DNA of 64,000 nucleotides from Niveispirillum irakense DSM 11586 (GTDB taxonomy: Bacteria > Pseudomonadota > Alphaproteobacteria > Azospirillales > Azospirillaceae). The stretch is from contig NZ_AUCG01000016.1 of NCBI RefSeq assembly GCF_000429645.1, forward strand, positions 1 to 64,000, in the 5' to 3' direction. The position numbers were made by a program, and so were the translations under genes. Each line of letters starts with the position of its first letter. The first letter of the stretch is position 1. Below are positions 1-64,000 of this stretch, piece by piece. The notes beneath the pieces are model-generated. The model was not told the origin of the DNA and ran no database searches. It saw only the letters and a list, made by a program, of their open reading frames with translations.

Positions 1-327
1 TCGCCCCGATCTCCATCAGAAGACCGAAACCGGCACCCACAAAAGCAGGAGGATCTCGCCGTTGCAATCCCCATCCAGCGCATAACCGCCAAACTCAGAG
101 ACTGCGAAACCATCGCCCGGCAGCTTGTCGCCGCCGCGTCGGTGGAGCGCTTTCTAGCCAACCCCAACCAACCAGTCAACCAGTTTTTTTCATCCGTCCG
201 CTTTTTTATTCAGCAGCAACCAAACCGCCAAACCAAAGCAAACCAAAACCCGGCCAACCATCCCACCAAGTCACCAACACCCAGACCCAAATCCAGATAC
301 CAGCAACCTAACAGGGGCAATAGTTAA
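1..327 (+). CDS. Possible 3' end of an unknown gene, low confidence
   Basis: Frame 1 is open from the left edge to a TAA ending at 327, with no start visible except an internal GTG at 142. The last 60 or so codons are extremely rich in Asn, Gln and Pro and come from a CCAA-rich, G-poor stretch (about 160-320). That looks like low-complexity DNA rather than an evolved protein. No family is recognised. It could be the tail of a gene off the left edge or simply open by chance. On the minus strand the first 100 bases could also encode a hydrophobic peptide, so even the strand is unsure. Confidence 0.2.
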   Translation, partial: SPRSPSEDRNRHPQKQEDLAVAIPIQRITAKLRDCETIARQLVAAASVERFLANPNQPVNQFFSSVRFFIQQQPNRQTKANQNPANHPTKSPTPRPKSRYQQPNRGNS

Positions 328-499
328 ATCCACTTGTCCGAAGGGACAAACCCTTCAAAGAACCTCGGCAATACTGAGAAATCCCAGAACCACCAATCCC
401 AACAACTGCGAAACCAACAAGCACCGCCGTCGTGGGAGGCGCTGTATAGGCGCACACAAACAGAAGGGCAAGCGGTTTTTTGAAGGGTCCCTGCTTTTT
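328..499. other. Non-coding stretch with nested inverted repeats
   Basis: No gene is seen here. A short perfect inverted repeat TTGTCC/GGACAA lies at 334-349. A 14-base arm at 349-362 is matched in inverted orientation at 474-487 with one mismatch. The right arm lies just downstream of the DUF1489 gene, which is read leftwards, so part of this may act in transcript termination. Confidence 0.35.
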
Positions 500-925
500 C
501 TACGCCAGCCCCAAAGCGCGCAGTTCCGCCAGCAGATGTTCGGGCAAGGCATCACCCCCGGTGCCAGACGCAAGGTCGGCAGGGGCATCTTCCGGCTTTA
601 GATAGCGCCAGCCCTGGAACGGCCGCTTGGGCATGGAGACGGTTTCGATCAATTCGGGGGCCATCAGCATACGGCAATAGGATGTGCCATCGACATCCTG
701 CACCTCATCAAAACCGATGAAGCGCTGACGACATTGGACGAAACCCTTCACCACCCAATAGATGCAGCCGCCATCCAGCAGTTCCGCCATGCGGGTTGGC
801 GCACGCTTTGTATAGGTAGGCACGACAGACTGATCCTGCCAGCGGATCTGATGATCCTGGCGCCATTCCCGCATGGATTGGAGATTTTCGGCCCCGACGG
901 CCAGACGCAGAAGATGAATGGTCAT
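500..925 (-). CDS. DUF1489 family protein
   Basis: A 141-residue protein of the DUF1489 family, widespread in alphaproteobacteria and of unknown function. Recognisable parts are the N-terminal MTIHLLRLAVGAENL, the central ELLDGGCIYWVVKG and IGFDEV segments, and the C-terminal RPFQGWRYLKPEDAP followed by a leucine-rich helix ending LRALGL. The ATG at 925 is chosen because the family starts at this MTxHLLxLAVG sequence; longer in-frame ORF sequence upstream is not conserved. No signal peptide or membrane segment is seen. It is the last of three leftward genes (antiporter, carrier-like protein, DUF1489) separated by about 100 bases each. Confidence 0.85.
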   Translation of the reverse strand: MTIHLLRLAVGAENLQSMREWRQDHQIRWQDQSVVPTYTKRAPTRMAELLDGGCIYWVVKGFVQCRQRFIGFDEVQDVDGTSYCRMLMAPELIETVSMPKRPFQGWRYLKPEDAPADLASGTGGDALPEHLLAELRALGLA

Positions 926-1018
926 GAAGCAGACAGCCGCTTTCCAACAGGAACGGACCATGGAGGAGCGCAAACTCTCCCTGCCGGTCCGGTGATAGCG
1001 GCTGATATGGAATGCCGG

Positions 1019-1360
1019 TCAGGCCCCGGCAAGCGCGTTCATGGCACGGCACCGTCCCTCAAAGTCAGCCGAGATGAATTCCGGCTTCTTGAAGAGGCCG
1101 CGCAGCCACGCCGCCAGCATGCAAAGCTCTTCCAGCTTCAGCACCTCGTCCAGTGTGCCGGCGGGGAAGCGAACATCGAAGCTCTCGGCAATGATTTCCA
1201 GCACCTCCTCCACTTGTTCGATGGAGAGGCCACAATCGGTTTCCAGCACTGCGGTGCGTGTCAGGCTTTTCTCGTCGATACCATATTCATCGCGGATCAG
1301 CTTCACGATCCAACGGAACATGTGCATCCAGTTAGACACGCCCTCAATGGATCGACTCAA
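1019..1360 (-). CDS. Small acyl-carrier-like protein, DUF1493-like
   Basis: About 113 residues, helical and acidic, without a signal peptide. The segment TRTAVLETDCGLSIEQVEEVLEII, then FDVRF, resembles the acyl-carrier-like fold of the DUF1493 family (helix, DxxxDLGL-like turn, helix II). The serine that carries phosphopantetheine in true carrier proteins is not at the expected DSL position: the sequence reads TDCGLS. The role is therefore unknown. The TTG at 1360 has a GGAG seven bases upstream; ATG codons at 1327 and 1321 are alternatives. No biosynthetic partner gene lies next to it. The family assignment is from motif resemblance and is moderate. Confidence 0.6.
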   Translation of the reverse strand: MSRSIEGVSNWMHMFRWIVKLIRDEYGIDEKSLTRTAVLETDCGLSIEQVEEVLEIIAESFDVRFPAGTLDEVLKLEELCMLAAWLRGLFKKPEFISADFEGRCRAMNALAGA

Positions 1361-1474
1361 GATTCCGCTCCTTCGGGATCACGACCCGCTATGGGGCCAA
1401 GGGATTGGCAGCCGGGCTGCACCTTCGCATTATCGCCGAAAGGGGTTAATCTTTTTTTGCCACTCAAACGAATA

Positions 1475-3187
1475 TCATCCTTCGTCGCGGGTCCCGGATT
1501 TATGGTCATCCGTCTCCCGGTAAAGCTGGATCAACTCATCCAGCGCCGAGGAGGGGACGCCGAATGATTCCAAGGCCCCCCGCGCCAGTGTCAGGCTGCT
1601 TTCAAATGTTTCGGGAATGACGCTGGTCACACCCATGGAGCGGAGATTGGCGGCATGTTCCCTGTCCCTCGCCCGGGCGAAGAGCGGCAATTTCGGCCAA
1701 TGGTCCCGGAAAGCAGCGACGGTTCGGGCGGCGGCATGGGGATCATCCAGCGTTATGATCGCGGCCAGTGCCGTGTCCGCCCCCAATTGTTTCAAAAGCT
1801 CATGCCGGGCGGCATCTCCGAAATGGATGGACAGCCCCTCTTGCCGCTTTTCCTGGACGAGCGCCGGGTTGAGATCAATCGCCACCATAGGCACCTGCTG
1901 GCGCGCCATCAGCGCGGCAACAGTCTGGCCGACGCGGCCATACCCGGCAATGATGACCCGAGGCTCCGATCCCTGCCGCACCTCGGCAAGGGGGGCTGTC
2001 GCCGGGGTCAGCACGGCAATCAGACGGTCAGCCAGGAAAGGCAGGAAAGGCGTGATCGCAATGGAAAGACCGACCATGGCCACCACGGCCTGTGCGGTAC
2101 GGCCATCCAGCAGGGTCATTGCCGTCGCCGTGGCGATGATAACGAAGGCGAATTCCCCCACCTCCCCCAGCAACAGACCGGACCGGATGGCCACAGGGCG
2201 CGAAGCGCCAAAAGCCAGCGCCAGCAGAGTTGCGATCACCGATTTCACGACGACCAGCACCACCGTGCCGGTCAGGATCAATTGCCACCGGTCGGCAATG
2301 GCGAGCGCATCAATCCCCAGGCCGACAGAGAGGAAAAACAGCCCCAGCAACAGCCCTTTGAAGGGCTGCATGTCCGTTTCCGCCTGATGGCGGAATTCCG
2401 TCCCAGCCAGGACCAGTCCAGCCAAGAAGGCCCCCAAGGCGGCGGACAGGCCCCCCTGACTGGTGGCCCAACCCGTGCCCAGCACGATCAGCAGCATCGT
2501 CGCCGTGAACAGTTCCGTAGACCGGGTACTGGCCACCAGCCGCAATATCGGCGCCAGAACCAGCCGCCCAACCACGAGGATGAGGAGTACGGCCAGAGCC
2601 GCCTTGGCCAGCGCCAGCCCCAGGGCCAGAGGGATGGACTGATCGGCCGGCCCCGAGAGGACCGAGGCATAGAGCAGCAGCGGCACCACAGCCAGATCCT
2701 GCAACAGCAGGACGGCGAAGGTGACGCGGCCCGTCGGGGATGCGACCTCCCCCCGTTCGATCAGCAATTGCACGACCACAGCGGTGGAGGACAGAGCCAA
2801 CCCGCCCCCCAGCAGCACCGCCACCGGCCAAGTCAGCCCCAGAAAATGGGCCAAGCCCGCAATGACGGCGCCAGTCAGCAGAAACTGGGCAAGGCCGAGA
2901 CCGAATACCCACCGGCGCAGAGCGCGCAAGCGGTCGATCGATAATTCCAGCCCGATCAGAAACAGCAGGAAGACAATACCCAGCTCAGCCAGAGCCTGAA
3001 CCGGCTCAGCCTCCCGGATCAGGCCGACGCCGGTCGGCCCCAGCAGCAACCCCGCCGCCAGATAGCCCAAGACCGGACTGACGCGCAGGCGATGCAGCAC
3101 CAGGATGCAGACCACGGCCACAACCAGGAACAGAAGTGCTTCTTCCAGAATCGATATTGCCTCAGTCGGTTCTCCAACCGCCGCCAT
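1475..3187 (-). CDS. CPA2-family monovalent cation:proton antiporter (Kef-type)
   Basis: An inner-membrane antiporter that exchanges K+ or Na+ for protons. About 570 residues. The N-terminal 390 residues form a CPA2 exchanger domain with roughly twelve hydrophobic helices, including VLGYLAAGLLLGPTGVGLI and the LGEVGEFAFV region. It is followed by a cytosolic TrkA-N/RCK nucleotide-binding domain with the Rossmann motif GYGRVG, a downstream acidic strand end (VAIDLN) and GDA. The length is close to KefB/KefC, but no KefF/KefG ancillary gene is adjacent, so glutathione gating cannot be assumed. The ATG at 3187 follows a GGCGGGG stretch; in-frame starts at 3202 and 3214 are possible. The specific ion is inferred only from the family. 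Confidence 0.9.
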   Translation of the reverse strand: MAAVGEPTEAISILEEALLFLVVAVVCILVLHRLRVSPVLGYLAAGLLLGPTGVGLIREAEPVQALAELGIVFLLFLIGLELSIDRLRALRRWVFGLGLAQFLLTGAVIAGLAHFLGLTWPVAVLLGGGLALSSTAVVVQLLIERGEVASPTGRVTFAVLLLQDLAVVPLLLYASVLSGPADQSIPLALGLALAKAALAVLLILVVGRLVLAPILRLVASTRSTELFTATMLLIVLGTGWATSQGGLSAALGAFLAGLVLAGTEFRHQAETDMQPFKGLLLGLFFLSVGLGIDALAIADRWQLILTGTVVLVVVKSVIATLLALAFGASRPVAIRSGLLLGEVGEFAFVIIATATAMTLLDGRTAQAVVAMVGLSIAITPFLPFLADRLIAVLTPATAPLAEVRQGSEPRVIIAGYGRVGQTVAALMARQQVPMVAIDLNPALVQEKRQEGLSIHFGDAARHELLKQLGADTALAAIITLDDPHAAARTVAAFRDHWPKLPLFARARDREHAANLRSMGVTSVIPETFESSLTLARGALESFGVPSSALDELIQLYRETDDHKSGTRDEG

Positions 3188-3328
3188 TTCAACCCCGCCC
3201 ATCACCGGCACCACCTTATTCTCTTGCCTACGGGAACATCCCTAGCAGTCGCGCGTTCATTTGTTGAGCGGAGAGCTTTAGCCACAGGCATGAAAAGCGG
3301 CTCCGCCCTCACGGCACAGGAGGAAGTC

Positions 3329-3589
3329 ATGGACCAGAGCCAAAATCCCGTCCCCCCTTCCCATGGCACGCCATCCGAAGGGGCAACCCGTCTGGCAGAA
3401 AGCGAATGGCGCCACGCACGGCAGGAAAGCGAAAGCCAAGCCCGCCATCCCTCAAACCAGCAGCCCCATACCGGGGGAGACGTCCAGTCACTCCGCGGTA
3501 TCGAATGGGAAAAGGCGCGCCCCAATGATCACGCGCTGCGCAAGGGACAGGTAGGCAGTCGACAACAGCAGACCGATTCCAAAGAATAA
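3329..3589 (+). CDS. Small hydrophilic protein of unknown function
   Basis: Not recognised. 86 residues, rich in Gln, Ser, Arg, Glu and His, with no hydrophobic segment; probably cytosolic and largely disordered. It is accepted as a gene because a perfect AGGAGG at 3318-3323 sits five bases before the ATG. It diverges from the antiporter gene (start 3187), so the 140 bases between them probably hold both promoters. Two half-repeats (ESEWRHARQ and GIEWEKARP) suggest a duplicated short motif. Function unknown. Confidence 0.55.
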   Translation: MDQSQNPVPPSHGTPSEGATRLAESEWRHARQESESQARHPSNQQPHTGGDVQSLRGIEWEKARPNDHALRKGQVGSRQQQTDSKE

Positions 3590-3657
3590 GCGAAAAACAA
3601 TCTATACGGGCATTCCTGGACATTCTATCCTCGCTATCAGGGTGGATGGGGGATGGA

Positions 3658-4779
3658 ATGTCCGGCGATTTTTTCCGCATCATCGATATCGGGCTGGGAT
3701 TGATCCTGGTCTATCTGGCGCTCAGCGTCGTGGTCACCGCAATGACCGAAACGGTAGCGGGCTTCCTGAAGCTGCGCGCCGGCATGCTGGCCAAGGGGGT
3801 GCGATGGCTGTTGCAGGGCGCCGCCAGCGACATGGCAGCCCGGAATGCGCCAGCGGGGTCCCCCGACCATGTCGCGCAGCAGCTTATGGCGCATCCGATG
3901 ATCAATGGCGCCACCAGCGGCCCCAGCCCGGCCAGTCATATTCCACCGCGCATCTTTGCCCTGACGCTGCTGGATGTACTGCATAAGGTGAATCAGGAGG
4001 CTGGCCGCCTGAGCAAGCCCCCCACCGACCCCAGCTTCACCTTTGCCGATGCGCAGCAGCTTGTGGCATCGCTGCCTGACAGCAAATTGAAAAACAGTTT
4101 GGCCCTGGTCCTGGCCGACGCCCAACGGCGGACAGTGGCGGCGGAAGACGCTATCGCGCAATGGTATGATGCGGGGATGCAGCGGGTCAGCAACTGGTAC
4201 AAGAAGCGTATCCAGACCATCACACTGGTATTGGGTATTGTGGTCGCCGCCACCGTCAATGCCAACACGATCCATATCGCCGAGGTGCTGTGGCAGGACG
4301 ACATCGCCCGCCATGTAACCCTGGATGCGGCCACAAAAATGGCCGTGGGTACGGAGCCCGGCGCCGGATGCAGCCCGGTAAAGGATCTGGGCGAGACGAC
4401 CGCCATTGCCCAAGCCATCAGTTGCCGCACGGAAGCAGCGATGGAGGCCTTCACAGCCGTCGGCTCCCTGCCCATCGGCTGGTCACAGGATATTGACCAG
4501 ATTGGCCAGCAGAAGGGCTGGATTACCCTGATCCTGGGCTGGCTGATCACCGGATTCGCCCTGCAGATGGGCGCGCCCTTCTGGTTCAACCTGTTGCAGA
4601 AACTGGTGAAGATGCGGGCGAGCTTTGCCGGTGATGGCACCACGCAGGGCGGCACGCAGCCGCCACCCCAGACCTATCCGCCGGCACCCATTGTTGCCGC
4701 GACTGCCCTTACCCCGGTGATGGCAGCCCCCAATGAGACCCCGCCCGAGGGCCCGTCCCCTGCCAGCCAGCCGACATAG
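3658..4779 (+). CDS. Membrane protein of unknown function
   Basis: About 373 residues. There is a hydrophobic helix at residues 7-30, a long soluble section of about 140 residues with a helical region preceding the second helix (ITLVLGIVVAATVNANTIHI), an extracytoplasmic-looking middle with two cysteines, a third helix (WITLILGWLITGFALQMG), and a Pro/Ala-rich C-terminal tail of about 50 residues. No enzyme motif is seen. Start choice: ATG at 3658 after a GGGGGAT stretch; an in-frame ATG at 3646 is equally possible. It converges on the trmJ-like gene, whose stop lies 10 bases past its own. Similar three-helix proteins occur in many proteobacteria without an assigned role. Confidence 0.75.
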   Translation: MSGDFFRIIDIGLGLILVYLALSVVVTAMTETVAGFLKLRAGMLAKGVRWLLQGAASDMAARNAPAGSPDHVAQQLMAHPMINGATSGPSPASHIPPRIFALTLLDVLHKVNQEAGRLSKPPTDPSFTFADAQQLVASLPDSKLKNSLALVLADAQRRTVAAEDAIAQWYDAGMQRVSNWYKKRIQTITLVLGIVVAATVNANTIHIAEVLWQDDIARHVTLDAATKMAVGTEPGAGCSPVKDLGETTAIAQAISCRTEAAMEAFTAVGSLPIGWSQDIDQIGQQKGWITLILGWLITGFALQMGAPFWFNLLQKLVKMRASFAGDGTTQGGTQPPPQTYPPAPIVAATALTPVMAAPNETPPEGPSPASQPT

Positions 4780-4788
4780 GGTACGGGA

Positions 4789-5595
4789 TTAATCGGTCGG
4801 GTTTTCGTCCGGTCCACGGCGCTGGCGCTTACGCCCGGTCAGCGCCGCCAGGATACCATGGAAGGTGCGAACCTCCTGTTCCGTCATCGCGCAGCGCTGG
4901 AACATGTTACGCACATTGCGGACCATGGAGGGCTTCTTGTCCGGATGGGTGTAGAAGCCGGTCTGGTCCAACTCCCCTTCCAGATGCTCGAATAGATTGT
5001 GCATCTCCGCCTTGGTCGCCGGGCGGCTGGCCCCGGTATGGAGATAACGCTCCTCCACATCCTGGCCGGCAATCCACCATTCATAGGCGACCAGCAGCAC
5101 GGCCTGGCCCAGATTGAGGGAGGAGAAGCCGGGATTGAGCGGGATGGAGATCAAGGTATCGGTCAGGGTGATATCATCATTGACCAGCCCCGTCCGCTCC
5201 GGCCCGAACATCAGGCCGACGCGACGGCCGGCATCCCAATGGGCGCGCATCTCCGTCGCGGCTTCCCGCGCGGTCACCACCGGCTTCACAAGATCGCGCA
5301 CGCGGGCAGCGGTGGAATAGACCTTGTGCAGGTCGGCAATCGCCGCTTCGGTACTGTCAAACAGTTTCACATTGTCCAGCACCAGCGTGGCGCCGGCGGA
5401 GGATGAGACCGCCTTTTCGTTCGGCCAGCCATCACGCGGGTTAACCAGACGCAGATCGGTCAGCCCGCAATTCAGCATGGCGCGGGCACAGGCGCCGATA
5501 TTCTCACCCATCTGCGGCTGGATCAGGATGACGGCGGGGCCTTCGCCATCAGCCTGATTCTTGGACAAAAGCCGCTTGTTCGTTCCGCTGGACAT
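4789..5595 (-). CDS. trmJ: TrmJ-type tRNA/rRNA 2'-O-methyltransferase (SpoU family)
   Basis: An S-adenosylmethionine-dependent methyltransferase that, in the TrmJ group, modifies the 2'-OH of nucleotide 32 in certain tRNAs. 268 residues. SPOUT signatures are present in order: QPQMGENIGACARAMLNCGL near the N-terminus, LMFGPERTGLVNDD in the middle, and SLNLGQAVLLVAYEWW near residue 165, which forms the trefoil knot. A C-terminal helical extension (NLFEHLEGELDQTGF ... NMFQRCAMTEQEVRTFHGIL) is typical of TrmJ rather than TrmL. The ATG at 5595 leaves 47 bases after the upstream cimA stop on the same strand, so they may be co-transcribed. The exact tRNA target is inferred from the family. Confidence 0.9.
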   Translation of the reverse strand: MSSGTNKRLLSKNQADGEGPAVILIQPQMGENIGACARAMLNCGLTDLRLVNPRDGWPNEKAVSSSAGATLVLDNVKLFDSTEAAIADLHKVYSTAARVRDLVKPVVTAREAATEMRAHWDAGRRVGLMFGPERTGLVNDDITLTDTLISIPLNPGFSSLNLGQAVLLVAYEWWIAGQDVEERYLHTGASRPATKAEMHNLFEHLEGELDQTGFYTHPDKKPSMVRNVRNMFQRCAMTEQEVRTFHGILAALTGRKRQRRGPDENPTD

Positions 5596-5642
5596 CGCAC
5601 CATCTATCTTGCCATCAGGGCCGCAAGCAGCGACCGCCCCGA

Positions 5643-7271
5643 TCAGGCTGCCGCCTCCGGACTGTCGATAGCGGCACCGGACCGGTAGAGGCAATAGGTA
5701 ATGCTGTCTGACAGGGCATTGAAGCTGGCATCGATGACATTGGCCGACACGCCGACCGTGGCCCAGCGGTTGCCCGCGCGGTCCGCCGTTTCGATCATCA
5801 CGCGGGTCACGGCCTTGGTGCCGTCCTGCGCGTTCAGGATGCGCACCTTGTAATCAACCAGCCGCATCCCCTCCAACGCCGGGTAAATCGGGATCAGCGC
5901 CTTGCGCAGCGCCTGGTCCAGCGCGTTGACGGGGCCATTGCCTTCCGCCACCGTCATCATCGGCTGGTTACCGCCCGGCGTGGGCACTTCCAGCTTGGTC
6001 GTGGCTTCCGACAGGGTTTCCAGGTCACCATTGGCGCTCCAGCGCCGTTCATCCAGCACGCGGAAGGCGGCAAGGCGGAAATAATCCGGCACTTCCCCCA
6101 AGGCCCGCCGGGCCAGCAGTTCAAAGCTCGCCTCCGCCCCATCGAAGGCATAACCTTCAAATTCCCGTCGCTTGACCAGATCGACCAACTGGCCCACCCG
6201 GTCGTCGCGGGGGTCAACCTCCACCCCCACTTCCCGCAGCCGGGCCAGGATGTTGGAACGACCCGCCTGATCGGACACCAGCACATGGCGGCGATTGCCG
6301 ACCAGGGCAGGATCGACATGCTCATAGGAACTGGGGTCTTTTTCCACCGCCGAGACATGCAGGCCGCCCTTATGGGCAAAAGCACTTTCCCCGACATAGG
6401 GGGCATGGCGGTTGGGCGTGCGGTTCAGCCGTTCATCCAGCATGCGGCTGATATGGACCAGCCGGGCGAGCCCTTCCCGGCTGACGCCGGTATCAAACCC
6501 CATCTTCACCGACAAGGTGGGGATGAGGGAGAGGAGGTTGGCATTGCCGCACCGTTCCCCGAGACCGTTCAGCGTACCCTGGATCAGCCGCGCGCCGGCC
6601 CGCACGGCGGCCAGCGAGTTGGATACGGCATTTTCCGTATCATTATGGGTGTGGATGCCGATATGGCTGCCGGGGATCAGCGTGGCGACATGGGCCACGA
6701 TACGCTCCACCTCATCCGGCAGGGTGCCGCCATTGGTGTCGCACAGCACCACCCACCGTGCCCCCGCCTCATAGGCGGCCTTTACGCAAGACAGCGCGTA
6801 ATCGGGATTGGCCTTGTACCCGTCGAAGAAATGTTCGGCATCGAACAGGGGTTCGCGCCCGCGCGCCTTGATCTCCCGGATACTGTCGGCGATCAGGGCC
6901 AGATTCTCCTCCCGCGGGATGGCCAGCGCCACATCGACATGGAAATCCCAGCTTTTACCGACGATGCACACCGCCTTGGCCGGGCTGTCCAGCAGGGCGG
7001 ACAGGCCGGGATCGTTGGATGCGCTGCGGCCGGGCCGGCGCGTCATGCCAAAGGCAGTGAAAATGGCCCCGCGCAGACGCGGCGGTTCGGCGAAGAAGGC
7101 ATCGTCGGTCGGGTTGGCGCCCGGCCACCCACCTTCAACATAATCAATGCCCAGCGCGTCCAGTTCCTGGGCGATGGCGATCTTGTCCGCCACCGTGAAA
7201 TCCACGCCCGACGTCTGGGCGCCATCCCGCAGCGTAGTATCGTAAAGGTAGACGCGGTTCGTTTCGTTCAT
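5643..7271 (-). CDS. cimA: (R)-citramalate synthase
   Basis: Condenses acetyl-CoA and pyruvate to citramalate, giving a threonine-independent route to 2-oxobutyrate and isoleucine. 542 residues. The DRE-TIM metallolyase core starts YLYDTTLRDGAQTSG; metal and substrate residues are visible in GIHTHNDTENAV and in LNGLGERCGNANL. A linker containing FAHKGGLHVSA leads to a C-terminal LeuA dimerisation/regulatory domain (DYKVRILN ... TKAVTRVMIET). TLRDG plus this length distinguishes it from the shorter 2-isopropylmalate synthase; homocitrate synthase is the main alternative but fits less well. The ATG at 7271 is chosen because MNETNRVYLYDTTLRDG is the usual family start. Confidence 0.93.
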   Translation of the reverse strand: MNETNRVYLYDTTLRDGAQTSGVDFTVADKIAIAQELDALGIDYVEGGWPGANPTDDAFFAEPPRLRGAIFTAFGMTRRPGRSASNDPGLSALLDSPAKAVCIVGKSWDFHVDVALAIPREENLALIADSIREIKARGREPLFDAEHFFDGYKANPDYALSCVKAAYEAGARWVVLCDTNGGTLPDEVERIVAHVATLIPGSHIGIHTHNDTENAVSNSLAAVRAGARLIQGTLNGLGERCGNANLLSLIPTLSVKMGFDTGVSREGLARLVHISRMLDERLNRTPNRHAPYVGESAFAHKGGLHVSAVEKDPSSYEHVDPALVGNRRHVLVSDQAGRSNILARLREVGVEVDPRDDRVGQLVDLVKRREFEGYAFDGAEASFELLARRALGEVPDYFRLAAFRVLDERRWSANGDLETLSEATTKLEVPTPGGNQPMMTVAEGNGPVNALDQALRKALIPIYPALEGMRLVDYKVRILNAQDGTKAVTRVMIETADRAGNRWATVGVSANVIDASFNALSDSITYCLYRSGAAIDSPEAAA

Positions 7272-7445
7272 ATTACAAGGCCAAACAGCAATGACGTTGC
7301 CGAACATGGCCTATCGGCGGCGCAGGATCAATGGCCATGCACGCATGGCATTGGTGGATGGGACGGATTGTCCTAGATAGGGGGCACCCCTTGAGCTTCA
7401 GCAGCGGGACGATGCCATGGCGTCGCCCCCAGGACGGGAACGAGC

Positions 7446-8147
7446 GTGACCAGCATATTGGAATGGCGGATCAGTGATCAGCCGGTCGAATATCCCGAAG
7501 CCATGAGCTTCATGGAACAGCGCGTGGCCGATATCCGCGCCGGCACCGCGCCGGAGACGGTGTGGCTGCTGGAACATCCGCCACTTTACACCGCCGGCAC
7601 TTCCGCCAAAGCCGCCGACCTGCTGACACCGCAGTTCCCCGTCTATGATGCCGGGCGCGGCGGGCAATATACCTATCATGGGCCGGGCCAGCGGGTTGGC
7701 TATGTCATGCTGGATCTGACCGCACGCGGTGGCGACCTGCATGATTTCGTCTGGCGGCTGGAAGAATGGCTGATCCGCACGCTGGCCCAGTTCGCCGTGA
7801 AGGGGGAGCGGCGCTGTGGCCGGGTGGGTGTCTGGGTGGATATGGCCCCTTATGGCCGGCCAGGTCAGGAATCGAAGATCGGGGCACTGGGCGTGCGGGT
7901 GCGGCGCGGCGTCAGCTTCCATGGCGTCTCGCTGAATATTGAGCCGGACCTGACCCATTTTGGCGGCATCGTGCCCTGCGGCATCCGGGAATTTGGCGTC
8001 ACCTCCCTGGCCGATCTGGGCCATATCGTCACCATGGATGAGGTGGATATGGCGATGCAGGCCGCCTTTACCGAGATTTTCAGCGCGGATGCACCGGGGC
8101 GGCAGGCGTGCGAAGCACCCACCTTGACGGAGCCGACGCATGGATAA
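7446..8147 (+). CDS. lipB: Lipoyl(octanoyl) transferase
   Basis: Transfers octanoyl from acyl carrier protein to the lipoyl domains of 2-oxoacid dehydrogenases and the glycine cleavage H protein; first step of protein lipoylation, cytosolic. 233 residues, normal length. Visible motifs: [12 protein letters not shown] with the conserved His at about 78, [10 protein letters not shown] with the catalytic Lys at about 144, and GIVPCGI with the acyl-accepting Cys at about 178. The start is GTG at 7446. The gene diverges from cimA across about 175 bases. A small membrane-protein gene overlaps its last 8 bases, indicating translational coupling. Its usual partner lipA is not in this window. Confidence 0.95.
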
Positions 8148-8349
8148 GCGGCGGTCCATCACCGCCCTGGTGCTCTATGCGGTGGGCGGGGCGGCCATTC
8201 TGGTCGCCATGTTCATGCTGCTGGACCCGGGGCCTGACCGGTTTGGGCCGGCCCTGGTGGGGCTGCTGCTGGGGGTGATGCTGATCGGGCTGGGACGGGC
8301 CTGCGCCCACCTGTCCCGCATCCGGGATATTCTGGAAGGCCGGGGCTGA
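8140..8349 (+). CDS. Small two-helix membrane protein
   Basis: 69 residues, unrecognised. A basic N-terminus (MDKRRS) is followed by two hydrophobic helices, [18 protein letters not shown] and [15 protein letters not shown], separated by a DPGPDRFGP turn, with a charged C-terminus. It starts inside the last codons of lipB (8-base overlap), a strong sign that it is translated. It is presumably an inner-membrane protein; function unknown. Confidence 0.6.
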
Positions 8350-8363
8350 GTCCCCGATAATAC

Positions 8364-8669
8364 TCACACCCGCTTGGTGACACCGGGCCGACCAGGGGCG
8401 CCTTCATAGGCGCGGGCGGCACTTTCCGGCTTTTTCAGGTTTTCCATCAGCTTCTGGGCAAACTGGCCGCCATCATTGCGCCCGCGCAGGAAGGCGGTGA
8501 CGGCTTCGCGCGCCGCCTCCTTATCATAAGGCACCTGATCAGGCGGCAGGGTGCGGGCGGCTTCCGCGGTCTGGGCCGCCCGTTCGGCACGGGCCAGCAC
8601 CGCCGGGTCGATCCGCTGGCGGATGGTGCGGATCTGGCGCAGCAGTTCGGTCTTGGCGTCGGCGCTCAT
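8364..8669 (-). CDS. Small hypothetical protein, helical
   Basis: 101 residues, not recognised. It is almost entirely Ala/Arg/Glu/Gln-rich amphipathic helix with no membrane segment, Cys or His. The start at 8669 (MSADAKTELLRQIRTIR) is chosen as the first ATG before the predicted helix; the longer in-frame ORF upstream runs through a hairpin and looks non-coding. The gene converges on the small membrane-protein gene. The 12-bp-stem hairpin at 8680-8723 lies directly in front of its start codon. Confidence 0.6.
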   Translation of the reverse strand: MSADAKTELLRQIRTIRQRIDPAVLARAERAAQTAEAARTLPPDQVPYDKEAAREAVTAFLRGRNDGGQFAQKLMENLKKPESAARAYEGAPGRPGVTKRV

Positions 8670-8679
8670 GCGCAAGGCT

Positions 8680-8723
8680 CCGGTCGGGCGCTTTGGGTAT
8701 CTGTTAAAGATGCGCCCGACCGG
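8680..8723 (-). promoter_or_regulatory. Perfect 12-bp inverted repeat in front of a start codon
   Basis: The arms CCGGTCGGGCGC (8680-8691) and GCGCCCGACCGG (8712-8723) are perfectly complementary around a 20-base AT-richer loop. The left arm ends 11 bases from the ATG of the leftward gene at 8669. It could be a 5'-UTR hairpin controlling translation, an operator, or a terminator for transcription entering from the right. There is no T-tract, so a classical terminator is less likely. Confidence 0.4.
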
Positions 8724-8874
8724 GGGCCGGTGCAAGCCCCCCTCACCCGATCGGGCCCGGTGGTGCCTTGGTTTTGCTTGCGTATCGGCGTTGATGATGG
8801 CCTGATCCCGAACGAATCCGTCCATTTCCATGACCACCGCCGCCCCAGCGCGGCTTGATTGAGGAAGCCCCCGT

Positions 8875-9753
8875 ATGGACCCGATCAAGGACGAGGCGAA
8901 TTGCCTGATTTCCACCGACCAGGGCGGCATGTCCCGCCGGGCTTTCGCCGTGACCAGCCTGGTGACCGGCTTCGCCCTGTCCACGCTGCCAGTATCAGCG
9001 GAGGCCATCACCACCCCCTCCGACGGGCTGGTGGCCGGTGAGGTGAAGATCAAGGTCCGTGACGGGGAGATGCCAGCATATCGCGCCAAGCCGGCGGGAA
9101 GCGGCCCCTTCCCCACCGTGCTGGTGGTGCAGGAGATCTTCGGCGTTCACGAATATATCAAGGATGTCTGCCGCCGGTTCGCCCGTGAAGGCTATCAGGC
9201 CATCGCGCCGGAACTGTTCGCCCGCCAAGGCAACCCAGCGACCGTCCCCGACATGGCAAACCTGATGAAGGATATTGTCGCCAAGGTGCCGGATGAACAG
9301 GTCATGGCCGACCTGGACGCCACGGTTGCCTGGGCCGCCACCGACGGCGGGGCGAAGGACAAGCTGGCCATTACCGGCTTCTGCTGGGGTGGGCGCATCA
9401 CCTGGCTCTATACCGCGCACAGCCCGGCGGTGAAGGCGGGCGTGGCCTGGTATGGCCGTCTGGCATCCGCGCCGACCGACCTTCAGCCCATGGTCCCGGT
9501 CAATCTGGTGCAGAAGCTGAATGCGCCGGTGCTTGGCCTTTATGGGGAAAAGGATAACGGCATCCCCGTCGCGGATGTAGAGCGGATGCGCGCTGCCCTG
9601 AAGGCCGCCGGCAAGACCGATAGCGACATCCATCTTTATCCCGACGGGCCGCACGGCTTCCATGCCGATTACCGCCCCAGCTATCGCCCGGAAATGGCGG
9701 CTGATGGCTGGAAGCGCTGCCTGGAATGGTTCCGCACCCATGGGGTTGGCTGA
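8875..9753 (+). CDS. Exported dienelactone hydrolase family protein
   Basis: An alpha/beta-hydrolase of the dienelactone hydrolase (carboxymethylenebutenolidase) family. 292 residues. The N-terminus contains SRRAFAV followed by a hydrophobic stretch ending PVSAEA, which fits a Tat signal peptide, so a periplasmic location is likely. The catalytic triad is visible as Cys170 in GFCWGGR, Asp227 in YGEKDNG and His260 in DGPHGFH. The ATG at 8875 has GAGGAAG eight bases upstream; this puts the twin-arginine at residues 21-22, with a later ATG at 8929 as alternative. The physiological substrate is unknown; no aromatic-degradation genes are nearby. The lrgA-like gene starts 8 bases after its stop. 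Confidence 0.9.
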
Positions 9754-9761
9754 GGGGTATC

Positions 9762-10136
9762 ATGCCGCTGCAAGGGGCCATCGCCCTGATCCTTCTATGC
9801 CAGCTCGTCGGTGAGCTGGCGGCCCGGGCGGCGGGACTGCCGCTGCCCGGGCCGGTCCTGGGGGCCGTGCTGCTGTTCCTTTATATCAGTGCGCGCGGCG
9901 GGCCGGGGGAGGATTTGCGCCAGCTTTCCGATGGATTGCTGCGCCATCTGTCGCTGCTGTTCGTGCCCGCCGGCGTGGGGCTGACCGAACATCTGGACCG
10001 CATCGCCCAGGAATGGGTGGCCATCGGCACGGCGGTGATCCTGTCCACCATCCTGACCCTGGTGGCCAGCGGCTGGACCTTCACCCTGGTCCTGCGCTGG
10101 CAGGACGGAAGACGCCAGCGGCGGGGGATGGCATGA
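9762..10136 (+). CDS. CidA/LrgA family membrane protein
   Basis: 124 residues with four predicted membrane helices. The N-terminal ALILLCQLVGELAARAAGLPLPGPVLGAVLLF is typical of CidA/LrgA proteins, holin-like membrane proteins linked to murein hydrolase control and, in some organisms, to pyruvate or glycolate transport. The ATG at 9762 follows GAGGGG. Its last bases overlap the lrgB-like gene (ATGA), so the two are translationally coupled and probably form one complex. Confidence 0.85.
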   Translation: MPLQGAIALILLCQLVGELAARAAGLPLPGPVLGAVLLFLYISARGGPGEDLRQLSDGLLRHLSLLFVPAGVGLTEHLDRIAQEWVAIGTAVILSTILTLVASGWTFTLVLRWQDGRRQRRGMA

Positions 10137-10837
10137 ATCTCTGGGTCTATCTGGCCGCCAGCCCGCTTTTCTGGCTGCTGGCCACGGTGCTGGCCTTCAC
10201 CATCGCGGTACAGGTGCATGAAAGGACGGGACGGCGCGCCTGGGTTAACCCGGTGGGTCTTGCCATCCTGCTGCTGATGGGGGTGCTGCTGGTCACCGGC
10301 ACGCCCTATCCCACCTTCTTTGCCGGTGCCCAGTTCGTCCATTTCATGCTGGGGCCGGCCACCGTGGCGCTGGCCGTACCGCTCTGGGTTCACCGGCACG
10401 AGGTGCGGGCCACGGCCCTGCCCCTGCTGGCCGCTGTGCTGGTGGGGGCCCTCACCGCCCTGGTAAGTGCCGTTGGGCTGGCCTGGCTGCTGGGGGCCGA
10501 CGCCGTCACCATCGCTTCCATGGCGCCGAAATCGGTCACGGCACCGGTGGCGATGGGCATTTCAGAAAAGATCGGGGGCGTGCCGTCCCTCACCGCCGCC
10601 ATGGTGCTGGGCACCGGCGTGCTGGGGGCGGTGGTGGGGCCTGTCGTGCTGCGCCGGGTGGGCGTGCGCGACCCGCGCGCCATGGGTACCGCGATGGGAG
10701 CGGCTTCCCATGGGGTGGCGACGGCCGCCGCCTTCCAACTGGACCAGAAGGCCGGTACCTATGGCGGGCTGGCCATGGCCCTGTCCGCCCTGCTGACCTC
10801 GGCACTGATTTCCGCGGCGATCCTGTTCCTGCGGTAA
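10133..10837 (+). CDS. LrgB family membrane protein
   Basis: 234 residues, hydrophobic throughout, about six or seven helices. The conserved SMAPKSVTAPVAMGISEKIGG segment and the later GAASHGVATAAA segment are diagnostic of LrgB/CidB (YohK in E. coli, PLGG1 in plants, a glycolate/glycerate transporter). It overlaps the LrgA-like gene by four bases (ATGA), the usual two-gene arrangement. It may act in cell-wall turnover control or in organic-acid transport; the sequence does not distinguish these. It converges on the TPR-methyltransferase gene, with three bases between stops. Confidence 0.9.
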   Translation: MNLWVYLAASPLFWLLATVLAFTIAVQVHERTGRRAWVNPVGLAILLLMGVLLVTGTPYPTFFAGAQFVHFMLGPATVALAVPLWVHRHEVRATALPLLAAVLVGALTALVSAVGLAWLLGADAVTIASMAPKSVTAPVAMGISEKIGGVPSLTAAMVLGTGVLGAVVGPVVLRRVGVRDPRAMGTAMGAASHGVATAAAFQLDQKAGTYGGLAMALSALLTSALISAAILFLR

Positions 10838-10840
10838 AGA

Positions 10841-12151
10841 TCAGGCCGGTTTGTGACAAAGGCAGATCCAGCCCGGCACGGGGCTGCCCCGGTCATGGCG
10901 GCTGGAATGGGGGCGCAGCACCTGGACCTGCAACCCCGCCGCCGCCGCGCTGGCGCGGATATGACCGCCGCCATGGGCAAAACGCCGACCTTCATGCAGC
11001 AGAAACCCATCAGGATCATCCGCCGCCTCGCAGGTGAAGGCGAACCAGCCGCCCGGCCGCAGCGCCAGGGACGCCGCCTGCATGACGGGGCCCAGGTCGC
11101 CCAGATAGACCAGCACATCGGCCGCCACCAGCAGATCGCACCCTTCGGGGCGGGTGGATAGGCCGGCCACAAATTCCCCCACCCACAAATCATCATAAAG
11201 ACCGCGCGCCCGCGCCCGCTCCACCATGCGGGGGGAGAGGTCAAATCCGGCCAGCGTTGCCGCCAGATCACGCAGTACGACCCCAGCCAGCCCGGTGCCG
11301 CAGCCCGCATCCACCACATCCAGGCCGGGGCCAATCTTCTGCGCATCCAGCAGCGCCCGCAGGGCCGATGGCGCGTCGTAGCGCAGCTTGCCCACCAGTT
11401 CGCGGTCGAACCGGTCGGCATAGGTGTCAAACAGGGCCCGTACGAAGGCCGGTGGCAAGGTCTGGCTATCGGCACCGGCGCTCAAACCTTCCAGCAGCGC
11501 GCCGGCCCCCGTGCGATCATCCGGATCACTGTCCAGCGCCAGCAGCAGGGATTTTTCGGCCTTTTTCGGCTCGCCCAGCGCGATCCAGGCGCGAGCCTGG
11601 GCGACGGCGGCTGGCGCCAGATCAGGATCGGCAGGGTGAGCCTTGCGCAGCGCCGTCTCCAGCGCTTCCACCGCCATCAGCGGTTCATCGGCACGGACCA
11701 GGACATCGGCGATGGCTGCCAGCAGGCCCAGGTCACGCGGTGCCAGAAACAGCACCTCCCGCGCATGGTCCAGCGCCTGCGTCCGGTCACCGGCTTCCAG
11801 CGTCAGGAAGGCCATGTGGCGGTGGCCGGTCGCGTCATCGGGGCGCAAGGCCAGCAGCGTTTCGCAGGCGGCACGCGCCGCCTCCCGGTCAGCCAGTTGC
11901 ATCAGCGCATTGACATGGCCGCGCCGCCAGGACCGCCGGTCGGGATCGGCCAGCAGCGCCTGGGCATAATGGCTGGCGGCGGCCAGGGCATCCCCGCGTT
12001 CCGCCATCAGGTCCGCCAGCAGGCCGGATGCCTCGCCCCGCAGAACCGGATCCATATCCGGGTCGCCAAGTCCGCCATACAAAACTGCCAGCGCCGCGTC
12101 GCCGTCCCCCTGATCCAGCAGTTCCAGGGCGCGGGCGAGAAAGTCGGACAT
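10841..12151 (-). CDS. TPR-repeat class I methyltransferase
   Basis: 436 residues. Residues 1 to about 230 are tetratricopeptide-like helical repeats (for example ALLADPDRRSWRRGHVNAL and HMAFLTLEAGDRTQALDHA). The C-terminal 200 residues are a SAM-dependent methyltransferase with motif I VVDAGCGTGLAG, the acidic end of strand 2 (GFDLSPRMVERA) and a motif IV-like CDLLVAADVLVYLGDL. This TPR plus Methyltransf_11/12 layout is common in alphaproteobacteria; the substrate is unknown. The ATG at 12151 (MSDFLARALELLDQGD) is preferred because the in-frame extension upstream shows no protein-like pattern. Probably cytosolic. Confidence 0.85.
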   Translation of the reverse strand: MSDFLARALELLDQGDGDAALAVLYGGLGDPDMDPVLRGEASGLLADLMAERGDALAAASHYAQALLADPDRRSWRRGHVNALMQLADREAARAACETLLALRPDDATGHRHMAFLTLEAGDRTQALDHAREVLFLAPRDLGLLAAIADVLVRADEPLMAVEALETALRKAHPADPDLAPAAVAQARAWIALGEPKKAEKSLLLALDSDPDDRTGAGALLEGLSAGADSQTLPPAFVRALFDTYADRFDRELVGKLRYDAPSALRALLDAQKIGPGLDVVDAGCGTGLAGVVLRDLAATLAGFDLSPRMVERARARGLYDDLWVGEFVAGLSTRPEGCDLLVAADVLVYLGDLGPVMQAASLALRPGGWFAFTCEAADDPDGFLLHEGRRFAHGGGHIRASAAAAGLQVQVLRPHSSRHDRGSPVPGWICLCHKPA

Positions 12152-12480
12152 GGGGGCCGTCGTTGGCAGGATGGGTTGAATGGCGCCGGCTATATCATGC
12201 CGTCTCAACGGCCAGCAGGGGCGCCAACGCCAGGGCAGCCCGTGAGAAAACGCGGTTACGGCCAAATAATGTGTCTTTGTCGCACCAGCGGCCACGATTC
12301 CTTGTTGACCCAATGCGTCGGTTCTGTGATTGATATGCGGCCTGCGCATGGTGCAGGTAATTCGCTTTAGGGAGCGGTCACCGCATTTCGTAACGGTGGC
12401 CTGATTGTTTCGTCCGCGCACAAGCGGACATCACAGCGGAACCTGCAAAGGTTGACGCGACCAAGGACCGGGGACGGGGA
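12152..12480. other. Intergenic region between divergent genes
   Basis: 329 bases between the TPR-methyltransferase (leftward) and the transglycosylase (rightward). It must hold both promoters. A TTGACC at 12305-12310 could be a -35 element for the rightward gene, but no convincing -10 follows at the right distance. No RNA gene or repeat was recognised. Confidence 0.5.
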
Positions 12481-13152
12481 ATGAAAGACATGACGATGCG
12501 CCAAGACCGCGTTGCCTTTCGCCCTAAATCCGAGTCCCGCTTCCTGCGTCTTTCCGGTCTTGCCTTCCTGCTCAGCCTGATCGCGGTCCCGGCCCATGCC
12601 GGTTGCACCGACCATATCCTGGCGGCAGAGAAGGAAAACAATATCCCCAGCGGTATGCTGCTCGCCGTCTCCCTGGTGGAAAGCGGTGGTGGCGGTTCAC
12701 CCAACCCCTACATCATGAATGTCCGGGGCCGTGCTGTTGTTCCCCAGAGCGAGGCGGAAGCCGCCCGTTATCTGCGCGACAATAAGGGCAACCTGCGCGG
12801 TTCTGTCTATGCCGGCTGCATGCAGCTCTCACTGACCCATCACAAGCAGGCCTTCCGCCCGGTTGAGAAGATCGTCAACCCGGAAGAGAATGTGCGCTAC
12901 GCCGCCCGCTATCTGGTGCAGCTCCGCCGCGAGGTGGGTAGCTGGGCCGGCGCCGTGGTTCGCTATAATGGCGCCTCCGGCCAGAAGGCTGCCGCCTATC
13001 AGTGCAAGGTCCGCCAGCAACTGGTGAGCCTGGGTGCCGATAGCAGCGCCGCCCTGATCGGCACGCCCGGTTGCGACTCTGTTGATATGCCCAACGTCGC
13101 GCCGCGTACCCGCCGCGCTTTTGAAAAGCACGAGAATACGCCGGTCGGCTGA
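12481..13152 (+). CDS. Lytic transglycosylase, SLT-domain protein
   Basis: A periplasmic enzyme that cleaves peptidoglycan between N-acetylmuramic acid and N-acetylglucosamine. 223 residues. There is a basic N-region and a hydrophobic segment ending VPAHAG, so signal peptide cleavage is likely near residue 40. The SLT fold begins ILAAEKENNIPSGMLLAVSLVESGGG, with the catalytic Glu at about 67, followed by GCMQLSLTHH (the G-x-MQ motif) and AARYLVQL and VRYNG, the typical goose-lysozyme-like signatures. Two extra cysteines near the C-terminus may form a disulfide. ATGs at codons 4 and 6 are alternative starts. A strong hairpin follows the stop. Confidence 0.88.
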   Translation: MKDMTMRQDRVAFRPKSESRFLRLSGLAFLLSLIAVPAHAGCTDHILAAEKENNIPSGMLLAVSLVESGGGGSPNPYIMNVRGRAVVPQSEAEAARYLRDNKGNLRGSVYAGCMQLSLTHHKQAFRPVEKIVNPEENVRYAARYLVQLRREVGSWAGAVVRYNGASGQKAAAYQCKVRQQLVSLGADSSAALIGTPGCDSVDMPNVAPRTRRAFEKHENTPVG

Positions 13153-13178
13153 TATCAGCCTCTGACACGGACAAATGC

Positions 13179-13208
13179 AAAGGGCGGGAAATCATCTTCC
13201 CGCCCTTT
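13179..13208. terminator. Bidirectional intrinsic terminator
   Basis: A perfect 12-bp stem, AAAGGGCGGGAA with its complement, around the six-base loop ATCATC. It lies between the stops of the converging transglycosylase and small exported-protein genes. The A-run and T-run at the two ends let it work in both directions. Confidence 0.85.
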
Positions 13209-13233
13209 CTGATTCTGTAACTTTCCGACGATT

Positions 13234-13620
13234 TTATCGGACGATTTCAGCCACCTGGTCGGGCCGGACACCACCGGCGCGCAGGTTCTGCGCATGCTCC
13301 AGCCGGAGCGCCTGCAGCTCGTAGCTGGCTTTGCTCAAACGGGCCGCAAACAAAGCCTGCTCGGACTGCGTCATGCTCTTCCGGTTCTCCCGCACCGTCT
13401 CATAAAGACAGGCTTGATAATCGTTCACGGCGTCAGCGTAACGATCAACAGCCTGCTTCGCGGCGTCAGCGGCAAGACCAGCAAGGGAAGGCGCCACCGG
13501 CTGGGAGGCGCAGGCCTCAACCAGTCGGTTATTTAACAGGGCGGCGGGGCTGGACGCCTGCACCGGCAAAGCCAACAGCGTGCCCGCAATGGCGAGCATG
13601 AGAAGCGGCTTGGTCATCAT
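13234..13620 (-). CDS. Small exported protein of unknown function
   Basis: 128 residues. The N-terminus MMTKPLLMLAIAGTLLALPVQA is a clear signal peptide with an AxA-like cleavage site. The mature part of about 105 residues is helical, with Cys residues in EACAS and YQACLYE that could form one disulfide, and ends in a QVAEIV helix. No family is recognised. The start is ATG at 13620, with a second ATG directly after it; an in-frame TTG at 13635 is less likely. Periplasmic. Confidence 0.7.
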   Translation of the reverse strand: MMTKPLLMLAIAGTLLALPVQASSPAALLNNRLVEACASQPVAPSLAGLAADAAKQAVDRYADAVNDYQACLYETVRENRKSMTQSEQALFAARLSKASYELQALRLEHAQNLRAGGVRPDQVAEIVR

Positions 13621-13772
13621 GGGAGTTCTCGTCAAATCCTGGGGGTCAACGCGGCCCCTGTCTGACGGGACAATGCAATGAAGCCGCTCTTTTGCCTGTG
13701 ATCGGCCCCACAGGTCATCCTATCGGTTCTGCACAACAGGCGCGCGCTGGACGCAGCGGGTGAATGTGCCCA

Positions 13773-16262
13773 CTACAACAACCGTCCCTGGCGCTGGTCC
13801 GGCGGGGCCAGCAGTTCCGGCACCGCTTCCGTCAGCATGTCGCTGGCCGCCTCATCCAGCAGCGCATCCAGGGCGCTGCCATAAACCTGCTCCCGCCCGA
13901 TCTCCAGCAGCACCGGCACGGCCAGGGGGGAAATACGATCCAGTCGTCGATGCTGGATGCGGCCCTTCACCCGGCCCAGCATGTCGGACAGACGGCGCAC
14001 ATCGGTCAGGCCCGCCGCCGCATCGGCACGGGTGGCGCGCAGCAGCACATGGCCCGGTTCGTGTTTGCGTAGAACATCATAAATCAGGTCGGCACTGAAA
14101 GTGACCTGCCGCCCCGTCTTCTCCAGCCCTGGATGGCGCCGTTCGATCAAGCCGGCAATGATGGCAACGTTGCGGAACAGCCGTTTCAGCATGGAGGATT
14201 CCTCCATCCAGGCTTCCAGATCGTCACCCATCATGTCCTGATCGAACAGGAAATCCAAGTCGATGGCCGGCTTCAGCGCCCAGACGGCCAGCACATAATC
14301 CGTCGCCACAAAGCCCAGCGGCTGCAGCCCCGCCCGCTCCATCCGCCGTGTCAGCAACATGCCCAACGTCTGGTGGGCGTTGCGCCCTTCAAAGCAATAG
14401 GCGACCAGGAACTCCTTGCCAGCCCGCGGAAACGTCTCCACCAGCAGGCCCGACCGGTCCGGCAGGGTGGAGCGATATTGCTGCAGCCGCAGCCATTCCT
14501 GCACCGTATCCGGCAGCCGGTCCCAGTGGCGCGGGTTTTCCAGCAGCCCGCGCACCCTTTCGGCCAGATGGGTGGAAAGCGGCAGCCGTCCGCCGGCATA
14601 GGCGGGGACTTTCGGTGTCCCTTCCCCGCCCTTGGCGACAATCACCTCTGTCTCCCGCAGGCCGACAAATTTCAACAACTGGCCGGCAAAAACGAAACTG
14701 TCCCCCGGCACCAGCCCATTGACGAAATATTCCTCCACCCGGCCCAGCACCGCGCCCCGGTTCAGCCGGACATTCAGCATGATCTCTTCCACGATGGTGC
14801 CGACATTCAGGCGATATTGCCGCGTCACCTGCGGGTTGGCGGCGCGCCACAGCCCGTCACCATCCTGCGTCAGCCGCTTGAAGCGATCATAGGCGCCCAG
14901 CGCGTAACCGCCGCTGGCGACGAAATCGAATACATCGTCAAATTCATCGCGTGACAGGTCGGCATAGGGCGATGCCCGCACCACCTCCCCATAGAGCGCA
15001 TCGGCGCTGAAGGGGGCTGAACAGGCGGTGCCGGTGATGTGCTGGGCCAGCACATCCAGCGCACCCGGTCGCATCGGGTCGCCATCCAGGGTGCCGTCGG
15101 CAATGGCCTCCACCGCCGCTTCGCATTCCAGCACCTCAAACCGGTTACCGGGCACCAGCAGCGCCTTGGAGGGTTCATCCAGCCGATGGTTGGCGCGGCC
15201 GATACGTTGCAGCAGGCGCGAAACGCCCTTAGGTGCCCCCACCTGCACCACCAGATCAATCCCGGCCCAGTCGATCCCCAGATCCAGGGAGGAGGTGGCG
15301 ACCACGGCACGCAGCTTGCCCGCGGCCATGGCCGCTTCCACCTTGCGGCGCTGTTCCACCGCCAGACTGCCATGGTGCAGGGCGATGGGCAGGTTCTCAC
15401 TGTTCAGCCGCCAGAGTTCCTGAAAGGCCAGTTCAGCCTGGGCGCGGGTATTGACGAAGACCAGCGTGGTGCCATGGCCACGGATGCGCTGATACACTTC
15501 CGGCAGCGCATGCAGCGCCATATGGCCGGCCCAGGGCAGATATTCCTTGGTCGCCAATATCTCCACCGTGGGCCGCGCGCCGGCCCGGCCCAGCACGGTG
15601 CGCACGGGCGCCAACTCCCCCTCATCATCATGCAGCCGGCCGGTGGGGGAGAGATAGGCCACCAGCGCATCCGGATCGGCCACGGTGGCTGACAGTCCCG
15701 CGCGCAAGGCACCGGGCGCCAGACCGGACAGCCGCGCCAGGCCCAGCGCCAGCAGGTCGCCCCGCTTGCTGCCAGCCAGCGCATGCAGTTCATCAATCAC
15801 GATCCGGCGCAGCGGGCGGAAAATATCCGCCGCTTCGGGGTAGGAGAGCATCAGGGCCAGGCTCTCCACCGTCGTCATCAGGATATGCGGTGGTTTGGAC
15901 CGCTGGCGGGCGCGCTTGGCCTCCGGCGTGTCGCCGGTGCGGGTCTCTGCCCGGATGGGGAGGCGCAGGCTGGCAATCGGCGTTTCCAGATTGCGCTGGA
16001 TATCCACCGCCAGCGCCTTCAGTGGCGAGATATAGAGCGTGTGCAGCCCCTCACGCGGGCGTTCCGACAGGTCGATCAGGGTCGGCAGAAAGCCTGCCAG
16101 CGTCTTGCCCGCCCCGGTGGGTGCGATCAACAGCGCATGCTGCCCCTCCGCCGCCGCCCGCGCCATCGCCAACTGATGGTCGCGCGGTGCCCATCCCTGG
16201 GACCGGAACCAGCCGGCAATGGCGGGGGGGATCAAATGATCAGCAGGCTCAAGCGCATCCAT
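13773..16262 (-). CDS. Lhr-type DEXH helicase (ligase-associated DNA damage response type)
   Basis: An 829-residue superfamily 2 DNA helicase. Motifs in order: Walker A APTGAGKTLAGF at about residue 47, Ia SPLKALAVD, II IDELHALAG (DELH rather than DEAH), III GLSATV, IV FVNTRAQAE, V VVATSSLDLGIDW, VI LLQRIGRANH. The Lhr winged-helix and C-terminal domain follow. The length and the early RDHQLAMARAAAEGQHALLIAPTG region match the ligase-associated DEXH helicase family, which normally sits with an ATP-dependent DNA ligase, an MBL-fold exonuclease and a PdeM-like phosphoesterase. None of these is adjacent here. Its role is probably DNA repair. Confidence 0.9.
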   Translation of the reverse strand: MDALEPADHLIPPAIAGWFRSQGWAPRDHQLAMARAAAEGQHALLIAPTGAGKTLAGFLPTLIDLSERPREGLHTLYISPLKALAVDIQRNLETPIASLRLPIRAETRTGDTPEAKRARQRSKPPHILMTTVESLALMLSYPEAADIFRPLRRIVIDELHALAGSKRGDLLALGLARLSGLAPGALRAGLSATVADPDALVAYLSPTGRLHDDEGELAPVRTVLGRAGARPTVEILATKEYLPWAGHMALHALPEVYQRIRGHGTTLVFVNTRAQAELAFQELWRLNSENLPIALHHGSLAVEQRRKVEAAMAAGKLRAVVATSSLDLGIDWAGIDLVVQVGAPKGVSRLLQRIGRANHRLDEPSKALLVPGNRFEVLECEAAVEAIADGTLDGDPMRPGALDVLAQHITGTACSAPFSADALYGEVVRASPYADLSRDEFDDVFDFVASGGYALGAYDRFKRLTQDGDGLWRAANPQVTRQYRLNVGTIVEEIMLNVRLNRGAVLGRVEEYFVNGLVPGDSFVFAGQLLKFVGLRETEVIVAKGGEGTPKVPAYAGGRLPLSTHLAERVRGLLENPRHWDRLPDTVQEWLRLQQYRSTLPDRSGLLVETFPRAGKEFLVAYCFEGRNAHQTLGMLLTRRMERAGLQPLGFVATDYVLAVWALKPAIDLDFLFDQDMMGDDLEAWMEESSMLKRLFRNVAIIAGLIERRHPGLEKTGRQVTFSADLIYDVLRKHEPGHVLLRATRADAAAGLTDVRRLSDMLGRVKGRIQHRRLDRISPLAVPVLLEIGREQVYGSALDALLDEAASDMLTEAVPELLAPPDQRQGRLL

Positions 16263-16362
16263 GGGTACATCTTGGCGATACGGAGGGCGAACAGGAAGGG
16301 GGATTGCCGCTTGGCATAGCCGAGAGCAAACTAACCAGACTTAATCCGGCAGGGAGGTGACC

Positions 16363-16605
16363 ATGCGTGTTGTGACTATCCACGAAGCGAAAACCAACCT
16401 TTCCCGCCTGATTGAAGAAGCAGCGAGTGGAGAAGGATTCATCATCGCCAAGGCTGGCAAGCCTCTTGTTAAAGTGGTGCCGGTTACCGCGACGGAAAAG
16501 CCTCCGCGGCGGCTGGGGACTTTGGCGGGACGATACCTGATCCCGGACGATTTCGATGACATGGGCAGCCAAGAAGAAATCGACACCATGTTCAATGGCG
16601 GGTGA
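16363..16605 (+). CDS. Phd/YefM-type antitoxin, no intact toxin beside it
   Basis: 80 residues. VVTIHEAKTNLSRLIEEAASGE is the DNA-binding N-terminal half of the prevent-host-death/YefM antitoxin family, followed by FIIAKAGKPLVKVVPV. The acidic C-terminal tail (DDFDDMGSQEEIDTMF) is the part that normally wraps the toxin, usually a VapC PIN-domain RNase. The ATG at 16363 has GGGAGGTGA four bases upstream, a very strong site. Only a 25-codon ORF (16595-16672) overlaps its end where vapC should begin, and the lipocalin gene then follows. It is therefore an orphan or the remnant of a lost pair. Confidence 0.85.
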   Translation: MRVVTIHEAKTNLSRLIEEAASGEGFIIAKAGKPLVKVVPVTATEKPPRRLGTLAGRYLIPDDFDDMGSQEEIDTMFNGG

Positions 16606-16719
16606 CGAAGGGACCAGCGTAAATGTGCTTTCTGACGATAGACTTACCGGGCTAGCCCCTTGCCAAGCGTGAACCGCGCGCCAGCTTTTATGGGGCACTC
16701 AACCCGAAAGCGGCTGCCC

Positions 16720-17250
16720 ATGTTGAAACGCCTTATCCTTCTCGCCCTTCCCCTGCTGGCCTTGACCGGCTGCAACAAGGTGCCAGACGATGCGCCGCCC
16801 ACGGTCGCCAGCGTGGATATCCAGCGTTATCAGGGTAAGTGGTTTGAGATCGCCTCGTTCCCCGCTTCCTTCCAGGAAGGCTGCACCGCGACCACGGCGG
16901 AATATAGCCTGCGCGATGATGGCAAGGTGAATGTCGTCAATAGCTGCCATATCGGGTCGCCCAGCGGCAAAGAGAAGGTGGCCGAAGCCACCGCCCGGCT
17001 GGACCCGGATCAGCCGAACGGCTCCCGCCTGCTGGTCAGCTTCTTTCCGTTGATTGAGGGCAATTACTGGATATTGGCGCTGGATCCTGATTATCGCTGG
17101 AGCCTCGTCGGCTCCCCGGACCGGAAATATCTCTGGATTCTGTCCCGTACCCCAACACTGGAGGCGGCGACCTATGCCGATATCGTCGCCCGCGCCCAGG
17201 CGCTGGGCTTTGATACAGCCAAGCTGCAAAAGACAGTGCAGCCGGGCTGA
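16720..17250 (+). CDS. Lipocalin-family lipoprotein (Blc-like)
   Basis: 176 residues. The N-terminus MLKRLILLALPLLALTGCN is a lipoprotein signal with lipobox LTGC (Cys18). The mature protein carries the lipocalin signature RYQGKWFEIASFP, a central YSLRDDGKVNVVNSC strand pair and the C-terminal YLWILSRTPTL typical of bacterial Blc/apolipoprotein D-like lipocalins. These bind lysophospholipids or fatty acids at the outer membrane. The ATG at 16720 is preferred because the upstream in-frame extension would bury the lipobox. It converges on the EEP-family gene; the two stop codons abut at 17250/17251. Confidence 0.92.
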   Translation: MLKRLILLALPLLALTGCNKVPDDAPPTVASVDIQRYQGKWFEIASFPASFQEGCTATTAEYSLRDDGKVNVVNSCHIGSPSGKEKVAEATARLDPDQPNGSRLLVSFFPLIEGNYWILALDPDYRWSLVGSPDRKYLWILSRTPTLEAATYADIVARAQALGFDTAKLQKTVQPG

Positions 17251-18090
17251 TCACTGCCCCGCTGGGATCACATCCGCGACCAGCGGGTAATGGTCGGAAA
17301 TGACCTGCCCGTTGATGCTGTCCGTCAGGGTGGCGAACCGCGCCACCCCCAGGTCGGCATCCACGAAAATATGGTCCAGCGCCGGCCCTGTCTGATGGAT
17401 GTCGAAATCATTGAAGGTGCCTTCCGGCCCGAACAGGACCGGGCTGATGGTCCGGGCATCGCGCAGCCCCGACCCTTGCGCCAACAGGCGATAGGCACCG
17501 CCCGACAGGCCGCTATTAAGGTCACCCAGCACAATGATGTGGGCACCCACCGCAGCCGGGATGGATGCCACCTGCCGGGCGCAATCAATGCGCGCCCGGT
17601 CACTGACATTATCGAAATGGACGTTGCGCACATCATAAAGCGCGCCGTCGTCCCTATCCTTCAGCACAAGCCTTGTGATGATTCGCGGTTCCCCCGCCCC
17701 TTCTGCCTTGCTGGGCCGGTCAGGGGTGGGGGAACACCATTGGGTTTCAGCGCTCACCGGTTCAAACCGGGACCGGCTGTAGAAGATGGCCGTGCTTTCG
17801 CCCTGAACCCCATCATTACGGCCCTTGCCATAATGACCGTAGAGCGGCAACCCCCTGGTCAGATCGGCCAGCATATGCGGCAAGGCTTCCTGCACGCCCA
17901 GAATATCCGGGGCGGTAAAGCGGATTTGCGCCAGCAGCGTCCCCTGGCGATCACCCCAGTTGGGCCGGTCATCGGGATTGTCGTAGCGGATATTATAGCT
18001 CATGACCCGCACCGGGGTGGCAGCCAGGACGGCCATCGGCGCCAGCGACACCACCAAGGCCGTGGCCATGCCAATCAAACAGCGTTTCAT
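17251..18090 (-). CDS. Exported endonuclease/exonuclease/phosphatase family protein
   Basis: 279 residues of the EEP (DNase I-like) superfamily. The N-terminus MKRCLIGMATALVVSLAPMA is a signal peptide ending near VLAA. EEP motifs in order: VRVMSYNIRYDN, GVQEAL (metal-binding Glu), VHFDNVS, VLGDLNSGLSGG (metal and catalytic Asp/Asn), LDHIFVD, SDHYPLVADV (catalytic Asp-His). Proteins of this subgroup are variously annotated as nucleases, phosphatases or sphingomyelinase-like enzymes; the substrate cannot be told from sequence. The ATG at 18090 is favoured over the TTG two codons earlier. Confidence 0.88.
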   Translation of the reverse strand: MKRCLIGMATALVVSLAPMAVLAATPVRVMSYNIRYDNPDDRPNWGDRQGTLLAQIRFTAPDILGVQEALPHMLADLTRGLPLYGHYGKGRNDGVQGESTAIFYSRSRFEPVSAETQWCSPTPDRPSKAEGAGEPRIITRLVLKDRDDGALYDVRNVHFDNVSDRARIDCARQVASIPAAVGAHIIVLGDLNSGLSGGAYRLLAQGSGLRDARTISPVLFGPEGTFNDFDIHQTGPALDHIFVDADLGVARFATLTDSINGQVISDHYPLVADVIPAGQ

Positions 18091-18170
18091 AACCAAACCA
18101 AGCCATTACGGGGAGATGGGCTTGGTGGCTAAGGGCCAGGGATCAGGAGTGTCTATCCTGTCATCAAAAA

Positions 18171-18581
18171 TTAATTCCCAAGCGCTGCCCGGATTTGGGC
18201 CGCGAAGGCGGCATCGTCCCCGTCGGCATAATCCGCCGCATGGCCGCTGCCCCAGACCGGACCGGGCCATGCCGGATCGTCCCGCCGCCGTGCGATAACA
18301 TGGATGTGAAGCTGCGGCACCAGATTGCCCAGCGCGCCGGTATTGATCTTGTCCGGTCGGCACAGATGTTCCAGTACCTGCGCCGCGGCCGCCGTCTCCC
18401 GCGCCAGTTGCTGCTGGTCGGCATCATTCAGCCGGTGAATCTCCACCGCTCCGGCCCGGCGCGGCACCAGGATCAGCCAAGGGAAAAGCCGGTTGCGCAT
18501 CAAGAGCACTCGGCACAGCGCCAGATCGGTGACCGGAACCGTATCGGCCGCCAGCCGTTCATGCAGCGAGAAAGACGACAT
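18171..18581 (-). CDS. HIT-domain protein
   Basis: 136 residues. A histidine-triad fold protein, probably a nucleotide hydrolase or transferase in the cytosol. LFPWLILVPRR, the EIHRLNDADQQQL helix and the active-site strand NLVPQLHIHVIARR are visible, followed by PAWPGPVWG, which is conserved in the alphaproteobacterial branch. The canonical HxHxH triad here reads H-I-H-V-I: the first two histidines, including the nucleophile, are present, while the third position is isoleucine. The start is ATG at 18581. It sits alone between the EEP gene and the glucan synthase gene, which is read in the opposite direction. Confidence 0.9.
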   Translation of the reverse strand: MSSFSLHERLAADTVPVTDLALCRVLLMRNRLFPWLILVPRRAGAVEIHRLNDADQQQLARETAAAAQVLEHLCRPDKINTGALGNLVPQLHIHVIARRRDDPAWPGPVWGSGHAADYADGDDAAFAAQIRAALGN

Positions 18582-18772
18582 CCGCAGAAACTCTCATTCT
18601 TCCGGTCACAAAATCCGAGGGATACTGTACCAGCGGCGCACCAATGCGCTATCGTGAAGGTCATGATCCGCGATAGCCATTGCACATTTCACAAAAATAA
18701 CAGAAACGGCTGCCACATAGGGCCGTGGCGTTGCAGTGCAATAACGGCCGTTTCCAGGGGCAAGTGGAAAAG

Positions 18773-21382
18773 ATGGGCAAAATCCTGATGATGCGCGGTT
18801 CAGCCTGGATCGTGCTGGCCCTGCTGGTGCTGGGCAATATCGGCGCCTGGGCCTTGTCGAACCGGCCGATCACGCCGGAAAAGCTCTGGTCTGGCACCAT
18901 TGCCGGCGTCGCCTTCAGCCCCTATCAGGAAAACCAGAATCCCCAGGACGGGCGGCACCCGTCCCGCGCCGATATTGAGCGCGACCTGGAAGTGGTTGCC
19001 CCCTATGTCCGCTCCATCCGCACCTATACCGCCACCGACGGGCTGGAGATCATCCCCGAACTGGCGGCCAAGCATGATCTGGATGTGACCGCCGGCGCCT
19101 GGATTTCCGGCGATCTGGGCAAGAATGAGCAGGAAATCAATTCCCTTGTCCGCCTGACCCGCGCCAATCCCAATGTAAAGCGGGTGATGGTCGGCAACGA
19201 GGTGATGTATCGCGGCGATCTGGAGGTCGGCGCCCTGATCGATTATGTCCAGCGCGTCAAAAAGCAGCTCGACGTGCCGGTTTCCACTGCCGAGCCGCCC
19301 TATGTCTGGATCAAATATCCCGAGTTGGCAGAGTCGGTGGATTACATCACCATCCACCTGCTGCCTTATTGGGAAAAGGTGCCGATCGAGCAGGCGATGG
19401 ATCAGGTCCGTCGCGGTTATGACGAGATTCGCGCCAAATATCCCGATAAGCACATCCTGATCGGTGAAGCCGGCTGGCCGTCCGATGGCCCCTATCGTGG
19501 CGGCGCCCAGGCCAGCCTGATCAATCAGGCCCAGTTCATCCGCAATTTCCTGAACCTGGCCGGTGAAAACCGCTGGGACTATTACATCATGGAAGGGTTC
19601 GATCAGCCCTGGAAGCGGGAGATCGGCGGCGCGGCGGAGGCCAACTGGGGCATCTGGGACACCCATCGCCAGATGAAATTCCCCATGGAAGGCCGGGTGT
19701 TCGAGGTGCCGGGCTGGCCGGTGCTATGCGCCATTGCCACAGCACTCGCCTTCCTGCCCATGGTCTGGTTCGTGCTGCAGCGCGACGATCTGAAACCGGC
19801 GGGCCAGCTCTTCTATGGCGCGCTGATCCAAGGTATCGCATCGGGCCTTGTCTGGACCGCGACGGAGGCGATGACCACGGGCATGAACACCATGTCCTTC
19901 ATCGCGTTCCTGGTGCTGATCTTTGCCCAGATCCTGCTGCTGATCGTGGTGCTGATCGACGGGCTGGAACTGACGGAGGTGGTGTGGACCGACCGCTGGA
20001 AGCGGAAATTCACGCCCGTTAAGGTCAATACCAGCGGCTATTACCCCAAAGTGTCCATCCATGTGCCCTGCTATAATGAGCCGGCGCATATGGTGATCGA
20101 GACGCTCAACGCGCTCGCCCGGATGAATTATCCGAATTTTGAAGTCCTGGTGATCGACAACAACACCAAGGACGAGGAAGTCTGGAAGCCGCTGGAGGCG
20201 CATTGCGCCAAGCTGGGGCCGAATTTCCGCTTCTTCCATCTGGCGAAATGGCCGGGCTACAAGGCCGGTGCCTTGAATTTCGGCCTCGCCGTGACCGCGC
20301 CGGACGCCGAAGTGGTGGGCGTGATCGACAGCGATTATCAGGTGACGCCAGACTGGTTGTCCGCCACCACGCCCTATTTCGAAAATCCCAAGGTCGCCTT
20401 TGTGCAGAGCCCGCAGGATTACCGGGAATGGCACATCCATCCGTTCCACCGGATGATCAACTGGGAATATCAGGGCTTTTTCCATATCGGCATGGTGCAG
20501 CGGAACGAGCGGAACGCCATCATCCAGCATGGCACCATGACGCTGATCCGCACCTCCATCCTGAAGGAAGTGGGCTGGTGGGCCGAATGGTGCATCTGTG
20601 AGGATGCCGAATTGGGCCTGCGCCTGTTTGAGGAGGGTCTGGAATCGGTCTATATGCCCGACAGTTTCGGCAAGGGCCTGGTGCCGGACAGCTTCGCCGG
20701 CTACAAGACCCAACGCTTCCGCTGGGCCTATGGCGCGGTGCAGATCATCAAGCGGCATTGGCGGGAATTCCTGCCGTCGGGCAAGAAACTGACCTTTGGC
20801 CAGAAATACCATTTCGTTACCGGCTGGCTGCCCTGGTTCGCTGATGCCGCCCATATGGGATTCGTTATCGGCGGTATCTTCTGGTCACTGGGCCTGTTGC
20901 TGGCCCCGCAATATTTTGAATTTCCGCCCACCGTCTTCATCATGCCCACGCTGGGCGTGTTCTTCTTCAAGGTGGCCTGCGGCTTGTGGCTTTATGCGGC
21001 GCGGGTGAAATGCAGCTTCATCGACAAGGTGAATGCCGCCGTGGCCGGCATGGCGCTGACCCACACAGTGGGCCGCGCTGTCTGGACCGGCCTGTTCACC
21101 CAGGGCCGCCCCTTCGTCCGCACGCCGAAATGCGAGGATCAGCCGGCGCTGATCCAGGGCTTCCTGCATGCGCGGGAAGAGGTGGTGCTGATGGTGGCGC
21201 TGTGGATCACCGCCTTCCTGGTCGGCTGGCGGGAAGGGGGAGATAATCGCGACGCCTATATCTGGTCGGCGATGCTGGTGGTGCAGTCCCTGCCCTATAT
21301 CGCTGCCTTGGCCGTTGCCACCATCAACGGCCTGCCCATGCCCAAGCAGGAGGGGCCGGAGCCGGCACCGGCGGCGGAATAA
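18773..21382 (+). CDS. Beta-glucan synthase, GH17-GT2 fusion (NdvB-like)
   Basis: An 869-residue inner-membrane protein. After an N-terminal membrane helix comes a periplasmic GH17 (beta-1,3-glucanase-like) domain, about residues 40-300, with catalytic-type glutamates in VGNEVMYRG (about 142) and GEAGWPSDGP (about 232). Three membrane helices follow, then a cytosolic GT2 domain from about 425: VPCYNEP, VIDSDYQV (DxD, about 518), CEDAELG (about 608) and QRFRWAYG (about 646), then further helices. This architecture is that of Bradyrhizobium/Pseudomonas NdvB-type enzymes that make cyclic or linear beta-1,3-linked periplasmic glucans; the GH17 part probably acts as transglycosylase. The start is ATG at 18773; an upstream GTG at 18725 is possible. 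Product inferred from architecture. Confidence 0.88.
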   Translation: MGKILMMRGSAWIVLALLVLGNIGAWALSNRPITPEKLWSGTIAGVAFSPYQENQNPQDGRHPSRADIERDLEVVAPYVRSIRTYTATDGLEIIPELAAKHDLDVTAGAWISGDLGKNEQEINSLVRLTRANPNVKRVMVGNEVMYRGDLEVGALIDYVQRVKKQLDVPVSTAEPPYVWIKYPELAESVDYITIHLLPYWEKVPIEQAMDQVRRGYDEIRAKYPDKHILIGEAGWPSDGPYRGGAQASLINQAQFIRNFLNLAGENRWDYYIMEGFDQPWKREIGGAAEANWGIWDTHRQMKFPMEGRVFEVPGWPVLCAIATALAFLPMVWFVLQRDDLKPAGQLFYGALIQGIASGLVWTATEAMTTGMNTMSFIAFLVLIFAQILLLIVVLIDGLELTEVVWTDRWKRKFTPVKVNTSGYYPKVSIHVPCYNEPAHMVIETLNALARMNYPNFEVLVIDNNTKDEEVWKPLEAHCAKLGPNFRFFHLAKWPGYKAGALNFGLAVTAPDAEVVGVIDSDYQVTPDWLSATTPYFENPKVAFVQSPQDYREWHIHPFHRMINWEYQGFFHIGMVQRNERNAIIQHGTMTLIRTSILKEVGWWAEWCICEDAELGLRLFEEGLESVYMPDSFGKGLVPDSFAGYKTQRFRWAYGAVQIIKRHWREFLPSGKKLTFGQKYHFVTGWLPWFADAAHMGFVIGGIFWSLGLLLAPQYFEFPPTVFIMPTLGVFFFKVACGLWLYAARVKCSFIDKVNAAVAGMALTHTVGRAVWTGLFTQGRPFVRTPKCEDQPALIQGFLHAREEVVLMVALWITAFLVGWREGGDNRDAYIWSAMLVVQSLPYIAALAVATINGLPMPKQEGPEPAPAAE

Positions 21383-21397
21383 TCCCCTTCCCGCTGA

Positions 21398-21574
21398 TCA
21401 CTCCTCCAGCTTGTGACCATCCAGATGCCGGGCCGCGGCTTGTTCCTCGGCCCGGCTTTTCTTTTTTTCTTCCTTGGTGCGGCCGAACTTCACGCGGTTC
21501 TCCGCTGCCTGAACTTCCCGTTCTGCCTTGGCCTTCGCCTTGCGCGCACGGTTGAGATTCACGATTTCGCCCAT
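21398..21574 (-). CDS. DUF4169 family small protein
   Basis: 58 residues. MGEIVNLNRARKAKAKAE, then ENRVKFGRTKEEKKK, and the end HLDGHKLEE match DUF4169, a short, strongly basic, charged-helix family found almost only in alphaproteobacteria; function unknown. The ATG at 21574 has AGGGG eight bases upstream. It lies between the glucan synthase (converging on it) and the asmA-like gene (diverging from it). It is easily missed because of its length. Confidence 0.85.
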   Translation of the reverse strand: MGEIVNLNRARKAKAKAEREVQAAENRVKFGRTKEEKKKSRAEEQAAARHLDGHKLEE

Positions 21575-21652
21575 TTCATCCCCTATCCCTGGCGCTCATT
21601 CCCGCGATAGGTTAACGCCCAGCGGGTTCACGATGGCAAGGGGATTGGACGG

Positions 21653-24600
21653 GTGCGCAAACTGCTGGTGCTGGTGGCGCTGCTGGTGATCGTGGCGGGT
21701 GGCGGGCTTCTGCTGGCGCCGTCCCTGGTGCCATGGAACCAGTTTCGCGATCAGGTGGCCGAGATGCTGGCCGGGCTGACCGGCCGGCAGGTCGTGATTG
21801 ATGGCGATCTGGCCCTGACCCTGCTGCCTGTGCCCACCCTGACCGCCGCCGATGTGCGGCTGGTGGAAGATGGGGAGACGCTGGCCAGCATCGGCAGCGT
21901 CGCCATGCAGGTGCGCCCCCTGCCGCTGCTGTCGCAATCCATCCAGTTGGAAAGCCTGCGTCTGGACAATGCCGACCTGCGGGTGGTGGAAGACGCCGCC
22001 GGCAATCGCCATTGGCCCATCGTGCTGGACGCGCTGGGCCAATCGGTGCAGGTGGAAAGCCTGCATCTGGCCGACAGCCGGTTGAGCTGGGAACGCCCGG
22101 ACCAGCCGACCGTCCGGCTGGAGGCGATTGGCGCGGAGATCACCGCCGGCGGCCCGTCCGGCCCGTTCGAACTGACGGGGGATGCCAGCCTGGGCGGCAC
22201 CCCGTTGCGCCTGAACCTGACAGCCGCCCGCAGGGCGGCCAGCGGTTCCCTGCCCCTGCGGGCCAGCCTGTCCGTACCGAACGGCAAGGGGGAAGTCCGT
22301 TTTGCCGGGGTGGTCGCACCCAGCGCAAAGGAAGGAAGGCGCCTGGAAGGCGACCTGAACATCCAGGCCGTCGATTCCACCCCCCTGCTGGGTTTGATGC
22401 GCCCCCTGCTGGGGCAGCCCCCTGTAGACACGCCGGAACTGGGCCGCGCCCTGCGCCTGACCGGGCGGCTGAACCTGGATGCCACCAGCATCGGCATGGA
22501 TGGCATCGATCTGCAATGGGGTGACAGCCAGGCGACCGGCAGCGCCAGCCTGTCCCTGACGGCGGATGGCACCGGCGCTTTGGTCCTGTCCTTCACCCGG
22601 TTCGACCTAGATGCCCTTCTGGCCAATGCCCCCCCGATCGCGGATTGGCGCCCGGCGGCAGCGATGGATATCGATCTGCTGGCGGATGAGATGCGCTGGC
22701 GCGGCGACCAGATGCGCGATGTCCGCCTGCTGGGCCGCTGGCAGGCCCCCGCTTTGACGCTGGAAACCCTGGCCGCCACCCTGCCCGGCGACATGGCGGT
22801 GTCCCTGACCGGCAGCGCCAGCCTGGACGGCGATGCCCCGCGCCTGGAGGGCAAGGTAGACCTCGCCGCCACATCGCTTCGCGACACGCTGGCCTGGGCC
22901 GGGCTGGATGTTACCAGCGTGCCGGTGGAGCGGCTGCGGCAGGCGAAATTGACCGGCACGCTGGCCGGCAAACCGCAGGATATGGCCCTGACCGATCTTA
23001 CCGGCACATTGGACACGACCCGTTTCACCGGGGCCGTCACGCTGACGCGGCGTGATCGCCCTGGCCTCGGACTACGCCTGACCCTGGACCGGCTGGATCT
23101 GGATGCCTATCGCCAGCCCGGCACGCCCGGCTGGGGGGAGCGGCTGGCGCCATGGCTGCGTGAGGCGGATATCAACCTGACGCTGGAGGCTGGCCATCTG
23201 ACCCTGGCCGGGTTGCAGGCCGATGGGGTGGTGCTGGACAGTGCCGCCAATAACGGGGCCGTCACCCTGCACAATGCCGATATTCAGTCTCTGTCCGGCA
23301 TCGCCCTGCGGGGAACCGGCCATTATGCCGGCAGCGGGCAACCCGGTTCCCACCTGACGCTGACCGGATCGGCCCCGACCCTGGGGCCTTTATTCCGTGC
23401 GCTGGACATTGGCAGTTCCACCCTGGCCGACCGGATCGGCGCCGTTACGCTGGACGCCCGGATCGTGGGGGATGACAGCAAGGCCGCCCTGGATATCCGC
23501 ACCGGGCTGCTGGGCGGCACCCTGCATATTGGCGGCGATCTGCTGGACCCGGCCGGCAGCCCCCGCCCAGCCCTGAAAATGCGGGCCACCCTGCCGGAAA
23601 CGGCGGATCTGTGGCGGTTGACGGCCCCCTCGGTCCAGTTCCCCCCCGCCCCCTGGGGAGCAACGGACCTGTATGGGGAACTGACCGCGGAAGACGACAC
23701 CTATGTGCTGACGGCCTTGCAGGGCAGTTTCGCCGGCCATGCCCTTACCGGCACCGTGCGTCTGACCCCACCGCCCTCCCCACCCGCCCCGGACGGACAG
23801 CCCGTTCCCCCCGCCGTGGAAGCTGCGGCCAAGGCCCCTGGCCTTGCCCAACTGGCAGGGGAATTGACCTTCGGCGCCCTGGACCTGGACCGGCTGCTGC
23901 CCGGCCTGACGCGGGAGGATGGCGATATCGGCCTGGATTGGACCCGCCGCCTGAACGGACAGGTGACCCTGGCTGCCGACCGGCTGACCCTGGCGGGCGA
24001 AGAGATCACCAAAGCCCGCCTGCCTTTCCGGATCGGTGCCGGGCTGGTGCGGCTGGAAGAGGGGACGGCCGAATGGCAGGGCGGCAAGGCCGTTATTGCC
24101 GCCGGTCTGGCGCAGATGGAAGCCGGGCCGGAGGGTGGCGAAGCCCCCCTGACCGGCAACCTGACCCTGACACTGGCCGATGCCGCCCTGCCCGCAGAGG
24201 CCGCCCCCGCCGCCACCGGAATCGGGGTTGATGGCGGGCGCTTCGATATCCGCTTCACCGGCAATGGGGAGGGGCGAAACCCCCGCCAGCTCTGGTCCGC
24301 CTTGAACGGCCAGGGCAAGGCCAGCTTCCGCGCGGGCGCGTTGGTGGGGATCGACCTGTCCGCCCTGGGCGCAAGGCTGGGTGAGGGAGGAACCGGCGCG
24401 ATACCCGCCTTGCGGACCCTGACGCTGAAAGGCGGGCGCACGCCCTTCACCACCCTGGGCTTTGATTTCAATCTGGCCGATCAGGTAGCCGCCCTGTCCG
24501 CTATCGACATGGCCGCACCGGGCGGCACCTTAAGCGGTGCCGGGGCCTGGAACCTGCGCAGCCGCACCGTTGATCTGAACCTGTCACTCACCCCCGCCGT

Positions 24601-24859
24601 CCCCGGCAAACCGCCCGCCATGGCCCTGGCCGTGAAGGGGCCGGATGGGGCCGCGTCGCGCAATCTGGACCTGGGCGCGGTGGAAGCGTGGCACAAGAAA
24701 CGCGAAGCCGCCCGACTGGCGGCGGCAGAGAAAAAGGCCGCCCCTGCCGCAAAACCTGCAGCCCCAGCCCCCAAACCCGCCGCGAAAGCGGTCCCGGCAC
24801 CCCCGCGCAACGATCCGGTTGGTTCCATCCTGGACCGGCTGAAGCAGCAGGGAGGCTGA
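21653..24859 (+). CDS. AsmA family protein
   Basis: 1068 residues. A single N-terminal membrane anchor (LLVLVALLVIVAGGGLLLAPSLVPW) is followed by the AsmA N-terminal domain (RDQVAEMLAGLTGRQVVIDGDLAL) and a very long repetitive beta-rich periplasmic region. The C-terminal AsmA_2-like part (GQGKASFRAGALVGIDLSAL ... FNLADQVAAL) precedes a Lys/Ala/Pro-rich tail. AsmA-like proteins (TamB/YhdP/AsmA) form grooves that move phospholipids between the inner and outer membranes. The start is GTG at 21653, since the upstream ATG at 21633 is out of frame. It follows the divergent DUF4169 gene and precedes hbdH by about 100 bases. Its precise role is inferred from the family. Confidence 0.9.
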   Translation: MRKLLVLVALLVIVAGGGLLLAPSLVPWNQFRDQVAEMLAGLTGRQVVIDGDLALTLLPVPTLTAADVRLVEDGETLASIGSVAMQVRPLPLLSQSIQLESLRLDNADLRVVEDAAGNRHWPIVLDALGQSVQVESLHLADSRLSWERPDQPTVRLEAIGAEITAGGPSGPFELTGDASLGGTPLRLNLTAARRAASGSLPLRASLSVPNGKGEVRFAGVVAPSAKEGRRLEGDLNIQAVDSTPLLGLMRPLLGQPPVDTPELGRALRLTGRLNLDATSIGMDGIDLQWGDSQATGSASLSLTADGTGALVLSFTRFDLDALLANAPPIADWRPAAAMDIDLLADEMRWRGDQMRDVRLLGRWQAPALTLETLAATLPGDMAVSLTGSASLDGDAPRLEGKVDLAATSLRDTLAWAGLDVTSVPVERLRQAKLTGTLAGKPQDMALTDLTGTLDTTRFTGAVTLTRRDRPGLGLRLTLDRLDLDAYRQPGTPGWGERLAPWLREADINLTLEAGHLTLAGLQADGVVLDSAANNGAVTLHNADIQSLSGIALRGTGHYAGSGQPGSHLTLTGSAPTLGPLFRALDIGSSTLADRIGAVTLDARIVGDDSKAALDIRTGLLGGTLHIGGDLLDPAGSPRPALKMRATLPETADLWRLTAPSVQFPPAPWGATDLYGELTAEDDTYVLTALQGSFAGHALTGTVRLTPPPSPPAPDGQPVPPAVEAAAKAPGLAQLAGELTFGALDLDRLLPGLTREDGDIGLDWTRRLNGQVTLAADRLTLAGEEITKARLPFRIGAGLVRLEEGTAEWQGGKAVIAAGLAQMEAGPEGGEAPLTGNLTLTLADAALPAEAAPAATGIGVDGGRFDIRFTGNGEGRNPRQLWSALNGQGKASFRAGALVGIDLSALGARLGEGGTGAIPALRTLTLKGGRTPFTTLGFDFNLADQVAALSAIDMAAPGGTLSGAGAWNLRSRTVDLNLSLTPAVPGKPPAMALAVKGPDGAASRNLDLGAVEAWHKKREAARLAAAEKKAAPAAKPAAPAPKPAAKAVPAPPRNDPVGSILDRLKQQGG

Positions 24860-24955
24860 TGCACATGGCCGGTCTGCGACATGGCACGGGCTGGAAGACA
24901 CCATTTCCGCATTACTAATCGTTCAGCCACCTTTCGAATTCGGGAGCCTCAGACC

Positions 24956-25741
24956 ATGTTGTTGAAGGGGAAAACCGCCATCGTCACCGGTTCCACCAGC
25001 GGAATCGGGCTTGGCATTGCCCGCAAGCTAGCGGCCGCCGGGGCCGACATCATGCTGAACGGGTTCGGTGATGCGGCAGAGATTGAGGCTGTGCGCCGCG
25101 CTGTGGAAACCGATTATGGCGTGCGCGCCCTTTATTCCGCCGCGGATATGAGCAAGCCGGATCAGATCGCCGATATGGTGGCCGCCGCATCTGCCGGCCT
25201 GGGCGGGGCGGATATCCTGGTCAATAATGCCGGCATCCAGCACACGGCCAGGGTGGAGGATTTCCCGGCTGAACGGTGGGAAACCATCATCGCCATCAAC
25301 CTGTCAGCGGTGTTCTATGGCAGCCAGGCCGTGCTGCCACATATGAAGGCGCGCAACTGGGGCCGTATCATCAATATCGCGTCGGCCCATGGGCTGGTGG
25401 CCAGCGCCCAGAAGGCGGCCTATGTCGCCGCCAAGCATGGCGTGGTCGGCCTGACCAAGGTGGTGGCGCTGGAGAATGCGGAAACCAACATCACCTGCAA
25501 CGCCATCTGCCCCGGCTGGGTGCTGACACCGCTGGTGCAAAAGCAGATCGACGCGCTGGCCGCGCGGGAAAATATCTCGGTGCAGGAGGCCCAAGTCCGT
25601 CTTCTGTCGGAAAAGCAACCCTCCAAGCAGTTCACCACGCCGGAGCAATTGGGCGATCTCGCCGTCTTCCTGTGTGGCGACGCCGCTGCCAATATCCGTG
25701 GTGCCTCGCTCAGTGTCGATGGGGGATGGACGGCGCAGTAA
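24956..25741 (+). CDS. bdhA: 3-hydroxybutyrate dehydrogenase
   Basis: Oxidises (R)-3-hydroxybutyrate to acetoacetate with NAD+, the first step in using monomers released from polyhydroxybutyrate. 261 residues, SDR fold. Visible: TGSTSGIG cofactor loop (residues 11-18), NNAG (90-93), catalytic Ser143, Tyr156 and Lys160 (IASAHGL ... AAYVAAK), CPGWVLTPLVQ, and the C-terminal SVDGGWTAQ typical of BdhA. The ATG at 24956 is the family start. The patatin gene begins 56 bases downstream; this pair recurs in alphaproteobacteria and suggests a link to storage-polymer turnover. Confidence 0.93.
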   Translation: MLLKGKTAIVTGSTSGIGLGIARKLAAAGADIMLNGFGDAAEIEAVRRAVETDYGVRALYSAADMSKPDQIADMVAAASAGLGGADILVNNAGIQHTARVEDFPAERWETIIAINLSAVFYGSQAVLPHMKARNWGRIINIASAHGLVASAQKAAYVAAKHGVVGLTKVVALENAETNITCNAICPGWVLTPLVQKQIDALAARENISVQEAQVRLLSEKQPSKQFTTPEQLGDLAVFLCGDAAANIRGASLSVDGGWTAQ

Positions 25742-25797
25742 AAGCGCCGTCACCATCCTTTATCGGTGCTGATTTACACTTTTCATTCAAGGTTCGC

Positions 25798-26886
25798 ATG
25801 ACCAAGCCCCCCACCGCCCACACACCGGGCCGGCGCGCTGCCCCTGTTACCAATCAGGCCGAGGAAAAGCCCGGCAAAAGCCGGATCAATCTGGCCCTGC
25901 AGGGCGGCGGTGCCCATGGTGCCTTCACCTGGGGCGTCCTGGACCGGCTGCTGGAAGATGGGCGCCTGGATGTGGAAGGGATCAGCGGCACATCCGCCGG
26001 CGCGATGAACGGGGCGCTGCTGGCCCAGGGCCTGCTGACCGGTGGGCCGGACAAGGCGCGGGAATTGCTGGAACGGCTATGGCGGCGGGTGGCCAAGTCA
26101 CACGGGCTGGGGCCGCTGGCCCCGTCCTGGCTGATGCCGTTCAGCACCGGCCCCAATCTGGACAGCCACCCCGTCTATGCCGGGATGGACATGATGGTGC
26201 GCATGCTGTCGCCCTATCAGTTCAACCCGATGGGGGTGAACCCGCTGCGCGATGTGCTGGATGGGCTGGTGGATTTCGACCTGCTGCGCCGGGCACAAGA
26301 TGTCCGCCTGTTCGTCAGCGCCACCAATGTCAACCGCGGCCAGCTTCGCGTGTTCAGCGGCAATGAGTTATCGGTTGATTGCCTGCTGGCCTCGGCCTGC
26401 CTGCCCATGCTGTTCCAGGCCGTGCGGATCGAGGGGGAGCATTACTGGGATGGCGGCTATATGGGCAACCCGGTGCTGGACCCGCTGATCAAGCAATGCA
26501 CCAGCCCGGATGTGCTGGTGGTGCAGGTCACGCCCATGCATCGCCCGGACCTGCCCCGCACGCCCACCGCCATCATCGACCGGATCAACGAGATCAGCTT
26601 CAATTCCACCTTTTACCGGGAATTGCGGTCGATTGAGCTGGTGAACCGGCTGCTGGACGATGGGCGGATCAACCCCGATGCCGGCCTGCGCCCGATCCAT
26701 CTGCACATGATTGAAAGCGACGCCAGCATGGGGGCGCTGGGTGTCTCCTCCAAGCTGAATGGGGACTGGGGCTTTCTCAGTGAATTGCGCGACCTGGGCC
26801 GCGCGGCGGCGGAAGGCTGGCTGGACGCCCATCACGCCGCCATCGGCCAGAAAAGCAGCTTCGCCACCGGCCCGTTCTTCGTGTGA
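25798..26886 (+). CDS. Patatin-like phospholipase family protein
   Basis: 362 residues. Patatin Ser-Asp dyad hydrolase: oxyanion loop LQGGGAHGAF (residues 34-43), nucleophile Ser66 in GISGTSAGAM, and catalytic Asp in YWDGGYMGNP. A disordered, basic N-terminus of about 25 residues precedes the domain and no signal peptide is seen, so it is probably cytosolic. It lies just after bdhA on the same strand. Patatins act on lipids, but given the neighbour this one could instead be involved in polyhydroxybutyrate granule turnover; that is inference. The ATG at 25798 is the first plausible start. Confidence 0.9.
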   Translation: MTKPPTAHTPGRRAAPVTNQAEEKPGKSRINLALQGGGAHGAFTWGVLDRLLEDGRLDVEGISGTSAGAMNGALLAQGLLTGGPDKARELLERLWRRVAKSHGLGPLAPSWLMPFSTGPNLDSHPVYAGMDMMVRMLSPYQFNPMGVNPLRDVLDGLVDFDLLRRAQDVRLFVSATNVNRGQLRVFSGNELSVDCLLASACLPMLFQAVRIEGEHYWDGGYMGNPVLDPLIKQCTSPDVLVVQVTPMHRPDLPRTPTAIIDRINEISFNSTFYRELRSIELVNRLLDDGRINPDAGLRPIHLHMIESDASMGALGVSSKLNGDWGFLSELRDLGRAAAEGWLDAHHAAIGQKSSFATGPFFV

Positions 26887-26890
26887 GCCT

Positions 26891-26932
26891 GGGGGGCGAT
26901 GCCCCCCGCTCCCGCTGACAGGGGCCTGTCAG
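26891..26932. terminator. Two adjacent hairpins between convergent genes
   Basis: GGGGGGC-GAT-GCCCCCC (26891-26907) is followed by CTGACAGG-GG-CCTGTCAG (26915-26932), the latter overlapping the stop of the nucleoside hydrolase gene. They lie between the converging patatin and hydrolase genes. Neither has a T-tract, so terminator function is likely but not certain. Confidence 0.4.
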
Positions 26933-27870
26933 AGACGGGCCAGACGTTCCACCAGCAGGTCGAAGAAGCCGTCCGAATCGGCCTTCATCATATATAGCGC
27001 GTTCAGTGGCCGGCCCGTCTTGGCGAACTTGTCCACAACCGTCTGGCCGATGGTGAGCGGGCTGGCCGTCTCCACCGCCACATTGCACAGCTTGCCTTGA
27101 AACAGGTCCGGCTTCAGCAGCCAGGCGATGACGCAGGGATCATGCAGCGGGCCGCCATCGGTGCCGTATTTCGCCTCGTCATAGCGACGGTAGAAATCCA
27201 GCATCTGATAGGTGACGCGGCCAACCGCGCCGGGGATCGCCTTCACCCGTTCCATCTGGCGCTGGGAGGTCAGCACCTGATGCGTCACGTCCAGCGGGAA
27301 CATGACGATGGGGGCACCGCAGCGCATGACAATATCGGCGGCATGCGGATCGACGAAAATGTTGAACTCCGCCACCGGGCTGCTATTGCCGCCTTCGGTC
27401 TGCGCACCACCCATCAGCACGATCTGCTTGATACGGGGCGCAATATCCGGTGCGCGCACCAGGGCCGTGGCAATATTGGTCAAGGGCCCCACGGGGCACA
27501 GGGTCACGGTCCCCGCCTCGTGGCTGCGCAGCGTGTCGATGATGAAATCGACGGCATGCTGTTCTTGCAGCTTCATGGTCGGCATCGGCAGGTCGGGGCC
27601 ATCCAGGCCGGTTTCCCCATGCACTTCCGGGGCGGTGTGCAGGTCCAGGAACAGCGGGCGGTCGCAGCCGGCATAGACCTTGATATCGGGCATGCCCGCC
27701 ACTTCGCAGATCTTGCGGGCATTCAGTTCGGTCAGATGCAAGGGGGCGTTGCCGGCCACCGCCGTGACGCCCAGCACCTCGATCTCTTCCGGGCTGGCGA
27801 AGGCCAGCAGCATGGCAACGGCGTCGTCCTGGCCGGGATCGGTATCGATGATGATCTTTTCGCGCGCCAT
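26929..27870 (-). CDS. Inosine-uridine preferring nucleoside hydrolase
   Basis: Hydrolyses the N-glycosidic bond of ribonucleosides for base salvage. 313 residues, usual length. The N-terminal calcium-binding signature IIIDTDPGQDDAVAML is present, plus VAGNAPL, the metal site FPLDVTHQV, EFNIFVDPHAA with the ribose-binding Glu/Asn, and GGPLHDPCVIAWLL with the active-site Asp. The start is ATG at 27870 after a GAGGAAAATC region. Substrate preference (inosine/uridine or pyrimidine-specific) cannot be fixed by eye. It diverges from a small membrane-protein gene. Confidence 0.93.
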   Translation of the reverse strand: MAREKIIIDTDPGQDDAVAMLLAFASPEEIEVLGVTAVAGNAPLHLTELNARKICEVAGMPDIKVYAGCDRPLFLDLHTAPEVHGETGLDGPDLPMPTMKLQEQHAVDFIIDTLRSHEAGTVTLCPVGPLTNIATALVRAPDIAPRIKQIVLMGGAQTEGGNSSPVAEFNIFVDPHAADIVMRCGAPIVMFPLDVTHQVLTSQRQMERVKAIPGAVGRVTYQMLDFYRRYDEAKYGTDGGPLHDPCVIAWLLKPDLFQGKLCNVAVETASPLTIGQTVVDKFAKTGRPLNALYMMKADSDGFFDLLVERLARL

Positions 27871-27989
27871 GATTTTCTCCTCGCATGCGGTCAGGCTGCT
27901 GCATTACCCGGAAAGGGGTTGAGAGAAAAGCGCCAACCGGCTTTGATGCGCGCAAAGTCGATGAGGGGGAGGCCATCCTGTTCCAGCGC

Positions 27990-28385
27990 ATGTTCAGCCA
28001 TTTCGCCAATGGCGTGCTGATCTATGCCATCTTCTATGCGCTGCTTTGGCTGCTGATGCTGAAGACGGGCGCGCTTCTGGCCGCCACCATGGGCGATGGC
28101 GTGCCCGATCTGGTGGAGGGGGCCCTGATTCCCTTTGTCCTGTCGGCGCTGGCCGCCTTCCTGGCCCATGCCGGGTTGCGGGTAACGCTGAAGCGGCTGC
28201 GCCTGAAACTCTCCACCCCGGAGGCCACCGCCAGCAGCGTCTTTCTTGGCGTGCTGACGCTTTTTGCCTTCAGCGGCATCATGGGTGAAATTTTCCAGAC
28301 TCCGGAATCGGTCTGGTGGTCGCCCCTGTGCGTTATCTTCGGGGCGTGGGTGGGTGCTGCCATCCGCCGGCGCCTGCCCTTATGA
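27990..28385 (+). CDS. Small membrane protein of unknown function
   Basis: 131 residues with about four hydrophobic helices: GVLIYAIFYALLWLLML, ALIPFVLSALAAFLAHAG, SSVFLGVLTLFAFSGIMG and a last one near the C-terminus. No family is recognised. The start is uncertain: ATG at 27990 (MFSHFANGVLIYAI) fits the first helix, but an in-frame start further left is possible because GGGGGAGG lies about 18 bases away. The HAD phosphatase gene follows 25 bases after its stop, suggesting co-transcription. Confidence 0.6.
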   Translation: MFSHFANGVLIYAIFYALLWLLMLKTGALLAATMGDGVPDLVEGALIPFVLSALAAFLAHAGLRVTLKRLRLKLSTPEATASSVFLGVLTLFAFSGIMGEIFQTPESVWWSPLCVIFGAWVGAAIRRRLPL

Positions 28386-28410
28386 CCGCCCTTTGCTTGA
28401 CCGGACAGAC

Positions 28411-29052
28411 ATGAGCCAGGCTATCGCCATTTTCGATTTTGACGGCACGCTGATCGCCGGTGACAGCCTGCTGCCCTTCCTGGAACGGGTGGCCGGCAAA
28501 CGCCGCGCCCGCTATGCGCTGGTGCGCTCCGTCCGCGCCGCCCTGATGCGGGCCGGGCGCGGCAAGGGTGGCGATGTGCGCACCCAGGTGAAGGAAGGAC
28601 TGCTGGCCCGCACCCTGAAAGGCGTGCCGGAGGAAAAGGCCCGCGCTGTGGCGGCAGAGATGGGAAGCTGGGTCCGCTGGCACAACCCGATCCGCGACAC
28701 GCTGTTGCGCCACGCTGACCAGGGGCACCATGTCGTCGTCGCCACCGGGGCGCTGGCGCTTTACATGCCATCCCTGCTGGAAGGGTTGCCGGTCAACCAT
28801 CTGATGGCAACGGAGATGGAAGTGGTGGACGGGCTGCTGACAGGCCGCATGTGCCATGGCGGCAATTGCGTGCGGGATGAAAAGGCCCGCCGCGTGCAGG
28901 ATTACCTGTCCGGCCAGGGGCCCTTCAGCGCTACCTATGGCTATGGCAACCGGCCATCCGACCTGCCCTTCCTGGCCATGATGCACCACCCGACCATCGT
29001 GCCGACCGTATCGCGGCGGGGAAGCGATAAAAAACAGCAGCAAGCCGGGTAA
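28411..29052 (+). CDS. HAD-IB family phosphatase (SerB-like)
   Basis: 213 residues. HAD superfamily subclass IB: motif I FDFDGTLIAGDS (residues 7-18) with the nucleophile and acid Asp, motif II VVATGALALY, and motif III GYGNRPSDLPFLAM. A helical cap is inserted between motifs I and II, as in phosphoserine phosphatases and lysophosphatidate-type phosphatases. The substrate is unknown. The ATG at 28411 is chosen because MSQAIAIFDFDGTL puts motif I at the usual distance from the N-terminus. No membrane helix. A 190-base gap separates it from the metal-transporter operon. Confidence 0.85.
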   Translation: MSQAIAIFDFDGTLIAGDSLLPFLERVAGKRRARYALVRSVRAALMRAGRGKGGDVRTQVKEGLLARTLKGVPEEKARAVAAEMGSWVRWHNPIRDTLLRHADQGHHVVVATGALALYMPSLLEGLPVNHLMATEMEVVDGLLTGRMCHGGNCVRDEKARRVQDYLSGQGPFSATYGYGNRPSDLPFLAMMHHPTIVPTVSRRGSDKKQQQAG

Positions 29053-29111
29053 TGCCAAACCCATTGCGGACTGGAGACTGGGACCGCCAGCCCGGTGCAT
29101 GAGGGAGATTG

Positions 29112-29126
29112 GTATAATCCATATAC
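29112..29126. promoter_or_regulatory. Possible operator upstream of the metal-transporter operon
   Basis: A perfect inverted repeat GTATA-ATCCA-TATAC lies about 120 bases before the transporter start. A TGTTATAAT at about 29153 resembles half of a Zur-type palindrome. Metal-responsive repression would be expected for this operon, but neither element matches a full known box, so this is only a candidate. Confidence 0.25.
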
Positions 29127-29244
29127 GAAGACGGAGCGGGTTTGCCGTCAAACTGTTATAATCCCGCCCTTGTTGCCCCCGGCGGCACGCTTATATGCTC
29201 TCTGGATAATTTTGAATCATTCCAAACTGGTTGGAACCTCCCCT

Positions 29245-30228
29245 GTGACGAAGCCGGACCGCCCCTTGCCGACGCGCCGATCTCTGCTGGGCCTCGCCAT
29301 GGCATGTCCGCTGCTGGCTACCCTGCCTGCCGCTGCCCAGGGCAAGCGCCCGGCCCTGCTGGCCACCACGGGGCAGGTGGCGGAACTGTTGCGCGGTGTC
29401 GCCGGGGATGGGGCCGATATTTCCAGCCTGATGGGCGAAGGGATCGACCCGCACAGCTACAAGCTGACCCGCGCTGATACGGTGGCGCTTATGCGGGCCG
29501 AGGCCGTCTTTTCCAGCGGGCTGTTCCTGGAAGGGAAAATGACAGAGGTGCTGGAAAGGGTGGCCCAGGGCGGCAAGCCCGTCCATGCCGCGGCCAGCGC
29601 CATCCCCCCTGCCCGGCTGATCGGCCAGGAAGGGGAAGGCAGCCACCCAGACCCGCATGTCTGGATGGATGTGGCGCTTTGGTCGCTGGCGCTGGAAGGG
29701 GTGCGGGACAGGTTATCAACCCTCTACCCCGATCAAGCCGACCATTTCGCCGCCCGCACGGCGCAGACGCTTTCCCTGTGGCGGCGGCTGGATGAATATG
29801 CCCGCACCGCGATGGCGTCGGTCCCGGCAAGCTCCCGCGTGCTGGTGACGGCCCATGACGCCTTCTCCTATTTCGGTCGCGCTTACGGCCTGGAGGTGAT
29901 GGGCATCCAGGGCATCAGCACGGAATCGGAAGCTGGGTTGAAGCGGATCGAATCCATGGTGGCGCTGCTGGTGGAACGGCGCATCCCGGCCGTATTCGTG
30001 GAGACCTCCGTCTCCGACCGCAATATCCAGGCGCTGGTTCAGGGTGCGGCAGCCCGGGGCCATACGGTCAAAATCGGTGGCGCGCTCTATTCCGATGCGA
30101 TGGGGCCGGCGGGCACCTATGAGGGCACCTATCCCGGCATGATCGACCATAATGTGACCATCATGGCGCGTGCCCTGGGTGGCGCGCCCCCGGCTGGCGG
30201 CTTTCAGGGCCGGCTGGCCGCGCGGTGA
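29245..30228 (+). CDS. Zn/Mn ABC transporter, periplasmic metal-binding protein
   Basis: Cluster A-I solute-binding protein that captures Zn2+ or Mn2+. 327 residues. The signal peptide carries TRRSLLGLAMA, a Tat-like twin arginine, and ends near AAAQG. Metal ligands in family positions: His about 70 (GIDPHSYKL), His about 138 (DPHVWMD), His about 205 (TAHDAFSYFG) and Asp about 284 (YSDAMG). The H-H-H-D set resembles TroA-type proteins; the short loop before DPHVW lacks the His-rich stretch of typical ZnuA. Start: GTG at 29245, because it gives a proper signal peptide. It is first in an operon with the ATPase and two permeases. Confidence 0.9.
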   Translation: MTKPDRPLPTRRSLLGLAMACPLLATLPAAAQGKRPALLATTGQVAELLRGVAGDGADISSLMGEGIDPHSYKLTRADTVALMRAEAVFSSGLFLEGKMTEVLERVAQGGKPVHAAASAIPPARLIGQEGEGSHPDPHVWMDVALWSLALEGVRDRLSTLYPDQADHFAARTAQTLSLWRRLDEYARTAMASVPASSRVLVTAHDAFSYFGRAYGLEVMGIQGISTESEAGLKRIESMVALLVERRIPAVFVETSVSDRNIQALVQGAAARGHTVKIGGALYSDAMGPAGTYEGTYPGMIDHNVTIMARALGGAPPAGGFQGRLAAR

Positions 30229-30245
30229 TGGGGGAAGGGTCCGCG

Positions 30246-31031
30246 ATGCTGCAACGCCTGAAAAGCCGGAACTTCATTCCCCCCGCCGATGCCGGTGTCA
30301 GCCCGCTGACCGTCGCCGGCCTGTCGGTCGCCTATCACCGCCGGCTGGTGCTGCGCGATGTGGACTGGACCGCGCCGGCGGGCGGGCTGGTGGCCGTGAT
30401 CGGCCCCAATGGCGCCGGCAAATCCACCTTCCTGAAAGCCGTATTGGGGCTGGTGCCACCCTTGACCGGGACGGTGGAGGTGTTTGGCCGCCCCCTGTCC
30501 CGGCAGCGGGCCCTGATCGGTTATGTCCCGCAGCGGGAAAGCGTGGATTGGGATTTCCCGGTCAGCGCCCTGGATGTGGTGACCATGGGCCGCTATGGCC
30601 TGATCGGCTGGGGTCGCCGCATCACCGGCGCCCATCGCCGCGCCGCCATGGAAGCGCTGGACCGGGTGGGTTTGGCCGATCTGGCAAAGCGGCAGATCGG
30701 CCAGCTTTCCGGCGGGCAGCAGCAGCGCGTGTTCCTGGCCCGCGCGCTGGCGCAGGAAGCGCGGATTTATTTCATGGATGAACCGCTGGCCGGCGTGGAT
30801 GCCGCCACGGAACAGACCATCCTGGCCGTGCTGCGCGACCTGGATGCCGAAGGGCGTACGGTCATCTGCGTTCATCATGATTTGCAGACCGTAGCCGCCA
30901 CCTTCGACCATGTGCTGATGCTGAATGGCGGGGTGGTGGCGGCAGGCCCGGTGGCCGGCACGCTGACCGATGCCAATCTGCGCCTGACCTATGGCCAGCG
31001 CGCCGCCGGCCTGTCGCTGCTGGCACCATGA
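30246..31031 (+). CDS. Zn/Mn ABC transporter, ATP-binding subunit
   Basis: The cytosolic ATPase of the importer. 261 residues. Walker A IGPNGAGKSTFLK, Q-loop YVPQRESVDWDFP (diagnostic of Mn/Zn/Fe chelate importers), signature QLSGGQQQRVFLARAL, Walker B IYFMDEPLAGVD and switch VHHDL. Two starts are possible: ATG at 30228, overlapping the stop of the binding-protein gene, and ATG at 30246 with GGAAGGG six bases before it; the second is preferred. Its end overlaps the next permease gene by four bases. Confidence 0.93.
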   Translation: MLQRLKSRNFIPPADAGVSPLTVAGLSVAYHRRLVLRDVDWTAPAGGLVAVIGPNGAGKSTFLKAVLGLVPPLTGTVEVFGRPLSRQRALIGYVPQRESVDWDFPVSALDVVTMGRYGLIGWGRRITGAHRRAAMEALDRVGLADLAKRQIGQLSGGQQQRVFLARALAQEARIYFMDEPLAGVDAATEQTILAVLRDLDAEGRTVICVHHDLQTVAATFDHVLMLNGGVVAAGPVAGTLTDANLRLTYGQRAAGLSLLAP

Positions 31032-31954
31032 TGGAAGCCCTGTCCCTGGCCGGGCTGGGCCATAACACCTTGATCGTCCTGGCCGGGGCCACGGCGCTGG
31101 GGGTGGCCGCCGGCATGGTCGGCTGCTTCATGGTGCTGCGGCGCCGGGCCTTGCTGTCCGATGCGTTGAGCCATGCCACCCTGCCCGGCATTGTCATCGC
31201 CTTCATGGCCGCCACGGCCCTGGGGCTGGAAGGCCGGTCCCTGCCCCTGTTGCTGCTGGGGGCGGCGGCCAGTGGCGTCCTGTCCGTATTGTGCGTCCAG
31301 GCGATCAGCCGCTGGACCCGGTTAACGGAAGATGTGGCCATCGGCGCGGTGCTGTCGGTCTTTTTCGGGCTGGGTGTGGTGCTGCTGTCTGTGGTGCAGG
31401 AGATGCCGGGGGCCAATGCTGCCGGGCTGAAAGGTTTCATCCTGGGCCAGACGGCGGCGATGCACGCGGGCGAAGCCGCCAGCCTGGGCGGGCTGGCACT
31501 GCTGGCGGCCCTGGCCGTCACCTTGCTTTATAAGGAATTCACGCTGCTTTCCTTCGATCCCGGATTCGCGCGGGCTGCCGGCTGGCCGGCGGGGCGGTTC
31601 GATCTGGCCTTGATGGCGCTGGTCACGCTGGTGACGGTGGTCGGGTTGCAGACGGTTGGGCTGGTACTGATCATCGCCCTGTTGATCACGCCCGCCGCCG
31701 CCGCCCGGTTCTGGACCGACCGGCTGCCGGTGATGCTGGCCGTGGCGGCGCTGATCGGCGGCGTTTCCGGTGGGGTGGGCGCGCTTTTATCCGCGCGCTT
31801 CCATGATATTCCCGCCGGGGCCGTCATCGTGCTGGTGGCGTCGGCCCTGTTCACATTTAGCCTGCTGCTGGCACCGGGGCGCGGGTTGTTGGCCCGGTCC
31901 CTGCGCCGCAACCGGCTGCGGGAGGATTTGATCGCCGGGCGGGGGGCCGCCTGA
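31028..31954 (+). CDS. Zn/Mn ABC transporter, permease 1
   Basis: 308 residues of the ABC-3 permease family, about eight or nine helices. VLRRRALLSDALSHATLPGI is the hallmark near residue 40 and VVGLQTVGLVLIIALLITPAAAARFW the conserved C-terminal segment. Overlaps the ATPase gene (ATGA) and the second permease gene by one base. With two different permeases the transporter resembles SitABCD/MntABCD-type heterodimers. Confidence 0.92.
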   Translation: MMEALSLAGLGHNTLIVLAGATALGVAAGMVGCFMVLRRRALLSDALSHATLPGIVIAFMAATALGLEGRSLPLLLLGAAASGVLSVLCVQAISRWTRLTEDVAIGAVLSVFFGLGVVLLSVVQEMPGANAAGLKGFILGQTAAMHAGEAASLGGLALLAALAVTLLYKEFTLLSFDPGFARAAGWPAGRFDLALMALVTLVTVVGLQTVGLVLIIALLITPAAAARFWTDRLPVMLAVAALIGGVSGGVGALLSARFHDIPAGAVIVLVASALFTFSLLLAPGRGLLARSLRRNRLREDLIAGRGAA

Positions 31955-32910
31955 TGCCGGATAGCCAGACCTTCCTGTCCATCGACCTGCCCGCCCTGCT
32001 GGCGGCCACGCTGGCCTGCCTTTCCTGTGCGCTGGTCGGGAATTTCCTGGTGCTGCGGCGGCAGAGCCTGATGGGCGATGCCATCACCCATGCCGTACTG
32101 CCCGGCATTGTCGCCGGCTTCCTGGTCGCCGGCACGCGCGACACCTTTCCCATGATGGCCGGCGCGCTGACCGCCGCCATCATCGCCGCCATCCTGATTG
32201 AACTGGTCCGCCGGCTGGGCCGGGTGGAGGCAGGCGCGGCCATGGGCGTGATCTTCACCGCCATGTTCGCGCTGGGCGTGGTGATGATTGAGCAGGGGGC
32301 CGCGCGGCAGGTCGATCTGGATGCTGACTGCGTGCTGTATGGCCAGTTGGAAGGTATCCTGTGGTTTGCGCCGCAAGGCTGGGCCAGCCTGGCCGATCCC
32401 GCCGTCTGGGCCGACATGCCGCGGCAGGTGGTGCAGCTTGCCGCCGTCTTCGCCCTATGCCTGACGCTGGTGCTGGTCTTCCTGAAGGAGTTGACCCTGG
32501 TCAGTTTCGACCCCGCCCTGGCCGATACGCTGGGGCTGAAAAGCTGGATGGTGCAGCATGGCATCGCCGCAATGGCCGCCCTGGCCGCCATCGCGGCGTT
32601 TGAGGCGGTGGGGTCCATCCTGGTCATCGCCATGCTGATCTGCCCGGCGGCCACGGCCCGGCTTCTTTGTGACCGGGTACCGGCACAGTTGGGCCTGTCG
32701 CTGCTGGTAGGGGCGGCCACGGGGATCGGCGGCTATCTGCTGGGCGCCTTTGGCCCGCATCTGCTGGGTTACGACCAGTCGGTCAGTGCCGCTGGCATGA
32801 TCGCCACCCTGGCCGGTCTGATCCTGGCCCTTGCCATCCTGTTCGCGCCCCGCTACGGGGTGCTGGCCCGCAGGAAGCGGCTAGGCACGGTGGATGGGGT
32901 CTTGGTGTGA
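31954..32910 (+). CDS. Zn/Mn ABC transporter, permease 2
   Basis: 318 residues, ABC-3 family. VLRRQSLMGDAITHAVLPGIVAG near residue 35 and GSILVIAMLICPAATARLLCDR near residue 225 are the family signatures. It is homologous to the preceding gene and presumably forms a heterodimeric channel with it. Translationally coupled at both ends: a one-base overlap upstream and a GTGA overlap with the following small gene. Confidence 0.92.
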   Translation: MPDSQTFLSIDLPALLAATLACLSCALVGNFLVLRRQSLMGDAITHAVLPGIVAGFLVAGTRDTFPMMAGALTAAIIAAILIELVRRLGRVEAGAAMGVIFTAMFALGVVMIEQGAARQVDLDADCVLYGQLEGILWFAPQGWASLADPAVWADMPRQVVQLAAVFALCLTLVLVFLKELTLVSFDPALADTLGLKSWMVQHGIAAMAALAAIAAFEAVGSILVIAMLICPAATARLLCDRVPAQLGLSLLVGAATGIGGYLLGAFGPHLLGYDQSVSAAGMIATLAGLILALAILFAPRYGVLARRKRLGTVDGVLV

Positions 32911-33212
32911 CAGAGGAAAAGCCGGCGGCGGTACGGATGGTGCCGGCCCGCATTGCCTATGTGCTGGCCGGGATTGATCCGGCCATGGCCGCCACGGCCC
33001 GGCAACTGGCCGATGGCGGCGCCAGCTTCGTCATTCTGGACCCGCCCGGCGGACCGGGCCGCGCCCTGGTGCTGGAACTGAATACCGGCAGCCGGGGGCG
33101 TGCTGTCTATATGCCGGGCAATCCGGCCCTGGCATCGGAACGGGCAGAAGCGCTGGTGGAATGTGCCCGCTGCTGGCCCGACCAGACGCCCATCCTTATC
33201 CAGCGGCCCTGA
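32907..33212 (+). CDS. Small protein coupled to the metal transporter
   Basis: 101 residues, not recognised. RIAYVLAGIDPAMAATARQLADGGASFVILDPP has the strand-turn-helix-strand pattern of the first half of a Rossmann fold, with no cofactor glycine motif. Two Cys and no His cluster argue against a metal chaperone. The GTG start overlaps the permease stop (GTGA), so it is translated with the transporter. Its last 17 bases overlap the end of the convergent glycosyltransferase-like gene. Confidence 0.6.
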   Translation: MTEEKPAAVRMVPARIAYVLAGIDPAMAATARQLADGGASFVILDPPGGPGRALVLELNTGSRGRAVYMPGNPALASERAEALVECARCWPDQTPILIQRP

Positions 33213-34824
33213 TTCGTTTCACCCCGTCCAGAATCTGGCGCAGCATTGTCTGACGGGAGGAGATTTCCGCGAATCGCGCTTTTGCCTTGGCCTGCCGGTC
33301 CTGCCGCCACGCCGCATCATCGGCCAACCGGGTGGCACAGGCGGCGAAATCACCATAATCGGCCAGATGGAAATCCGGCCCGATCACGGTGGCGACATCA
33401 CCCCAGCCCAACCCATAGGCCGGCACCCCACAATGCAGGGCGTAAGCCGCGGACGTACCCCCACCGCCACGCGGCGGGTTCAGATACAGATCGGCCAGCA
33501 TCAAGAGCCCGATCACATCCGTCTCATACCCATGGGCGCGGGAGTGGGTGGCCAGGGCCGGATAGGACGCTATCAGGGTGGCATAGGTTTCCAGCGGCCC
33601 GACGAACAGGAAGAACAGGCGCGGTTCCTGCGCGACGGCCCTATCCAGGGCGGCGACGAAATCAGGCGTCACCTCCTGTGTCAGCCGCAGGCCGACAATC
33701 ACGGTCAGGATGGCATCGACCGGCACGCCCAGCGCCGCCCGATCCCTGGCCGCCCCCGCCGCTGGCGGGGCATAGGTGTAATTGATCGGGATCACCCGGC
33801 CCGGCGTCAGCCCGCCCGCTTCCAGCGCGGGGCCATCGCCCGGCGTCAAGGGGCGGGGTAAAGCCAGATATGTGGGCGTGGCCAAGGGCAGATAGCTGCC
33901 ATAGGGGATGGCCACCACCTCCAGCAGCCCCCGGCAAAGATCGGCCACCGGGCTCATCGTACCGAAGGACAGAACCAGATCCGGCCGCTGGGCCAGCAGG
34001 TGATCCACCGTCGCCGCCGCCATCGCCGGATCGGTAAATCCCGCCGGCAGGTGCAGGAAGGGCACCGGCAGCTTGTCGATCACCAATTGATTAGCCCCGG
34101 CCAACCCCTCGTCCGCGCCACTGACAAAGCCGCCCAGGAAAGGGACCTGAGGGGTAACCGGGCCATCCGCCGTATTGACCAGCAGCACGCGCCGCCCCAG
34201 GCGCAGCACCAGCTTGGAGACAAAATCCATCGTATCCAGGCTGGGCTGGTGCATGCCGCGCATGAACTGGCCCGTCAGCACCACCACAAGATCACGCTGC
34301 CTTTGCGCCGGGGCCACCGGCAGCCGCCCAGCCAGGGCTGGCTGGTAGCCATCCAGGATCGCCGCCCACAAGGCCCGCTCCACCCGGTCATGGGCCGCCT
34401 TGTCACGGACATGAAGGCGGTTGATCCACAGGCCGAACAGGACGGCACGCAGGATATAATCGGCTTGCGCCAGACTGAACGCCCCGCCGCCCTCCTCCCG
34501 GTCGGCCAGCACGGTTTGCAGGGCCTGGGTGGGTGCCGCCCCATCCTTCAGCAAGGTGGCACGCAAAAGGAAGATCATTACGATATCGCAACGATTATGC
34601 GACGAGGGCAATTGCTCCAGCATCGTCGCCACAGGGGCCGGGTCGCCTCCCCGCTGGATCAATGTCAGCAGGGATTCCATCAAGCCATCGGCCCGGCGCC
34701 ATAAATCCTGGCTCTCCAGCAACCGGCCACATCCGGGTGCCAGCAGGTCCCCTAGCAGCCCGGCCTGCCCCCGCAGGCTCTGGTCAAGATCGGGCGCCCC
34801 ACCCATCGCTTCCCCCGTCATCAT
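33196..34824 (-). CDS. Putative GT-B glycosyltransferase with helical N-terminal domain
   Basis: About 542 residues. Residues 1-190 are helical and TPR-like. Two Rossmann-like halves follow: QRDLVVVLTGQFM ... RRVLLVNTAD, then ILTVIVGLRLTQEVTPDFVAAL and RLFFLFVGPLE, with YETDVIGLLMLADLYLNPPRGGGGTSAAYALHCGVPAYG near the C-terminus. The last segment is the nucleotide-sugar binding region of GT-B enzymes (GT4/GT41-like: glycine-rich turn then helix). A bacterial protein O-GlcNAc transferase-like role is conceivable but not shown. Start uncertain: ATG at 34824, 34821 or 34806; the last has a GGGGGAAG in front. No polysaccharide cluster is adjacent. Confidence 0.65.
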   Translation of the reverse strand: MMTGEAMGGAPDLDQSLRGQAGLLGDLLAPGCGRLLESQDLWRRADGLMESLLTLIQRGGDPAPVATMLEQLPSSHNRCDIVMIFLLRATLLKDGAAPTQALQTVLADREEGGGAFSLAQADYILRAVLFGLWINRLHVRDKAAHDRVERALWAAILDGYQPALAGRLPVAPAQRQRDLVVVLTGQFMRGMHQPSLDTMDFVSKLVLRLGRRVLLVNTADGPVTPQVPFLGGFVSGADEGLAGANQLVIDKLPVPFLHLPAGFTDPAMAAATVDHLLAQRPDLVLSFGTMSPVADLCRGLLEVVAIPYGSYLPLATPTYLALPRPLTPGDGPALEAGGLTPGRVIPINYTYAPPAAGAARDRAALGVPVDAILTVIVGLRLTQEVTPDFVAALDRAVAQEPRLFFLFVGPLETYATLIASYPALATHSRAHGYETDVIGLLMLADLYLNPPRGGGGTSAAYALHCGVPAYGLGWGDVATVIGPDFHLADYGDFAACATRLADDAAWRQDRQAKAKARFAEISSRQTMLRQILDGVKRIRAAG

Positions 34825-34872
34825 TCGGACGCGATCATAAGGGGGCAATCGGGGCCTGTCACGGAAGCGCCC

Positions 34873-35193
34873 TTACCGGGGTCGATTCTTATGCCGCCGC
34901 CATTTACGTTCCCCCCAGATGATCAGCCGGCACACCGGCCTCTGGATCGGCGGTATCTCGAAAGCCAGCAAGGCAATGCCCAGCGGCAGCATCCAGAAGC
35001 CCAGAACCGGCAGGAACCAGAGAAAACCACCCGCAATCAACAGGATACCGGCCGGAATCCGCACCCAGCGCGAACCTGGCTTGCGCAGCCAGCGCAAAGA
35101 CTTGGCCATGAAGCGGGGCAGATCCCGTTCCAGCCGTTCAAAACAGCGATCAAGGCGCTGGTTGTCTCTATCGGACAAGATGTCTCCGCTCAT
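34873..35193 (-). CDS. Small conserved membrane protein
   Basis: 106 residues. A basic amphipathic N-terminus (RDNQRLDRCFERLERDLP) leads to LRWLRKPGSRWVRIPAGILLIAGGFLWFLPVLGFWMLPLGIALLAFEIPPI, one long or two short membrane helices, and then a basic tail with RKWRRHKNRPR. This pattern (RWVRIP ... LPVLGFWMLPLG) recurs in alphaproteobacterial hypothetical proteins. Function unknown. The start is ATG at 35193, directly after an in-frame TTG. Confidence 0.7.
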   Translation of the reverse strand: MSGDILSDRDNQRLDRCFERLERDLPRFMAKSLRWLRKPGSRWVRIPAGILLIAGGFLWFLPVLGFWMLPLGIALLAFEIPPIQRPVCRLIIWGERKWRRHKNRPR

Positions 35194-35224
35194 CAACCGG
35201 GCCTCACAGGGCCCGGAAACGAAA

Positions 35225-35254
35225 CCGCCCGGAACAGGGGTCTGTTCCGGGCGG
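35225..35254 (-). terminator. Intrinsic terminator of the BI-1 gene
   Basis: A perfect 13-bp stem (CCGCCCGGAACAG and complement) around GGGT. Read leftwards it is followed by TTTCGTTTC, fitting termination of the leftward BI-1/YccA gene ending at 35297. Confidence 0.75.
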
Positions 35255-35296
35255 CTCGGTCAACTTCCTCGATACCGGTACTTACCGGCACAATCC

Positions 35297-36016
35297 TTAT
35301 TCGTCGCGCTGGCCCATCAGGGACAACAGCATCTGGAACAGGTTGATGAAGTTGAGGTACAGCGACAGCGCGCCCATCACGGCCATCCGGCCATTCGCCT
35401 CATCACCATAGGAAGAGGCATAGCCTTCCTTGATCGCCTGGGTATCCCACGCGGTCAGACCGGTGAAGACGATCACACCGATGATGGAGATGGCGAACTG
35501 CAGTGCCGACGAGCCGATGAAGATATTCACCAGGCTGGCGATGACGATGCCGATCAGGCCCATCACCATGAAGCTGCCCATCTTCGACAGGTCAGCCTTG
35601 GTGGTGTAGCCATACAGGCTGGTCGCCGCAAACATGGCGGCGGTGATGAAGAAGACGCGCGCGATGCTGCTGCCGGTAAACACCAGAAACACGCTCATCA
35701 TCGACAGGCCCATCAGGACGCTGAACACCATCAGGCTGGTGCGCAACGCGCTGGCCGACATCCGGTCCGGCTTGAAGCCGAAGAAGATGAAAGCCAGCGG
35801 GGCCAGCATCACCACCCATTTGAGCGGCGTACCGTGGATCAACTGTACCAGGGCCGGAATCTGGGATCCCACAAAAGCGGTCACACCCGTGATTGCCAAC
35901 GCCAAGCACATGTAATTATAGACGCGCAGCATATGCGCGCGCAGACCAGCGTCAAACTGCGCCTGGTCCATCGCGCGTCCTGCCGACGCATACGGATTAT
36001 AGGGTCCGTTGACCAT
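35297..36016 (-). CDS. Bax inhibitor-1/YccA family membrane protein
   Basis: 239 residues, seven predicted helices, with a cytosolic N-terminus of about 30 residues (RAMDQAQFDAGLRAHMLRVYNYM). Characteristic segments are MCLALAITGVTAFVGSQ, YGYTTKADLSKMGSFMVMGL and FTGLTAWDTQAIKEGY, the latter carrying the conserved Asp of the BI-1 di-aspartyl sensor. Bacterial members act as pH-sensitive calcium-leak channels or FtsH-associated proteins (YccA, YbhL). The start is ATG at 36016. Monocistronic, with a strong terminator downstream. Confidence 0.93.
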   Translation of the reverse strand: MVNGPYNPYASAGRAMDQAQFDAGLRAHMLRVYNYMCLALAITGVTAFVGSQIPALVQLIHGTPLKWVVMLAPLAFIFFGFKPDRMSASALRTSLMVFSVLMGLSMMSVFLVFTGSSIARVFFITAAMFAATSLYGYTTKADLSKMGSFMVMGLIGIVIASLVNIFIGSSALQFAISIIGVIVFTGLTAWDTQAIKEGYASSYGDEANGRMAVMGALSLYLNFINLFQMLLSLMGQRDE

Positions 36017-36124
36017 TGAAGTGTCCTCGACACGGGATGTTGGACATACAGGTCACTATATTGGGAAGCACCTGCCCCGGATCAATGGCTAATCATCCGG
36101 TGAGGCCAGATCACCACCGATTTC

Positions 36125-36565
36125 CTATTCCTTGCGGAAATCGAGCAGTTTTCCGGTCCGGGTTCCAGCCTGCATCTGCTGTTTGCCGAAGGCACAGATT
36201 TCCATCTGGCCTTGCCCTCGCAAGCTGTTTTCCGCCTCGAACTGGTTGATCGCGGCCAGGACCTGCGCTTGATCAACAGTATCCTCTCCCATCTTCCCCC
36301 CGGACCGGGCCAGGACCGGATAAGATCGGAGTTCAGCCATCAGGCCATCGAAGCTCATCACCAATTCGGGGCATTTGCGCTGCACATAGCGCGACTTCGC
36401 GACCTCTATGGAATATTGGGTGGCGGCGGCTTTGAACGAGGTATCCCCCACCGGGGCCGCCATCTGGCCGGAACTGGCCCGGTTGCTACAACCGGACAGC
36501 AAAAGCGGCGACACAAGCAGCGTCGCGACCAGAAATTTACGCAGACCATCTTCACGCATGACCAT
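36125..36565 (-). CDS. Small lipoprotein of unknown function
   Basis: 146 residues. KFLVATLLVSPLLLSGCSN is a lipoprotein signal with lipobox LSGC. The mature part is about 120 residues, helical, with two more Cys (RKCPEL and EICAFG) that could pair. No family is recognised. Start codons ATG at 36565 and 36559 are both possible; the long in-frame extension to 36661 is excluded because it would displace the signal. Probably anchored in the outer membrane. Confidence 0.7.
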   Translation of the reverse strand: MVMREDGLRKFLVATLLVSPLLLSGCSNRASSGQMAAPVGDTSFKAAATQYSIEVAKSRYVQRKCPELVMSFDGLMAELRSYPVLARSGGKMGEDTVDQAQVLAAINQFEAENSLRGQGQMEICAFGKQQMQAGTRTGKLLDFRKE

Positions 36566-36660
36566 CGTCTGCCCATGCCTCCGCTCAACCAAAGGACGGG
36601 CATGGTAACGGCCTGCACTCCCCTGTCGACGGCGCATAAGTCGACCCGCAGACACAGTCA

Positions 36661-36691
36661 TTACCCGCTGGGGTTATTCCCCAGCGGGTAA
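36661..36691 (-). terminator. Intrinsic terminator of the NDUFA9-like gene
   Basis: A perfect 13-bp stem, TTACCCGCTGGGG and complement, with the five-base loop TTATT. It sits 30 bases past the stop of the leftward NDUFA9-like gene and upstream of the lipoprotein gene. Confidence 0.7.
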
Positions 36692-36720
36692 TCAACCAGT
36701 ACGCATCCAGCGACGGGCAA

Positions 36721-37686
36721 TCAGGAAGCCGGGCTTACCGGTTGCGTAAACCGGCCACCGATGCGGTACTTGTCCAGATATGTGGGCAGGATCACTTCCA
36801 CGGCCGTGGGCTGAACGCCCAGGTCGGTCAGGCCCGGCTTGGCACCGCTGACGACATTGTCGGTCTTCAACAGTTCCACCTGATCGGCGGTCAGCATCTG
36901 GCCCGGCAGGTTCTGAAGGATGCCACCCAGCAAGCTGGCCATGCCGAAGCCCAGCGACAGGGTGCATTTCTTCGGCCGGCCCACCTGGGCCAGCGTCAGG
37001 TCGATCAGTTCCTTGAATGTGTAGGTCCGGGGACCGGCCAGTTCGTAGATCTTGCCTTCCGTCCCCTCGGTTTCAACCGCCGCAACGATGGCATCAGCCA
37101 CATCGCCGACATAGACCGGCTGCATCCGGGTATTCCCGCCCCCAATCAGGGGCAGGAAGGGGGCCGTCTGCGACATGGCGGCGAAGCGGTTGAAGAAACC
37201 ATCCTCCGGCCCGAAAACGATGGAGGGGCGGAAAATGGTGGCGCTGGGGAAGGCTGACAGCACCGCCTGCTCCCCCTGGGCCTTGCTGGTGGCATAGGCA
37301 GAGCGGGAAGATGCATCAGCCCCCAGGGCCGACATCTGCACAAAGCGACGCACACCGGCGGCCTTGGCGGCGCGGGCGATGCGGGCGGCGGCCTGATGCT
37401 GAACGGCCTCAAAGCTGTTACGCCCGCTCTGCGCCAGGATGCCGATCAGGTTGATCACCAGATCGGCGCCGGCAACAGCATTGGCCACCGACTGATCATC
37501 ATGGATATCCACCGCGATCGGCACGATCTGCCCGACGGCCCCGGCGGAGCGCAGATATGTCGCCTGCCCCGGATGGCGGGACGGCACGACAACCTGGCAA
37601 CCGGTCTTGGCAAGGCGCCGGACGATATAGCGGCCGATAAAGCCCGAGCCACCGAATATCACGGCGTTGCGATACCGATTGACCAT
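36721..37686 (-). CDS. Complex I NDUFA9-type NAD(P)-binding protein
   Basis: 321 residues, atypical SDR. NAVIFGGSGFIGRYIVRRLAK gives the N-terminal cofactor loop; DLVINLIGILAQSGRNSFEAV and VRRFVQMSALGAD follow, then the YATSKAQGEQAV region and TIFRPSIVFGPEDGFFNRFA. This is the alphaproteobacterial homologue of the mitochondrial complex I accessory subunit NDUFA9, which binds NADPH at the membrane-matrix arm interface. The ATG at 37686 places the Rossmann motif at residue 8. The gene diverges from the tRNA-Leu pair. Confidence 0.9.
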   Translation of the reverse strand: MVNRYRNAVIFGGSGFIGRYIVRRLAKTGCQVVVPSRHPGQATYLRSAGAVGQIVPIAVDIHDDQSVANAVAGADLVINLIGILAQSGRNSFEAVQHQAAARIARAAKAAGVRRFVQMSALGADASSRSAYATSKAQGEQAVLSAFPSATIFRPSIVFGPEDGFFNRFAAMSQTAPFLPLIGGGNTRMQPVYVGDVADAIVAAVETEGTEGKIYELAGPRTYTFKELIDLTLAQVGRPKKCTLSLGFGMASLLGGILQNLPGQMLTADQVELLKTDNVVSGAKPGLTDLGVQPTAVEVILPTYLDKYRIGGRFTQPVSPAS

Positions 37687-37893
37687 CGCACTTTCTCCAC
37701 GAATGACAGCAAGACTGGAAGGACCGGCCGGTGCCGGAACAAGGAATGTCGCTATATAGCCCATAGGGATGGCCCGGTGAAGCACCGCGAGATGCAGCCC
37801 GGTGCCGCAGCAGCATAGGGGCAGCAATCGCGGCGAAGCTATTGGCTGGAACCGTCCTTTTTCGCCTTGTCACAAAAAAAATGAAAAACATCG

Positions 37894-37922
37894 TTGACAG
37901 CCTGTCGCGCCCCTCCTATAAG
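37894..37922 (+). promoter_or_regulatory. Sigma-70 promoter of the first tRNA-Leu
   Basis: TTGACA (37894-37899), 17-base spacer, TATAAG (37917-37922): nearly consensus. The mature tRNA begins 38 bases past the -10. The GC-rich spacer end and the leader are shared with the second copy. Confidence 0.85.
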
Positions 37923-37960
37923 CCCGCTCCACGAAGCGACGGCAACGCCGCAGCGTGGAC

Positions 37961-38045
37961 GCCCAGATGGCGGAATTGGTAGACGCGCAGGTTTCAGGTA
38001 CCTGTACCGCAAGGTGTGGAAGTTCGAGTCTTCTTCTGGGCACCA
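37961..38045 (+). tRNA. tRNA-Leu(CAG), copy 1
   Basis: 85 bases including an encoded CCA. Acceptor stem GCCCAGA/TCTGGGC, anticodon stem CAGGT/ACCTG with loop TTCAGGT and anticodon CAG at 37995-37997, a variable arm with an ACC-GCAA-GGT stem as in class II tRNAs, and T-loop TTCGAGT. Reads CUG, the dominant leucine codon in this GC-rich genome. Identical in sequence to the copy at 38245. Confidence 0.96.
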
Positions 38046-38059
38046 TTCCGAATTGATGT

Positions 38060-38098
38060 ACACTTCAGGCCGCTGGTTCTTCCAGCGGCCTGAAGTGT
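38060..38098 (+). terminator. Terminator after tRNA-Leu copy 1
   Basis: A perfect 17-bp stem (ACACTTCAGGCCGCTGG and complement), loop TTCTT, followed by TTTCT. The same stem recurs after copy 2. Confidence 0.85.
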
Positions 38099-38177
38099 TT
38101 CTAGGCCCCTGTTTTTGCTCGATTTTCACAAGCCGACCCGGTTGGTGACAAATTTCAGCAAAAATGAAAAACAGGTG

Positions 38178-38206
38178 TTGACGGCCCGTCGGCGGGCCTT
38201 TATACA
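38178..38206 (+). promoter_or_regulatory. Sigma-70 promoter of the second tRNA-Leu
   Basis: TTGACG (38178-38183), 17-base spacer, TATACA (38201-38206). The spacing is the same as for copy 1, but the sequence has diverged between the boxes, so each tRNA gene has its own functional-looking promoter. Confidence 0.8.
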
Positions 38207-38244
38207 CCGCCTCCACGAAGCGACGGCAACGCCGCAGCGTGAAC

Positions 38245-38329
38245 GCCCAGATGGCGGAATTGGTAGACGCGCAGGTTTCAGGTACCTGTACCGCAAGGTG
38301 TGGAAGTTCGAGTCTTCTTCTGGGCACCA
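38245..38329 (+). tRNA. tRNA-Leu(CAG), copy 2
   Basis: 85 bases, sequence identical to copy 1, CCA encoded, anticodon CAG at 38279-38281. It begins 284 bases after the start of copy 1. The 30-base leader before it differs from that of copy 1 only at a few positions. Confidence 0.96.
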
Positions 38330-38338
38330 TTTCCAAAA

Positions 38339-38377
38339 ACACTTCAGGCCGCTGGTTATTCCAGCGGCCTGAAGTGT
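38339..38377 (+). terminator. Terminator after tRNA-Leu copy 2
   Basis: The same 17-bp stem as the first terminator with loop TTATT, flanked by AAAA on the left and TTTTT on the right, so it could stop transcription from both sides. rnd follows about 140 bases later. Confidence 0.85.
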
Positions 38378-38519
38378 TTTTGGCCTTGTGCCACAGATCA
38401 CCGAACCCCTTATCGCATCCGACCCTTGCGGCATCACTGCTTGTGGCGTCCCGTACCCTCGCGGGATAAAGCGCGGTGCTGCCGGCGGGCGGCCGCAACC
38501 GATGCAGGATGGCAGCGCG

Positions 38520-39131
38520 ATGTCGAATTTTCTTCATGTTGGTGATTTGCCCGATGGGCTGGATCTGGGCCCCGTGGTCGCCGTGGATACGGAGACGATG
38601 GGCCTGAACCCCATGCGTGACCGGCTGTGCCTGGTTCAGCTTTCCAGCGGCGACGGCACCGCCCATATGGTGCAGATCCGCCGGGGCCAGACCAGCGCCC
38701 CCAATCTGGCGCGGCTTCTGTCCGATCCCAACACCCTGAAGCTGTTCCATTTCGCCCGTTTCGACGTGGCCGTCCTGCGCCATGCGCTGGGCATCGTCTG
38801 CCAGCCGATTTTCTGCACCAAGATCGCCTCCAAGCTGGTCCGCACCTCCACCGACCGGCACGGGTTGAAGGATCTGTGCAAGGAACTGACGGGCGTGGAA
38901 CTGTCCAAGCAGCAGCAATCCAGCGACTGGGGCGCAGACGAGTTGAATGCCGAACAGTTGAAATATGCTGCCTCCGACGTGCTGTATCTGCACGAGATCA
39001 AGGCCAAGCTGGACCTGCTGCTGGACCGTGAAGGCCGGCGCGAGTTGGCGGAAGCCTGCTTCTCCTTCCTCCCGACCCGCGGCCAACTGGACCTGCTGGG
39101 CTGGGATGAACCGGACATCTTCACGCATTAA
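38520..39131 (+). CDS. rnd: Ribonuclease D-like 3'-5' exonuclease
   Basis: 203 residues, DEDDy exonuclease domain only. VVAVDTETMGLNPMRDRLCLVQL (Exo I, with the DxE metal ligands), LFHFARFDVAVL (Exo II), KIASKLVRTSTDRHGLKDL and YAASDVLYLHEI (Exo III, Tyr and Asp). It lacks the HRDC domains of full-length RNase D, the usual short alphaproteobacterial form, which trims tRNA precursors and other RNAs. The ATG at 38520 is preferred over the ATG at 38502. It precedes lptC by about 200 bases and follows the tRNA-Leu pair. Confidence 0.9.
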   Translation: MSNFLHVGDLPDGLDLGPVVAVDTETMGLNPMRDRLCLVQLSSGDGTAHMVQIRRGQTSAPNLARLLSDPNTLKLFHFARFDVAVLRHALGIVCQPIFCTKIASKLVRTSTDRHGLKDLCKELTGVELSKQQQSSDWGADELNAEQLKYAASDVLYLHEIKAKLDLLLDREGRRELAEACFSFLPTRGQLDLLGWDEPDIFTH

Positions 39132-39333
39132 TATAGACGGCATAATGCCGACAGGTGGAGACGGCGGCGGTTCCTGCCGCCGTTTTCTGCGGTCACTGTG
39201 CGTTGCGTCATAGAAATGCCGCCAAATCCTGGCATCTCCTCTATCATTGTCGATCAAGGTCGGGACCCTGACCGCCCCGAAATTCGTTACCATCCCTCTG
39301 CCCGCCGCCCTTTTTATTGAGCCTCCCGCCCGC

Positions 39334-40017
39334 ATGATCCCTCCCTCCGACAGCGACGACAGCCGACGCGCAGCGACCGCCGGCGCGCCCGATGGGCGCC
39401 GGCGTGATCCCTATGCCCATACGCGGCTGGTGCGCACGGCGCGCGTTGCGCTGCCCGTGGTGGCGGGGCTGGTGCTGCTGCTGATCGTGATATGGCCGCT
39501 GGTCGGCGGCGGCGGAGGGTCGGACGGCAAAGGGGCCGGCCCGGACCAGGGCGACCTGGAAATGACCAAAGCCCGGTATCTGGGAACCGATACGACAGAG
39601 CGCCCGTTCGAAATCCGCGCCAACCGCGTGATGCAATTGGGCAATACCGGGGCAGAGGTGGATTTGGACGCTCCGGAAGCCGATATAACGCTCAAAGGCG
39701 GCGACTGGCTGTCCATGGCGGCTGAAACCGGCCGTTATGACCAGGAAAAGAATGTACTGACCCTGAAGGGCAAAGTGTCGATGTTCCATGGCGAGGGCTA
39801 TGAATTCCGCACCGGCGAAGCCTTGCTGGATGTGGATAAGGGCATTGCCTGGGGCAACAAGCCGATTGAGGGACAAGGACCGCTGGGCACAATTGAAGCT
39901 GGCGGCTTCCGTATTGTGGAGGATGGGGACGTGCTGATCTTCACCGGCAAAGCGCGGTTGCGGGCGCTTGCGGCCCGCGGCGGGGACCAGAACCGTCCGG
40001 AAGGGGCTGCCCCATGA
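39334..40017 (+). CDS. lptC: LPS export protein LptC
   Basis: Bitopic inner-membrane component that receives LPS from LptB2FG and hands it to LptA. 227 residues. A cytosolic, Arg-rich N-terminus of about 35 residues, a membrane helix (VALPVVAGLVLLLIVIWPL), then a beta-jellyroll domain (KARYLGTDTTERPFEIRANRV ... LTLKGKVSMFHGEGYEFRT). Overlaps lptA by four bases (ATGA). The ATG at 39334 gives a normal LptC length plus the extended N-terminus common in this class. Confidence 0.9.
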   Translation: MIPPSDSDDSRRAATAGAPDGRRRDPYAHTRLVRTARVALPVVAGLVLLLIVIWPLVGGGGGSDGKGAGPDQGDLEMTKARYLGTDTTERPFEIRANRVMQLGNTGAEVDLDAPEADITLKGGDWLSMAAETGRYDQEKNVLTLKGKVSMFHGEGYEFRTGEALLDVDKGIAWGNKPIEGQGPLGTIEAGGFRIVEDGDVLIFTGKARLRALAARGGDQNRPEGAAP

Positions 40018-40997
40018 CCCGCCCCTCTCCCCTCTCCCCGCGCTTGCGCCGGTCTGCCACGCTGGCCGCCCTTGGCCTGTCGCTTGCCGCCTTGTCGCTG
40101 GCGGTGCCCTTGGGCTGGGCCCAGGACGGCACAACCAGTGTGCAGGCCGATGATGCGTCCCTGCATATGAGCGGGGAGAAGCCCATTGATGTAGTAGCCG
40201 AAGGCGGGTTCGAGTTCCACGAACAGCAGAATGTCGCCATTGCGCGCGGCGGGGCTACCGCCACCCAGGGCGACCTGACGCTGAAGGCTGACACGCTGGC
40301 CGCCTATTTCCGCAAGAATGCGCAGGGCACGAACGAGATTTTCCGCCTGCTGGCGGAAGGTAATGTGGAGATGCGCAGCGCCAGCCAGACCGCCTATGGC
40401 ACGCGCGGCATTTATGACCTGGACCGGTCGGTCGCCGTGCTGACGGGCGAAGGGCTGCGGCTGGTGACCGAACAGGACACTGTAACCGCCACCGACAGCC
40501 TGGAATATTGGCGCGAGCAGAACCTCGCCGTGGCGCGCGGCAATGCTATCGCCATCCGGGAGAATAACCGCGTGCGCGCTGACCGTCTGGTCGCCCTGCT
40601 TTCCCCGGACGGGAAAGAGGGCAGTGACAAGATGGCGCTCAGCCGCGTGGATGCCACCGGCGCCGTGGTCATCACGACCCCGCAGGAAGTGGCCCGCGGC
40701 GACAAGGGCACCTATGATCTGGATTCTGAACTGGCGCTGCTGACCGGCAATGTGAAGGTCACGCGCGGCCAGAATCAGTTGAATGGTCCCGCCGCCGAGG
40801 TGGATCTGAAGTCCGGCGTCAGCCGCATGCTGTCGCGGGTTCCGGCGGCTTCGCCCGTGCAAGGGGGGGCGACAACCGGACCGGCCGGCCAGAATGGCCG
40901 GGTCCGGGGCCTGTTCATCCCCAACGAGCAGGGTCAGGGCGGTGCGCCGCAACAGCCCGCCCAGCCGCAGCCGTCTGGCCAAGGGAGCAAACCATGA
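40014..40997 (+). CDS. lptA: LPS export protein LptA (OstA-like)
   Basis: Periplasmic bridge protein of LPS transport. 327 residues, longer than the about 185 of E. coli LptA. Signal peptide LAALGLSLAALSLAVPLGWAQ; OstA beta-strand repeats such as PIDVVAEGGFEFHEQQNVAIARGG and GDKGTYDLDSELALLTGNVKVTRGQNQLNG are visible in two blocks, suggesting two jellyroll modules, then a Gln/Gly/Pro-rich tail. Translationally coupled to lptC and lptB (ATGA overlaps on both sides). Confidence 0.92.
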   Translation: MTRPSPLSPRLRRSATLAALGLSLAALSLAVPLGWAQDGTTSVQADDASLHMSGEKPIDVVAEGGFEFHEQQNVAIARGGATATQGDLTLKADTLAAYFRKNAQGTNEIFRLLAEGNVEMRSASQTAYGTRGIYDLDRSVAVLTGEGLRLVTEQDTVTATDSLEYWREQNLAVARGNAIAIRENNRVRADRLVALLSPDGKEGSDKMALSRVDATGAVVITTPQEVARGDKGTYDLDSELALLTGNVKVTRGQNQLNGPAAEVDLKSGVSRMLSRVPAASPVQGGATTGPAGQNGRVRGLFIPNEQGQGGAPQQPAQPQPSGQGSKP

Positions 40998-41791
40998 GCC
41001 GTCCGACCAAGCCCACCACGCCCGCCGCTGACCCGTCCACGGGCACCGGCCCCCGGCTGGTGGCCGACAATGCCGGTCTGGTGGCCAGCAACCTGGGCAA
41101 GTCCTATAAAGGCCGGCCGGTGCTGCGCGATATCAGCCTGTCGGTGAAACGGGGGGAGGCGGTTGGCCTGCTGGGCCCGAACGGCGCCGGCAAGACCACC
41201 TGCTTTTACATCATCACCGGCCTGATCCTGCCCGATTATGGCAGCATCACCCTGGATGGGCTGGAAGTGACTGACCTGCCCATGTATCGCCGCGCCCGCC
41301 TGGGCATCGGCTATCTGCCGCAGGAAGCCAGCATCTTCCGCGGCCTGTCGGTGGAAAATAATATCCGCGCCGTGCTGGAGGTGGTGGAGCCGGACCGCGA
41401 TGTGCGCGAACAGAAGCTGGATGAGCTTCTGGCCGAATTCTCCATCACCCATCTGCGCCGCACCCCCGCCATTGCCCTGTCAGGTGGTGAGCGCCGCCGT
41501 GCGGAGATCGCCCGCGCCTTGGCCAGCCAACCCAATTTCATCCTGCTGGATGAACCATTCGCCGGCGTGGACCCGATCGCCGTGAACGAAATCCGGGAGT
41601 TGGTCAGCCATCTGCGCGAACGCAGCATCGGCGTGCTGATCACCGACCATAATGTCCGCGAAACCCTGGATATCGTGGACCGCGCCTATATCCTGCATGA
41701 TGGCGTGGTGCTGATGGAAGGCGCGCCGTCGGAGATTGTCGCCCACAAGGATGTGCGTCGCGTCTATCTGGGGGAGCGGTTCAGCCTTTAA
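40994..41791 (+). CDS. lptB: LPS export ATPase LptB
   Basis: 265 residues. ABC ATPase powering LPS extraction. Walker A GPNGAGKTT (residues 61-69), Q-loop IGYLPQEASIF (the LPQEASIFR sequence is diagnostic for LptB), signature ALSGGERRRAEIARAL, Walker B FILLDEPFAGVDP and H-loop LITDHN. A 25-residue N-terminal extension is present. In most alphaproteobacteria rpoN follows directly; here the bufferin operon lies in between. Confidence 0.96.
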   Translation: MSRPTKPTTPAADPSTGTGPRLVADNAGLVASNLGKSYKGRPVLRDISLSVKRGEAVGLLGPNGAGKTTCFYIITGLILPDYGSITLDGLEVTDLPMYRRARLGIGYLPQEASIFRGLSVENNIRAVLEVVEPDRDVREQKLDELLAEFSITHLRRTPAIALSGGERRRAEIARALASQPNFILLDEPFAGVDPIAVNEIRELVSHLRERSIGVLITDHNVRETLDIVDRAYILHDGVVLMEGAPSEIVAHKDVRRVYLGERFSL

Positions 41792-41892
41792 TATCAAGCT
41801 TTCTTGATCCTGACCGATCAAGGAAGATTTCCAATTCCCTCAACGCCGGGCGCTGCCATCCGGCAACTTGGCTTCACGGCGCACGAGGACGG

Positions 41893-41946
41893 GGCTGGCG
41901 GTCGCCAGCCTCCAGTCAGCCAAGGGGCAAACCCTTGGCTGACTGG
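41893..41946. terminator. Double hairpin downstream of lptB
   Basis: GGCTGGCG-GT-CGCCAGCC (41893-41910) is directly followed by a perfect 15-bp stem with arms at 41912-41926 and 41932-41946 and loop GCAAA. Either could end the lpt transcript. The pair also looks like a dispersed palindromic repeat unit; no second copy was found in this window. Confidence 0.5.
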
Positions 41947-41975
41947 TACAAGCCAAAAATAATTTTGAAGCCGGC

Positions 41976-42001
41976 GTAACCTTTCCGGGGATGCCGCGAA
42001 T
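41976..42001 (+). promoter_or_regulatory. Candidate ECF (SigF-type) promoter of the bufferin operon
   Basis: GTAACC (41976-41981), a 15-base spacer and CGAAT (41997-42001), about 80 bases before bufA1. The elements resemble the GTAACC/CGAA promoter recalled for Caulobacter SigF-controlled bufferin genes. Self-regulation by the sigma factor at the end of this operon is inferred. Confidence 0.6.
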
Positions 42002-42081
42002 AGAGGGATATGGGGCGCTGATCCGGTGCCCCAACCCGCCGATCTCCGGCATTCGCGCATTTTCCCCGAAAGGTCTCCATC

Positions 42082-42381
42082 ATGAAGTCCCAAGCCAGTT
42101 TCGCGCTGTTGTCCCTGGGCGCCGCCGTGGCCGGTGCCCTGTCGCTGGCCGCCATGACGGCCCCGGCCCAGGCGGCCGAAGGCGAGAAGGTGCATTGCTA
42201 CGGCGTTGCCAAGGCTGGCGAGAATGATTGTGCCAACAAGGCCGCCGGCCATTCCTGCGCCACCCAGTCCAAGGTCGATTACAGCGGCCAGGATTTCAAG
42301 GCCATGACCAAGGAAGCCTGTCTGGCCGACGGTGGCAGCCTGACCGCTTTCGAGGGCACCAATCCCAAGAAGATGAAGTAA
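42082..42381 (+). CDS. bufA1: BufA1-type bufferin precursor (DUF2282)
   Basis: 99 residues. A long signal peptide (SFALLSLGAAVAGALSLAAM, then APAQA) is followed by a mature domain of about 68 residues with four cysteines at 39, 50, 59 and 80: KVHCYGVAKAGENDCANKAAGHSC and EACLADGG. This is the DUF2282/BufA1 pattern. In characterised bufferins some cysteines are converted by the MNIO enzyme to 5-thiooxazoles and the exported peptide binds copper in the periplasm. Unlike most RiPPs the leader is a cleavable signal peptide. First gene of the operon; bufB follows after 11 bases. Modification is inferred from the partners. Confidence 0.9.
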   Translation: MKSQASFALLSLGAAVAGALSLAAMTAPAQAAEGEKVHCYGVAKAGENDCANKAAGHSCATQSKVDYSGQDFKAMTKEACLADGGSLTAFEGTNPKKMK

Positions 42382-42392
42382 GGGCCGGTCCG

Positions 42393-43283
42393 ATGCACCA
42401 CCGGCCACCCGATCCCCTGCCCACCCTGCCCGCCATCGCCGGAATCGGTTTGCGACATGCGCATGTCGCGGCCTTCCTGGCCGGACGGCAGCCGGTCGGG
42501 TGGCTGGAGGTGCATGCGGAAAATTATCTATGTGCCGGCGGCCCGCGCCTGGCGCAGTTGGAAAGGCTCCGCCAGGATTATCCGGTCTCCTTCCATTCCG
42601 TGGCCCTGTCGCTGGGTGCCGCCGATGGGGCAGACCCCGCCCATCTGGCCCGCCTGCGCCGGCTTTACGACCGGTTCCAGCCCTGCCTTGTCTCCGACCA
42701 TCTGGCCTGGTCCGGCACGGGGGGCCTGCATGTGCCCGACCTGTTGCCATTGCCGCTGAACAGCGAAAGCCTGACCATCGTCGCCGCCAATGTCGACCGG
42801 GCGCAGGACATGCTGGGGCGGCGGTTGCTGGTGGAAAACCCCTCCCTCTACCTCGCCTTCGTCGATGACGAGATGGATGAGGCCGATTTCCTCACGGCAC
42901 TGGTGGCGCGGACCGGCTGCGGGCTGCTGCTGGATGCCAATAACCTGCATGTCAGCAGCCATAACCGGCAGCGCGACCCGCATGATGTGCTGCGCCGCCT
43001 GCCGGCGGATGCCGTCGGGCAATATCACCTTGCCGGCCATGCAAGGCTGGACGTGGATGGTATGACGATGCTGATCGACGACCATGGTTCCCGGGTCGAC
43101 CCCGCGGTCTGGTCGCTCTACCAAGCCGCGTTGGACCAATGTGGTGCCAGACCGACCCTGGTGGAATGGGATACGGCCTTGCCCCCCCTACCCGTGTTGC
43201 TGGAAGAAGCCGCGCATGCCGACCGGTTGCTGGCAGCCTTTAGCGAACGGGAGGAGACGATATGTCTGCCCCCGTCACGCTGA
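42393..43283 (+). CDS. bufB: MNIO-family bufferin maturase (DUF692)
   Basis: 296 residues. A TIM-barrel multinuclear non-heme iron-dependent oxidase. Family segments: GIGLRHAHV at residues 17-25, EVHAENYL with Glu43/Asn44, FHSVALSL with His68, SDHLAWSG with Asp102/His103, then LLVENPSLYL, LLLDANNLHVSS, QYHLAGHARLD and VDDHGSRV-type metal-binding stretches and VEWDTALP near the end. It oxidises cysteines of BufA in the cytosol before export. The ATG at 42393 follows AGGGCCGG. Overlaps bufC by 22 bases, so the two partners are translationally coupled. Confidence 0.92.
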   Translation: MHHRPPDPLPTLPAIAGIGLRHAHVAAFLAGRQPVGWLEVHAENYLCAGGPRLAQLERLRQDYPVSFHSVALSLGAADGADPAHLARLRRLYDRFQPCLVSDHLAWSGTGGLHVPDLLPLPLNSESLTIVAANVDRAQDMLGRRLLVENPSLYLAFVDDEMDEADFLTALVARTGCGLLLDANNLHVSSHNRQRDPHDVLRRLPADAVGQYHLAGHARLDVDGMTMLIDDHGSRVDPAVWSLYQAALDQCGARPTLVEWDTALPPLPVLLEEAAHADRLLAAFSEREETICLPPSR

Positions 43284-44026
43284 CAACCCTGCTGGGGCGG
43301 TTACAGGCGGCAAGCTTGGGGGATCCCACCGGCTTTGCCGACACCCTGCCGGCATTGCGACCGACATGCCTGCCCCCTGCCAAAGCCCTCTATATCCATA
43401 CCGCCACCGTAACGACGGCCCTGTCCAACCTGTTGGCGGAGGCTTATCCCGCCACCCGTACCCGGATGGGAGAAACAGCCTTTGCCACAGCCGCACGCCG
43501 GTACCTGCTGGCATCCCCGCCTGACCATCCGGTTCTATCCGGCTATGGCCATGGTTTCGCCAATAGTCTGGGGCCGGAACTGGCCTTGATGGCTACTGCC
43601 GATTGGGCCGCGCATGAGGCTTATTTTGCAGCCGATATGATACCGGCGGGACCGGATATCCTGCGGCCGGAAGCACCGGAGGATATGGCGGGGTTGTGCC
43701 TGACCCTTGTGCCATCCGCCCGGATTTTGTCCGGCACTGCCGATATATTCCGGCAATGGCAGGAAATGCGTACCGACCTGCACCATACAGCCCATGCCGA
43801 TCCCGATGCGGCCAACAGCCTCCTGGTCTGGCGTGGACCGGATCTTCTGGTCACCAGCACCCTGCTTCTGCCGGGGGAGCGGGCGCTGGTCATGGCGCTT
43901 ACCGCCGGTCACTCCCTGCTGACGGCAATGACGATGACCGCCGGCAGCCCTCCCTTCGATCTGTCCCTTCTGCTCGCCCTGCTGCTGACACGCGGAATCG
44001 TCGCGGTTCCGCCGCCAGGGTCATGA
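43262..44026 (+). CDS. bufC: BufC-type peptide modification chaperone (DUF2063)
   Basis: 254 residues. The N-terminal DUF2063 domain is visible as TLLGRLQAASLGDPTGFADTL, LYIHTATVTTALSNLLAEAYPATRTRMG, and the HPVLSGYGHGFANSL and AADWAAHEAYFAAD-like segments. These bind the bufferin precursor and deliver it to BufB in the known systems. The C-terminal half contains a long hydrophobic-hydrophilic region (LTLVPSARILSGTADIFRQW ... DLLVTSTLLLP) typical of the family. No signal peptide; cytosolic. The ATG at 43262 lies inside bufB. The N-terminal Tyr/His pattern is intact, suggesting a functional protein. Confidence 0.88.
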   Translation: MSAPVTLTTLLGRLQAASLGDPTGFADTLPALRPTCLPPAKALYIHTATVTTALSNLLAEAYPATRTRMGETAFATAARRYLLASPPDHPVLSGYGHGFANSLGPELALMATADWAAHEAYFAADMIPAGPDILRPEAPEDMAGLCLTLVPSARILSGTADIFRQWQEMRTDLHHTAHADPDAANSLLVWRGPDLLVTSTLLLPGERALVMALTAGHSLLTAMTMTAGSPPFDLSLLLALLLTRGIVAVPPPGS

Positions 44027-44035
44027 GGTTACCCC

Positions 44036-44536
44036 ATGCACATGCACCGGCTTTTCCATTTTCTCATTGATCCTGGTCCGACACTGGGCCTGCGCCCCCT
44101 GCCCCGCCTCGTCACGGCGCTCGCCCTGCTGGCCGGTCGCGTCTGGCTGGCCCTGCCCTTCCTGCGCGCCGGCCTGCACCGGTTGAACAGTTGGGATTCC
44201 CAGGCCTATCTCTTCACCGAAATCCATCCCGTCCCCTTCCTGCCAGCCACGATCTCCGCCCCCCTGACCACGGGGGCGGAGATCGTGCTGGGGCTGGCGC
44301 TGATCGCGGGGTTGGGTGGGCGCGCCGCCGCCGCTGGCCTGGGTGTCATGGCCGCCGCCCTGTTCCTGGTCATTGGCCGCACCCCGCAAGGGTTGGAGAA
44401 TGGCATCGCCCTTGCCGGCGAACAGGTTCCATGGATAGCTGCGGCTCTGGTCCTGACAATTCTCGGTCCCGGCCTGCTTTCCCTGGATGCAGCACGGCGC
44501 CGGCTTTTCTCATCACCCGCCGGCACCCTTCCATAA
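44036..44536 (+). CDS. DoxX family membrane protein (BufD position)
   Basis: 166 residues, about four helices. ALLAGRVWLALPFLRAGLHRL is the conserved first helix of DoxX proteins, then LTTGAEIVLGLALIAGLGGRAAAAGLG and further hydrophobic segments. DoxX proteins often accompany DUF2282/DUF692/DUF2063 genes and are thought to support redox handling of the exported peptide at the membrane. Starts nine bases after bufC. The symbol is left blank because the family is broad. Confidence 0.88.
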   Translation: MHMHRLFHFLIDPGPTLGLRPLPRLVTALALLAGRVWLALPFLRAGLHRLNSWDSQAYLFTEIHPVPFLPATISAPLTTGAEIVLGLALIAGLGGRAAAAGLGVMAAALFLVIGRTPQGLENGIALAGEQVPWIAAALVLTILGPGLLSLDAARRRLFSSPAGTLP

Positions 44537-44548
44537 CGGAGAATGCCC

Positions 44549-44818
44549 ATGAAGCGCCTGACCTTGCTTGTTTCCTTATCCCTGTTTGCCACCATTCCAA
44601 CGGGAACGGTGGCGGCACAAAGCAGCAGTAGTTCAACGCTCACCGCAAGGGAAAAGGCGGAAAAGCAGCAGCAGAACGAAGAAGCGGAAACCCTGTGCCG
44701 GTCGATCCAGGACAAGGACAAGTTCGACGAGTGCATGGATCTTTATTTCCTGGATGCCAAGAAATTCAAGGAGTTCCTGGATAAGCATAGCCGCCGGCCC
44801 GCACCGGCCACAAACTGA
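44549..44818 (+). CDS. Small exported protein in the bufferin operon, unrecognised
   Basis: 89 residues. Signal peptide MKRLTLLVSLSLFATIPTGTVAA followed by a Ser-rich linker (QSSSSSTL) and a highly charged helical domain: AREKAEKQQQNEEAETLC, then IQDKDKFDECMDLYFLDAKKF. Two cysteines, 14 to 16 residues apart in helix-loop-helix context, could form a CHCH-like disulfide or bind metal. No family is recognised. GGAG seven bases before the ATG at 44549 supports translation; the ATG at 44543 is an alternative. It lies between doxX and the ECF sigma gene, so it is presumably part of the same response. Confidence 0.8.
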   Translation: MKRLTLLVSLSLFATIPTGTVAAQSSSSSTLTAREKAEKQQQNEEAETLCRSIQDKDKFDECMDLYFLDAKKFKEFLDKHSRRPAPATN

Positions 44819-44837
44819 CGAGCGGGCCGAAATCCCG

Positions 44838-45392
44838 ATGGGGGAAGCGCAGGATGCCGTGCTGGCCGCGTTGCTAGCCGCAAGCCAACAGGGAGATGGC
44901 ACTGCCTATGCCGCCTTTCTGGCGGCGGTGGCCCCCTTGCTGCGCCAATATGGCCGGGCGAAGCTCGCCGGCCGGACGGCTGATCTGGAGGATTTCGTTC
45001 AGGATAGTTTGCTGAGCCTGCATCAGGCGCGGGCAACCTATCAGCCGGGCCGGCCGGTCATGCCGTGGATTTATGCCATCGCCCGCAACCGGCTGGCCGA
45101 TCTGTTGCGCCGACGCTATCGCCGGCTGGCCGTGGAGGCCGATTATGATGACACCCTGGCCGACAGCGTGCCACAGCCGCCAGTCGAGGAGCCCCCGGAT
45201 CTGGCGCCGTTGCTGGCCCGGCTACCCGCCGGGCAGCGCCAAGCCGTGGAACTGGTCAAATTACAACAACTAAGCCTGCAGGAAGCATCGGCCCGCAGCG
45301 GGGTTGGCATTGGTGCCTTGAAGGTGGCTGTGCATCGCGGCATCGCCGGCATGCGGCAAATGATGTTAGGAAAGGATACGCATGATGGATGA
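44838..45392 (+). CDS. ECF sigma factor (SigF-like)
   Basis: 184 residues. Region 2: LAGRTADLEDFVQDSLLSLHQARATYQPGRPVMPWIYAIARNRLADLLRRRYRR, with the -10 recognition helix and the typical PWIYAIARN. Region 4: LLARLPAGQRQAVELVKLQQLSLQEASARSGVGIGALKVAVHRGI, with the helix-turn-helix. No signal or membrane part. It is the subgroup whose partners are DUF1109/NrsF anti-sigma factors. Start ATG at 44838, 19 bases after the preceding stop. Its last bases overlap the nrsF-like gene, giving a coupled, stoichiometric pair. Target promoter inferred to be the GTAACC/CGAAT site at 41976. Confidence 0.93.
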   Translation: MGEAQDAVLAALLAASQQGDGTAYAAFLAAVAPLLRQYGRAKLAGRTADLEDFVQDSLLSLHQARATYQPGRPVMPWIYAIARNRLADLLRRRYRRLAVEADYDDTLADSVPQPPVEEPPDLAPLLARLPAGQRQAVELVKLQQLSLQEASARSGVGIGALKVAVHRGIAGMRQMMLGKDTHDG

Positions 45393-46056
45393 AACCAGCC
45401 TTCTGATCGAGCGGTTGAGCCGTGAGGCAAAACCGGTACGACGCCTGCCCACCCTGCCCTTGCGTCTGGTGGTTTGGCTGGCCCTGTCCATAGCTCTGAT
45501 CCTTGGCGTGTCGGTTTTCCATGGCATCCGACCCGACCTGCTGGCGATGGCAGGCGATCCGCTTTGGTTGTTACAGCAGGGACTGACCCTCGGCACCGCC
45601 CTGACGGCGGCCCTGTGCGCCCAATCGCTGGGCATACCGGGAAATGGTCGATGGCCCTGGCGGCTTTGGCTGTGCATGCTGGCCGGCTGGACCCTTGCCA
45701 TCCAGATCGACCTGTCCGGCATGGCCGGGCCGCCAGAGGCGATGGCGTCGGATTGGGAACTGTTCTGCCCTTATTGTTTCCCGATCATCGCGATTGGCAG
45801 CAGCCTGGGGCTTTACGCCGATATCCGCCGCGCCGCGCCCCTGGCGCCGCTGCGCACCATGGTGACCCTGGCCATTGCCAGCACCGCGATGGGGATTTTT
45901 GGCGAAAGATTGATCCATGACGATCTGGACGCGCCCTTGCTGCTGCTGATCCAGATTCTGACGATTCTGGCCGCTGCCGCCGTGATGGCACCACTGGGGC
46001 GAGCCTTGTTCCGGTGGCGGAATGGACGCATCCCTCGTAATCTCCAGGGCGAATAA
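45382..46056 (+). CDS. NrsF-type anti-sigma factor (DUF1109)
   Basis: 224 residues, six predicted membrane helices after a cytosolic N-terminus of about 25 residues (DETSLLIERLSREAKPVRRLP) that should bind the sigma factor. A CPYC motif (Cys129/Cys132) lies at the edge of a helix, near WELFCPYCFPIIAIG, with the surrounding segment typical of NrsF proteins; two other Cys are at about 79 and 98. In the Caulobacter SigF-NrsF pair, conserved cysteines in the membrane protein sense heavy metals. Overlaps the sigma gene by 11 bases. The rpoN gene follows after about 160 bases. Confidence 0.9.
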   Translation: MMDETSLLIERLSREAKPVRRLPTLPLRLVVWLALSIALILGVSVFHGIRPDLLAMAGDPLWLLQQGLTLGTALTAALCAQSLGIPGNGRWPWRLWLCMLAGWTLAIQIDLSGMAGPPEAMASDWELFCPYCFPIIAIGSSLGLYADIRRAAPLAPLRTMVTLAIASTAMGIFGERLIHDDLDAPLLLLIQILTILAAAAVMAPLGRALFRWRNGRIPRNLQGE

Positions 46057-46213
46057 GCCACAGTATCTGTAATAATGTTACCCGATCTGCCGTAATTGTT
46101 GCGATATGGAGCCGAGCTTCGTACTGTTGCCGTGTTATATCGGCTGGCTTGGTCTACCCCTGCGAAAGGCGTAGGCTGGGCTCCTTCCTTCAGCATCGGT
46201 GTTTTCAGGGAAA

Positions 46214-47746
46214 ATGGCGCTCCAGCAACGGCTCGATATCCGTCAGTCCCAATCGCTGGTGATGACGCCGCAGCTACAGCAGGCCATCAAGCTGCTGCAG
46301 CTTTCCAATCTTGAGTTATCGGATTTCGTGGAGCGGGAACTGGAGCAGAACCCGCTGCTGGAACGCGACGATGGCGAGGGATGGAGCGATGCCGCCCCCA
46401 ATGGCGTTGACCGGGAGGAAGCAGCCCCCGCCCCTGTTGAGGGGCGCGTCGCCGATACGGTCGAGCTGGCATCCAGTGACCGGATGGGCAGCAGTGACGA
46501 TGCCCCGCTCGATACCGATTTCGAGAATGTCTATACCAACAGTTCTGCCGCCGACCTGGACGGAGCCGGGCTGGGGTCGGGGGAGCAGTTTGGCGACTGG
46601 TCGTCCCGCAGTGGCGGATTCGAGGATGAAGAGAGCAGCCTCGAAGCGACGCTGACCGAGCGGCCCAAGCTGCGAGACCATCTGGACGAGCAGATCAAGA
46701 TGGATCTGCCCGACCCGCTGGACCGCATGGTCGCCTATGCCCTGATGGATCACCTGGATGAGACCGGCTATCTGACCGTCAATCTGGAAGAGGTTGCCCT
46801 GACGCTGGGGTGCGATCTGGCGCGGGTTGAAACGGTCCTGGCCCGGCTGCAACGCTGCGACCCTGCCGGGGTTTTCGCCCGCAGCCTGTCGGAATGCCTG
46901 GCCATCCAGTTGCGGGAGAAAAACCGGCTGGACCCCTGCATGCAGGCTCTGCTGGACAATCTGCCTTTGCTGGCCGCGCGCAACCTTCAGCAATTGCTGA
47001 AAGTGTGCGGCTGCGACGCGGAGGATCTGTCCGACATGGTGTCGGAGATCAAGGCCCTGAACCCCAAGCCGGCCCTGGCCTTCGATTTTGAGCCGGTGCA
47101 GACCGTGGTGCCGGACATCCTGATGCGCGCCGCCCCCAGCGGCGGCTGGATCGTGGAACTGAACACCGACACGCTGCCCCGTGTGCTTGTGAACCAGCGC
47201 TACCATTCCCGAGTCCTGTCGGGTGCGCGCAACAAGCAGGAAAAGGAATATATCGCCGAACAGTTCCAGTCGGCGAGCTGGCTGGTCAAAAGCCTGCATC
47301 AGCGGGCCACCACCATCCTGAAAGTGGCAACGGAGATCGTGCGCCAGCAGGACGCCTTCTTCCTGCACGGGCTGCAATTCATGAAGCCGCTGATTCTGCG
47401 CGATATCGCGGAAGCCATCGGCATGCATGAAAGCACGGTCAGCCGCGTCACCACGAACAAGTTCCTCTCCAGCCCGCGCGGCGTGTTCGAGCTGAAATAT
47501 TTCTTCACCTCCGCCATCCAGGGGGCCGATGGGCAGGCTGCGCATTCCGCAGAGGCGGTGCGCTTCCGCATCAAGGCTCTGATCGATGCCGAGAAGGCCG
47601 ACGACACCCTTTCGGATGATAAAATCGTCGAGATTCTTCGGAGTGAGGGGATCGATATTGCGCGACGGACCGTCGCCAAGTATCGTGAGGGTATGAAGAT
47701 CCCATCTTCAGTCCAGCGCCGTCGGGAGAAGGCCCTTGGGTTGTAG
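46214..47746 (+). CDS. rpoN: RNA polymerase sigma-54 factor
   Basis: 510 residues. Region I: LQQRLDIRQSQSLVMTPQLQQAIKLLQL and the VERELEQNPLLE box, Gln/Leu-rich and needed for activator response. An acidic, low-complexity region II of about 90 residues follows, then the core-binding region. The C-terminal DNA-binding part has the helix-turn-helix (ITxHESTVSRVTTNKF-like, here AIGMHESTVSRVTTNKFL) and the RpoN box ARRTVAKYREG. Directs nitrogen, flagellar and other activator-dependent genes; bacterial enhancer-binding proteins are not in this window. The ATG at 46214 gives the family start MALQQRL. Confidence 0.96.
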   Translation: MALQQRLDIRQSQSLVMTPQLQQAIKLLQLSNLELSDFVERELEQNPLLERDDGEGWSDAAPNGVDREEAAPAPVEGRVADTVELASSDRMGSSDDAPLDTDFENVYTNSSAADLDGAGLGSGEQFGDWSSRSGGFEDEESSLEATLTERPKLRDHLDEQIKMDLPDPLDRMVAYALMDHLDETGYLTVNLEEVALTLGCDLARVETVLARLQRCDPAGVFARSLSECLAIQLREKNRLDPCMQALLDNLPLLAARNLQQLLKVCGCDAEDLSDMVSEIKALNPKPALAFDFEPVQTVVPDILMRAAPSGGWIVELNTDTLPRVLVNQRYHSRVLSGARNKQEKEYIAEQFQSASWLVKSLHQRATTILKVATEIVRQQDAFFLHGLQFMKPLILRDIAEAIGMHESTVSRVTTNKFLSSPRGVFELKYFFTSAIQGADGQAAHSAEAVRFRIKALIDAEKADDTLSDDKIVEILRSEGIDIARRTVAKYREGMKIPSSVQRRREKALGL

Positions 47747-47866
47747 TCCCTGCGCTGACCGTACGAGGAAGACCCGCCCGGGGGATTCTCCCGGACTGGA
47801 TGCCGGACCCGGGTGGCGGTTCCTCGCTAACGGTCAAAAGCGCGCCTGATAAAGAACAGGTCGAAT

Positions 47867-48487
47867 ATGCAAGTCACCGTCAAAGGCAAGCAACTGGATG
47901 TGGGCGACGCCCTGCGGACCCATGTGAAAGAACAGCTCGCTACTCAGGTCGGCAAATATTTCGGCAACCCTGTGGAGGCAACCGTCATCCTTTCCAAGGA
48001 TGCCAATCGCTACAAGGCGGATATTCAGGTCCATGCCGGGCGTGGCATCCTTCTGCAATCCACCGCGGAAGCGAACGAGCCCTATCCCGCCTTCGATGAG
48101 GCGGCGGAAAAGGTCGCCAAGCGGCTGCGGCGCTACAAGCGCCGATTGAAGGACCATCACGAGCGCAAGACCCTGGCGGAGCTGCCGGTTACGACGGCGC
48201 GCAAATATATCCTGGAAGCCGACGGCGAGGAGGCCGAGGGCCAGGGGGATGAATCCGACGCGGCGCCGGAAGTCAATGGCCATCACGCGATGATCGTGGC
48301 CGAGATGGAAACGGCGATCGAGATGCTGACCGTGAGCGAGGCCGTGATGCGGATGGACCTTGCAGATTTGCCCGCTTTGATGTTCCGTAATCGCGCACAT
48401 GGCGGTCTGAACATGATCTACCGCCGTCCGGACGGCAATGTCGGCTGGGTCGACCCCGCTGGCACGACCGGAACCGTGAAGCAATGA
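47867..48487 (+). CDS. hpf: Ribosome hibernation-promoting factor, long form
   Basis: 206 residues. N-terminal S30AE domain (QVTVKGKQLDVGDALRTHVKEQL ... DEAAEKVAKRLRRYKRRLKDHH), a charged linker, and the C-terminal dimerisation domain (VMRMDLADLPALMFRNR, NMIYRRPDGNVGWVDP). The long form is sufficient to make 100S ribosome dimers. Located in the conserved rpoN-hpf-ptsN block, 120 bases after rpoN and 15 bases before ptsN. Confidence 0.95.
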   Translation: MQVTVKGKQLDVGDALRTHVKEQLATQVGKYFGNPVEATVILSKDANRYKADIQVHAGRGILLQSTAEANEPYPAFDEAAEKVAKRLRRYKRRLKDHHERKTLAELPVTTARKYILEADGEEAEGQGDESDAAPEVNGHHAMIVAEMETAIEMLTVSEAVMRMDLADLPALMFRNRAHGGLNMIYRRPDGNVGWVDPAGTTGTVKQ

Positions 48488-48502
48488 GGCGATTTATTAC
48501 CT

Positions 48503-49018
48503 ATGTCCGTTTCCCTACGTTCTCTCTCCTCCTCCTCGCAACAGACGTCCCCGGCTGCAATGAATGATCTTCTGAAGCCGGAGGCGATCCTCCCGAGCCT
48601 GAAGGCCAGCTCCAAAAAGCAGGCCTTGCAGGAACTGGCGAAGAAGGCCGCCGAGCTGACCGATCAGCATGAGCGTGCCATTTTCGATGTGCTGGTGGAG
48701 CGGGAACGCCTGGGCACCACGGGCGTGGGCCGCGGCATCGGTATCCCGCATGGCAAGCTGCCGGGCCTGCCCGGCGTGATGGCCATCTTCGCCCGGCTGG
48801 AAAAGCCGGTCGATTTCGAGGCGATCGACGAACAGCCGGTGGATCTGATCTGCCTGCTGCTGGCCCCGGAAGGGGCCGGGGCCGATCACCTGAAAGCGCT
48901 GGCGCGGGTGTCGCGCCTGCTGCGGGATCAGGTGCTGTGTGACAAGCTGCGCGGCGCGGAATCGGGCGATGCCCTTTACGCACTGCTGGCCCAGACCGAA
49001 CAGGTCAGTGCGGCCTGA
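48503..49018 (+). CDS. ptsN: PTS system EIIA-Ntr protein
   Basis: 171 residues. Nitrogen-related phosphotransfer regulator. LLKPEAILPSLKASSKKQALQEL at the start of the domain; phosphorylated His in GVGRGIGIPHGKLPGL; DLICLLLAPEGAGADHLKALARVS in the second half. Start: ATG at 48503 has a weak GAGGCG upstream and gives a 19-residue Ser-rich extension; ATG at 48560 (MNDLLKPEAI) matches the common family start but lacks a ribosome-binding site. A strong terminator follows. Confidence 0.93.
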   Translation: MSVSLRSLSSSSQQTSPAAMNDLLKPEAILPSLKASSKKQALQELAKKAAELTDQHERAIFDVLVERERLGTTGVGRGIGIPHGKLPGLPGVMAIFARLEKPVDFEAIDEQPVDLICLLLAPEGAGADHLKALARVSRLLRDQVLCDKLRGAESGDALYALLAQTEQVSAA

Positions 49019-49045
49019 TCCGGACTGAAACCATCTGGTCGTGAC

Positions 49046-49077
49046 AAACCGGCGCCCTGGCAACAGGGCGCCGGTTT
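49046..49077 (+). terminator. Intrinsic terminator after ptsN
   Basis: AACCGGCGCCCTG stem, loop GCAA, complementary arm and TTTTCGTTT on the right. A textbook rho-independent terminator closing the rpoN-hpf-ptsN cluster. Confidence 0.9.
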
Positions 49078-49162
49078 TCGTTTAAGGCGATCCGCCATGG
49101 TCGGAACCGATCAAGGTGGGTTTCGTGTTCCCCTGCGCCTTGTCGCCTGCACCGGGCTGGGA

Positions 49163-49474
49163 TCACATCAGCGCAAGGCCGATGAAGATGCTGGCAATAC
49201 TGGCGACCAAGACCAGGCCGCAAATGACCAGCACCACCTTGCGCGCGGTTGACAGAGGCGGCATCCGGGCATCGGGTGCCACGTTTTGTGCCTGCATATG
49301 GCCGATGGTGCCAAAGGCCAGGGCCCCCACCAGGGCGCCGATAAAAGCGTAGACCAGAACACCGGACGCGCCCGGCATGTCGCCCCCCTGCCGCGCCAGC
49401 GCCACCATGGGGCCGGGCCCCACCAGCACCCCGATCAAAGCCCAACGAACGCGAAGTGCGGTGCGCATCAGCAT
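49163..49474 (-). CDS. Small membrane protein
   Basis: 103 residues, about three helices: RWALIGVLVGPGPMVAL, VLVYAFIGALVGALAFGTIG and KVVLVICGLVLVASIASIFIG. A loop of about 20 residues lies between the last two. No family is recognised. GGTGGAGGTGATCC before the ATG at 49474 is a strong ribosome-binding site, supporting translation. It converges on the ptsN terminator. Confidence 0.65.
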   Translation of the reverse strand: MLMRTALRVRWALIGVLVGPGPMVALARQGGDMPGASGVLVYAFIGALVGALAFGTIGHMQAQNVAPDARMPPLSTARKVVLVICGLVLVASIASIFIGLALM

Positions 49475-49727
49475 GGATCACCTCCACCTATGTCATAGAT
49501 TGAGTAATTTCAAAATTACAACATTTAAAATAAATCAATCTCACAAACAAATAAATACAAACCATACATCAGGAAATATTCTCAGACTGCTTCCACTATA
49601 AATACTTAAGAAATAGAAATTAAATTTTTAGTATTTTATGGTTTAAATTTCCCCAAAAAATTCTCTTGAAAAGTCCAAAAATTAATAATAAGAATCACTA
49701 TCATCAACCGATGGCGATGAGGAACCA
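49475..49727. other. AT-rich intergenic tract, edge of an islet
   Basis: Very AT-rich: only 11 of the 60 bases at 49501-49560 are G or C, against a surrounding genome well above 60 percent. No gene is seen. It probably contains the promoter of the gene at 49728 (TTGAAA near 49668 and AT-rich sequence after it). No inverted repeat, attachment site or transposase was seen. Confidence 0.7.
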
Positions 49728-50171
49728 ATGAAAATCTTCAAATTTATCATCCCATTAGCGGCTGTTTTGGTTAGCAAAGCAGGATTTGCCGGGGTCGTTG
49801 ACCTAACAATGTTCTCTCGAGCAAATTGTGTCGGTGTAAACGAATCAATATCCTGGGCGGGCACTAGTATAATTAGCAAGGATTATCAGTTCAATTTAGC
49901 CATAATATCAAATCAAGATAACTCGGAATTGCAATTGAAACGCTCCTTCATGGAAGGATATGAACAAACATGGAGGCTACATGCTGGGTGCTTTCTTTGT
50001 GGAGATGATGGATGGTTTGTAGAAGCTGAGCACTTTGCCGACCCTATGAATAAGGAACAAGAAGAGTATCTTGAACAGTATTGCGATTCCGATTGGACTA
50101 ACTCCGGTCAATCTTTTTCTGGCCCATGCAAAGCAACAACTGCAACAGATTGCAATCTTGAGGAGTGGTAA
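49728..50171 (+). CDS. Exported Cys-rich protein of unknown function, AT-rich gene
   Basis: 147 residues. Signal peptide MKIFKFIIPLAAVLVSKAGFAG; the mature part has six cysteines (ANCVG, HAGC, FLCGD, QYCDSD, GPCKA, TDCNLEEW), enough for three disulfides, and is acidic. No family is recognised. GAGGAA seven bases before the ATG supports the start. Codon use is AT-rich and unlike neighbours (many AAA, ATA, TTA, GAA). It ends four bases before the next gene; the two probably form an operon of transferred origin. Confidence 0.75.
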   Translation: MKIFKFIIPLAAVLVSKAGFAGVVDLTMFSRANCVGVNESISWAGTSIISKDYQFNLAIISNQDNSELQLKRSFMEGYEQTWRLHAGCFLCGDDGWFVEAEHFADPMNKEQEEYLEQYCDSDWTNSGQSFSGPCKATTATDCNLEEW

Positions 50172-50175
50172 CGCC

Positions 50176-50862
50176 ATGAAGAAAACCATAATTATCGTCG
50201 CTTTATTTCAATTTTTCTCAACCTCAGCCGTCTATGCAGATGACAAAATGCCACCATCAATAAAAAAATTTCAGGAATCGTCTAGAGAAAAAATGATAGA
50301 AGACAGCAAGAAATTTGGCGACCCCTCCAAACCAGCTGAATCAAATTTCAAACCCCCTACTGGTCATATCACTTCATTGCAAGGCAGTAAAACACAAGAG
50401 GATCATATTTTATCTGAACGCAAATTAGACCCAAAAAAAGAAACCAGCATCGACCCTATTGGCCCTATTCTAGCGACCGAAATGGGGTGCACCATTGTCA
50501 TTGCTGACGTATCGGGCATCATGCGGCGGGATAATGGCAAGATGAGTGGCTATCGTACTGTAATGGAATGCGAGAACTACATACTCGATATTCAGGAGAA
50601 TGATTATCCTCAAACTAAAACTCAACGGGTGTTTACCTTCATCCCCGCCGAAGCAACAAATATAGACCTCGGCCCAGGCCGAGCGATTGCCCGATATTTT
50701 ACCCACCCGAAGGGCGGGCTTAAGGCGACGTTTGGATGGACGAATGATAAGCAGGAAGTCCTTGTTCAAGCGATCAGTGACCCACAGCCAGACGCTCTGT
50801 CCTGGAACCTTAAAATGGCAGAAGTGGCCCGCCGCGTCGTTGCTGCCAGAAATAGCCAATAG
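50176..50862 (+). CDS. Exported protein of unknown function, mosaic base composition
   Basis: 228 residues. Signal peptide MKKTIIIVALFQFFSTSAVYA, then a Lys/Ser/Pro-rich stretch of about 90 residues, and a C-terminal region of about 110 residues with ATEMGCTIVIADVSGIM, ENYILDIQEN and RVFTFIPAEATNIDLGPG. The 5' half is AT-rich like the preceding gene; from about 50640 the sequence returns to GC-rich codon use. No family is recognised. The gene could be a fusion of an imported 5' part with a resident 3' part. The start is the ATG at 50176 with GGAG about 11 bases ahead. Confidence 0.72.
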   Translation: MKKTIIIVALFQFFSTSAVYADDKMPPSIKKFQESSREKMIEDSKKFGDPSKPAESNFKPPTGHITSLQGSKTQEDHILSERKLDPKKETSIDPIGPILATEMGCTIVIADVSGIMRRDNGKMSGYRTVMECENYILDIQENDYPQTKTQRVFTFIPAEATNIDLGPGRAIARYFTHPKGGLKATFGWTNDKQEVLVQAISDPQPDALSWNLKMAEVARRVVAARNSQ

Positions 50863-50911
50863 TTCAAGCTTTCCGTTCTTCCGGCTCAGCGAATGCCGGA
50901 CCAGAACGGAA

Positions 50912-50943
50912 AAGGGGGCGGCACCTTGGCGGTGCGCCCCCTT
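50912..50943 (-). terminator. Terminator of gltB
   Basis: AAGGGGGCG/CGCCCCCTT with a CACC/GGTG inner stem and one bulged G; read leftwards it ends in TTTTCC. It lies 22 bases past the gltB stop. Confidence 0.75.
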
Positions 50944-50964
50944 CCCTTCCTCGCTAAACTCAGC

Positions 50965-53900
50965 TTATTCGGCGCTGAGCCGCTCCGGCGCCGTTACCGG
51001 CACCGGCAACCGGTGCAGCATCTCCTTCGGCACAACCTGCCAGAATTTGCCCCGCACCAGTTCCCAATCGTTGAGAAGCTGGGCCGCCCAACGGCTGCCC
51101 GTCTCATCGACATGCTCCTGGATCAGCGCCTTGAGCTGTTCCTCGTAATGGGGAACTTCCAGACGCTGATAAATCACGCTCTCCGGGTTCACATAGAGCG
51201 AGAAGCGGTTGTCCTCGTCATAGACATAGGCCATGCCCCCGGTCATACCGGCACCGAAATTATCGCCCACCGGCCCCAGAATGGCGGCCAAACCGCCCGT
51301 CATATATTCACAGCCGTTGGAGCCGCAGCCTTCCACCACCACGGTGGCGCCGGAATTGCGCACCGCGAACCGCTCACCGGCCTGACCGGCGGCGAACAGC
51401 TTGCCGGACGTGGCGCCGTACAGCACCGTATTTCCGATAATGGTGTTCTCGTTGGTCTTCAGCGGGCTGGCGGTCAGCGGACGGACCACGATGGTGCCGC
51501 CCGACAGGCCCTTGCCGACATAATCGTTGGCATCGCCGAACACTTCCAGCTTCAGACCCTGCACCGCGAAGGCGCCTAAGCTCTGCCCGGCGGAACCACG
51601 CAGCCGCACCGTGGCATGGCCGGGCTGGAGCCCCTTCATGCCGAACTTGCGGGTGATCATGCCCGACAAAGCCGTGCCGATGGCGCGGTGCGTGTTCTGG
51701 GCGTGATACTGCATCTGGGTCTTCTCGCCATCCTCGAACAAGGCGCGGGCGTCCTTGATCATCTGGGCGTCCAGCGTGTCCGGCACCTCGTTACGGCCTT
51801 CCAGCGTGCAGTAACGGGCATATTCGCCGGGGTCGGCCACGGCCAGCAGCGGGTTGAGGTCCAGATCGTCCAGATGGGCGGCACCACGGCTGACCTGATG
51901 CAGCAGGTCCGACCGGCCGATCACCTCGCGCAGCTCCCGGAAGCCCAGGCTGGACAGGATCTCGCGCACCTCTTCAGCGATGAAGCTGAACAGGTTCACC
52001 ACCTTTTCCGGCGTGCCGGTGAACTTCTTGCGCAGTTCCTCATCCTGCACGCAGACGCCGACGGGGCAGGTGTTGGAATGGCACTGGCGGACCATGATGC
52101 AGCCCATGGCGACCAGGGCCGCCGTACCGATGCCGAACTCCTCTGCCCCCAGCATGGCGGCGATCACGATGTCGCGACCGGTCTTCAGACCGCCATCGGT
52201 GCGCAGGGTGACGCGGTGGCGCAGACGGTTCAGCGTCAGCACCTGCTGCACTTCCGACAGGCCCATTTCCCACGGCACGCCGGCATACTTGACCGAGGTC
52301 TGGGGCGAGGCACCCGTGCCGCCATTATGGCCGGCAACCAGGATGATATCCGCACCGGCCTTGGCCACACCGGCGGCGATGGTACCGATGCCGGACCGCG
52401 ACACCAGCTTCACGCAGACCTTGGCGATCGGGTTGATCTGCTTCAGGTCATAGATGAGCTGGGCCAGATCCTCGATGGAATAAATGTCATGGTGCGGCGG
52501 CGGGCTGATCAGCATCACGCCCGGCGTGGAATGGCGCAGCTTGGCGATCAGTTCGGTGACCTTGAAGCCGGGCAACTGCCCGCCTTCGCCGGGCTTGGCG
52601 CCCTGGGCCACCTTGATCTCGATCTCGCGGCACTGGTTCAGATATTCCGCCGTCACGCCGAACCGGCCCGACGCCACCTGCTTGATGGCGCTGTTCCAGT
52701 TATCGCCATTGGCGTCCGGCTTGAAGCGCGCCGGGTCCTCGCCGCCCTCACCGCTGACCGAACGGGCGCCGATCCGGTTCATCGCCACGTTCAGCGTGCC
52801 ATGGGCTTCGGGCGAAAGCGCCCCCAGCGACATGCCCGGCGTGATGAAACGCTTGCGCAAGCTGGTGATGCTCTCCACCTCGTCCACCGGCACGGCCTTG
52901 CCGGCGGCACGGAAATCCAGCAGGTCGCGCAGGTTGATCGGCGGGCGCTTATTCAGCGCTTCGGAATATTTCTTGAAGGTGGAATAGCTGTCCGTGCCCA
53001 CCGCCGTCTGCATCAGGTGGATCAGGCCACCTTCCCAGGCATGGCGGTCGCCGCCCTTGCGGAAGCGGTAGAAGCCGCCGACCGGCAGGGCCACCACATC
53101 TTCATCATAGGCCATTTTGTGCTGGCCCAGCACTTCCTCCTGTACGCCCAGCAGCCCCAGGCCGGAGATGCGCGACGGCAAGCCCGGGAAATATTCCGCC
53201 GCCAGGGAACGCGAAAGGCCGATGGCTTCGAAATTCAGGCCACCGCGATAGGAGCTGATGATGGAGATGCCCATCTTGGACATCACCTTCAACAGACCGT
53301 CATTGATCGCCTTCTTATAGCGCTTCAGGCACTCTTCCAGGCTCATCTGCCCGAACAGGCCACGGCGGTGGCGGTCAGCGATGGCTTCCTGGGCGATATA
53401 GGCATTGACCGTCGTGGCGCCGACACCGATCAGCACCGCGAAATAATGCACGTCCAGGCATTCGCCCGACCGGACATTCAGGCTGGTAAAGGTGCGGAGC
53501 TGCTGGCGGATCAGGTGGGTATGGACCGCACCCGTGGCCAGGATCATCGGCATGGGCGCACGGGTGGCGCTCATCGCCTCGTCCGTCAGGATGACATGGG
53601 TGGCGCCACCGCGCACCGCGTCTTCCGCCTCCTGGCGGATACGACGCAGACCATCGCGCAGCGCGTTCTCACCGCCGGCCAGGTCGAAGGTGCAGTCGAT
53701 CTCCGCCGCCGTGTCGCCCATGTAATTGCGCATGGCGCGGAATTCGGCCGTCGTCAGCACAGGGCTTTCAAGCTGCAGAAGACGGCACTGGGACGCATCT
53801 TCATCCAGGATATTGCCCAGATTGCCCAGCCGGGTCTTCAGCGACATGACGCGGGTTTCGCGCAGGCTGTCGATGGGCGGGTTGGTGACCTGAGCGAAGT

Positions 53901-55542
53901 TCTGGCGGAAATAATGGTGCAGGCCGCGATACTTGTCGGACAGCACGGCAATGGGGCTGTCATCGCCCATCGAGCCGACGGCTTCCTTGGCATCCTCCAC
54001 CATGGGCTGAAGGATAAGTTCCAGATCCTCCATGGTGATGCCATAGGCAAGCTGGCGGCGGCGCAGCTCTTCCTTGGACAGTTCCGCCGGCTCCACCGGG
54101 GCCTTCTTCACCAGATCGTCCAGAACGGTGATATTGCCGATCCAATTAGTATAGGGGCGATTGGCGGCCAGATTGTCCTTGATCTCCCGATCATGGAACA
54201 GCTTGCCTTCCTTCAGGTCGACCGCAATCATCTGGCCGGGCCCCAGGCGGCCCTTTTCCACCACGGCCTGTTCGTTGATCTTGACCATGCCGGCTTCCGA
54301 GCCGCCGATGATCAGCCCATCACCCGTGATGACATAGCGCAGCGGGCGCAGGCCGTTACGGTCCACACCGCCCACAACCCAGCGGCCGTCATAGATGGCC
54401 AGCGCCGCCGGGCCGTCCCACGGCTCCATCACCGCATTGGAATAGGAATAGAGGTCGCGATGCGCCTGCGGCATCACTTCCTTGTTCGACCAGGCTTCCG
54501 GCACCAGCATGGTCTTCACCATGGGGGCGGAACGGCCGGCCATCATCATCAGCTCGAACACCGCGTCCAGCGCGCCCGAATCAGACGAGCCGACGGGGAT
54601 GACGGGCTTCAAATCTTCGACATTGGCGCCGAAAAGCTCATGATCCATGCGGGTTTCATGGGCCTTCATCCAGTTCACGTTACCGCGCAGCGTGTTGATC
54701 TCACCATTATGGGCGAGCGTGCGGAACGGCTGGGCCAACTGCCAGGTCGGGAAGGTGTTGGTCGAATAGCGCTGATGGTAGACGGCGAAATTGCTCTCGA
54801 ACCGCTCGTCCAGCAGGTCGGGATAAAAGGCCGTCAACTGCTCGGCCAGGAACATGCCCTTATAGATGATGGAGCGGGCGGACAGGGTGCAGATATAGAA
54901 GCCGCCGATCTGCTCACCGGCCACCGCCTTCTCGATCCGGCGGCGGATGACATAGAGATCCCGCTCGAACTTTTCATCCGGCACCTGCTTGGGGTTGCCG
55001 ATCATGATCTGCTCAATCTCGGGCCTTGTGGCATTGGCCTTCTCGCCGATGATCGAAATGTCGATCGGCACCTGGCGCCAGCCATAGATCGTGTAACCCC
55101 AGTTGAGCACTTCCGTCTCAACAATGGCGCGACAGCGTTCCTGCGCCGACAGGTCGGTGCGCGGCAGGAAAACCTGACCAACGGCGATCAGGCCCTTGGG
55201 CTCCGGATGGCCGGTGCGCACCACAACTTCGCGGAAGAAGGCCTGGGGCAACTGCACATGAATGCCGGCGCCGTCGCCGGTCTTGCCATCGGCATCCACG
55301 GCGCCGCGGTGCCACAGGGCGCGCAGCGCCTCCACGGCCTTTTCCACCACCTCGCGCCGGGGCTTGCCATCAATGGCCGCCACAAAGCCGACGCCGCAGG
55401 CATCATGCTGTTCGGTATCGACAAAGGCAGTGCTGTCCAGCAGGGCCTTGTTGGCCGCGTATTCGGCCGCGAAAATCTCACCGCGATTGGTCAGCTTGTC
55501 GGTCATGTCGGCCCCACTGGGAAGGTTGGTCATCTTGTTCAT
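50965..55542 (-). CDS. gltB: Glutamate synthase (NADPH), large subunit
   Basis: 1525 residues. Makes glutamate from glutamine and 2-oxoglutarate. The N-terminal glutaminase domain begins after a propeptide of about 48 residues, with the nucleophile Cys in EQHDACGVGF. A central domain, the FMN/[3Fe-4S] synthase barrel with cysteines in GCIMVRQCHSNTCPVGVC, and a C-terminal GXGXG beta-helix (GRNEVPDT ... TVVVEGCGSNGCEYMTGG) follow. Full length for alphaproteobacterial GltB. Start: ATG at 55542 with GGGGA about eight bases ahead; several nearby in-frame ATGs are possible. It lies 81 bases after gltD, and the two form one leftward operon. Confidence 0.97.
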   Translation of the reverse strand: MNKMTNLPSGADMTDKLTNRGEIFAAEYAANKALLDSTAFVDTEQHDACGVGFVAAIDGKPRREVVEKAVEALRALWHRGAVDADGKTGDGAGIHVQLPQAFFREVVVRTGHPEPKGLIAVGQVFLPRTDLSAQERCRAIVETEVLNWGYTIYGWRQVPIDISIIGEKANATRPEIEQIMIGNPKQVPDEKFERDLYVIRRRIEKAVAGEQIGGFYICTLSARSIIYKGMFLAEQLTAFYPDLLDERFESNFAVYHQRYSTNTFPTWQLAQPFRTLAHNGEINTLRGNVNWMKAHETRMDHELFGANVEDLKPVIPVGSSDSGALDAVFELMMMAGRSAPMVKTMLVPEAWSNKEVMPQAHRDLYSYSNAVMEPWDGPAALAIYDGRWVVGGVDRNGLRPLRYVITGDGLIIGGSEAGMVKINEQAVVEKGRLGPGQMIAVDLKEGKLFHDREIKDNLAANRPYTNWIGNITVLDDLVKKAPVEPAELSKEELRRRQLAYGITMEDLELILQPMVEDAKEAVGSMGDDSPIAVLSDKYRGLHHYFRQNFAQVTNPPIDSLRETRVMSLKTRLGNLGNILDEDASQCRLLQLESPVLTTAEFRAMRNYMGDTAAEIDCTFDLAGGENALRDGLRRIRQEAEDAVRGGATHVILTDEAMSATRAPMPMILATGAVHTHLIRQQLRTFTSLNVRSGECLDVHYFAVLIGVGATTVNAYIAQEAIADRHRRGLFGQMSLEECLKRYKKAINDGLLKVMSKMGISIISSYRGGLNFEAIGLSRSLAAEYFPGLPSRISGLGLLGVQEEVLGQHKMAYDEDVVALPVGGFYRFRKGGDRHAWEGGLIHLMQTAVGTDSYSTFKKYSEALNKRPPINLRDLLDFRAAGKAVPVDEVESITSLRKRFITPGMSLGALSPEAHGTLNVAMNRIGARSVSGEGGEDPARFKPDANGDNWNSAIKQVASGRFGVTAEYLNQCREIEIKVAQGAKPGEGGQLPGFKVTELIAKLRHSTPGVMLISPPPHHDIYSIEDLAQLIYDLKQINPIAKVCVKLVSRSGIGTIAAGVAKAGADIILVAGHNGGTGASPQTSVKYAGVPWEMGLSEVQQVLTLNRLRHRVTLRTDGGLKTGRDIVIAAMLGAEEFGIGTAALVAMGCIMVRQCHSNTCPVGVCVQDEELRKKFTGTPEKVVNLFSFIAEEVREILSSLGFRELREVIGRSDLLHQVSRGAAHLDDLDLNPLLAVADPGEYARYCTLEGRNEVPDTLDAQMIKDARALFEDGEKTQMQYHAQNTHRAIGTALSGMITRKFGMKGLQPGHATVRLRGSAGQSLGAFAVQGLKLEVFGDANDYVGKGLSGGTIVVRPLTASPLKTNENTIIGNTVLYGATSGKLFAAGQAGERFAVRNSGATVVVEGCGSNGCEYMTGGLAAILGPVGDNFGAGMTGGMAYVYDEDNRFSLYVNPESVIYQRLEVPHYEEQLKALIQEHVDETGSRWAAQLLNDWELVRGKFWQVVPKEMLHRLPVPVTAPERLSAE

Positions 55543-55623
55543 GGCGGGAAATCCCCGTGACAGGTGGCCCGTTCGCGCCAGCCAGGGGCGGCGCGTGGGC
55601 CTTTATTCTGATCTCTGGCGGGC

Positions 55624-57072
55624 TTATTCAGCCGCCACGGCCACCGGCTGCGTCGCCTTGGCCTGGATGAATTTGTGGATGCCTTCGGCGGCGTCGCGGC
55701 CATCCTTGATGCCCCAGACGACCAGCGAAGCGCCGCGTACGATGTCGCCGGCGGCAAACACGCCGTCCAGGTTGGTCATCATGGTGGCGTACTTCACCTG
55801 CACCGTGCCCCAGCGGCTGACCTTCAGTTCCGGCGCACCGAACAGGGTGGGGATTTCCTCCGGATCGAAGCCCAGCGCCTTCACCACCAGATCGGCGTCC
55901 AGCGTGTAGCCGGAACCTTCGATGGGCAGCGGGGTCTGGCGGCCGGTGGCATCGGCCACGCCCATATGCATCTTATGCACCTTCACGCCCGTCACATGGG
56001 CGTCGCCGGTGAAGCCTTCCGGCGCGGTCTGCCAGACGAACTCCACACCTTCTTCCTCGGCATTCTGGGTTTCGCGCTGGGAGCCGGGCATGTTCTTGCG
56101 GTCGCGGCGATAGACGCACTTCACCGACATGGCGCCCTGGCGGATGGCGGTGCGCACGCAATCCATCGCCGTGTCGCCGCCGCCGATGACGACGACATTC
56201 TTGCCCTTGGCGTTCAGCTTGCCGGTCTCAAAATCCAGCACCGTGTCGCCCAGGCTCTTGCGGTTGCTGGCGGTCAGGTAATCCAAGGCGGCGACGATCC
56301 CATCCAGCCCGGAACCCGGCCCGCCCAGATCGCGCGCCTTGTACACGCCGGTGGCGATCAGCACGGCATCATGCTGGGACCGCAGGGTGCGCAGGTCGAT
56401 ATTGCGGCCCACTTCCACACCCAGGTGGAACTGGACGCCCGAGTCTTCCAACTGCTTCCAGCGGCGGATCACCACTTCCTTATCCAGCTTGAAGCCGGGG
56501 ATGCCATAGATCAGCAGGCCGCCGACGCGGTCATACCGATCATAGACATGGACCTTGTAGCCCTTCTGACGAAGCTGGGCAGCGGCGGCCAGACCGGCGG
56601 GGCCGGCACCGATAATGCCGACAGACTGGTCACGCTCCACACGCGGCACAATGGCCTTCACCCAGCCGCGTTCCCAGGCCGTGTCGGTGATGTATTTTTC
56701 CACCGCACCGATGGTCACCGTGCCGTGGGTCGATTGCTCAATCGTGCAATTGCCTTCACACAGCCGGTCCTGCGGGCAGATGCGGCCACAGATTTCCGGG
56801 AAATTGTTGGTGGCCTGGGACAGCTCATAGGCTTCTTCCAGCCGGCCCTCGCGCGTCAGCTTCAGCCAGTCGGGGATATTGTTGCTGACCGGGCAATGCA
56901 CCTGGCAGAAGGGCACGCCGCACTGCGAGCAGCGGCCCGCCTGGTCAGACGCCCCCTCGTCGCTGAAGCGTGCATAGATCTCGTCAAAATCCTGACGGCG
57001 CAGCGCTGGCTCCCGTTTATCGGGCATCTGCTGTTCGGTATGGACAAATCCGAGCATCTTCTGCTGCGCCAT
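55624..57072 (-). CDS. gltD: Glutamate synthase, small subunit
   Basis: 482 residues. Supplies electrons from NADPH through FAD and two [4Fe-4S] clusters. Cluster cysteines in GRCSQCGVPFCQVHCP and ICGRICPQDRLCEGNC; FAD site VGIIGAGPAGLAAAAQL; NADPH site VVVIGGGDTAMDC; and the C-terminal GVFAAGDIVRGASLVVWGI that binds FAD. The start is ATG at 57072 with AAGGATTG upstream; the first 16 codons of the longer ORF are not family-like. First gene of the gltD-gltB operon. Confidence 0.96.
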   Translation of the reverse strand: MAQQKMLGFVHTEQQMPDKREPALRRQDFDEIYARFSDEGASDQAGRCSQCGVPFCQVHCPVSNNIPDWLKLTREGRLEEAYELSQATNNFPEICGRICPQDRLCEGNCTIEQSTHGTVTIGAVEKYITDTAWERGWVKAIVPRVERDQSVGIIGAGPAGLAAAAQLRQKGYKVHVYDRYDRVGGLLIYGIPGFKLDKEVVIRRWKQLEDSGVQFHLGVEVGRNIDLRTLRSQHDAVLIATGVYKARDLGGPGSGLDGIVAALDYLTASNRKSLGDTVLDFETGKLNAKGKNVVVIGGGDTAMDCVRTAIRQGAMSVKCVYRRDRKNMPGSQRETQNAEEEGVEFVWQTAPEGFTGDAHVTGVKVHKMHMGVADATGRQTPLPIEGSGYTLDADLVVKALGFDPEEIPTLFGAPELKVSRWGTVQVKYATMMTNLDGVFAAGDIVRGASLVVWGIKDGRDAAEGIHKFIQAKATQPVAVAAE

Positions 57073-57422
57073 GACACAATCCTTTTCAACTTTCCCGATC
57101 CGGCGCCGGCCTGCTGGCACCGAATGCCGCCCGAAGGCGGTAATGGCATTTCCGTTTTTGACGGTTGCTGTTCATATAAAGTGGCTTTTGGCGGCTAACC
57201 AGCATTTTTTCATCGATACGACAGCAAAGCTGACCATTTTTCAGCGCATACTTCCATTGCGCCCAGCACAAAGGCACTTGCGAACGAGTCTCAACTGTCA
57301 AATTAGTCCCGTTTCGGACCAAACATCTTTTCCACCTCAAACCCCGCCCCCGAACCTCGCCATTGTGCGGGTGCGAATGCTATAAGCGCCCCGCCCCTAT
57401 TTCCTGGCAATGGACAGCCTTG
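57073..57422. other. Divergent promoter region, gltD and uppP
   Basis: 350 bases between divergent gltD and uppP with AT-rich patches (for example 57160-57240). It must hold both promoters. Several partial -35/-10 matches are present, but none has correct spacing with both boxes, and no sigma-54 GG-N10-GC element is convincing. No RNA gene seen. Confidence 0.5.
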
Positions 57423-58235
57423 ATGGACACCACACCCTTTTTTGACGCCATCCTTCTGGGACTGCTGGAAGGTCTGACGGAATTCATCCCCGTCTCCTCC
57501 ACCGGTCACCTGATCATGCTGGGTGAGTTGCTGGGCTTCAAAGGCCAGGCAGAGGATGTGTTCAAGGTCGTGATCCAGTTGGGTGCCATCCTGGCGATCC
57601 TGCTGGTCTATTTCTCCAAGCTCTGGGGTGTGCTGACCGGCCTCTTCCGGGGGGAGAAGGAAGCGGTTCGCTTCACCATCGCCATCCTGCTGGCCTTCCT
57701 GCCGGCGGCTGTCATCGGCGTGTTCGCCCATTCCTATATCAAAAGCGTGCTGTTCAACCCGACCGTGGTGTCGGTCGCCTTGATCGTCGGCGGCATCATC
57801 ATCCTGGTGGCGGAAAAGGCCGTTAAGACGCCGCGCTATTTCGAGGTGGAGCGGTTCCCGGCCCGGCTGTCGCTCTCCATCGGTTTCATCCAGTGTCTGG
57901 CGATGATCCCCGGCGTGTCGCGCTCCGGCGCCACCATCATCGGGTCGCTGCTGATGGGGGTGGAGCGCAAGACGGCGGCGGAGTTCAGCTTCTTCCTCGC
58001 CATCCCGACCATGCTGGGTGCCGCTGTTTATGACCTGTACAAGAACCGCGAGGTGCTGGCCGTGGACAGTGTCGGCATGATCGCCGTCGGGTTTGTCTGC
58101 GCCTTCCTGGCAGCCCTGCTGGTGGTGCGCTGGCTGGTGAATTTCGTCGGCAAGCACGGTTTCGCACCCTTTGCCTGGTACCGCATCGCCATTGGCAGCA
58201 TCATGCTGAGCTACCTTCTGTTCTTCGCGGCCTGA
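57423..58235 (+). CDS. uppP: Undecaprenyl-diphosphatase
   Basis: Recycles the lipid carrier for peptidoglycan and other envelope polymers by removing a phosphate from undecaprenyl diphosphate. 270 residues, about eight helices. Active-site motifs GLLEGLTEFIPVSSTGHL (Glu-rich box) and MIPGVSRSGATI (PGxSRSG box) are intact. Length and motifs are those of the BacA type. Also lowers bacitracin sensitivity. ATG at 57423. The methyltransferase gene follows after seven bases. Confidence 0.96.
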   Translation: MDTTPFFDAILLGLLEGLTEFIPVSSTGHLIMLGELLGFKGQAEDVFKVVIQLGAILAILLVYFSKLWGVLTGLFRGEKEAVRFTIAILLAFLPAAVIGVFAHSYIKSVLFNPTVVSVALIVGGIIILVAEKAVKTPRYFEVERFPARLSLSIGFIQCLAMIPGVSRSGATIIGSLLMGVERKTAAEFSFFLAIPTMLGAAVYDLYKNREVLAVDSVGMIAVGFVCAFLAALLVVRWLVNFVGKHGFAPFAWYRIAIGSIMLSYLLFFAA

Positions 58236-58242
58236 TCCGATC

Positions 58243-59040
58243 ATGAACACCACACCGTCGCGGCCGACCCTGTCGCTGAAGCCCGCCACCCCGGCCAAGC
58301 CGGGACGGCGCAAGCCCTTCCGCGTCGCCGGCTGGCCGGCTGTGGCAGCCCTCTTCGCTCAAGACCCCGACCGGGTGGAAAAGCTCTATTTCGATGATCG
58401 GTTCCGGGCCGATACGGGGGCTTTTTGCGCCCGGCTGGCGGAGCAGCGCAAACCCTACCGGCTGGTGCCGGCGGCGGAGTTGGAGAAGATCGCCGGTTCC
58501 GCCATGCATGGCGGCATCGTGGCCGAGGCCCAGCCCCGCCCCATCCTGCCCTACCCGCCAACGCTGGCAGCGGAATGGGCCAAGGCAGGGCGGCGGCTGT
58601 TGATCCTGGACGGCGTATCCAACCCGCATAATCTGGGCGCCATCGTTCGCACCGCCGCCTTTTTCGGCATCGACCGCATCCTGCTCTCCAGCCACAAGGC
58701 CCAGGCGCTGCCATCGGAAGCCGCCTATCGCGTGGCGGAGGGCGGATTTGAATATGTGGACATTCATCAGGCGCGGGATTTCCCGGCGGCCCTGGCCGCC
58801 CTGCGCCCGCATTACCGCACCGTGGGCACGGCGTTGGGCGAGTATCCCGGCCTGGACCAACTGGCCCCGGCAGCCGATGGCCGCCCCACCGCCTTCATCA
58901 TGGGCAATGAGGAACATGGCATGCCGCCGGAAAGCCTCACCGCTTGTGAGACATTGGTCACGATCCGGGGCAGCGGCAAGGTGCAGTCGCTGAACGTGTC
59001 GGCGACGACGGCCATCCTGGCGTTTCTATTGGCACGGTGA
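58243..59040 (+). CDS. TrmH/RlmB-type rRNA 2'-O-methyltransferase
   Basis: 265 residues. SpoU-fold methyltransferase with an N-terminal substrate-binding domain (VAALFAQDPDRVEKLYFDD). Motifs in order: ILDGVSNPHNLGAIVRTAAFFG, FIMGNEEHGMPPES and VTIRGSGKVQSLNVSATTAILA (the catalytic knot motifs 1, 2 and 3). Probably modifies 23S rRNA; the RlmB/TrmH/RlmK assignment cannot be settled by eye. Probably co-transcribed with uppP. Confidence 0.9.
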   Translation: MNTTPSRPTLSLKPATPAKPGRRKPFRVAGWPAVAALFAQDPDRVEKLYFDDRFRADTGAFCARLAEQRKPYRLVPAAELEKIAGSAMHGGIVAEAQPRPILPYPPTLAAEWAKAGRRLLILDGVSNPHNLGAIVRTAAFFGIDRILLSSHKAQALPSEAAYRVAEGGFEYVDIHQARDFPAALAALRPHYRTVGTALGEYPGLDQLAPAADGRPTAFIMGNEEHGMPPESLTACETLVTIRGSGKVQSLNVSATTAILAFLLAR

Positions 59041-59080
59041 CGGCGGGCAGCACAGGCTGCCCACCTTCCCAATCTGCCCG

Positions 59081-60562
59081 TCAGCGGTTCACACCGCCCA
59101 TGAGCAGGTATTTCACTTCCAGATAATCTTCGATCCCGTACTTGCTGCCCTCGCGGCCGGTGCCGCTTTCCTTCACGCCGCCGAACGGGGCGACTTCGGT
59201 GCTGATAATGCCTTCGTTGATGCCAACGATGCCATATTCCAGCGCCTCCGCCACCCGCCAGACCCGGCCGATATCGCGGCTGTAGAAATAGGCGGCGAGG
59301 CCGAACTCGGTATCATTGGCCATGTGAATGGCCTCCGCCTCGTCCTTGAAGCGGAAAAGCGGTGCCACGGGACCGAAGGTTTCCTCCCGCGCCACTTTCA
59401 TGGCCGGGGTGATGTCGGCCAGGATTGTCGGCTCGAAGAAGGAACCGCCCATGGCGTGGCGCTTGCCGCCCGCGATCACGCGGCCACCCTTGGCCTTGGC
59501 ATCGGCGATATGGTCTTCCACCTTCTCCACCGCCGCCATGTCGATCAGCGGGCCCAGTGTGGTGCCTTCTTCCAGCCCGTTGCCCACCGCCAGTCTGGCG
59601 ACGGCGGCGGCCAGCTTTTCTGCAAAGGCATCATAGACACCTTCCTGCACCAGCAACCGGTTGGCACAGACACAGGTCTGGCCGGCATTGCGGTATTTGG
59701 AGGCAATCGCCCCCGCCACAGCGGCATCCAGATCGGCATCATCAAACACGATGAAGGGCGCGTTGCCCCCCAGTTCCATGGACACCTTTTTCACCGTGCC
59801 GGCGCACTGCTCCATCAGCACCTTGCCGATCTCGGTAGAGCCGGTGAAGGAGAGCTTGCGCACGATGGGATTGCCCGTCATCTCCCCGCCAATCGCCCTG
59901 GCCGAACCGGTCAGCACTGACAGCACCCCCGCCGGGATGCCCGCCCGCTGGGCCAGCACGGCCATGGCAAAGGCGCTGTAGGGCGTGGCCGAGGCCGGCT
60001 TGATCACCATGGGGCAGCCAGCAGCCAACGCCGGGCCGGCCTTGCGGGTGATCATGGCCGCCGGGAAGTTCCAGGGCGTAATCGCGGCGGTCACCCCGAT
60101 CGGTTCTTTCGTCACCACGATGCGGGCATCGGGCTTGAAGCTGGGAATCGTGTCGCCATAGACGCGCTTGCCCTCTTCCGCGAACCATTCGATGAAGCTG
60201 GCGGCATAGGCAATCTCACCCCGGCTTTCCACCAGGGGCTTGCCCTGTTCTGCCGTCATCAGCCGGGCCAGATCCTCCTGGTTCGCCATCATCAGATCGA
60301 ACCATTTGCGCAGGATGCCGGCCCGTTCCTTGGCCGTCTTGGCGCGCCAGGCGGGCCAGGCCCTGTTTGCGGCCTCAATCGCGCGGCGGGTCTCGTCCGC
60401 ACCCATGTTGGGAACCGTGCCGATCAGATCGCCCGTAGCGGGGTTTGTCACTTCCACCGTGGTGCCATTATCGGCATCCACCCATTCCCCCGCCAGAAAG
60501 GCCTGGGTGCGGAACAGGGACGGGTCTTTCAGGCCCAGACAGGCCGCAAACGTCTCGCTCAT
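59081..60562 (-). CDS. gabD: NAD(P)-dependent succinate-semialdehyde dehydrogenase
   Basis: 493 residues, aldehyde dehydrogenase superfamily. TPWNFPAAMITRKAGPALAAGC (NAD site), FTGSTEIGKVLMEQ, general-base Glu in VSMELGGNAPF, nucleophile Cys in NAGQTCVCANRL, and the C-terminal EVAPFGGVKESGTGREGSKYG that marks the GabD branch. Oxidises succinate semialdehyde to succinate at the end of the GABA shunt. No gabT is adjacent, so glutarate semialdehyde or another substrate is possible. The ATG at 60562 is preferred over the ATG at 60574 because of spacing from AGGA. Confidence 0.9.
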   Translation of the reverse strand: MSETFAACLGLKDPSLFRTQAFLAGEWVDADNGTTVEVTNPATGDLIGTVPNMGADETRRAIEAANRAWPAWRAKTAKERAGILRKWFDLMMANQEDLARLMTAEQGKPLVESRGEIAYAASFIEWFAEEGKRVYGDTIPSFKPDARIVVTKEPIGVTAAITPWNFPAAMITRKAGPALAAGCPMVIKPASATPYSAFAMAVLAQRAGIPAGVLSVLTGSARAIGGEMTGNPIVRKLSFTGSTEIGKVLMEQCAGTVKKVSMELGGNAPFIVFDDADLDAAVAGAIASKYRNAGQTCVCANRLLVQEGVYDAFAEKLAAAVARLAVGNGLEEGTTLGPLIDMAAVEKVEDHIADAKAKGGRVIAGGKRHAMGGSFFEPTILADITPAMKVAREETFGPVAPLFRFKDEAEAIHMANDTEFGLAAYFYSRDIGRVWRVAEALEYGIVGINEGIISTEVAPFGGVKESGTGREGSKYGIEDYLEVKYLLMGGVNR

Positions 60563-60713
60563 TCTTTTGTCCATCCTGGTGGTCTGGCTTACGGCGCCGC
60601 GATGGCGCGTGTTGCTGCCAGGGGAGCCCTCCAGCGGCACGCCGTCAACCCTTGCCGACGGGCGCCGCGCCTTCCCAGGATGGAACGTCCACCAGGCGGT
60701 GGCGTTCCGCCGC

Positions 60714-60941
60714 TTACGGCGCTTCTGCCGCTTCCAGATAGGCTGCGGCCGGACGCTGGGGCGTGTAGTAGATGCCCGACTCCATCCGCGCCCGCTCCTC
60801 CGCCTGCTGCCACAGGCCCAGCAGCGGCAGGGACCAGGCCGCCCCCAGCAAGCCAACCCACAGCGCCACGGTTCCCAAGCGGTTGCGTACCGCCTCATCA
60901 AAATGGGGCATATGGGGCACAGTCCATGATGACCAACGCAT
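60714..60941 (-). CDS. Small single-helix membrane protein
   Basis: 75 residues. MRWSSWTVPHMPHFDEAVRNR is followed by one membrane helix (LGTVALWVGLLGAAWSLPLLGLW) and a cytosolic or periplasmic tail with GIYYTPQRPAAAYL. GGGAG seven bases before the ATG at 60941 supports translation. Not recognised. It lies in the gap between gabD and the response regulator. Confidence 0.6.
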   Translation of the reverse strand: MRWSSWTVPHMPHFDEAVRNRLGTVALWVGLLGAAWSLPLLGLWQQAEERARMESGIYYTPQRPAAAYLEAAEAP

Positions 60942-61078
60942 GATAAGCTCCCACCACCAATATTGATCGCCTTGGTTTCCATCATAGCGGGGGGACTTTG
61001 CCGCCTTCTTAACGCCACGGCGGCAAGGGCGGTGCAAAAGTATGGTGACTTTACGGATAGGCGACGGGCTGGGTGGGA

Positions 61079-61489
61079 TCAGGCCCGGCCAAACGCACTT
61101 TCCGGCAGCATCTGGTCCAGATGCAGGCGCAGCTGGTCGGGGTCGATCGGCTTTTGCATCAAAGGCAGATCATCCTCTTCATCTGTCGATATCGCCCCTA
61201 CCTGATCACCCATCTGGCCTGTAAGCAGCAGCACTTTCAGCTTCAGCTTCTGGCGCATCTCCCGCGCGGCGGCCAGACCATCGGTTCCCTTGGCAAGATC
61301 GACATCCACCAGCGCCAGTTCCGGCCGGTGATAATCCGCCAACGCCACAGCGCGAGGGCCGGTGGAGGCCAGTCCGCAGACAGTGAAGCCCATATCTCCC
61401 AGCAGGGTCTGAAGATGCAGGGCCGCACGCGCATCCCCCTCGGCGATGAGGATGCGGGGCAGGTTGCTCGGGACGAAGGAATGCGGCAT
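61079..61489 (-). CDS. Single-domain response regulator receiver protein
   Basis: 136 residues, CheY-like. PRILIAEGDARAALHLQTLL holds the acidic pocket (Glu/Asp in the AEGD sequence), phosphoacceptor Asp in ELALVDVDLAKGTDG, Thr in LLLTGQMGDQV, and Lys in PLMQKPIDPDQL. There is no DNA-binding output domain, so it acts through protein contacts or in a phosphorelay. A histidine kinase is not adjacent. GAGGTG before the ATG at 61489. Confidence 0.9.
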   Translation of the reverse strand: MPHSFVPSNLPRILIAEGDARAALHLQTLLGDMGFTVCGLASTGPRAVALADYHRPELALVDVDLAKGTDGLAAAREMRQKLKLKVLLLTGQMGDQVGAISTDEEDDLPLMQKPIDPDQLRLHLDQMLPESAFGRA

Positions 61490-61692
61490 GGGACACCTCG
61501 CTTCCGCTCTGGTTGATCCGGTATGCCGCTGTAACGGCGCGATAGACGACACCGGCCCCGTTTGTGCGCACATTCTTCCGGATATACCCCGCCTGCATGG
61601 CACCTACCTCTTTGGTTCCGCAGACCCCTTTGGGAACCGCAAGGGCCAAGGCAGCGTTAGGTGGCAAAACAGCGCATCAATGGAAGGCTGAA

Positions 61693-61944
61693 ATGGGAAT
61701 CATCGCCACCCTGATCATTGGATTGCTGGTCGGGATCGTCGCCAAGCTGCTGATGCCGGGCCGCGACCCCGGCGGTTTCATCATCACCACCCTGTTGGGG
61801 ATTGCCGGCGCCTTTGTTGCGACATATCTGGGCCAGGCCGTGGGCCTTTACGAAGCGGGCCAAGCCGCCGGCTTCATTGGCGCCGTGGTGGGCGCCATCC
61901 TGCTGCTGCTGGTCTATCGCACCGTGGCGGGCAAGCGGGACTGA
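61693..61944 (+). CDS. GlsB/YeaQ/YmgE family stress membrane protein
   Basis: 83 residues, three hydrophobic helices with the Gly-rich pattern typical of the transglycosylase-associated (GlsB/YeaQ) family: LIIGLLVGIVAKLLMPGRDPGGFIITTLLGIAGAFVATYLG and AGFIGAVVGAILLLLVYR. Members are induced by envelope or general stress; the exact role is unknown. GGAAGG eight bases before the ATG at 61693. Confidence 0.9.
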   Translation: MGIIATLIIGLLVGIVAKLLMPGRDPGGFIITTLLGIAGAFVATYLGQAVGLYEAGQAAGFIGAVVGAILLLLVYRTVAGKRD

Positions 61945-61976
61945 CAACCAATCAACTGGTGCGTCACACGTATGGG

Positions 61977-62522
61977 TCAGCCCCCCGGTACTTTGCCGGT
62001 CTCCCGCAATTGCCGGGACCGCCATTCCCACGGGGGGTCAATCCGTCCGGCCCACATGCCCCGACGATAGGAGGACGCCCGCGCCTCCGACGAGACATAA
62101 TCATAGGACAGGGCGCGGTAGGCGAGTGCGTAGCCGAACTCCACCATCGCCCGCGCCAGATCGTCCCCACCGGCCTTACACAAGGCCAGTTTCGGGCCAT
62201 TGGTGGGGCTGCCCTTCCGGGGCGTGCATTCCACCTCCCCATTATTGATCAAGCGTTCCAGCATGGTGCGGGACAGGGTGAAGCAATCATATTCAACCCC
62301 GCGCACATTCTTGCATTTCTGCCCCGGATCGGGCGCGTCGATCCCGAACAGGCGGAAATCTTGACCATTAACGGTGACCAGATCCCCTTCCTTCGCCTTA
62401 CCCGGTCCCGTGACCGGCGCCTCCCAAACGGCACCCGCCGGTGGCGGGACCTGTGCCGACACGGCCGGGACAACGCCCAGCGCCATCAGGGCGAACAGAG
62501 GACAGGAAGCAATCCGGATCAT
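61977..62522 (-). CDS. Exported thermonuclease-like protein
   Basis: 181 residues. Signal peptide IASCPLFALMALGVVPAVSA; then an SNase (OB-fold) domain beginning GDLVTVNGQDFRLFGIDAPDPGQKC, with the DAP motif that binds calcium, KLALCKAGGDDLARAMVEFGYALAY (catalytic Arg in the family sits near this helix), and ARASSYRRGMWAG. The conserved ERRLFR-like helix is imperfect (SSEARASSYRRGMW). Probably a periplasmic nuclease, possibly with reduced activity. Its ATG overlaps the YedK stop by four bases, giving coupled translation. Confidence 0.85.
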   Translation of the reverse strand: MIRIASCPLFALMALGVVPAVSAQVPPPAGAVWEAPVTGPGKAKEGDLVTVNGQDFRLFGIDAPDPGQKCKNVRGVEYDCFTLSRTMLERLINNGEVECTPRKGSPTNGPKLALCKAGGDDLARAMVEFGYALAYRALSYDYVSSEARASSYRRGMWAGRIDPPWEWRSRQLRETGKVPGG

Positions 62523-63229
62523 AATAACAGTCCCGCCGGCTGGGCCGCAGGCGGTGCCCGTTCCATCAATTCCGGCCCGTCATGGCGCACCGCATTGACC
62601 AGGGGACCGACCGGCCAGCATTGCAGGCTGCCCGCCGGCGCGGGCTGCAAAAGGGCCTGCCGTTCACCCGGCGGGGTATTGGGGGCCAGCCAGGCAGCGC
62701 AGGCCCCCTCATCCATCAACAGCACCGGCATCCGGTCATGCAGATCGGCGATATCGCCATTGGCCTGGGTGGTCAGGATGGTACAGGTGAATAAGGGCCC
62801 CTCCGACCGCCCGCGCCAGATTTCCCATAAGGCAGCGAAAGCCAAGGGGCGACCATCGGCCCGACTGATAAACCAGGGCTGGCGGACCGCCGCCCGCGGT
62901 GGCCATTCATAAAATCCGTCGGCGGGGATGATGGCGCGGCGGCGCTGATAGGCCTCCCGGAAAGAGGGTTTCTCTGCCGCACTTTCCGACCGGGCATTGA
63001 ACAGGCGCCCACCGCCCGTTTCATCCTTCGCCCAGGCAGGCACCAGCCCCCAGCGCATCCGGGTCAGTGACCGGGTGCCCGCCGGGGTCAACCCGATCAC
63101 CCCCACCTCCTGCGTCGGCGCGATATTGTGATGCGGCGTCAGGGCGTCCGGGGGCAGATCATGCCGCAGGATGGCATCGAATGCCTCGGCCAGACTTTTC
63201 AGATCCTTCTGCACGAAACGGCCACACAT
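62519..63229 (-). CDS. SRAP domain protein (YedK/HMCES family)
   Basis: 236 residues. Cys2, exposed after removal of Met1 (MCGRF), forms a stable crosslink with abasic sites in single-stranded DNA. NIAPTQEV, RMRWGLVPAW, FNARSESAAEKPSFREAYQRRRAIIPADGFYEW (catalytic Asn and Glu) and LHDRMPVLL with the active-site His are all intact. Protects abasic sites at replication forks. No LexA box was found upstream. First gene of a two-gene unit with the exported nuclease. Confidence 0.93.
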   Translation of the reverse strand: MCGRFVQKDLKSLAEAFDAILRHDLPPDALTPHHNIAPTQEVGVIGLTPAGTRSLTRMRWGLVPAWAKDETGGGRLFNARSESAAEKPSFREAYQRRRAIIPADGFYEWPPRAAVRQPWFISRADGRPLAFAALWEIWRGRSEGPLFTCTILTTQANGDIADLHDRMPVLLMDEGACAAWLAPNTPPGERQALLQPAPAGSLQCWPVGPLVNAVRHDGPELMERAPPAAQPAGLLL

Positions 63230-63307
63230 GGCGCCTTTTCATCCCGCCGCCGTTATAACCGGCGGGAAGCTTAACAGCCCCCCACCCGGTCAGGGGAAAA
63301 AAGCGCA

Positions 63308-63335
63308 TTGCATGGGCGCCTCCCCCCTCTATGAT
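63308..63335 (+). promoter_or_regulatory. Promoter of the cysQ-type gene
   Basis: TTGCAT (63308-63313), 16-base spacer, TATGAT (63330-63335), 33 bases before the ATG at 63368. Good sigma-70 match with slightly short spacing. Confidence 0.6.
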
Positions 63336-63367
63336 CGCCGCCTGTCTCTCCAGCCAGGATCAACCCC

Positions 63368-64000
63368 ATGATAACGCCAGAAAAACTCAACGGCCTGTTG
63401 CCTTCAGTGCGTGAAGCCGCTGTGCAGGCCGCTGCCGCCATCATGGAATATTATACGGACGACATGGAGACAGAGACCAAAGGCGATGGCAGCCCCGTCA
63501 CCGCCGCTGACCGTGCTGCCGATGCCGTGATCCTGGCCGCCTTGCGCAAACTGACCCCCGACATCCCCATCATCACCGAGGAAGAGGTGGCCGAAGGCCG
63601 CATCCCGGACATTTCCGGCGGCACCTTCTGGCTGGTTGACCCGCTGGACGGGACTAAGGAATTCATCAAGCGCAATGGCGACTTCACGGTGAACATCGCC
63701 CTGATCCAGGGGGGAGAGCCGGCCCTGGGGGTCGTTCTGCTGCCAGCAACGGGGGAGCTTTACGCCGCCGCCGGCCCTGGCACTGCCATCCGCAGCCGCC
63801 CGATGGAAAAGGACGAGAAGATCGAGGTGCGGCGCGTGCCCTCTGCCGGACTGACGGTGCTGACGTCGCGCAGCCATGCCGATCAGGCGGCTCTGGACGA
63901 TTTTCTGAAGGGGCGTCGGGTGGCGACGAAGCTGGCCGCTGGCAGCTCGCTTAAATTCTGCCGGGTGGCGGAAGGGGTGGGCGATGTCTATCCCCGCCTG
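63368..64000 (+). CDS. cysQ: 3'(2'),5'-bisphosphate nucleotidase, CysQ type, cut by right edge
   Basis: Only the first 211 residues are in the window; the frame is still open at base 64000. Inositol monophosphatase superfamily: ETKGDGSPVTAADRAAD, PIITEEEVAEGR (metal Glu), FWLVDPLDGTKEFIKRNGDFTVNIALI (the DPxDGT metal motif with the CysQ-specific KEF continuation), and LTVLTSRSHAD. Removes the 3'-phosphate from adenosine 3',5'-bisphosphate made in sulfate assimilation. Start ATG at 63368, the first in frame after the promoter. Confidence 0.9.
   Translation, partial: MITPEKLNGLLPSVREAAVQAAAAIMEYYTDDMETETKGDGSPVTAADRAADAVILAALRKLTPDIPIITEEEVAEGRIPDISGGTFWLVDPLDGTKEFIKRNGDFTVNIALIQGGEPALGVVLLPATGELYAAAGPGTAIRSRPMEKDEKIEVRRVPSAGLTVLTSRSHADQAALDDFLKGRRVATKLAAGSSLKFCRVAEGVGDVYPRL

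Follow-up and report, generated by a model that had tools for sequence, protein, structure and literature searches.

We observed that in Niveispirillum irakense DSM 11586 seven genes, all on the + strand, fill the interval between lptB and rpoN, in the order bufA (DUF2282), bufB (MNIO), bufC (DUF2063), doxX, smX, an ECF sigma factor gene and nrsF. Our main reading, to which we assign a probability of about 0.78, is that these genes form a Buf1 bufferin operon under the main control of the ECF16 sigma/NrsF pair that it encodes, and that the cassette was gained once. Judged by homology, it is best read as a private, one-promoter, self-amplifying copper-stress operon. The operon type is already known; from the sequences compared, what appears unusual is its chromosomal slot in one group of bacteria from soil and water and the relocated second Cys of NrsF. 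The features below are numbered along the window, that is, the whole stretch of 64,000 nucleotides analysed.

40994..41791, + strand: lptB, left flank (TIGR04406, 373 bits, cut-off 240)
41912..41946, no strand: perfect 15-bp inverted repeat with a 5-base loop between lptB and bufA, read in the sequence
41976..42000, + strand: SigF/ECF16-type site GTAACC-N15-CGAA (motif scans; likeness to the published consensus)
42082..42381, + strand: bufA, bufferin precursor (PF10048, 55 bits)
42393..43283, + strand: bufB, MNIO maturase (NF050167, 361 bits, cut-off 310)
43262..44026, + strand: bufC, DUF2063 partner protein (PF09836, 49 bits)
44036..44536, + strand: doxX-family membrane protein gene (PF07681, 42 bits)
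44543..44818, + strand: smX (name coined here), small protein kept in the cassettes of the genus
44838..45392, + strand: ECF sigma factor (PF04542, Sigma70_r2, 45 bits; PF08281, r4_2, 31 bits)
45382..46056, + strand: nrsF, six-helix membrane anti-sigma factor (PF06532, 68 bits)
46199..47746, + strand: rpoN, right flank (NF004596, 738 bits)

The gene identities proposed in an earlier note were borne out by Pfam and NCBIfam; the Pfam matches of bufA, bufB (MbnB_TglH_ChrH, 328 bits), bufC, doxX, sigma and nrsF were all over cut-off. The genes are co-directional as it had claimed, with successive gaps of 11, −22, 9, 6, 19 and −11 bases, and the sigma/anti-sigma pair lies in the same run as the bufferin genes. 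MNIO and NrsF are each encoded once in the genome. Among NCBIfam models, the bufA precursor matched only that of BufA2, below cut-off (42.5 versus 60); DUF2282 corresponds to Buf1 in the usage of the literature (PMC12452194). The precursor has an apparent export signal, judged by eye, and four Cys (C39, C50, C59 and C80) conserved in 23/23 aligned homologues, and the MNIO gene with its DUF2063 partner adjoins it. BufB keeps H68, H103, E148, D181, N183, H212, D229, H231 and E258 in 25/25 homologues. Bufferins are described as sequestering copper via thiooxazoles, and sigma and NrsF genes have already been reported in Buf1 clusters (PMC12452194). By analogy with these homologues, the bufferin encoded here would undergo the same kind of maturation and bind copper.

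The small gene smX occupies the same position in all eight full cassettes of the genus, and its product exceeded the cut-off of no family in Pfam or NCBIfam. Judged by eye, the protein seems to carry an export signal; it also has a conserved block, EEAExLCxxIxDxDKFxECxDLYFxD, and C52 and C64 are invariant. Its model has helices at 35–52, 58–70 and 72–82 and a mean pLDDT of 70. A wider contig scan with two peptide patterns, which overlooked the known copies of the window and of genome G005, returned six loci, all in genomes already in the set and none outside the genus.

Upstream of bufA we found a single SigF-type site, GTAACCTT-N13-CGAAT, and position 41976, where the earlier note had started its cassette, is the first base of this site. 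The published consensus is given as GTAACC-N16-CGAA (PMC3511200); our putative site agrees with the target form GTAAC(C)-N16/17-CGAA. In a scan of the genus, the strict site occurred exactly once in each of nine of the 11 genomes, all of them carriers, and not at all in the two genomes that lack the cassette, while the reversed pattern gave 0 matches in the 11 genomes. A SigF-type site precedes bufA in 8/8 full cassettes, across four chromosomal settings, and the ninth strict site (G004) precedes bufA at a contig end. One opposite-strand match lies within bufC of locus L083. Looser forms were dropped as regulon finders, being uninformative against the reversed control: GTAACCTT-N11-13-CGAA gave 1 match in this genome versus 4, and GTAACC-N15-16-CGAA gave 8 versus 26.

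By analogy with homologues, one transcript probably covers the seven genes. It is improbable that, as in Caulobacter, sig-nrsF has a start of its own and the run consists of two overlapping units, the other being bufABC-doxX-smX. Such units are separate in most mapped relatives, and the basal level of sigma needs some source; but none of the eight full cassettes has a further same-strand SigF-type site anywhere inside, including between doxX and sig, where the gaps are 0–38 bases, and no sigma-70-like match was found on the + strand in 42000-45400. A sigma-70-like match at 41935-41963, directly upstream of the SigF-type site, could provide basal or other control, which counts against the sigma/NrsF pair as main regulator, though such matches are to be expected by chance (2 found versus 1.4 expected). 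The core of the inverted repeat at 41912..41946 occurs once in the window and in none of 100 shuffles; the repeat is followed by no T run and is absent from the terminator scan list, and it is a possible end signal of lptAB.

The insertion itself was examined by comparing the lptB–rpoN interval across genomes. lptB adjoins rpoN in 36/36 genomes of other genera of the family, with gaps of 8–772 bases (median 30.5). In other families the two are adjacent in 17 of the 21 genomes where both were found; in the remaining four they lie on different contigs. The filled interval measures 4.4–4.6 kb (three genomes). Because the slot is closed in all 36 genomes of the other genera, the insertion is the derived state, as the earlier note had supposed in placing the cassette in a normally closed slot; the ancestral insertion in relatives, which it had named as the counter-evidence, did not appear, and an origin as the ancestral state of the family is ruled out. 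The cassette is a feature of one clade of the genus, within which its neighbours have changed. The simplest course is a single gain into the lptB–rpoN slot, on the branch leading to a nine-species clade, followed by rearrangements that gave the cassette new neighbours.

The junctions were compared with empty lptB–rpoN sites (G004, G005 and G010). At the filled sites of G002 and G008, the sequence to the right of the cassette matches the empty sites with 83–86% identity over 184–221 bases, and the match starts no more than 15 bases from the nrsF stop; no placement was found for the left junction of these two sites. Alignments of the flanks of the window, G001 and G009 with the empty sites did not exceed shuffles. 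No scar of a lost cassette scored above shuffled sequences when the empty sites were compared with the G008 cassette; comparison with the G005 cassette gave scores of 24–27, which carry no shuffled baseline. The GC content of the cassette (0.64–0.66) falls within that of the flanking blocks from 38000 to 48999 (0.59–0.67), giving no sign of a recent foreign origin by composition. The block 49000-49999 has a GC content of 0.49.

We also considered repeated lateral acquisition within the genus in place of one gain and rearrangements, and judge it unlikely, though less so than the two-unit transcript. Between the window and G001 the cassettes are far more divergent (58% identity) than rpoN (92%); the cassettes of the window, of G001/G009 and of a third group are about equally distant; and in the rpoN tree the grouping of the window with G001/G009 has only moderate support (87/83). 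Against this, the cassette tree and the rpoN tree yield the same groups wherever both are resolved, the base composition agrees with the flanks, no integrase or transposase was seen by eye among the edge ORFs (family searches there covered lptB, rpoN and hpf), and in the two-pattern scan smX was found in this group only.

NrsF has the features of its family, namely a PF06532 match and six long helices in a model of mean pLDDT 87.5, although the loop carrying C129 is low in confidence (residues 121–130, mean pLDDT 62). It had no fold relatives in the PDB at E 0.001 or better. A sequence search returned only two marginal matches, to lipoprotein signal peptidases (E 0.03). The partner sigma factor has regions 2 and 4, its gene overlaps that of the DUF1109/NrsF protein by 11 bases, and its assignment to the SigF/ECF16 type comes from this partner and the promoter.

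Two Cys of NrsF relatives are reported to matter for sigma control (PMC3511200, PMC3420878). C131S and C181S, each on its own, were described as derepressing the C. crescentus system without abolishing induction (PMC3511200), unlike the sharp split of roles between the two Cys reported for B. japonicum (PMC3420878). The Niveispirillum protein lacks this exact pair. It has a CPxC motif, C129-P-Y-C132, and in 8/8 proteins of the genus the second known position is His179, with C132 instead. Position 179 lacks Cys in 35 of the 88 NrsF proteins; the family therefore does not keep the published pair throughout, and a protein without it may still belong to NrsF. Cys129 is invariant in the 88 proteins, and 85 of them have exactly one further Cys at 111, 132 or 179; the tree shows only about three changes between these positions, so this two-thiol rule rests on few events. 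We tentatively suggest that NrsF senses through a two-thiol site on the periplasmic face, in which a second thiol joining Cys129 has moved among 111, 132 and 179, leaving His or Glu at 179. The CPxC and His of Niveispirillum might then form a soft-metal-type site and, with the private one-promoter operon and smX, a compact Cu(I)-triggered circuit whose input chemistry differs from that of Caulobacter.

By analogy with homologues, NrsF would act here as an anti-sigma factor, keeping its sigma partner tethered at the inner membrane at rest. Excess periplasmic copper, or another thiol-reactive metal or oxidant, would react with its paired thiols, here C129 and C132, perhaps aided by H179, and release the sigma factor. 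The freed sigma would start transcription at GTAACC-N15-CGAA upstream of bufA, yielding the exported precursor, the MNIO/DUF2063 maturation pair, DoxX, smX and, lastly, sigma and NrsF; the mature bufferin would sequester periplasmic copper. Because sigma and NrsF are encoded last on their own transcript, the response would amplify itself and then reset. In C. crescentus, sigF is also fed by an input that does not depend on SigF, which counts against control mainly by the pair itself. S. meliloti RpoE7, described as giving no response to H2O2, Cd or chromate (PMC6180224), likewise speaks against this reading. The SigF regulon of this bacterium is described as copper-induced and its sigF mutant as copper-sensitive (PMC8224329), and on this analogy the present operon is probably copper-induced as well.

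It is possible, although we consider it doubtful, that the switch senses oxidants or hypochlorite in place of copper, making this mainly an oxidative or thiol-stress operon with copper buffering secondary. The NrsF homologues OsrA (H2O2 and other ROS) and AbcS (HOCl) are reported to be oxidant-responsive, the CPYC pair would suit disulphide formation, and a DoxX homologue has been associated with oxidative or sulphur stress (PMC12452194). But the only strict site of the genome precedes bufA; the methionine sulphoxide reductase targets of oxidant-type regulons therefore have no counterpart bearing that site here. Also, SigF of C. crescentus responds to copper and governs genes of the same kind, and its targets are reported as not induced by ROS-generating agents (PMC3511200).

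Precisely how ECF16 sigma factors are activated is, according to the literature, not known (PMC6180224). Models have so far relied on mutating the Cys129/Cys179 pair. NrsF proteins from nature that retain Cys129 but have their second thiol at another position offer a direct way to ask whether the switch works by a disulphide, a metal site or in some other way. With the regulator and every output in a single gene run, the one-site layout is also a simple natural version of the bufferin stress circuit. Among the open-licence papers listed, we found none on the lptB–rpoN insertion or on this layout in Niveispirillum, and none on alternative second Cys positions in NrsF.

In a survey of the class, 37 of 192 genomes had an NrsF match, 16 of them within 5 kb of an MNIO gene. 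Of these 16, nrsF was divergent in 12, co-directional and downstream in three and upstream in one. Two of the three co-directional downstream cases belong to this genus; the one-operon layout is a minority form and is not unique to it.

The earlier note had regarded sigF-nrsF and the bufferin operon of Caulobacter as separate loci, which is incorrect: nrsF and sigF are CC3252 and CC3253, numbered next to CC3254-CC3257 (PMC3511200), and are described as one cluster (PMC8224329). CC3254-CC3257 shares the DUF2282-DUF692(MNIO)-DUF2063-DoxX order, the neighbouring SigF/NrsF and a GTAACC..CGAA promoter (PMC3511200). As described, however, sigF-nrsF and the bufferin genes of C. crescentus, though neighbours, form two units, each with its own site, whereas here there is one run with one strict site. 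SigF of C. crescentus is also reported to control a second bufferin-type operon and a YedY-type gene, and its NrsF has C131 and C181, in contrast to C129, C132 and H179 in Niveispirillum, which in addition has smX and an N15 spacer, one base shorter.

In S. meliloti, RpoE7-EcfR7/SMb20530-SMb20527 is likewise an ECF16 pair controlling DUF692/DUF2063-type genes; it is described as divergent from its main targets, with a promoter each, and the two Cys are reported as conserved (PMC6180224). EcfF-OsrA of B. japonicum shares the six-helix NrsF-family anti-sigma factor and autoregulation, but its described regulon includes methionine sulphoxide reductases, and OsrA needs Cys179, the position of His179 in Niveispirillum, for the H2O2 response (PMC3420878). 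A like layout was seen in G111 and G294 (loci L138 and L199), relatives in the same class but from another family, where bufABC-doxX-sig-nrsF forms one run with one SigF-type site before bufA; they differ in having no smX between doxX and sig and an NrsF of the C111, C129 and H179 type. Their layout is an independent parallel that supports the one-site operon reading.

We observed that the seven genes of the cassette (bufA, bufB, bufC, doxX, smX, sig and nrsF) lie in a row on the + strand of the window, bounded by lptB and rpoN, with intergenic gaps of 11, -22, 9, 6, 19 and -11 bases in gene order.

40994-41791: lptB
41976-42000 (+): SigF/ECF16-type site upstream of bufA
44543-44818 (+): smX, our name for the small fifth gene
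46199-47746: rpoN

The cassette proteins matched DUF2282, MNIO, DUF2063, DoxX, sigma regions 2 and 4 and NrsF above the Pfam cut-off, and NCBIfam identified the MNIO protein, also above cut-off, as the bufferin maturase BufB. No Pfam or NCBIfam family was found above cut-off for smX. The gene identities and the co-directional order proposed in an earlier note are borne out. MNIO and NrsF each occur once in the window's genome. The four Cys of the bufA precursor were kept in 23/23 aligned homologues, and the conserved His, acidic and Asn positions of MNIO in 25/25 (the window plus fetched loci, two of them without a usable bufA match); therefore, there is no sign of decay. The parts of the cassette are ordinary, and its layout and chromosomal place are unusual.

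The complete cassette, in identical order, was present in eight of the 11 genomes of the genus, here called Niveispirillum. A ninth carrier, G004, has the promoter and bufA only, at a contig end, and neither MNIO nor the strict form of the SigF-type site was found in the whole genomes of G003 and G007. The complete cassettes occupy four settings.

Chromosomal settings of the complete cassette (gltB, rplQ and gst named by eye)
lptB / cassette / rpoN: window, G002, G008
lptB / cassette / gltB, rpoN on a separate contig: G006
rplQ-gst / cassette / rpoN, lptAB on a separate contig: G001, G009
cassette at an unrelated place, lptB-rpoN closed: G005, G010

The lptB-rpoN interval is closed in G004 as well. 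That lptB normally stands directly before rpoN, as the earlier note held, was confirmed: the interval is closed in 36/36 genomes of other genera in the family (gap median 30.5, maximum 772 bases) and in 17 of the 21 genomes of other families where both genes were found, the remaining four having them on separate contigs (32 genomes were sampled; 11 were uncounted, with rpoN only in three, lptB only in five and neither in three).

At loci L063 and L071 (G001 and G009), the cassette and rpoN lie downstream of an apparent rplQ and a glutathione-transferase-like gene, as judged by eye; with lptAB on another contig, this is a rearrangement whose breakpoint is the left edge of the cassette. In G006 (L085/L214), a gltB-like gene follows nrsF, and rpoN, on its separate contig, adjoins genes found at 55.6-59 kb in the window. 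If the assembly (270 contigs, 5% contamination) can be trusted, the rpoN block would have moved locally.

Other features of the window were also noted. The lptB-bufA interval contains an inverted repeat (41912-41946) whose perfectly matched 15-bp arms enclose a 5-base loop; it has no T run after it and may end lptAB transcription. The region 49000-50900, just upstream of the gltB-like gene, is AT-richer (GC 0.49 in block 49000-49999) and holds two small ORFs of exported look. Two tRNA-Leu(CAG) genes (37961-38045 and 38245-38329) lie ~200 bases apart, and the ORFs called across them are spurious.

In the rpoN tree, the nine carriers form one group (100/99) beside G003 and G007, divided into the window with G001 and G009 (87/83) and G002, G004, G005, G006, G008 and G010 (100/100), G004 being represented by 28% of columns. 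The groups of the eight-row cassette tree agree with these, the window's position not being fixed. As both halves of the carrier group include genomes with the cassette next to lptB, the simplest history is a single gain into the slot beside lptB and subsequent moves; two independent insertions are a possible alternative. The cassette proteins are far more diverged than rpoN (58% versus 92%, window versus G001).

An NrsF match was obtained in 37 of 192 class genomes, 34 of them above cut-off. Counting from match coordinates and then mapping, we found nrsF and an MNIO gene no more than 5 kb apart in 16: 12 are divergent, three co-directional with nrsF downstream (window, G005, G111) and one co-directional with nrsF upstream (G147). 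G294, from the phylum sample, shares the gene order of G111, and therefore the one-run form seems to have at least two separate origins. A third layout was seen at L143 and L203 (G178 and G433), where bufA-doxX-sig-nrsF run one way, divergent from bufB-bufC; L203 has a second bufA beside bufB-bufC. The earlier note had placed sigF-nrsF and the bufferin operons apart in Caulobacter. This is contradicted by the consecutive numbering of nrsF, sigF and the buf1 genes (CC3252-CC3257), described as one cluster (PMC3511200; PMC8224329). Buf1 clusters with sigma and NrsF genes are also already published (PMC12452194).

Upstream of bufA, GTAACC-N15-CGAA was present in 8/8 full cassettes, in every setting, with no further same-strand copy inside them. 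Across the 11 whole genus genomes, the strict form GTAACCTT-N13-CGAAT matched once in each of the nine carriers, always at bufA, and nowhere in the two non-carriers; its reversed-pattern control gave zero matches in 11/11. Looser forms were uninformative by number (1 versus 4, and 8 versus 26, in the reversed control). The site agrees with the published SigF site, GTAACC-N16-CGAA (PMC3511200), its spacer being one base shorter. From one strict site per carrier, at bufA, we infer what would be a private, autoregulated operon. A sigma-70-like match just upstream (41935-41963; two found versus 1.4 expected) may be chance or a source of basal expression.

Bufferins sequester Cu through thiooxazoles (PMC12452194), and in C. 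crescentus a sigF mutant shows Cu sensitivity (PMC8224329), which suggests by homology a copper role for the cassette. Responses to oxidants are described for other NrsF relatives (PMC3420878 among the sources), and one relative was unresponsive to several stresses (PMC6180224).

The eight smX proteins align with 29 invariant columns, two Cys among them (C52 and C64), and a model from these rows has three helices (mean pLDDT 70). A scan of genome_contigs with two peptide patterns returned six loci, all in genomes already in the genus comparison. Possible roles for smX are those of a periplasmic helper protein and of a second substrate for MNIO.

The one finding with bearing on mechanism is the relocated second Cys of NrsF. 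In a first set of 39 proteins (eight genus and 31 class, some weaker or second rows left out), C129 was invariant and accompanied by exactly one more Cys, at 111 in 13, at 132 in 11 and at 179 in 15. His179 was present in all the Cys111 proteins and in eight of the Cys132 proteins, the other three having Glu. A second set of 49 from the phylum sample (29 new loci, mostly high-scoring, and 20 hand-chosen stretches, mostly weak-scoring, with one extra copy in L167 left out) again had C129 throughout, and the one-further-Cys rule held in 46/49 with MAFFT and 45/49 with hmmalign. L194 has Cys in none of columns 111, 132 and 179 and a Cys pair near 111; L196 and L210 have Cys immediately before His179; L167 shows two further Cys with hmmalign, hence the extra exception. 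On a quick NrsF tree built with these columns removed, the Cys state changes ~3 times, and the CxxC form would most simply have arisen twice, once in Niveispirillum and once in the Glu group.

Six long helices (25-47, 60-82, 91-112, 132-151, 156-178 and 184-209) are seen in the AlphaFold2 model of NrsF, whose mean pLDDT is 87.5 overall and 62 in the loop around C129. If the N-terminus is inside, positions 111, 129, 132 and 179 would be at or near periplasmic ends. The two conserved Cys of C. crescentus NrsF, C131 and C181, were assigned to the periplasm (PMC3511200), unlike C129 of B. japonicum OsrA, which was assigned to the membrane (PMC3420878). Single C131 or C181 mutants are derepressed and still inducible, and the double mutant is fully derepressed (PMC3511200); in OsrA, whose conserved pair is C129 and C179, sigma binding needs C129 and release needs C179 (PMC3420878). 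A single two-thiol site with a movable partner is supported for NrsF, short of proof. All eight genus proteins have CPxC and His179, the window's C132 making CPYC; compared with C. crescentus NrsF and B. japonicum OsrA, the window NrsF keeps the first Cys, C129, and has His179 for the second.
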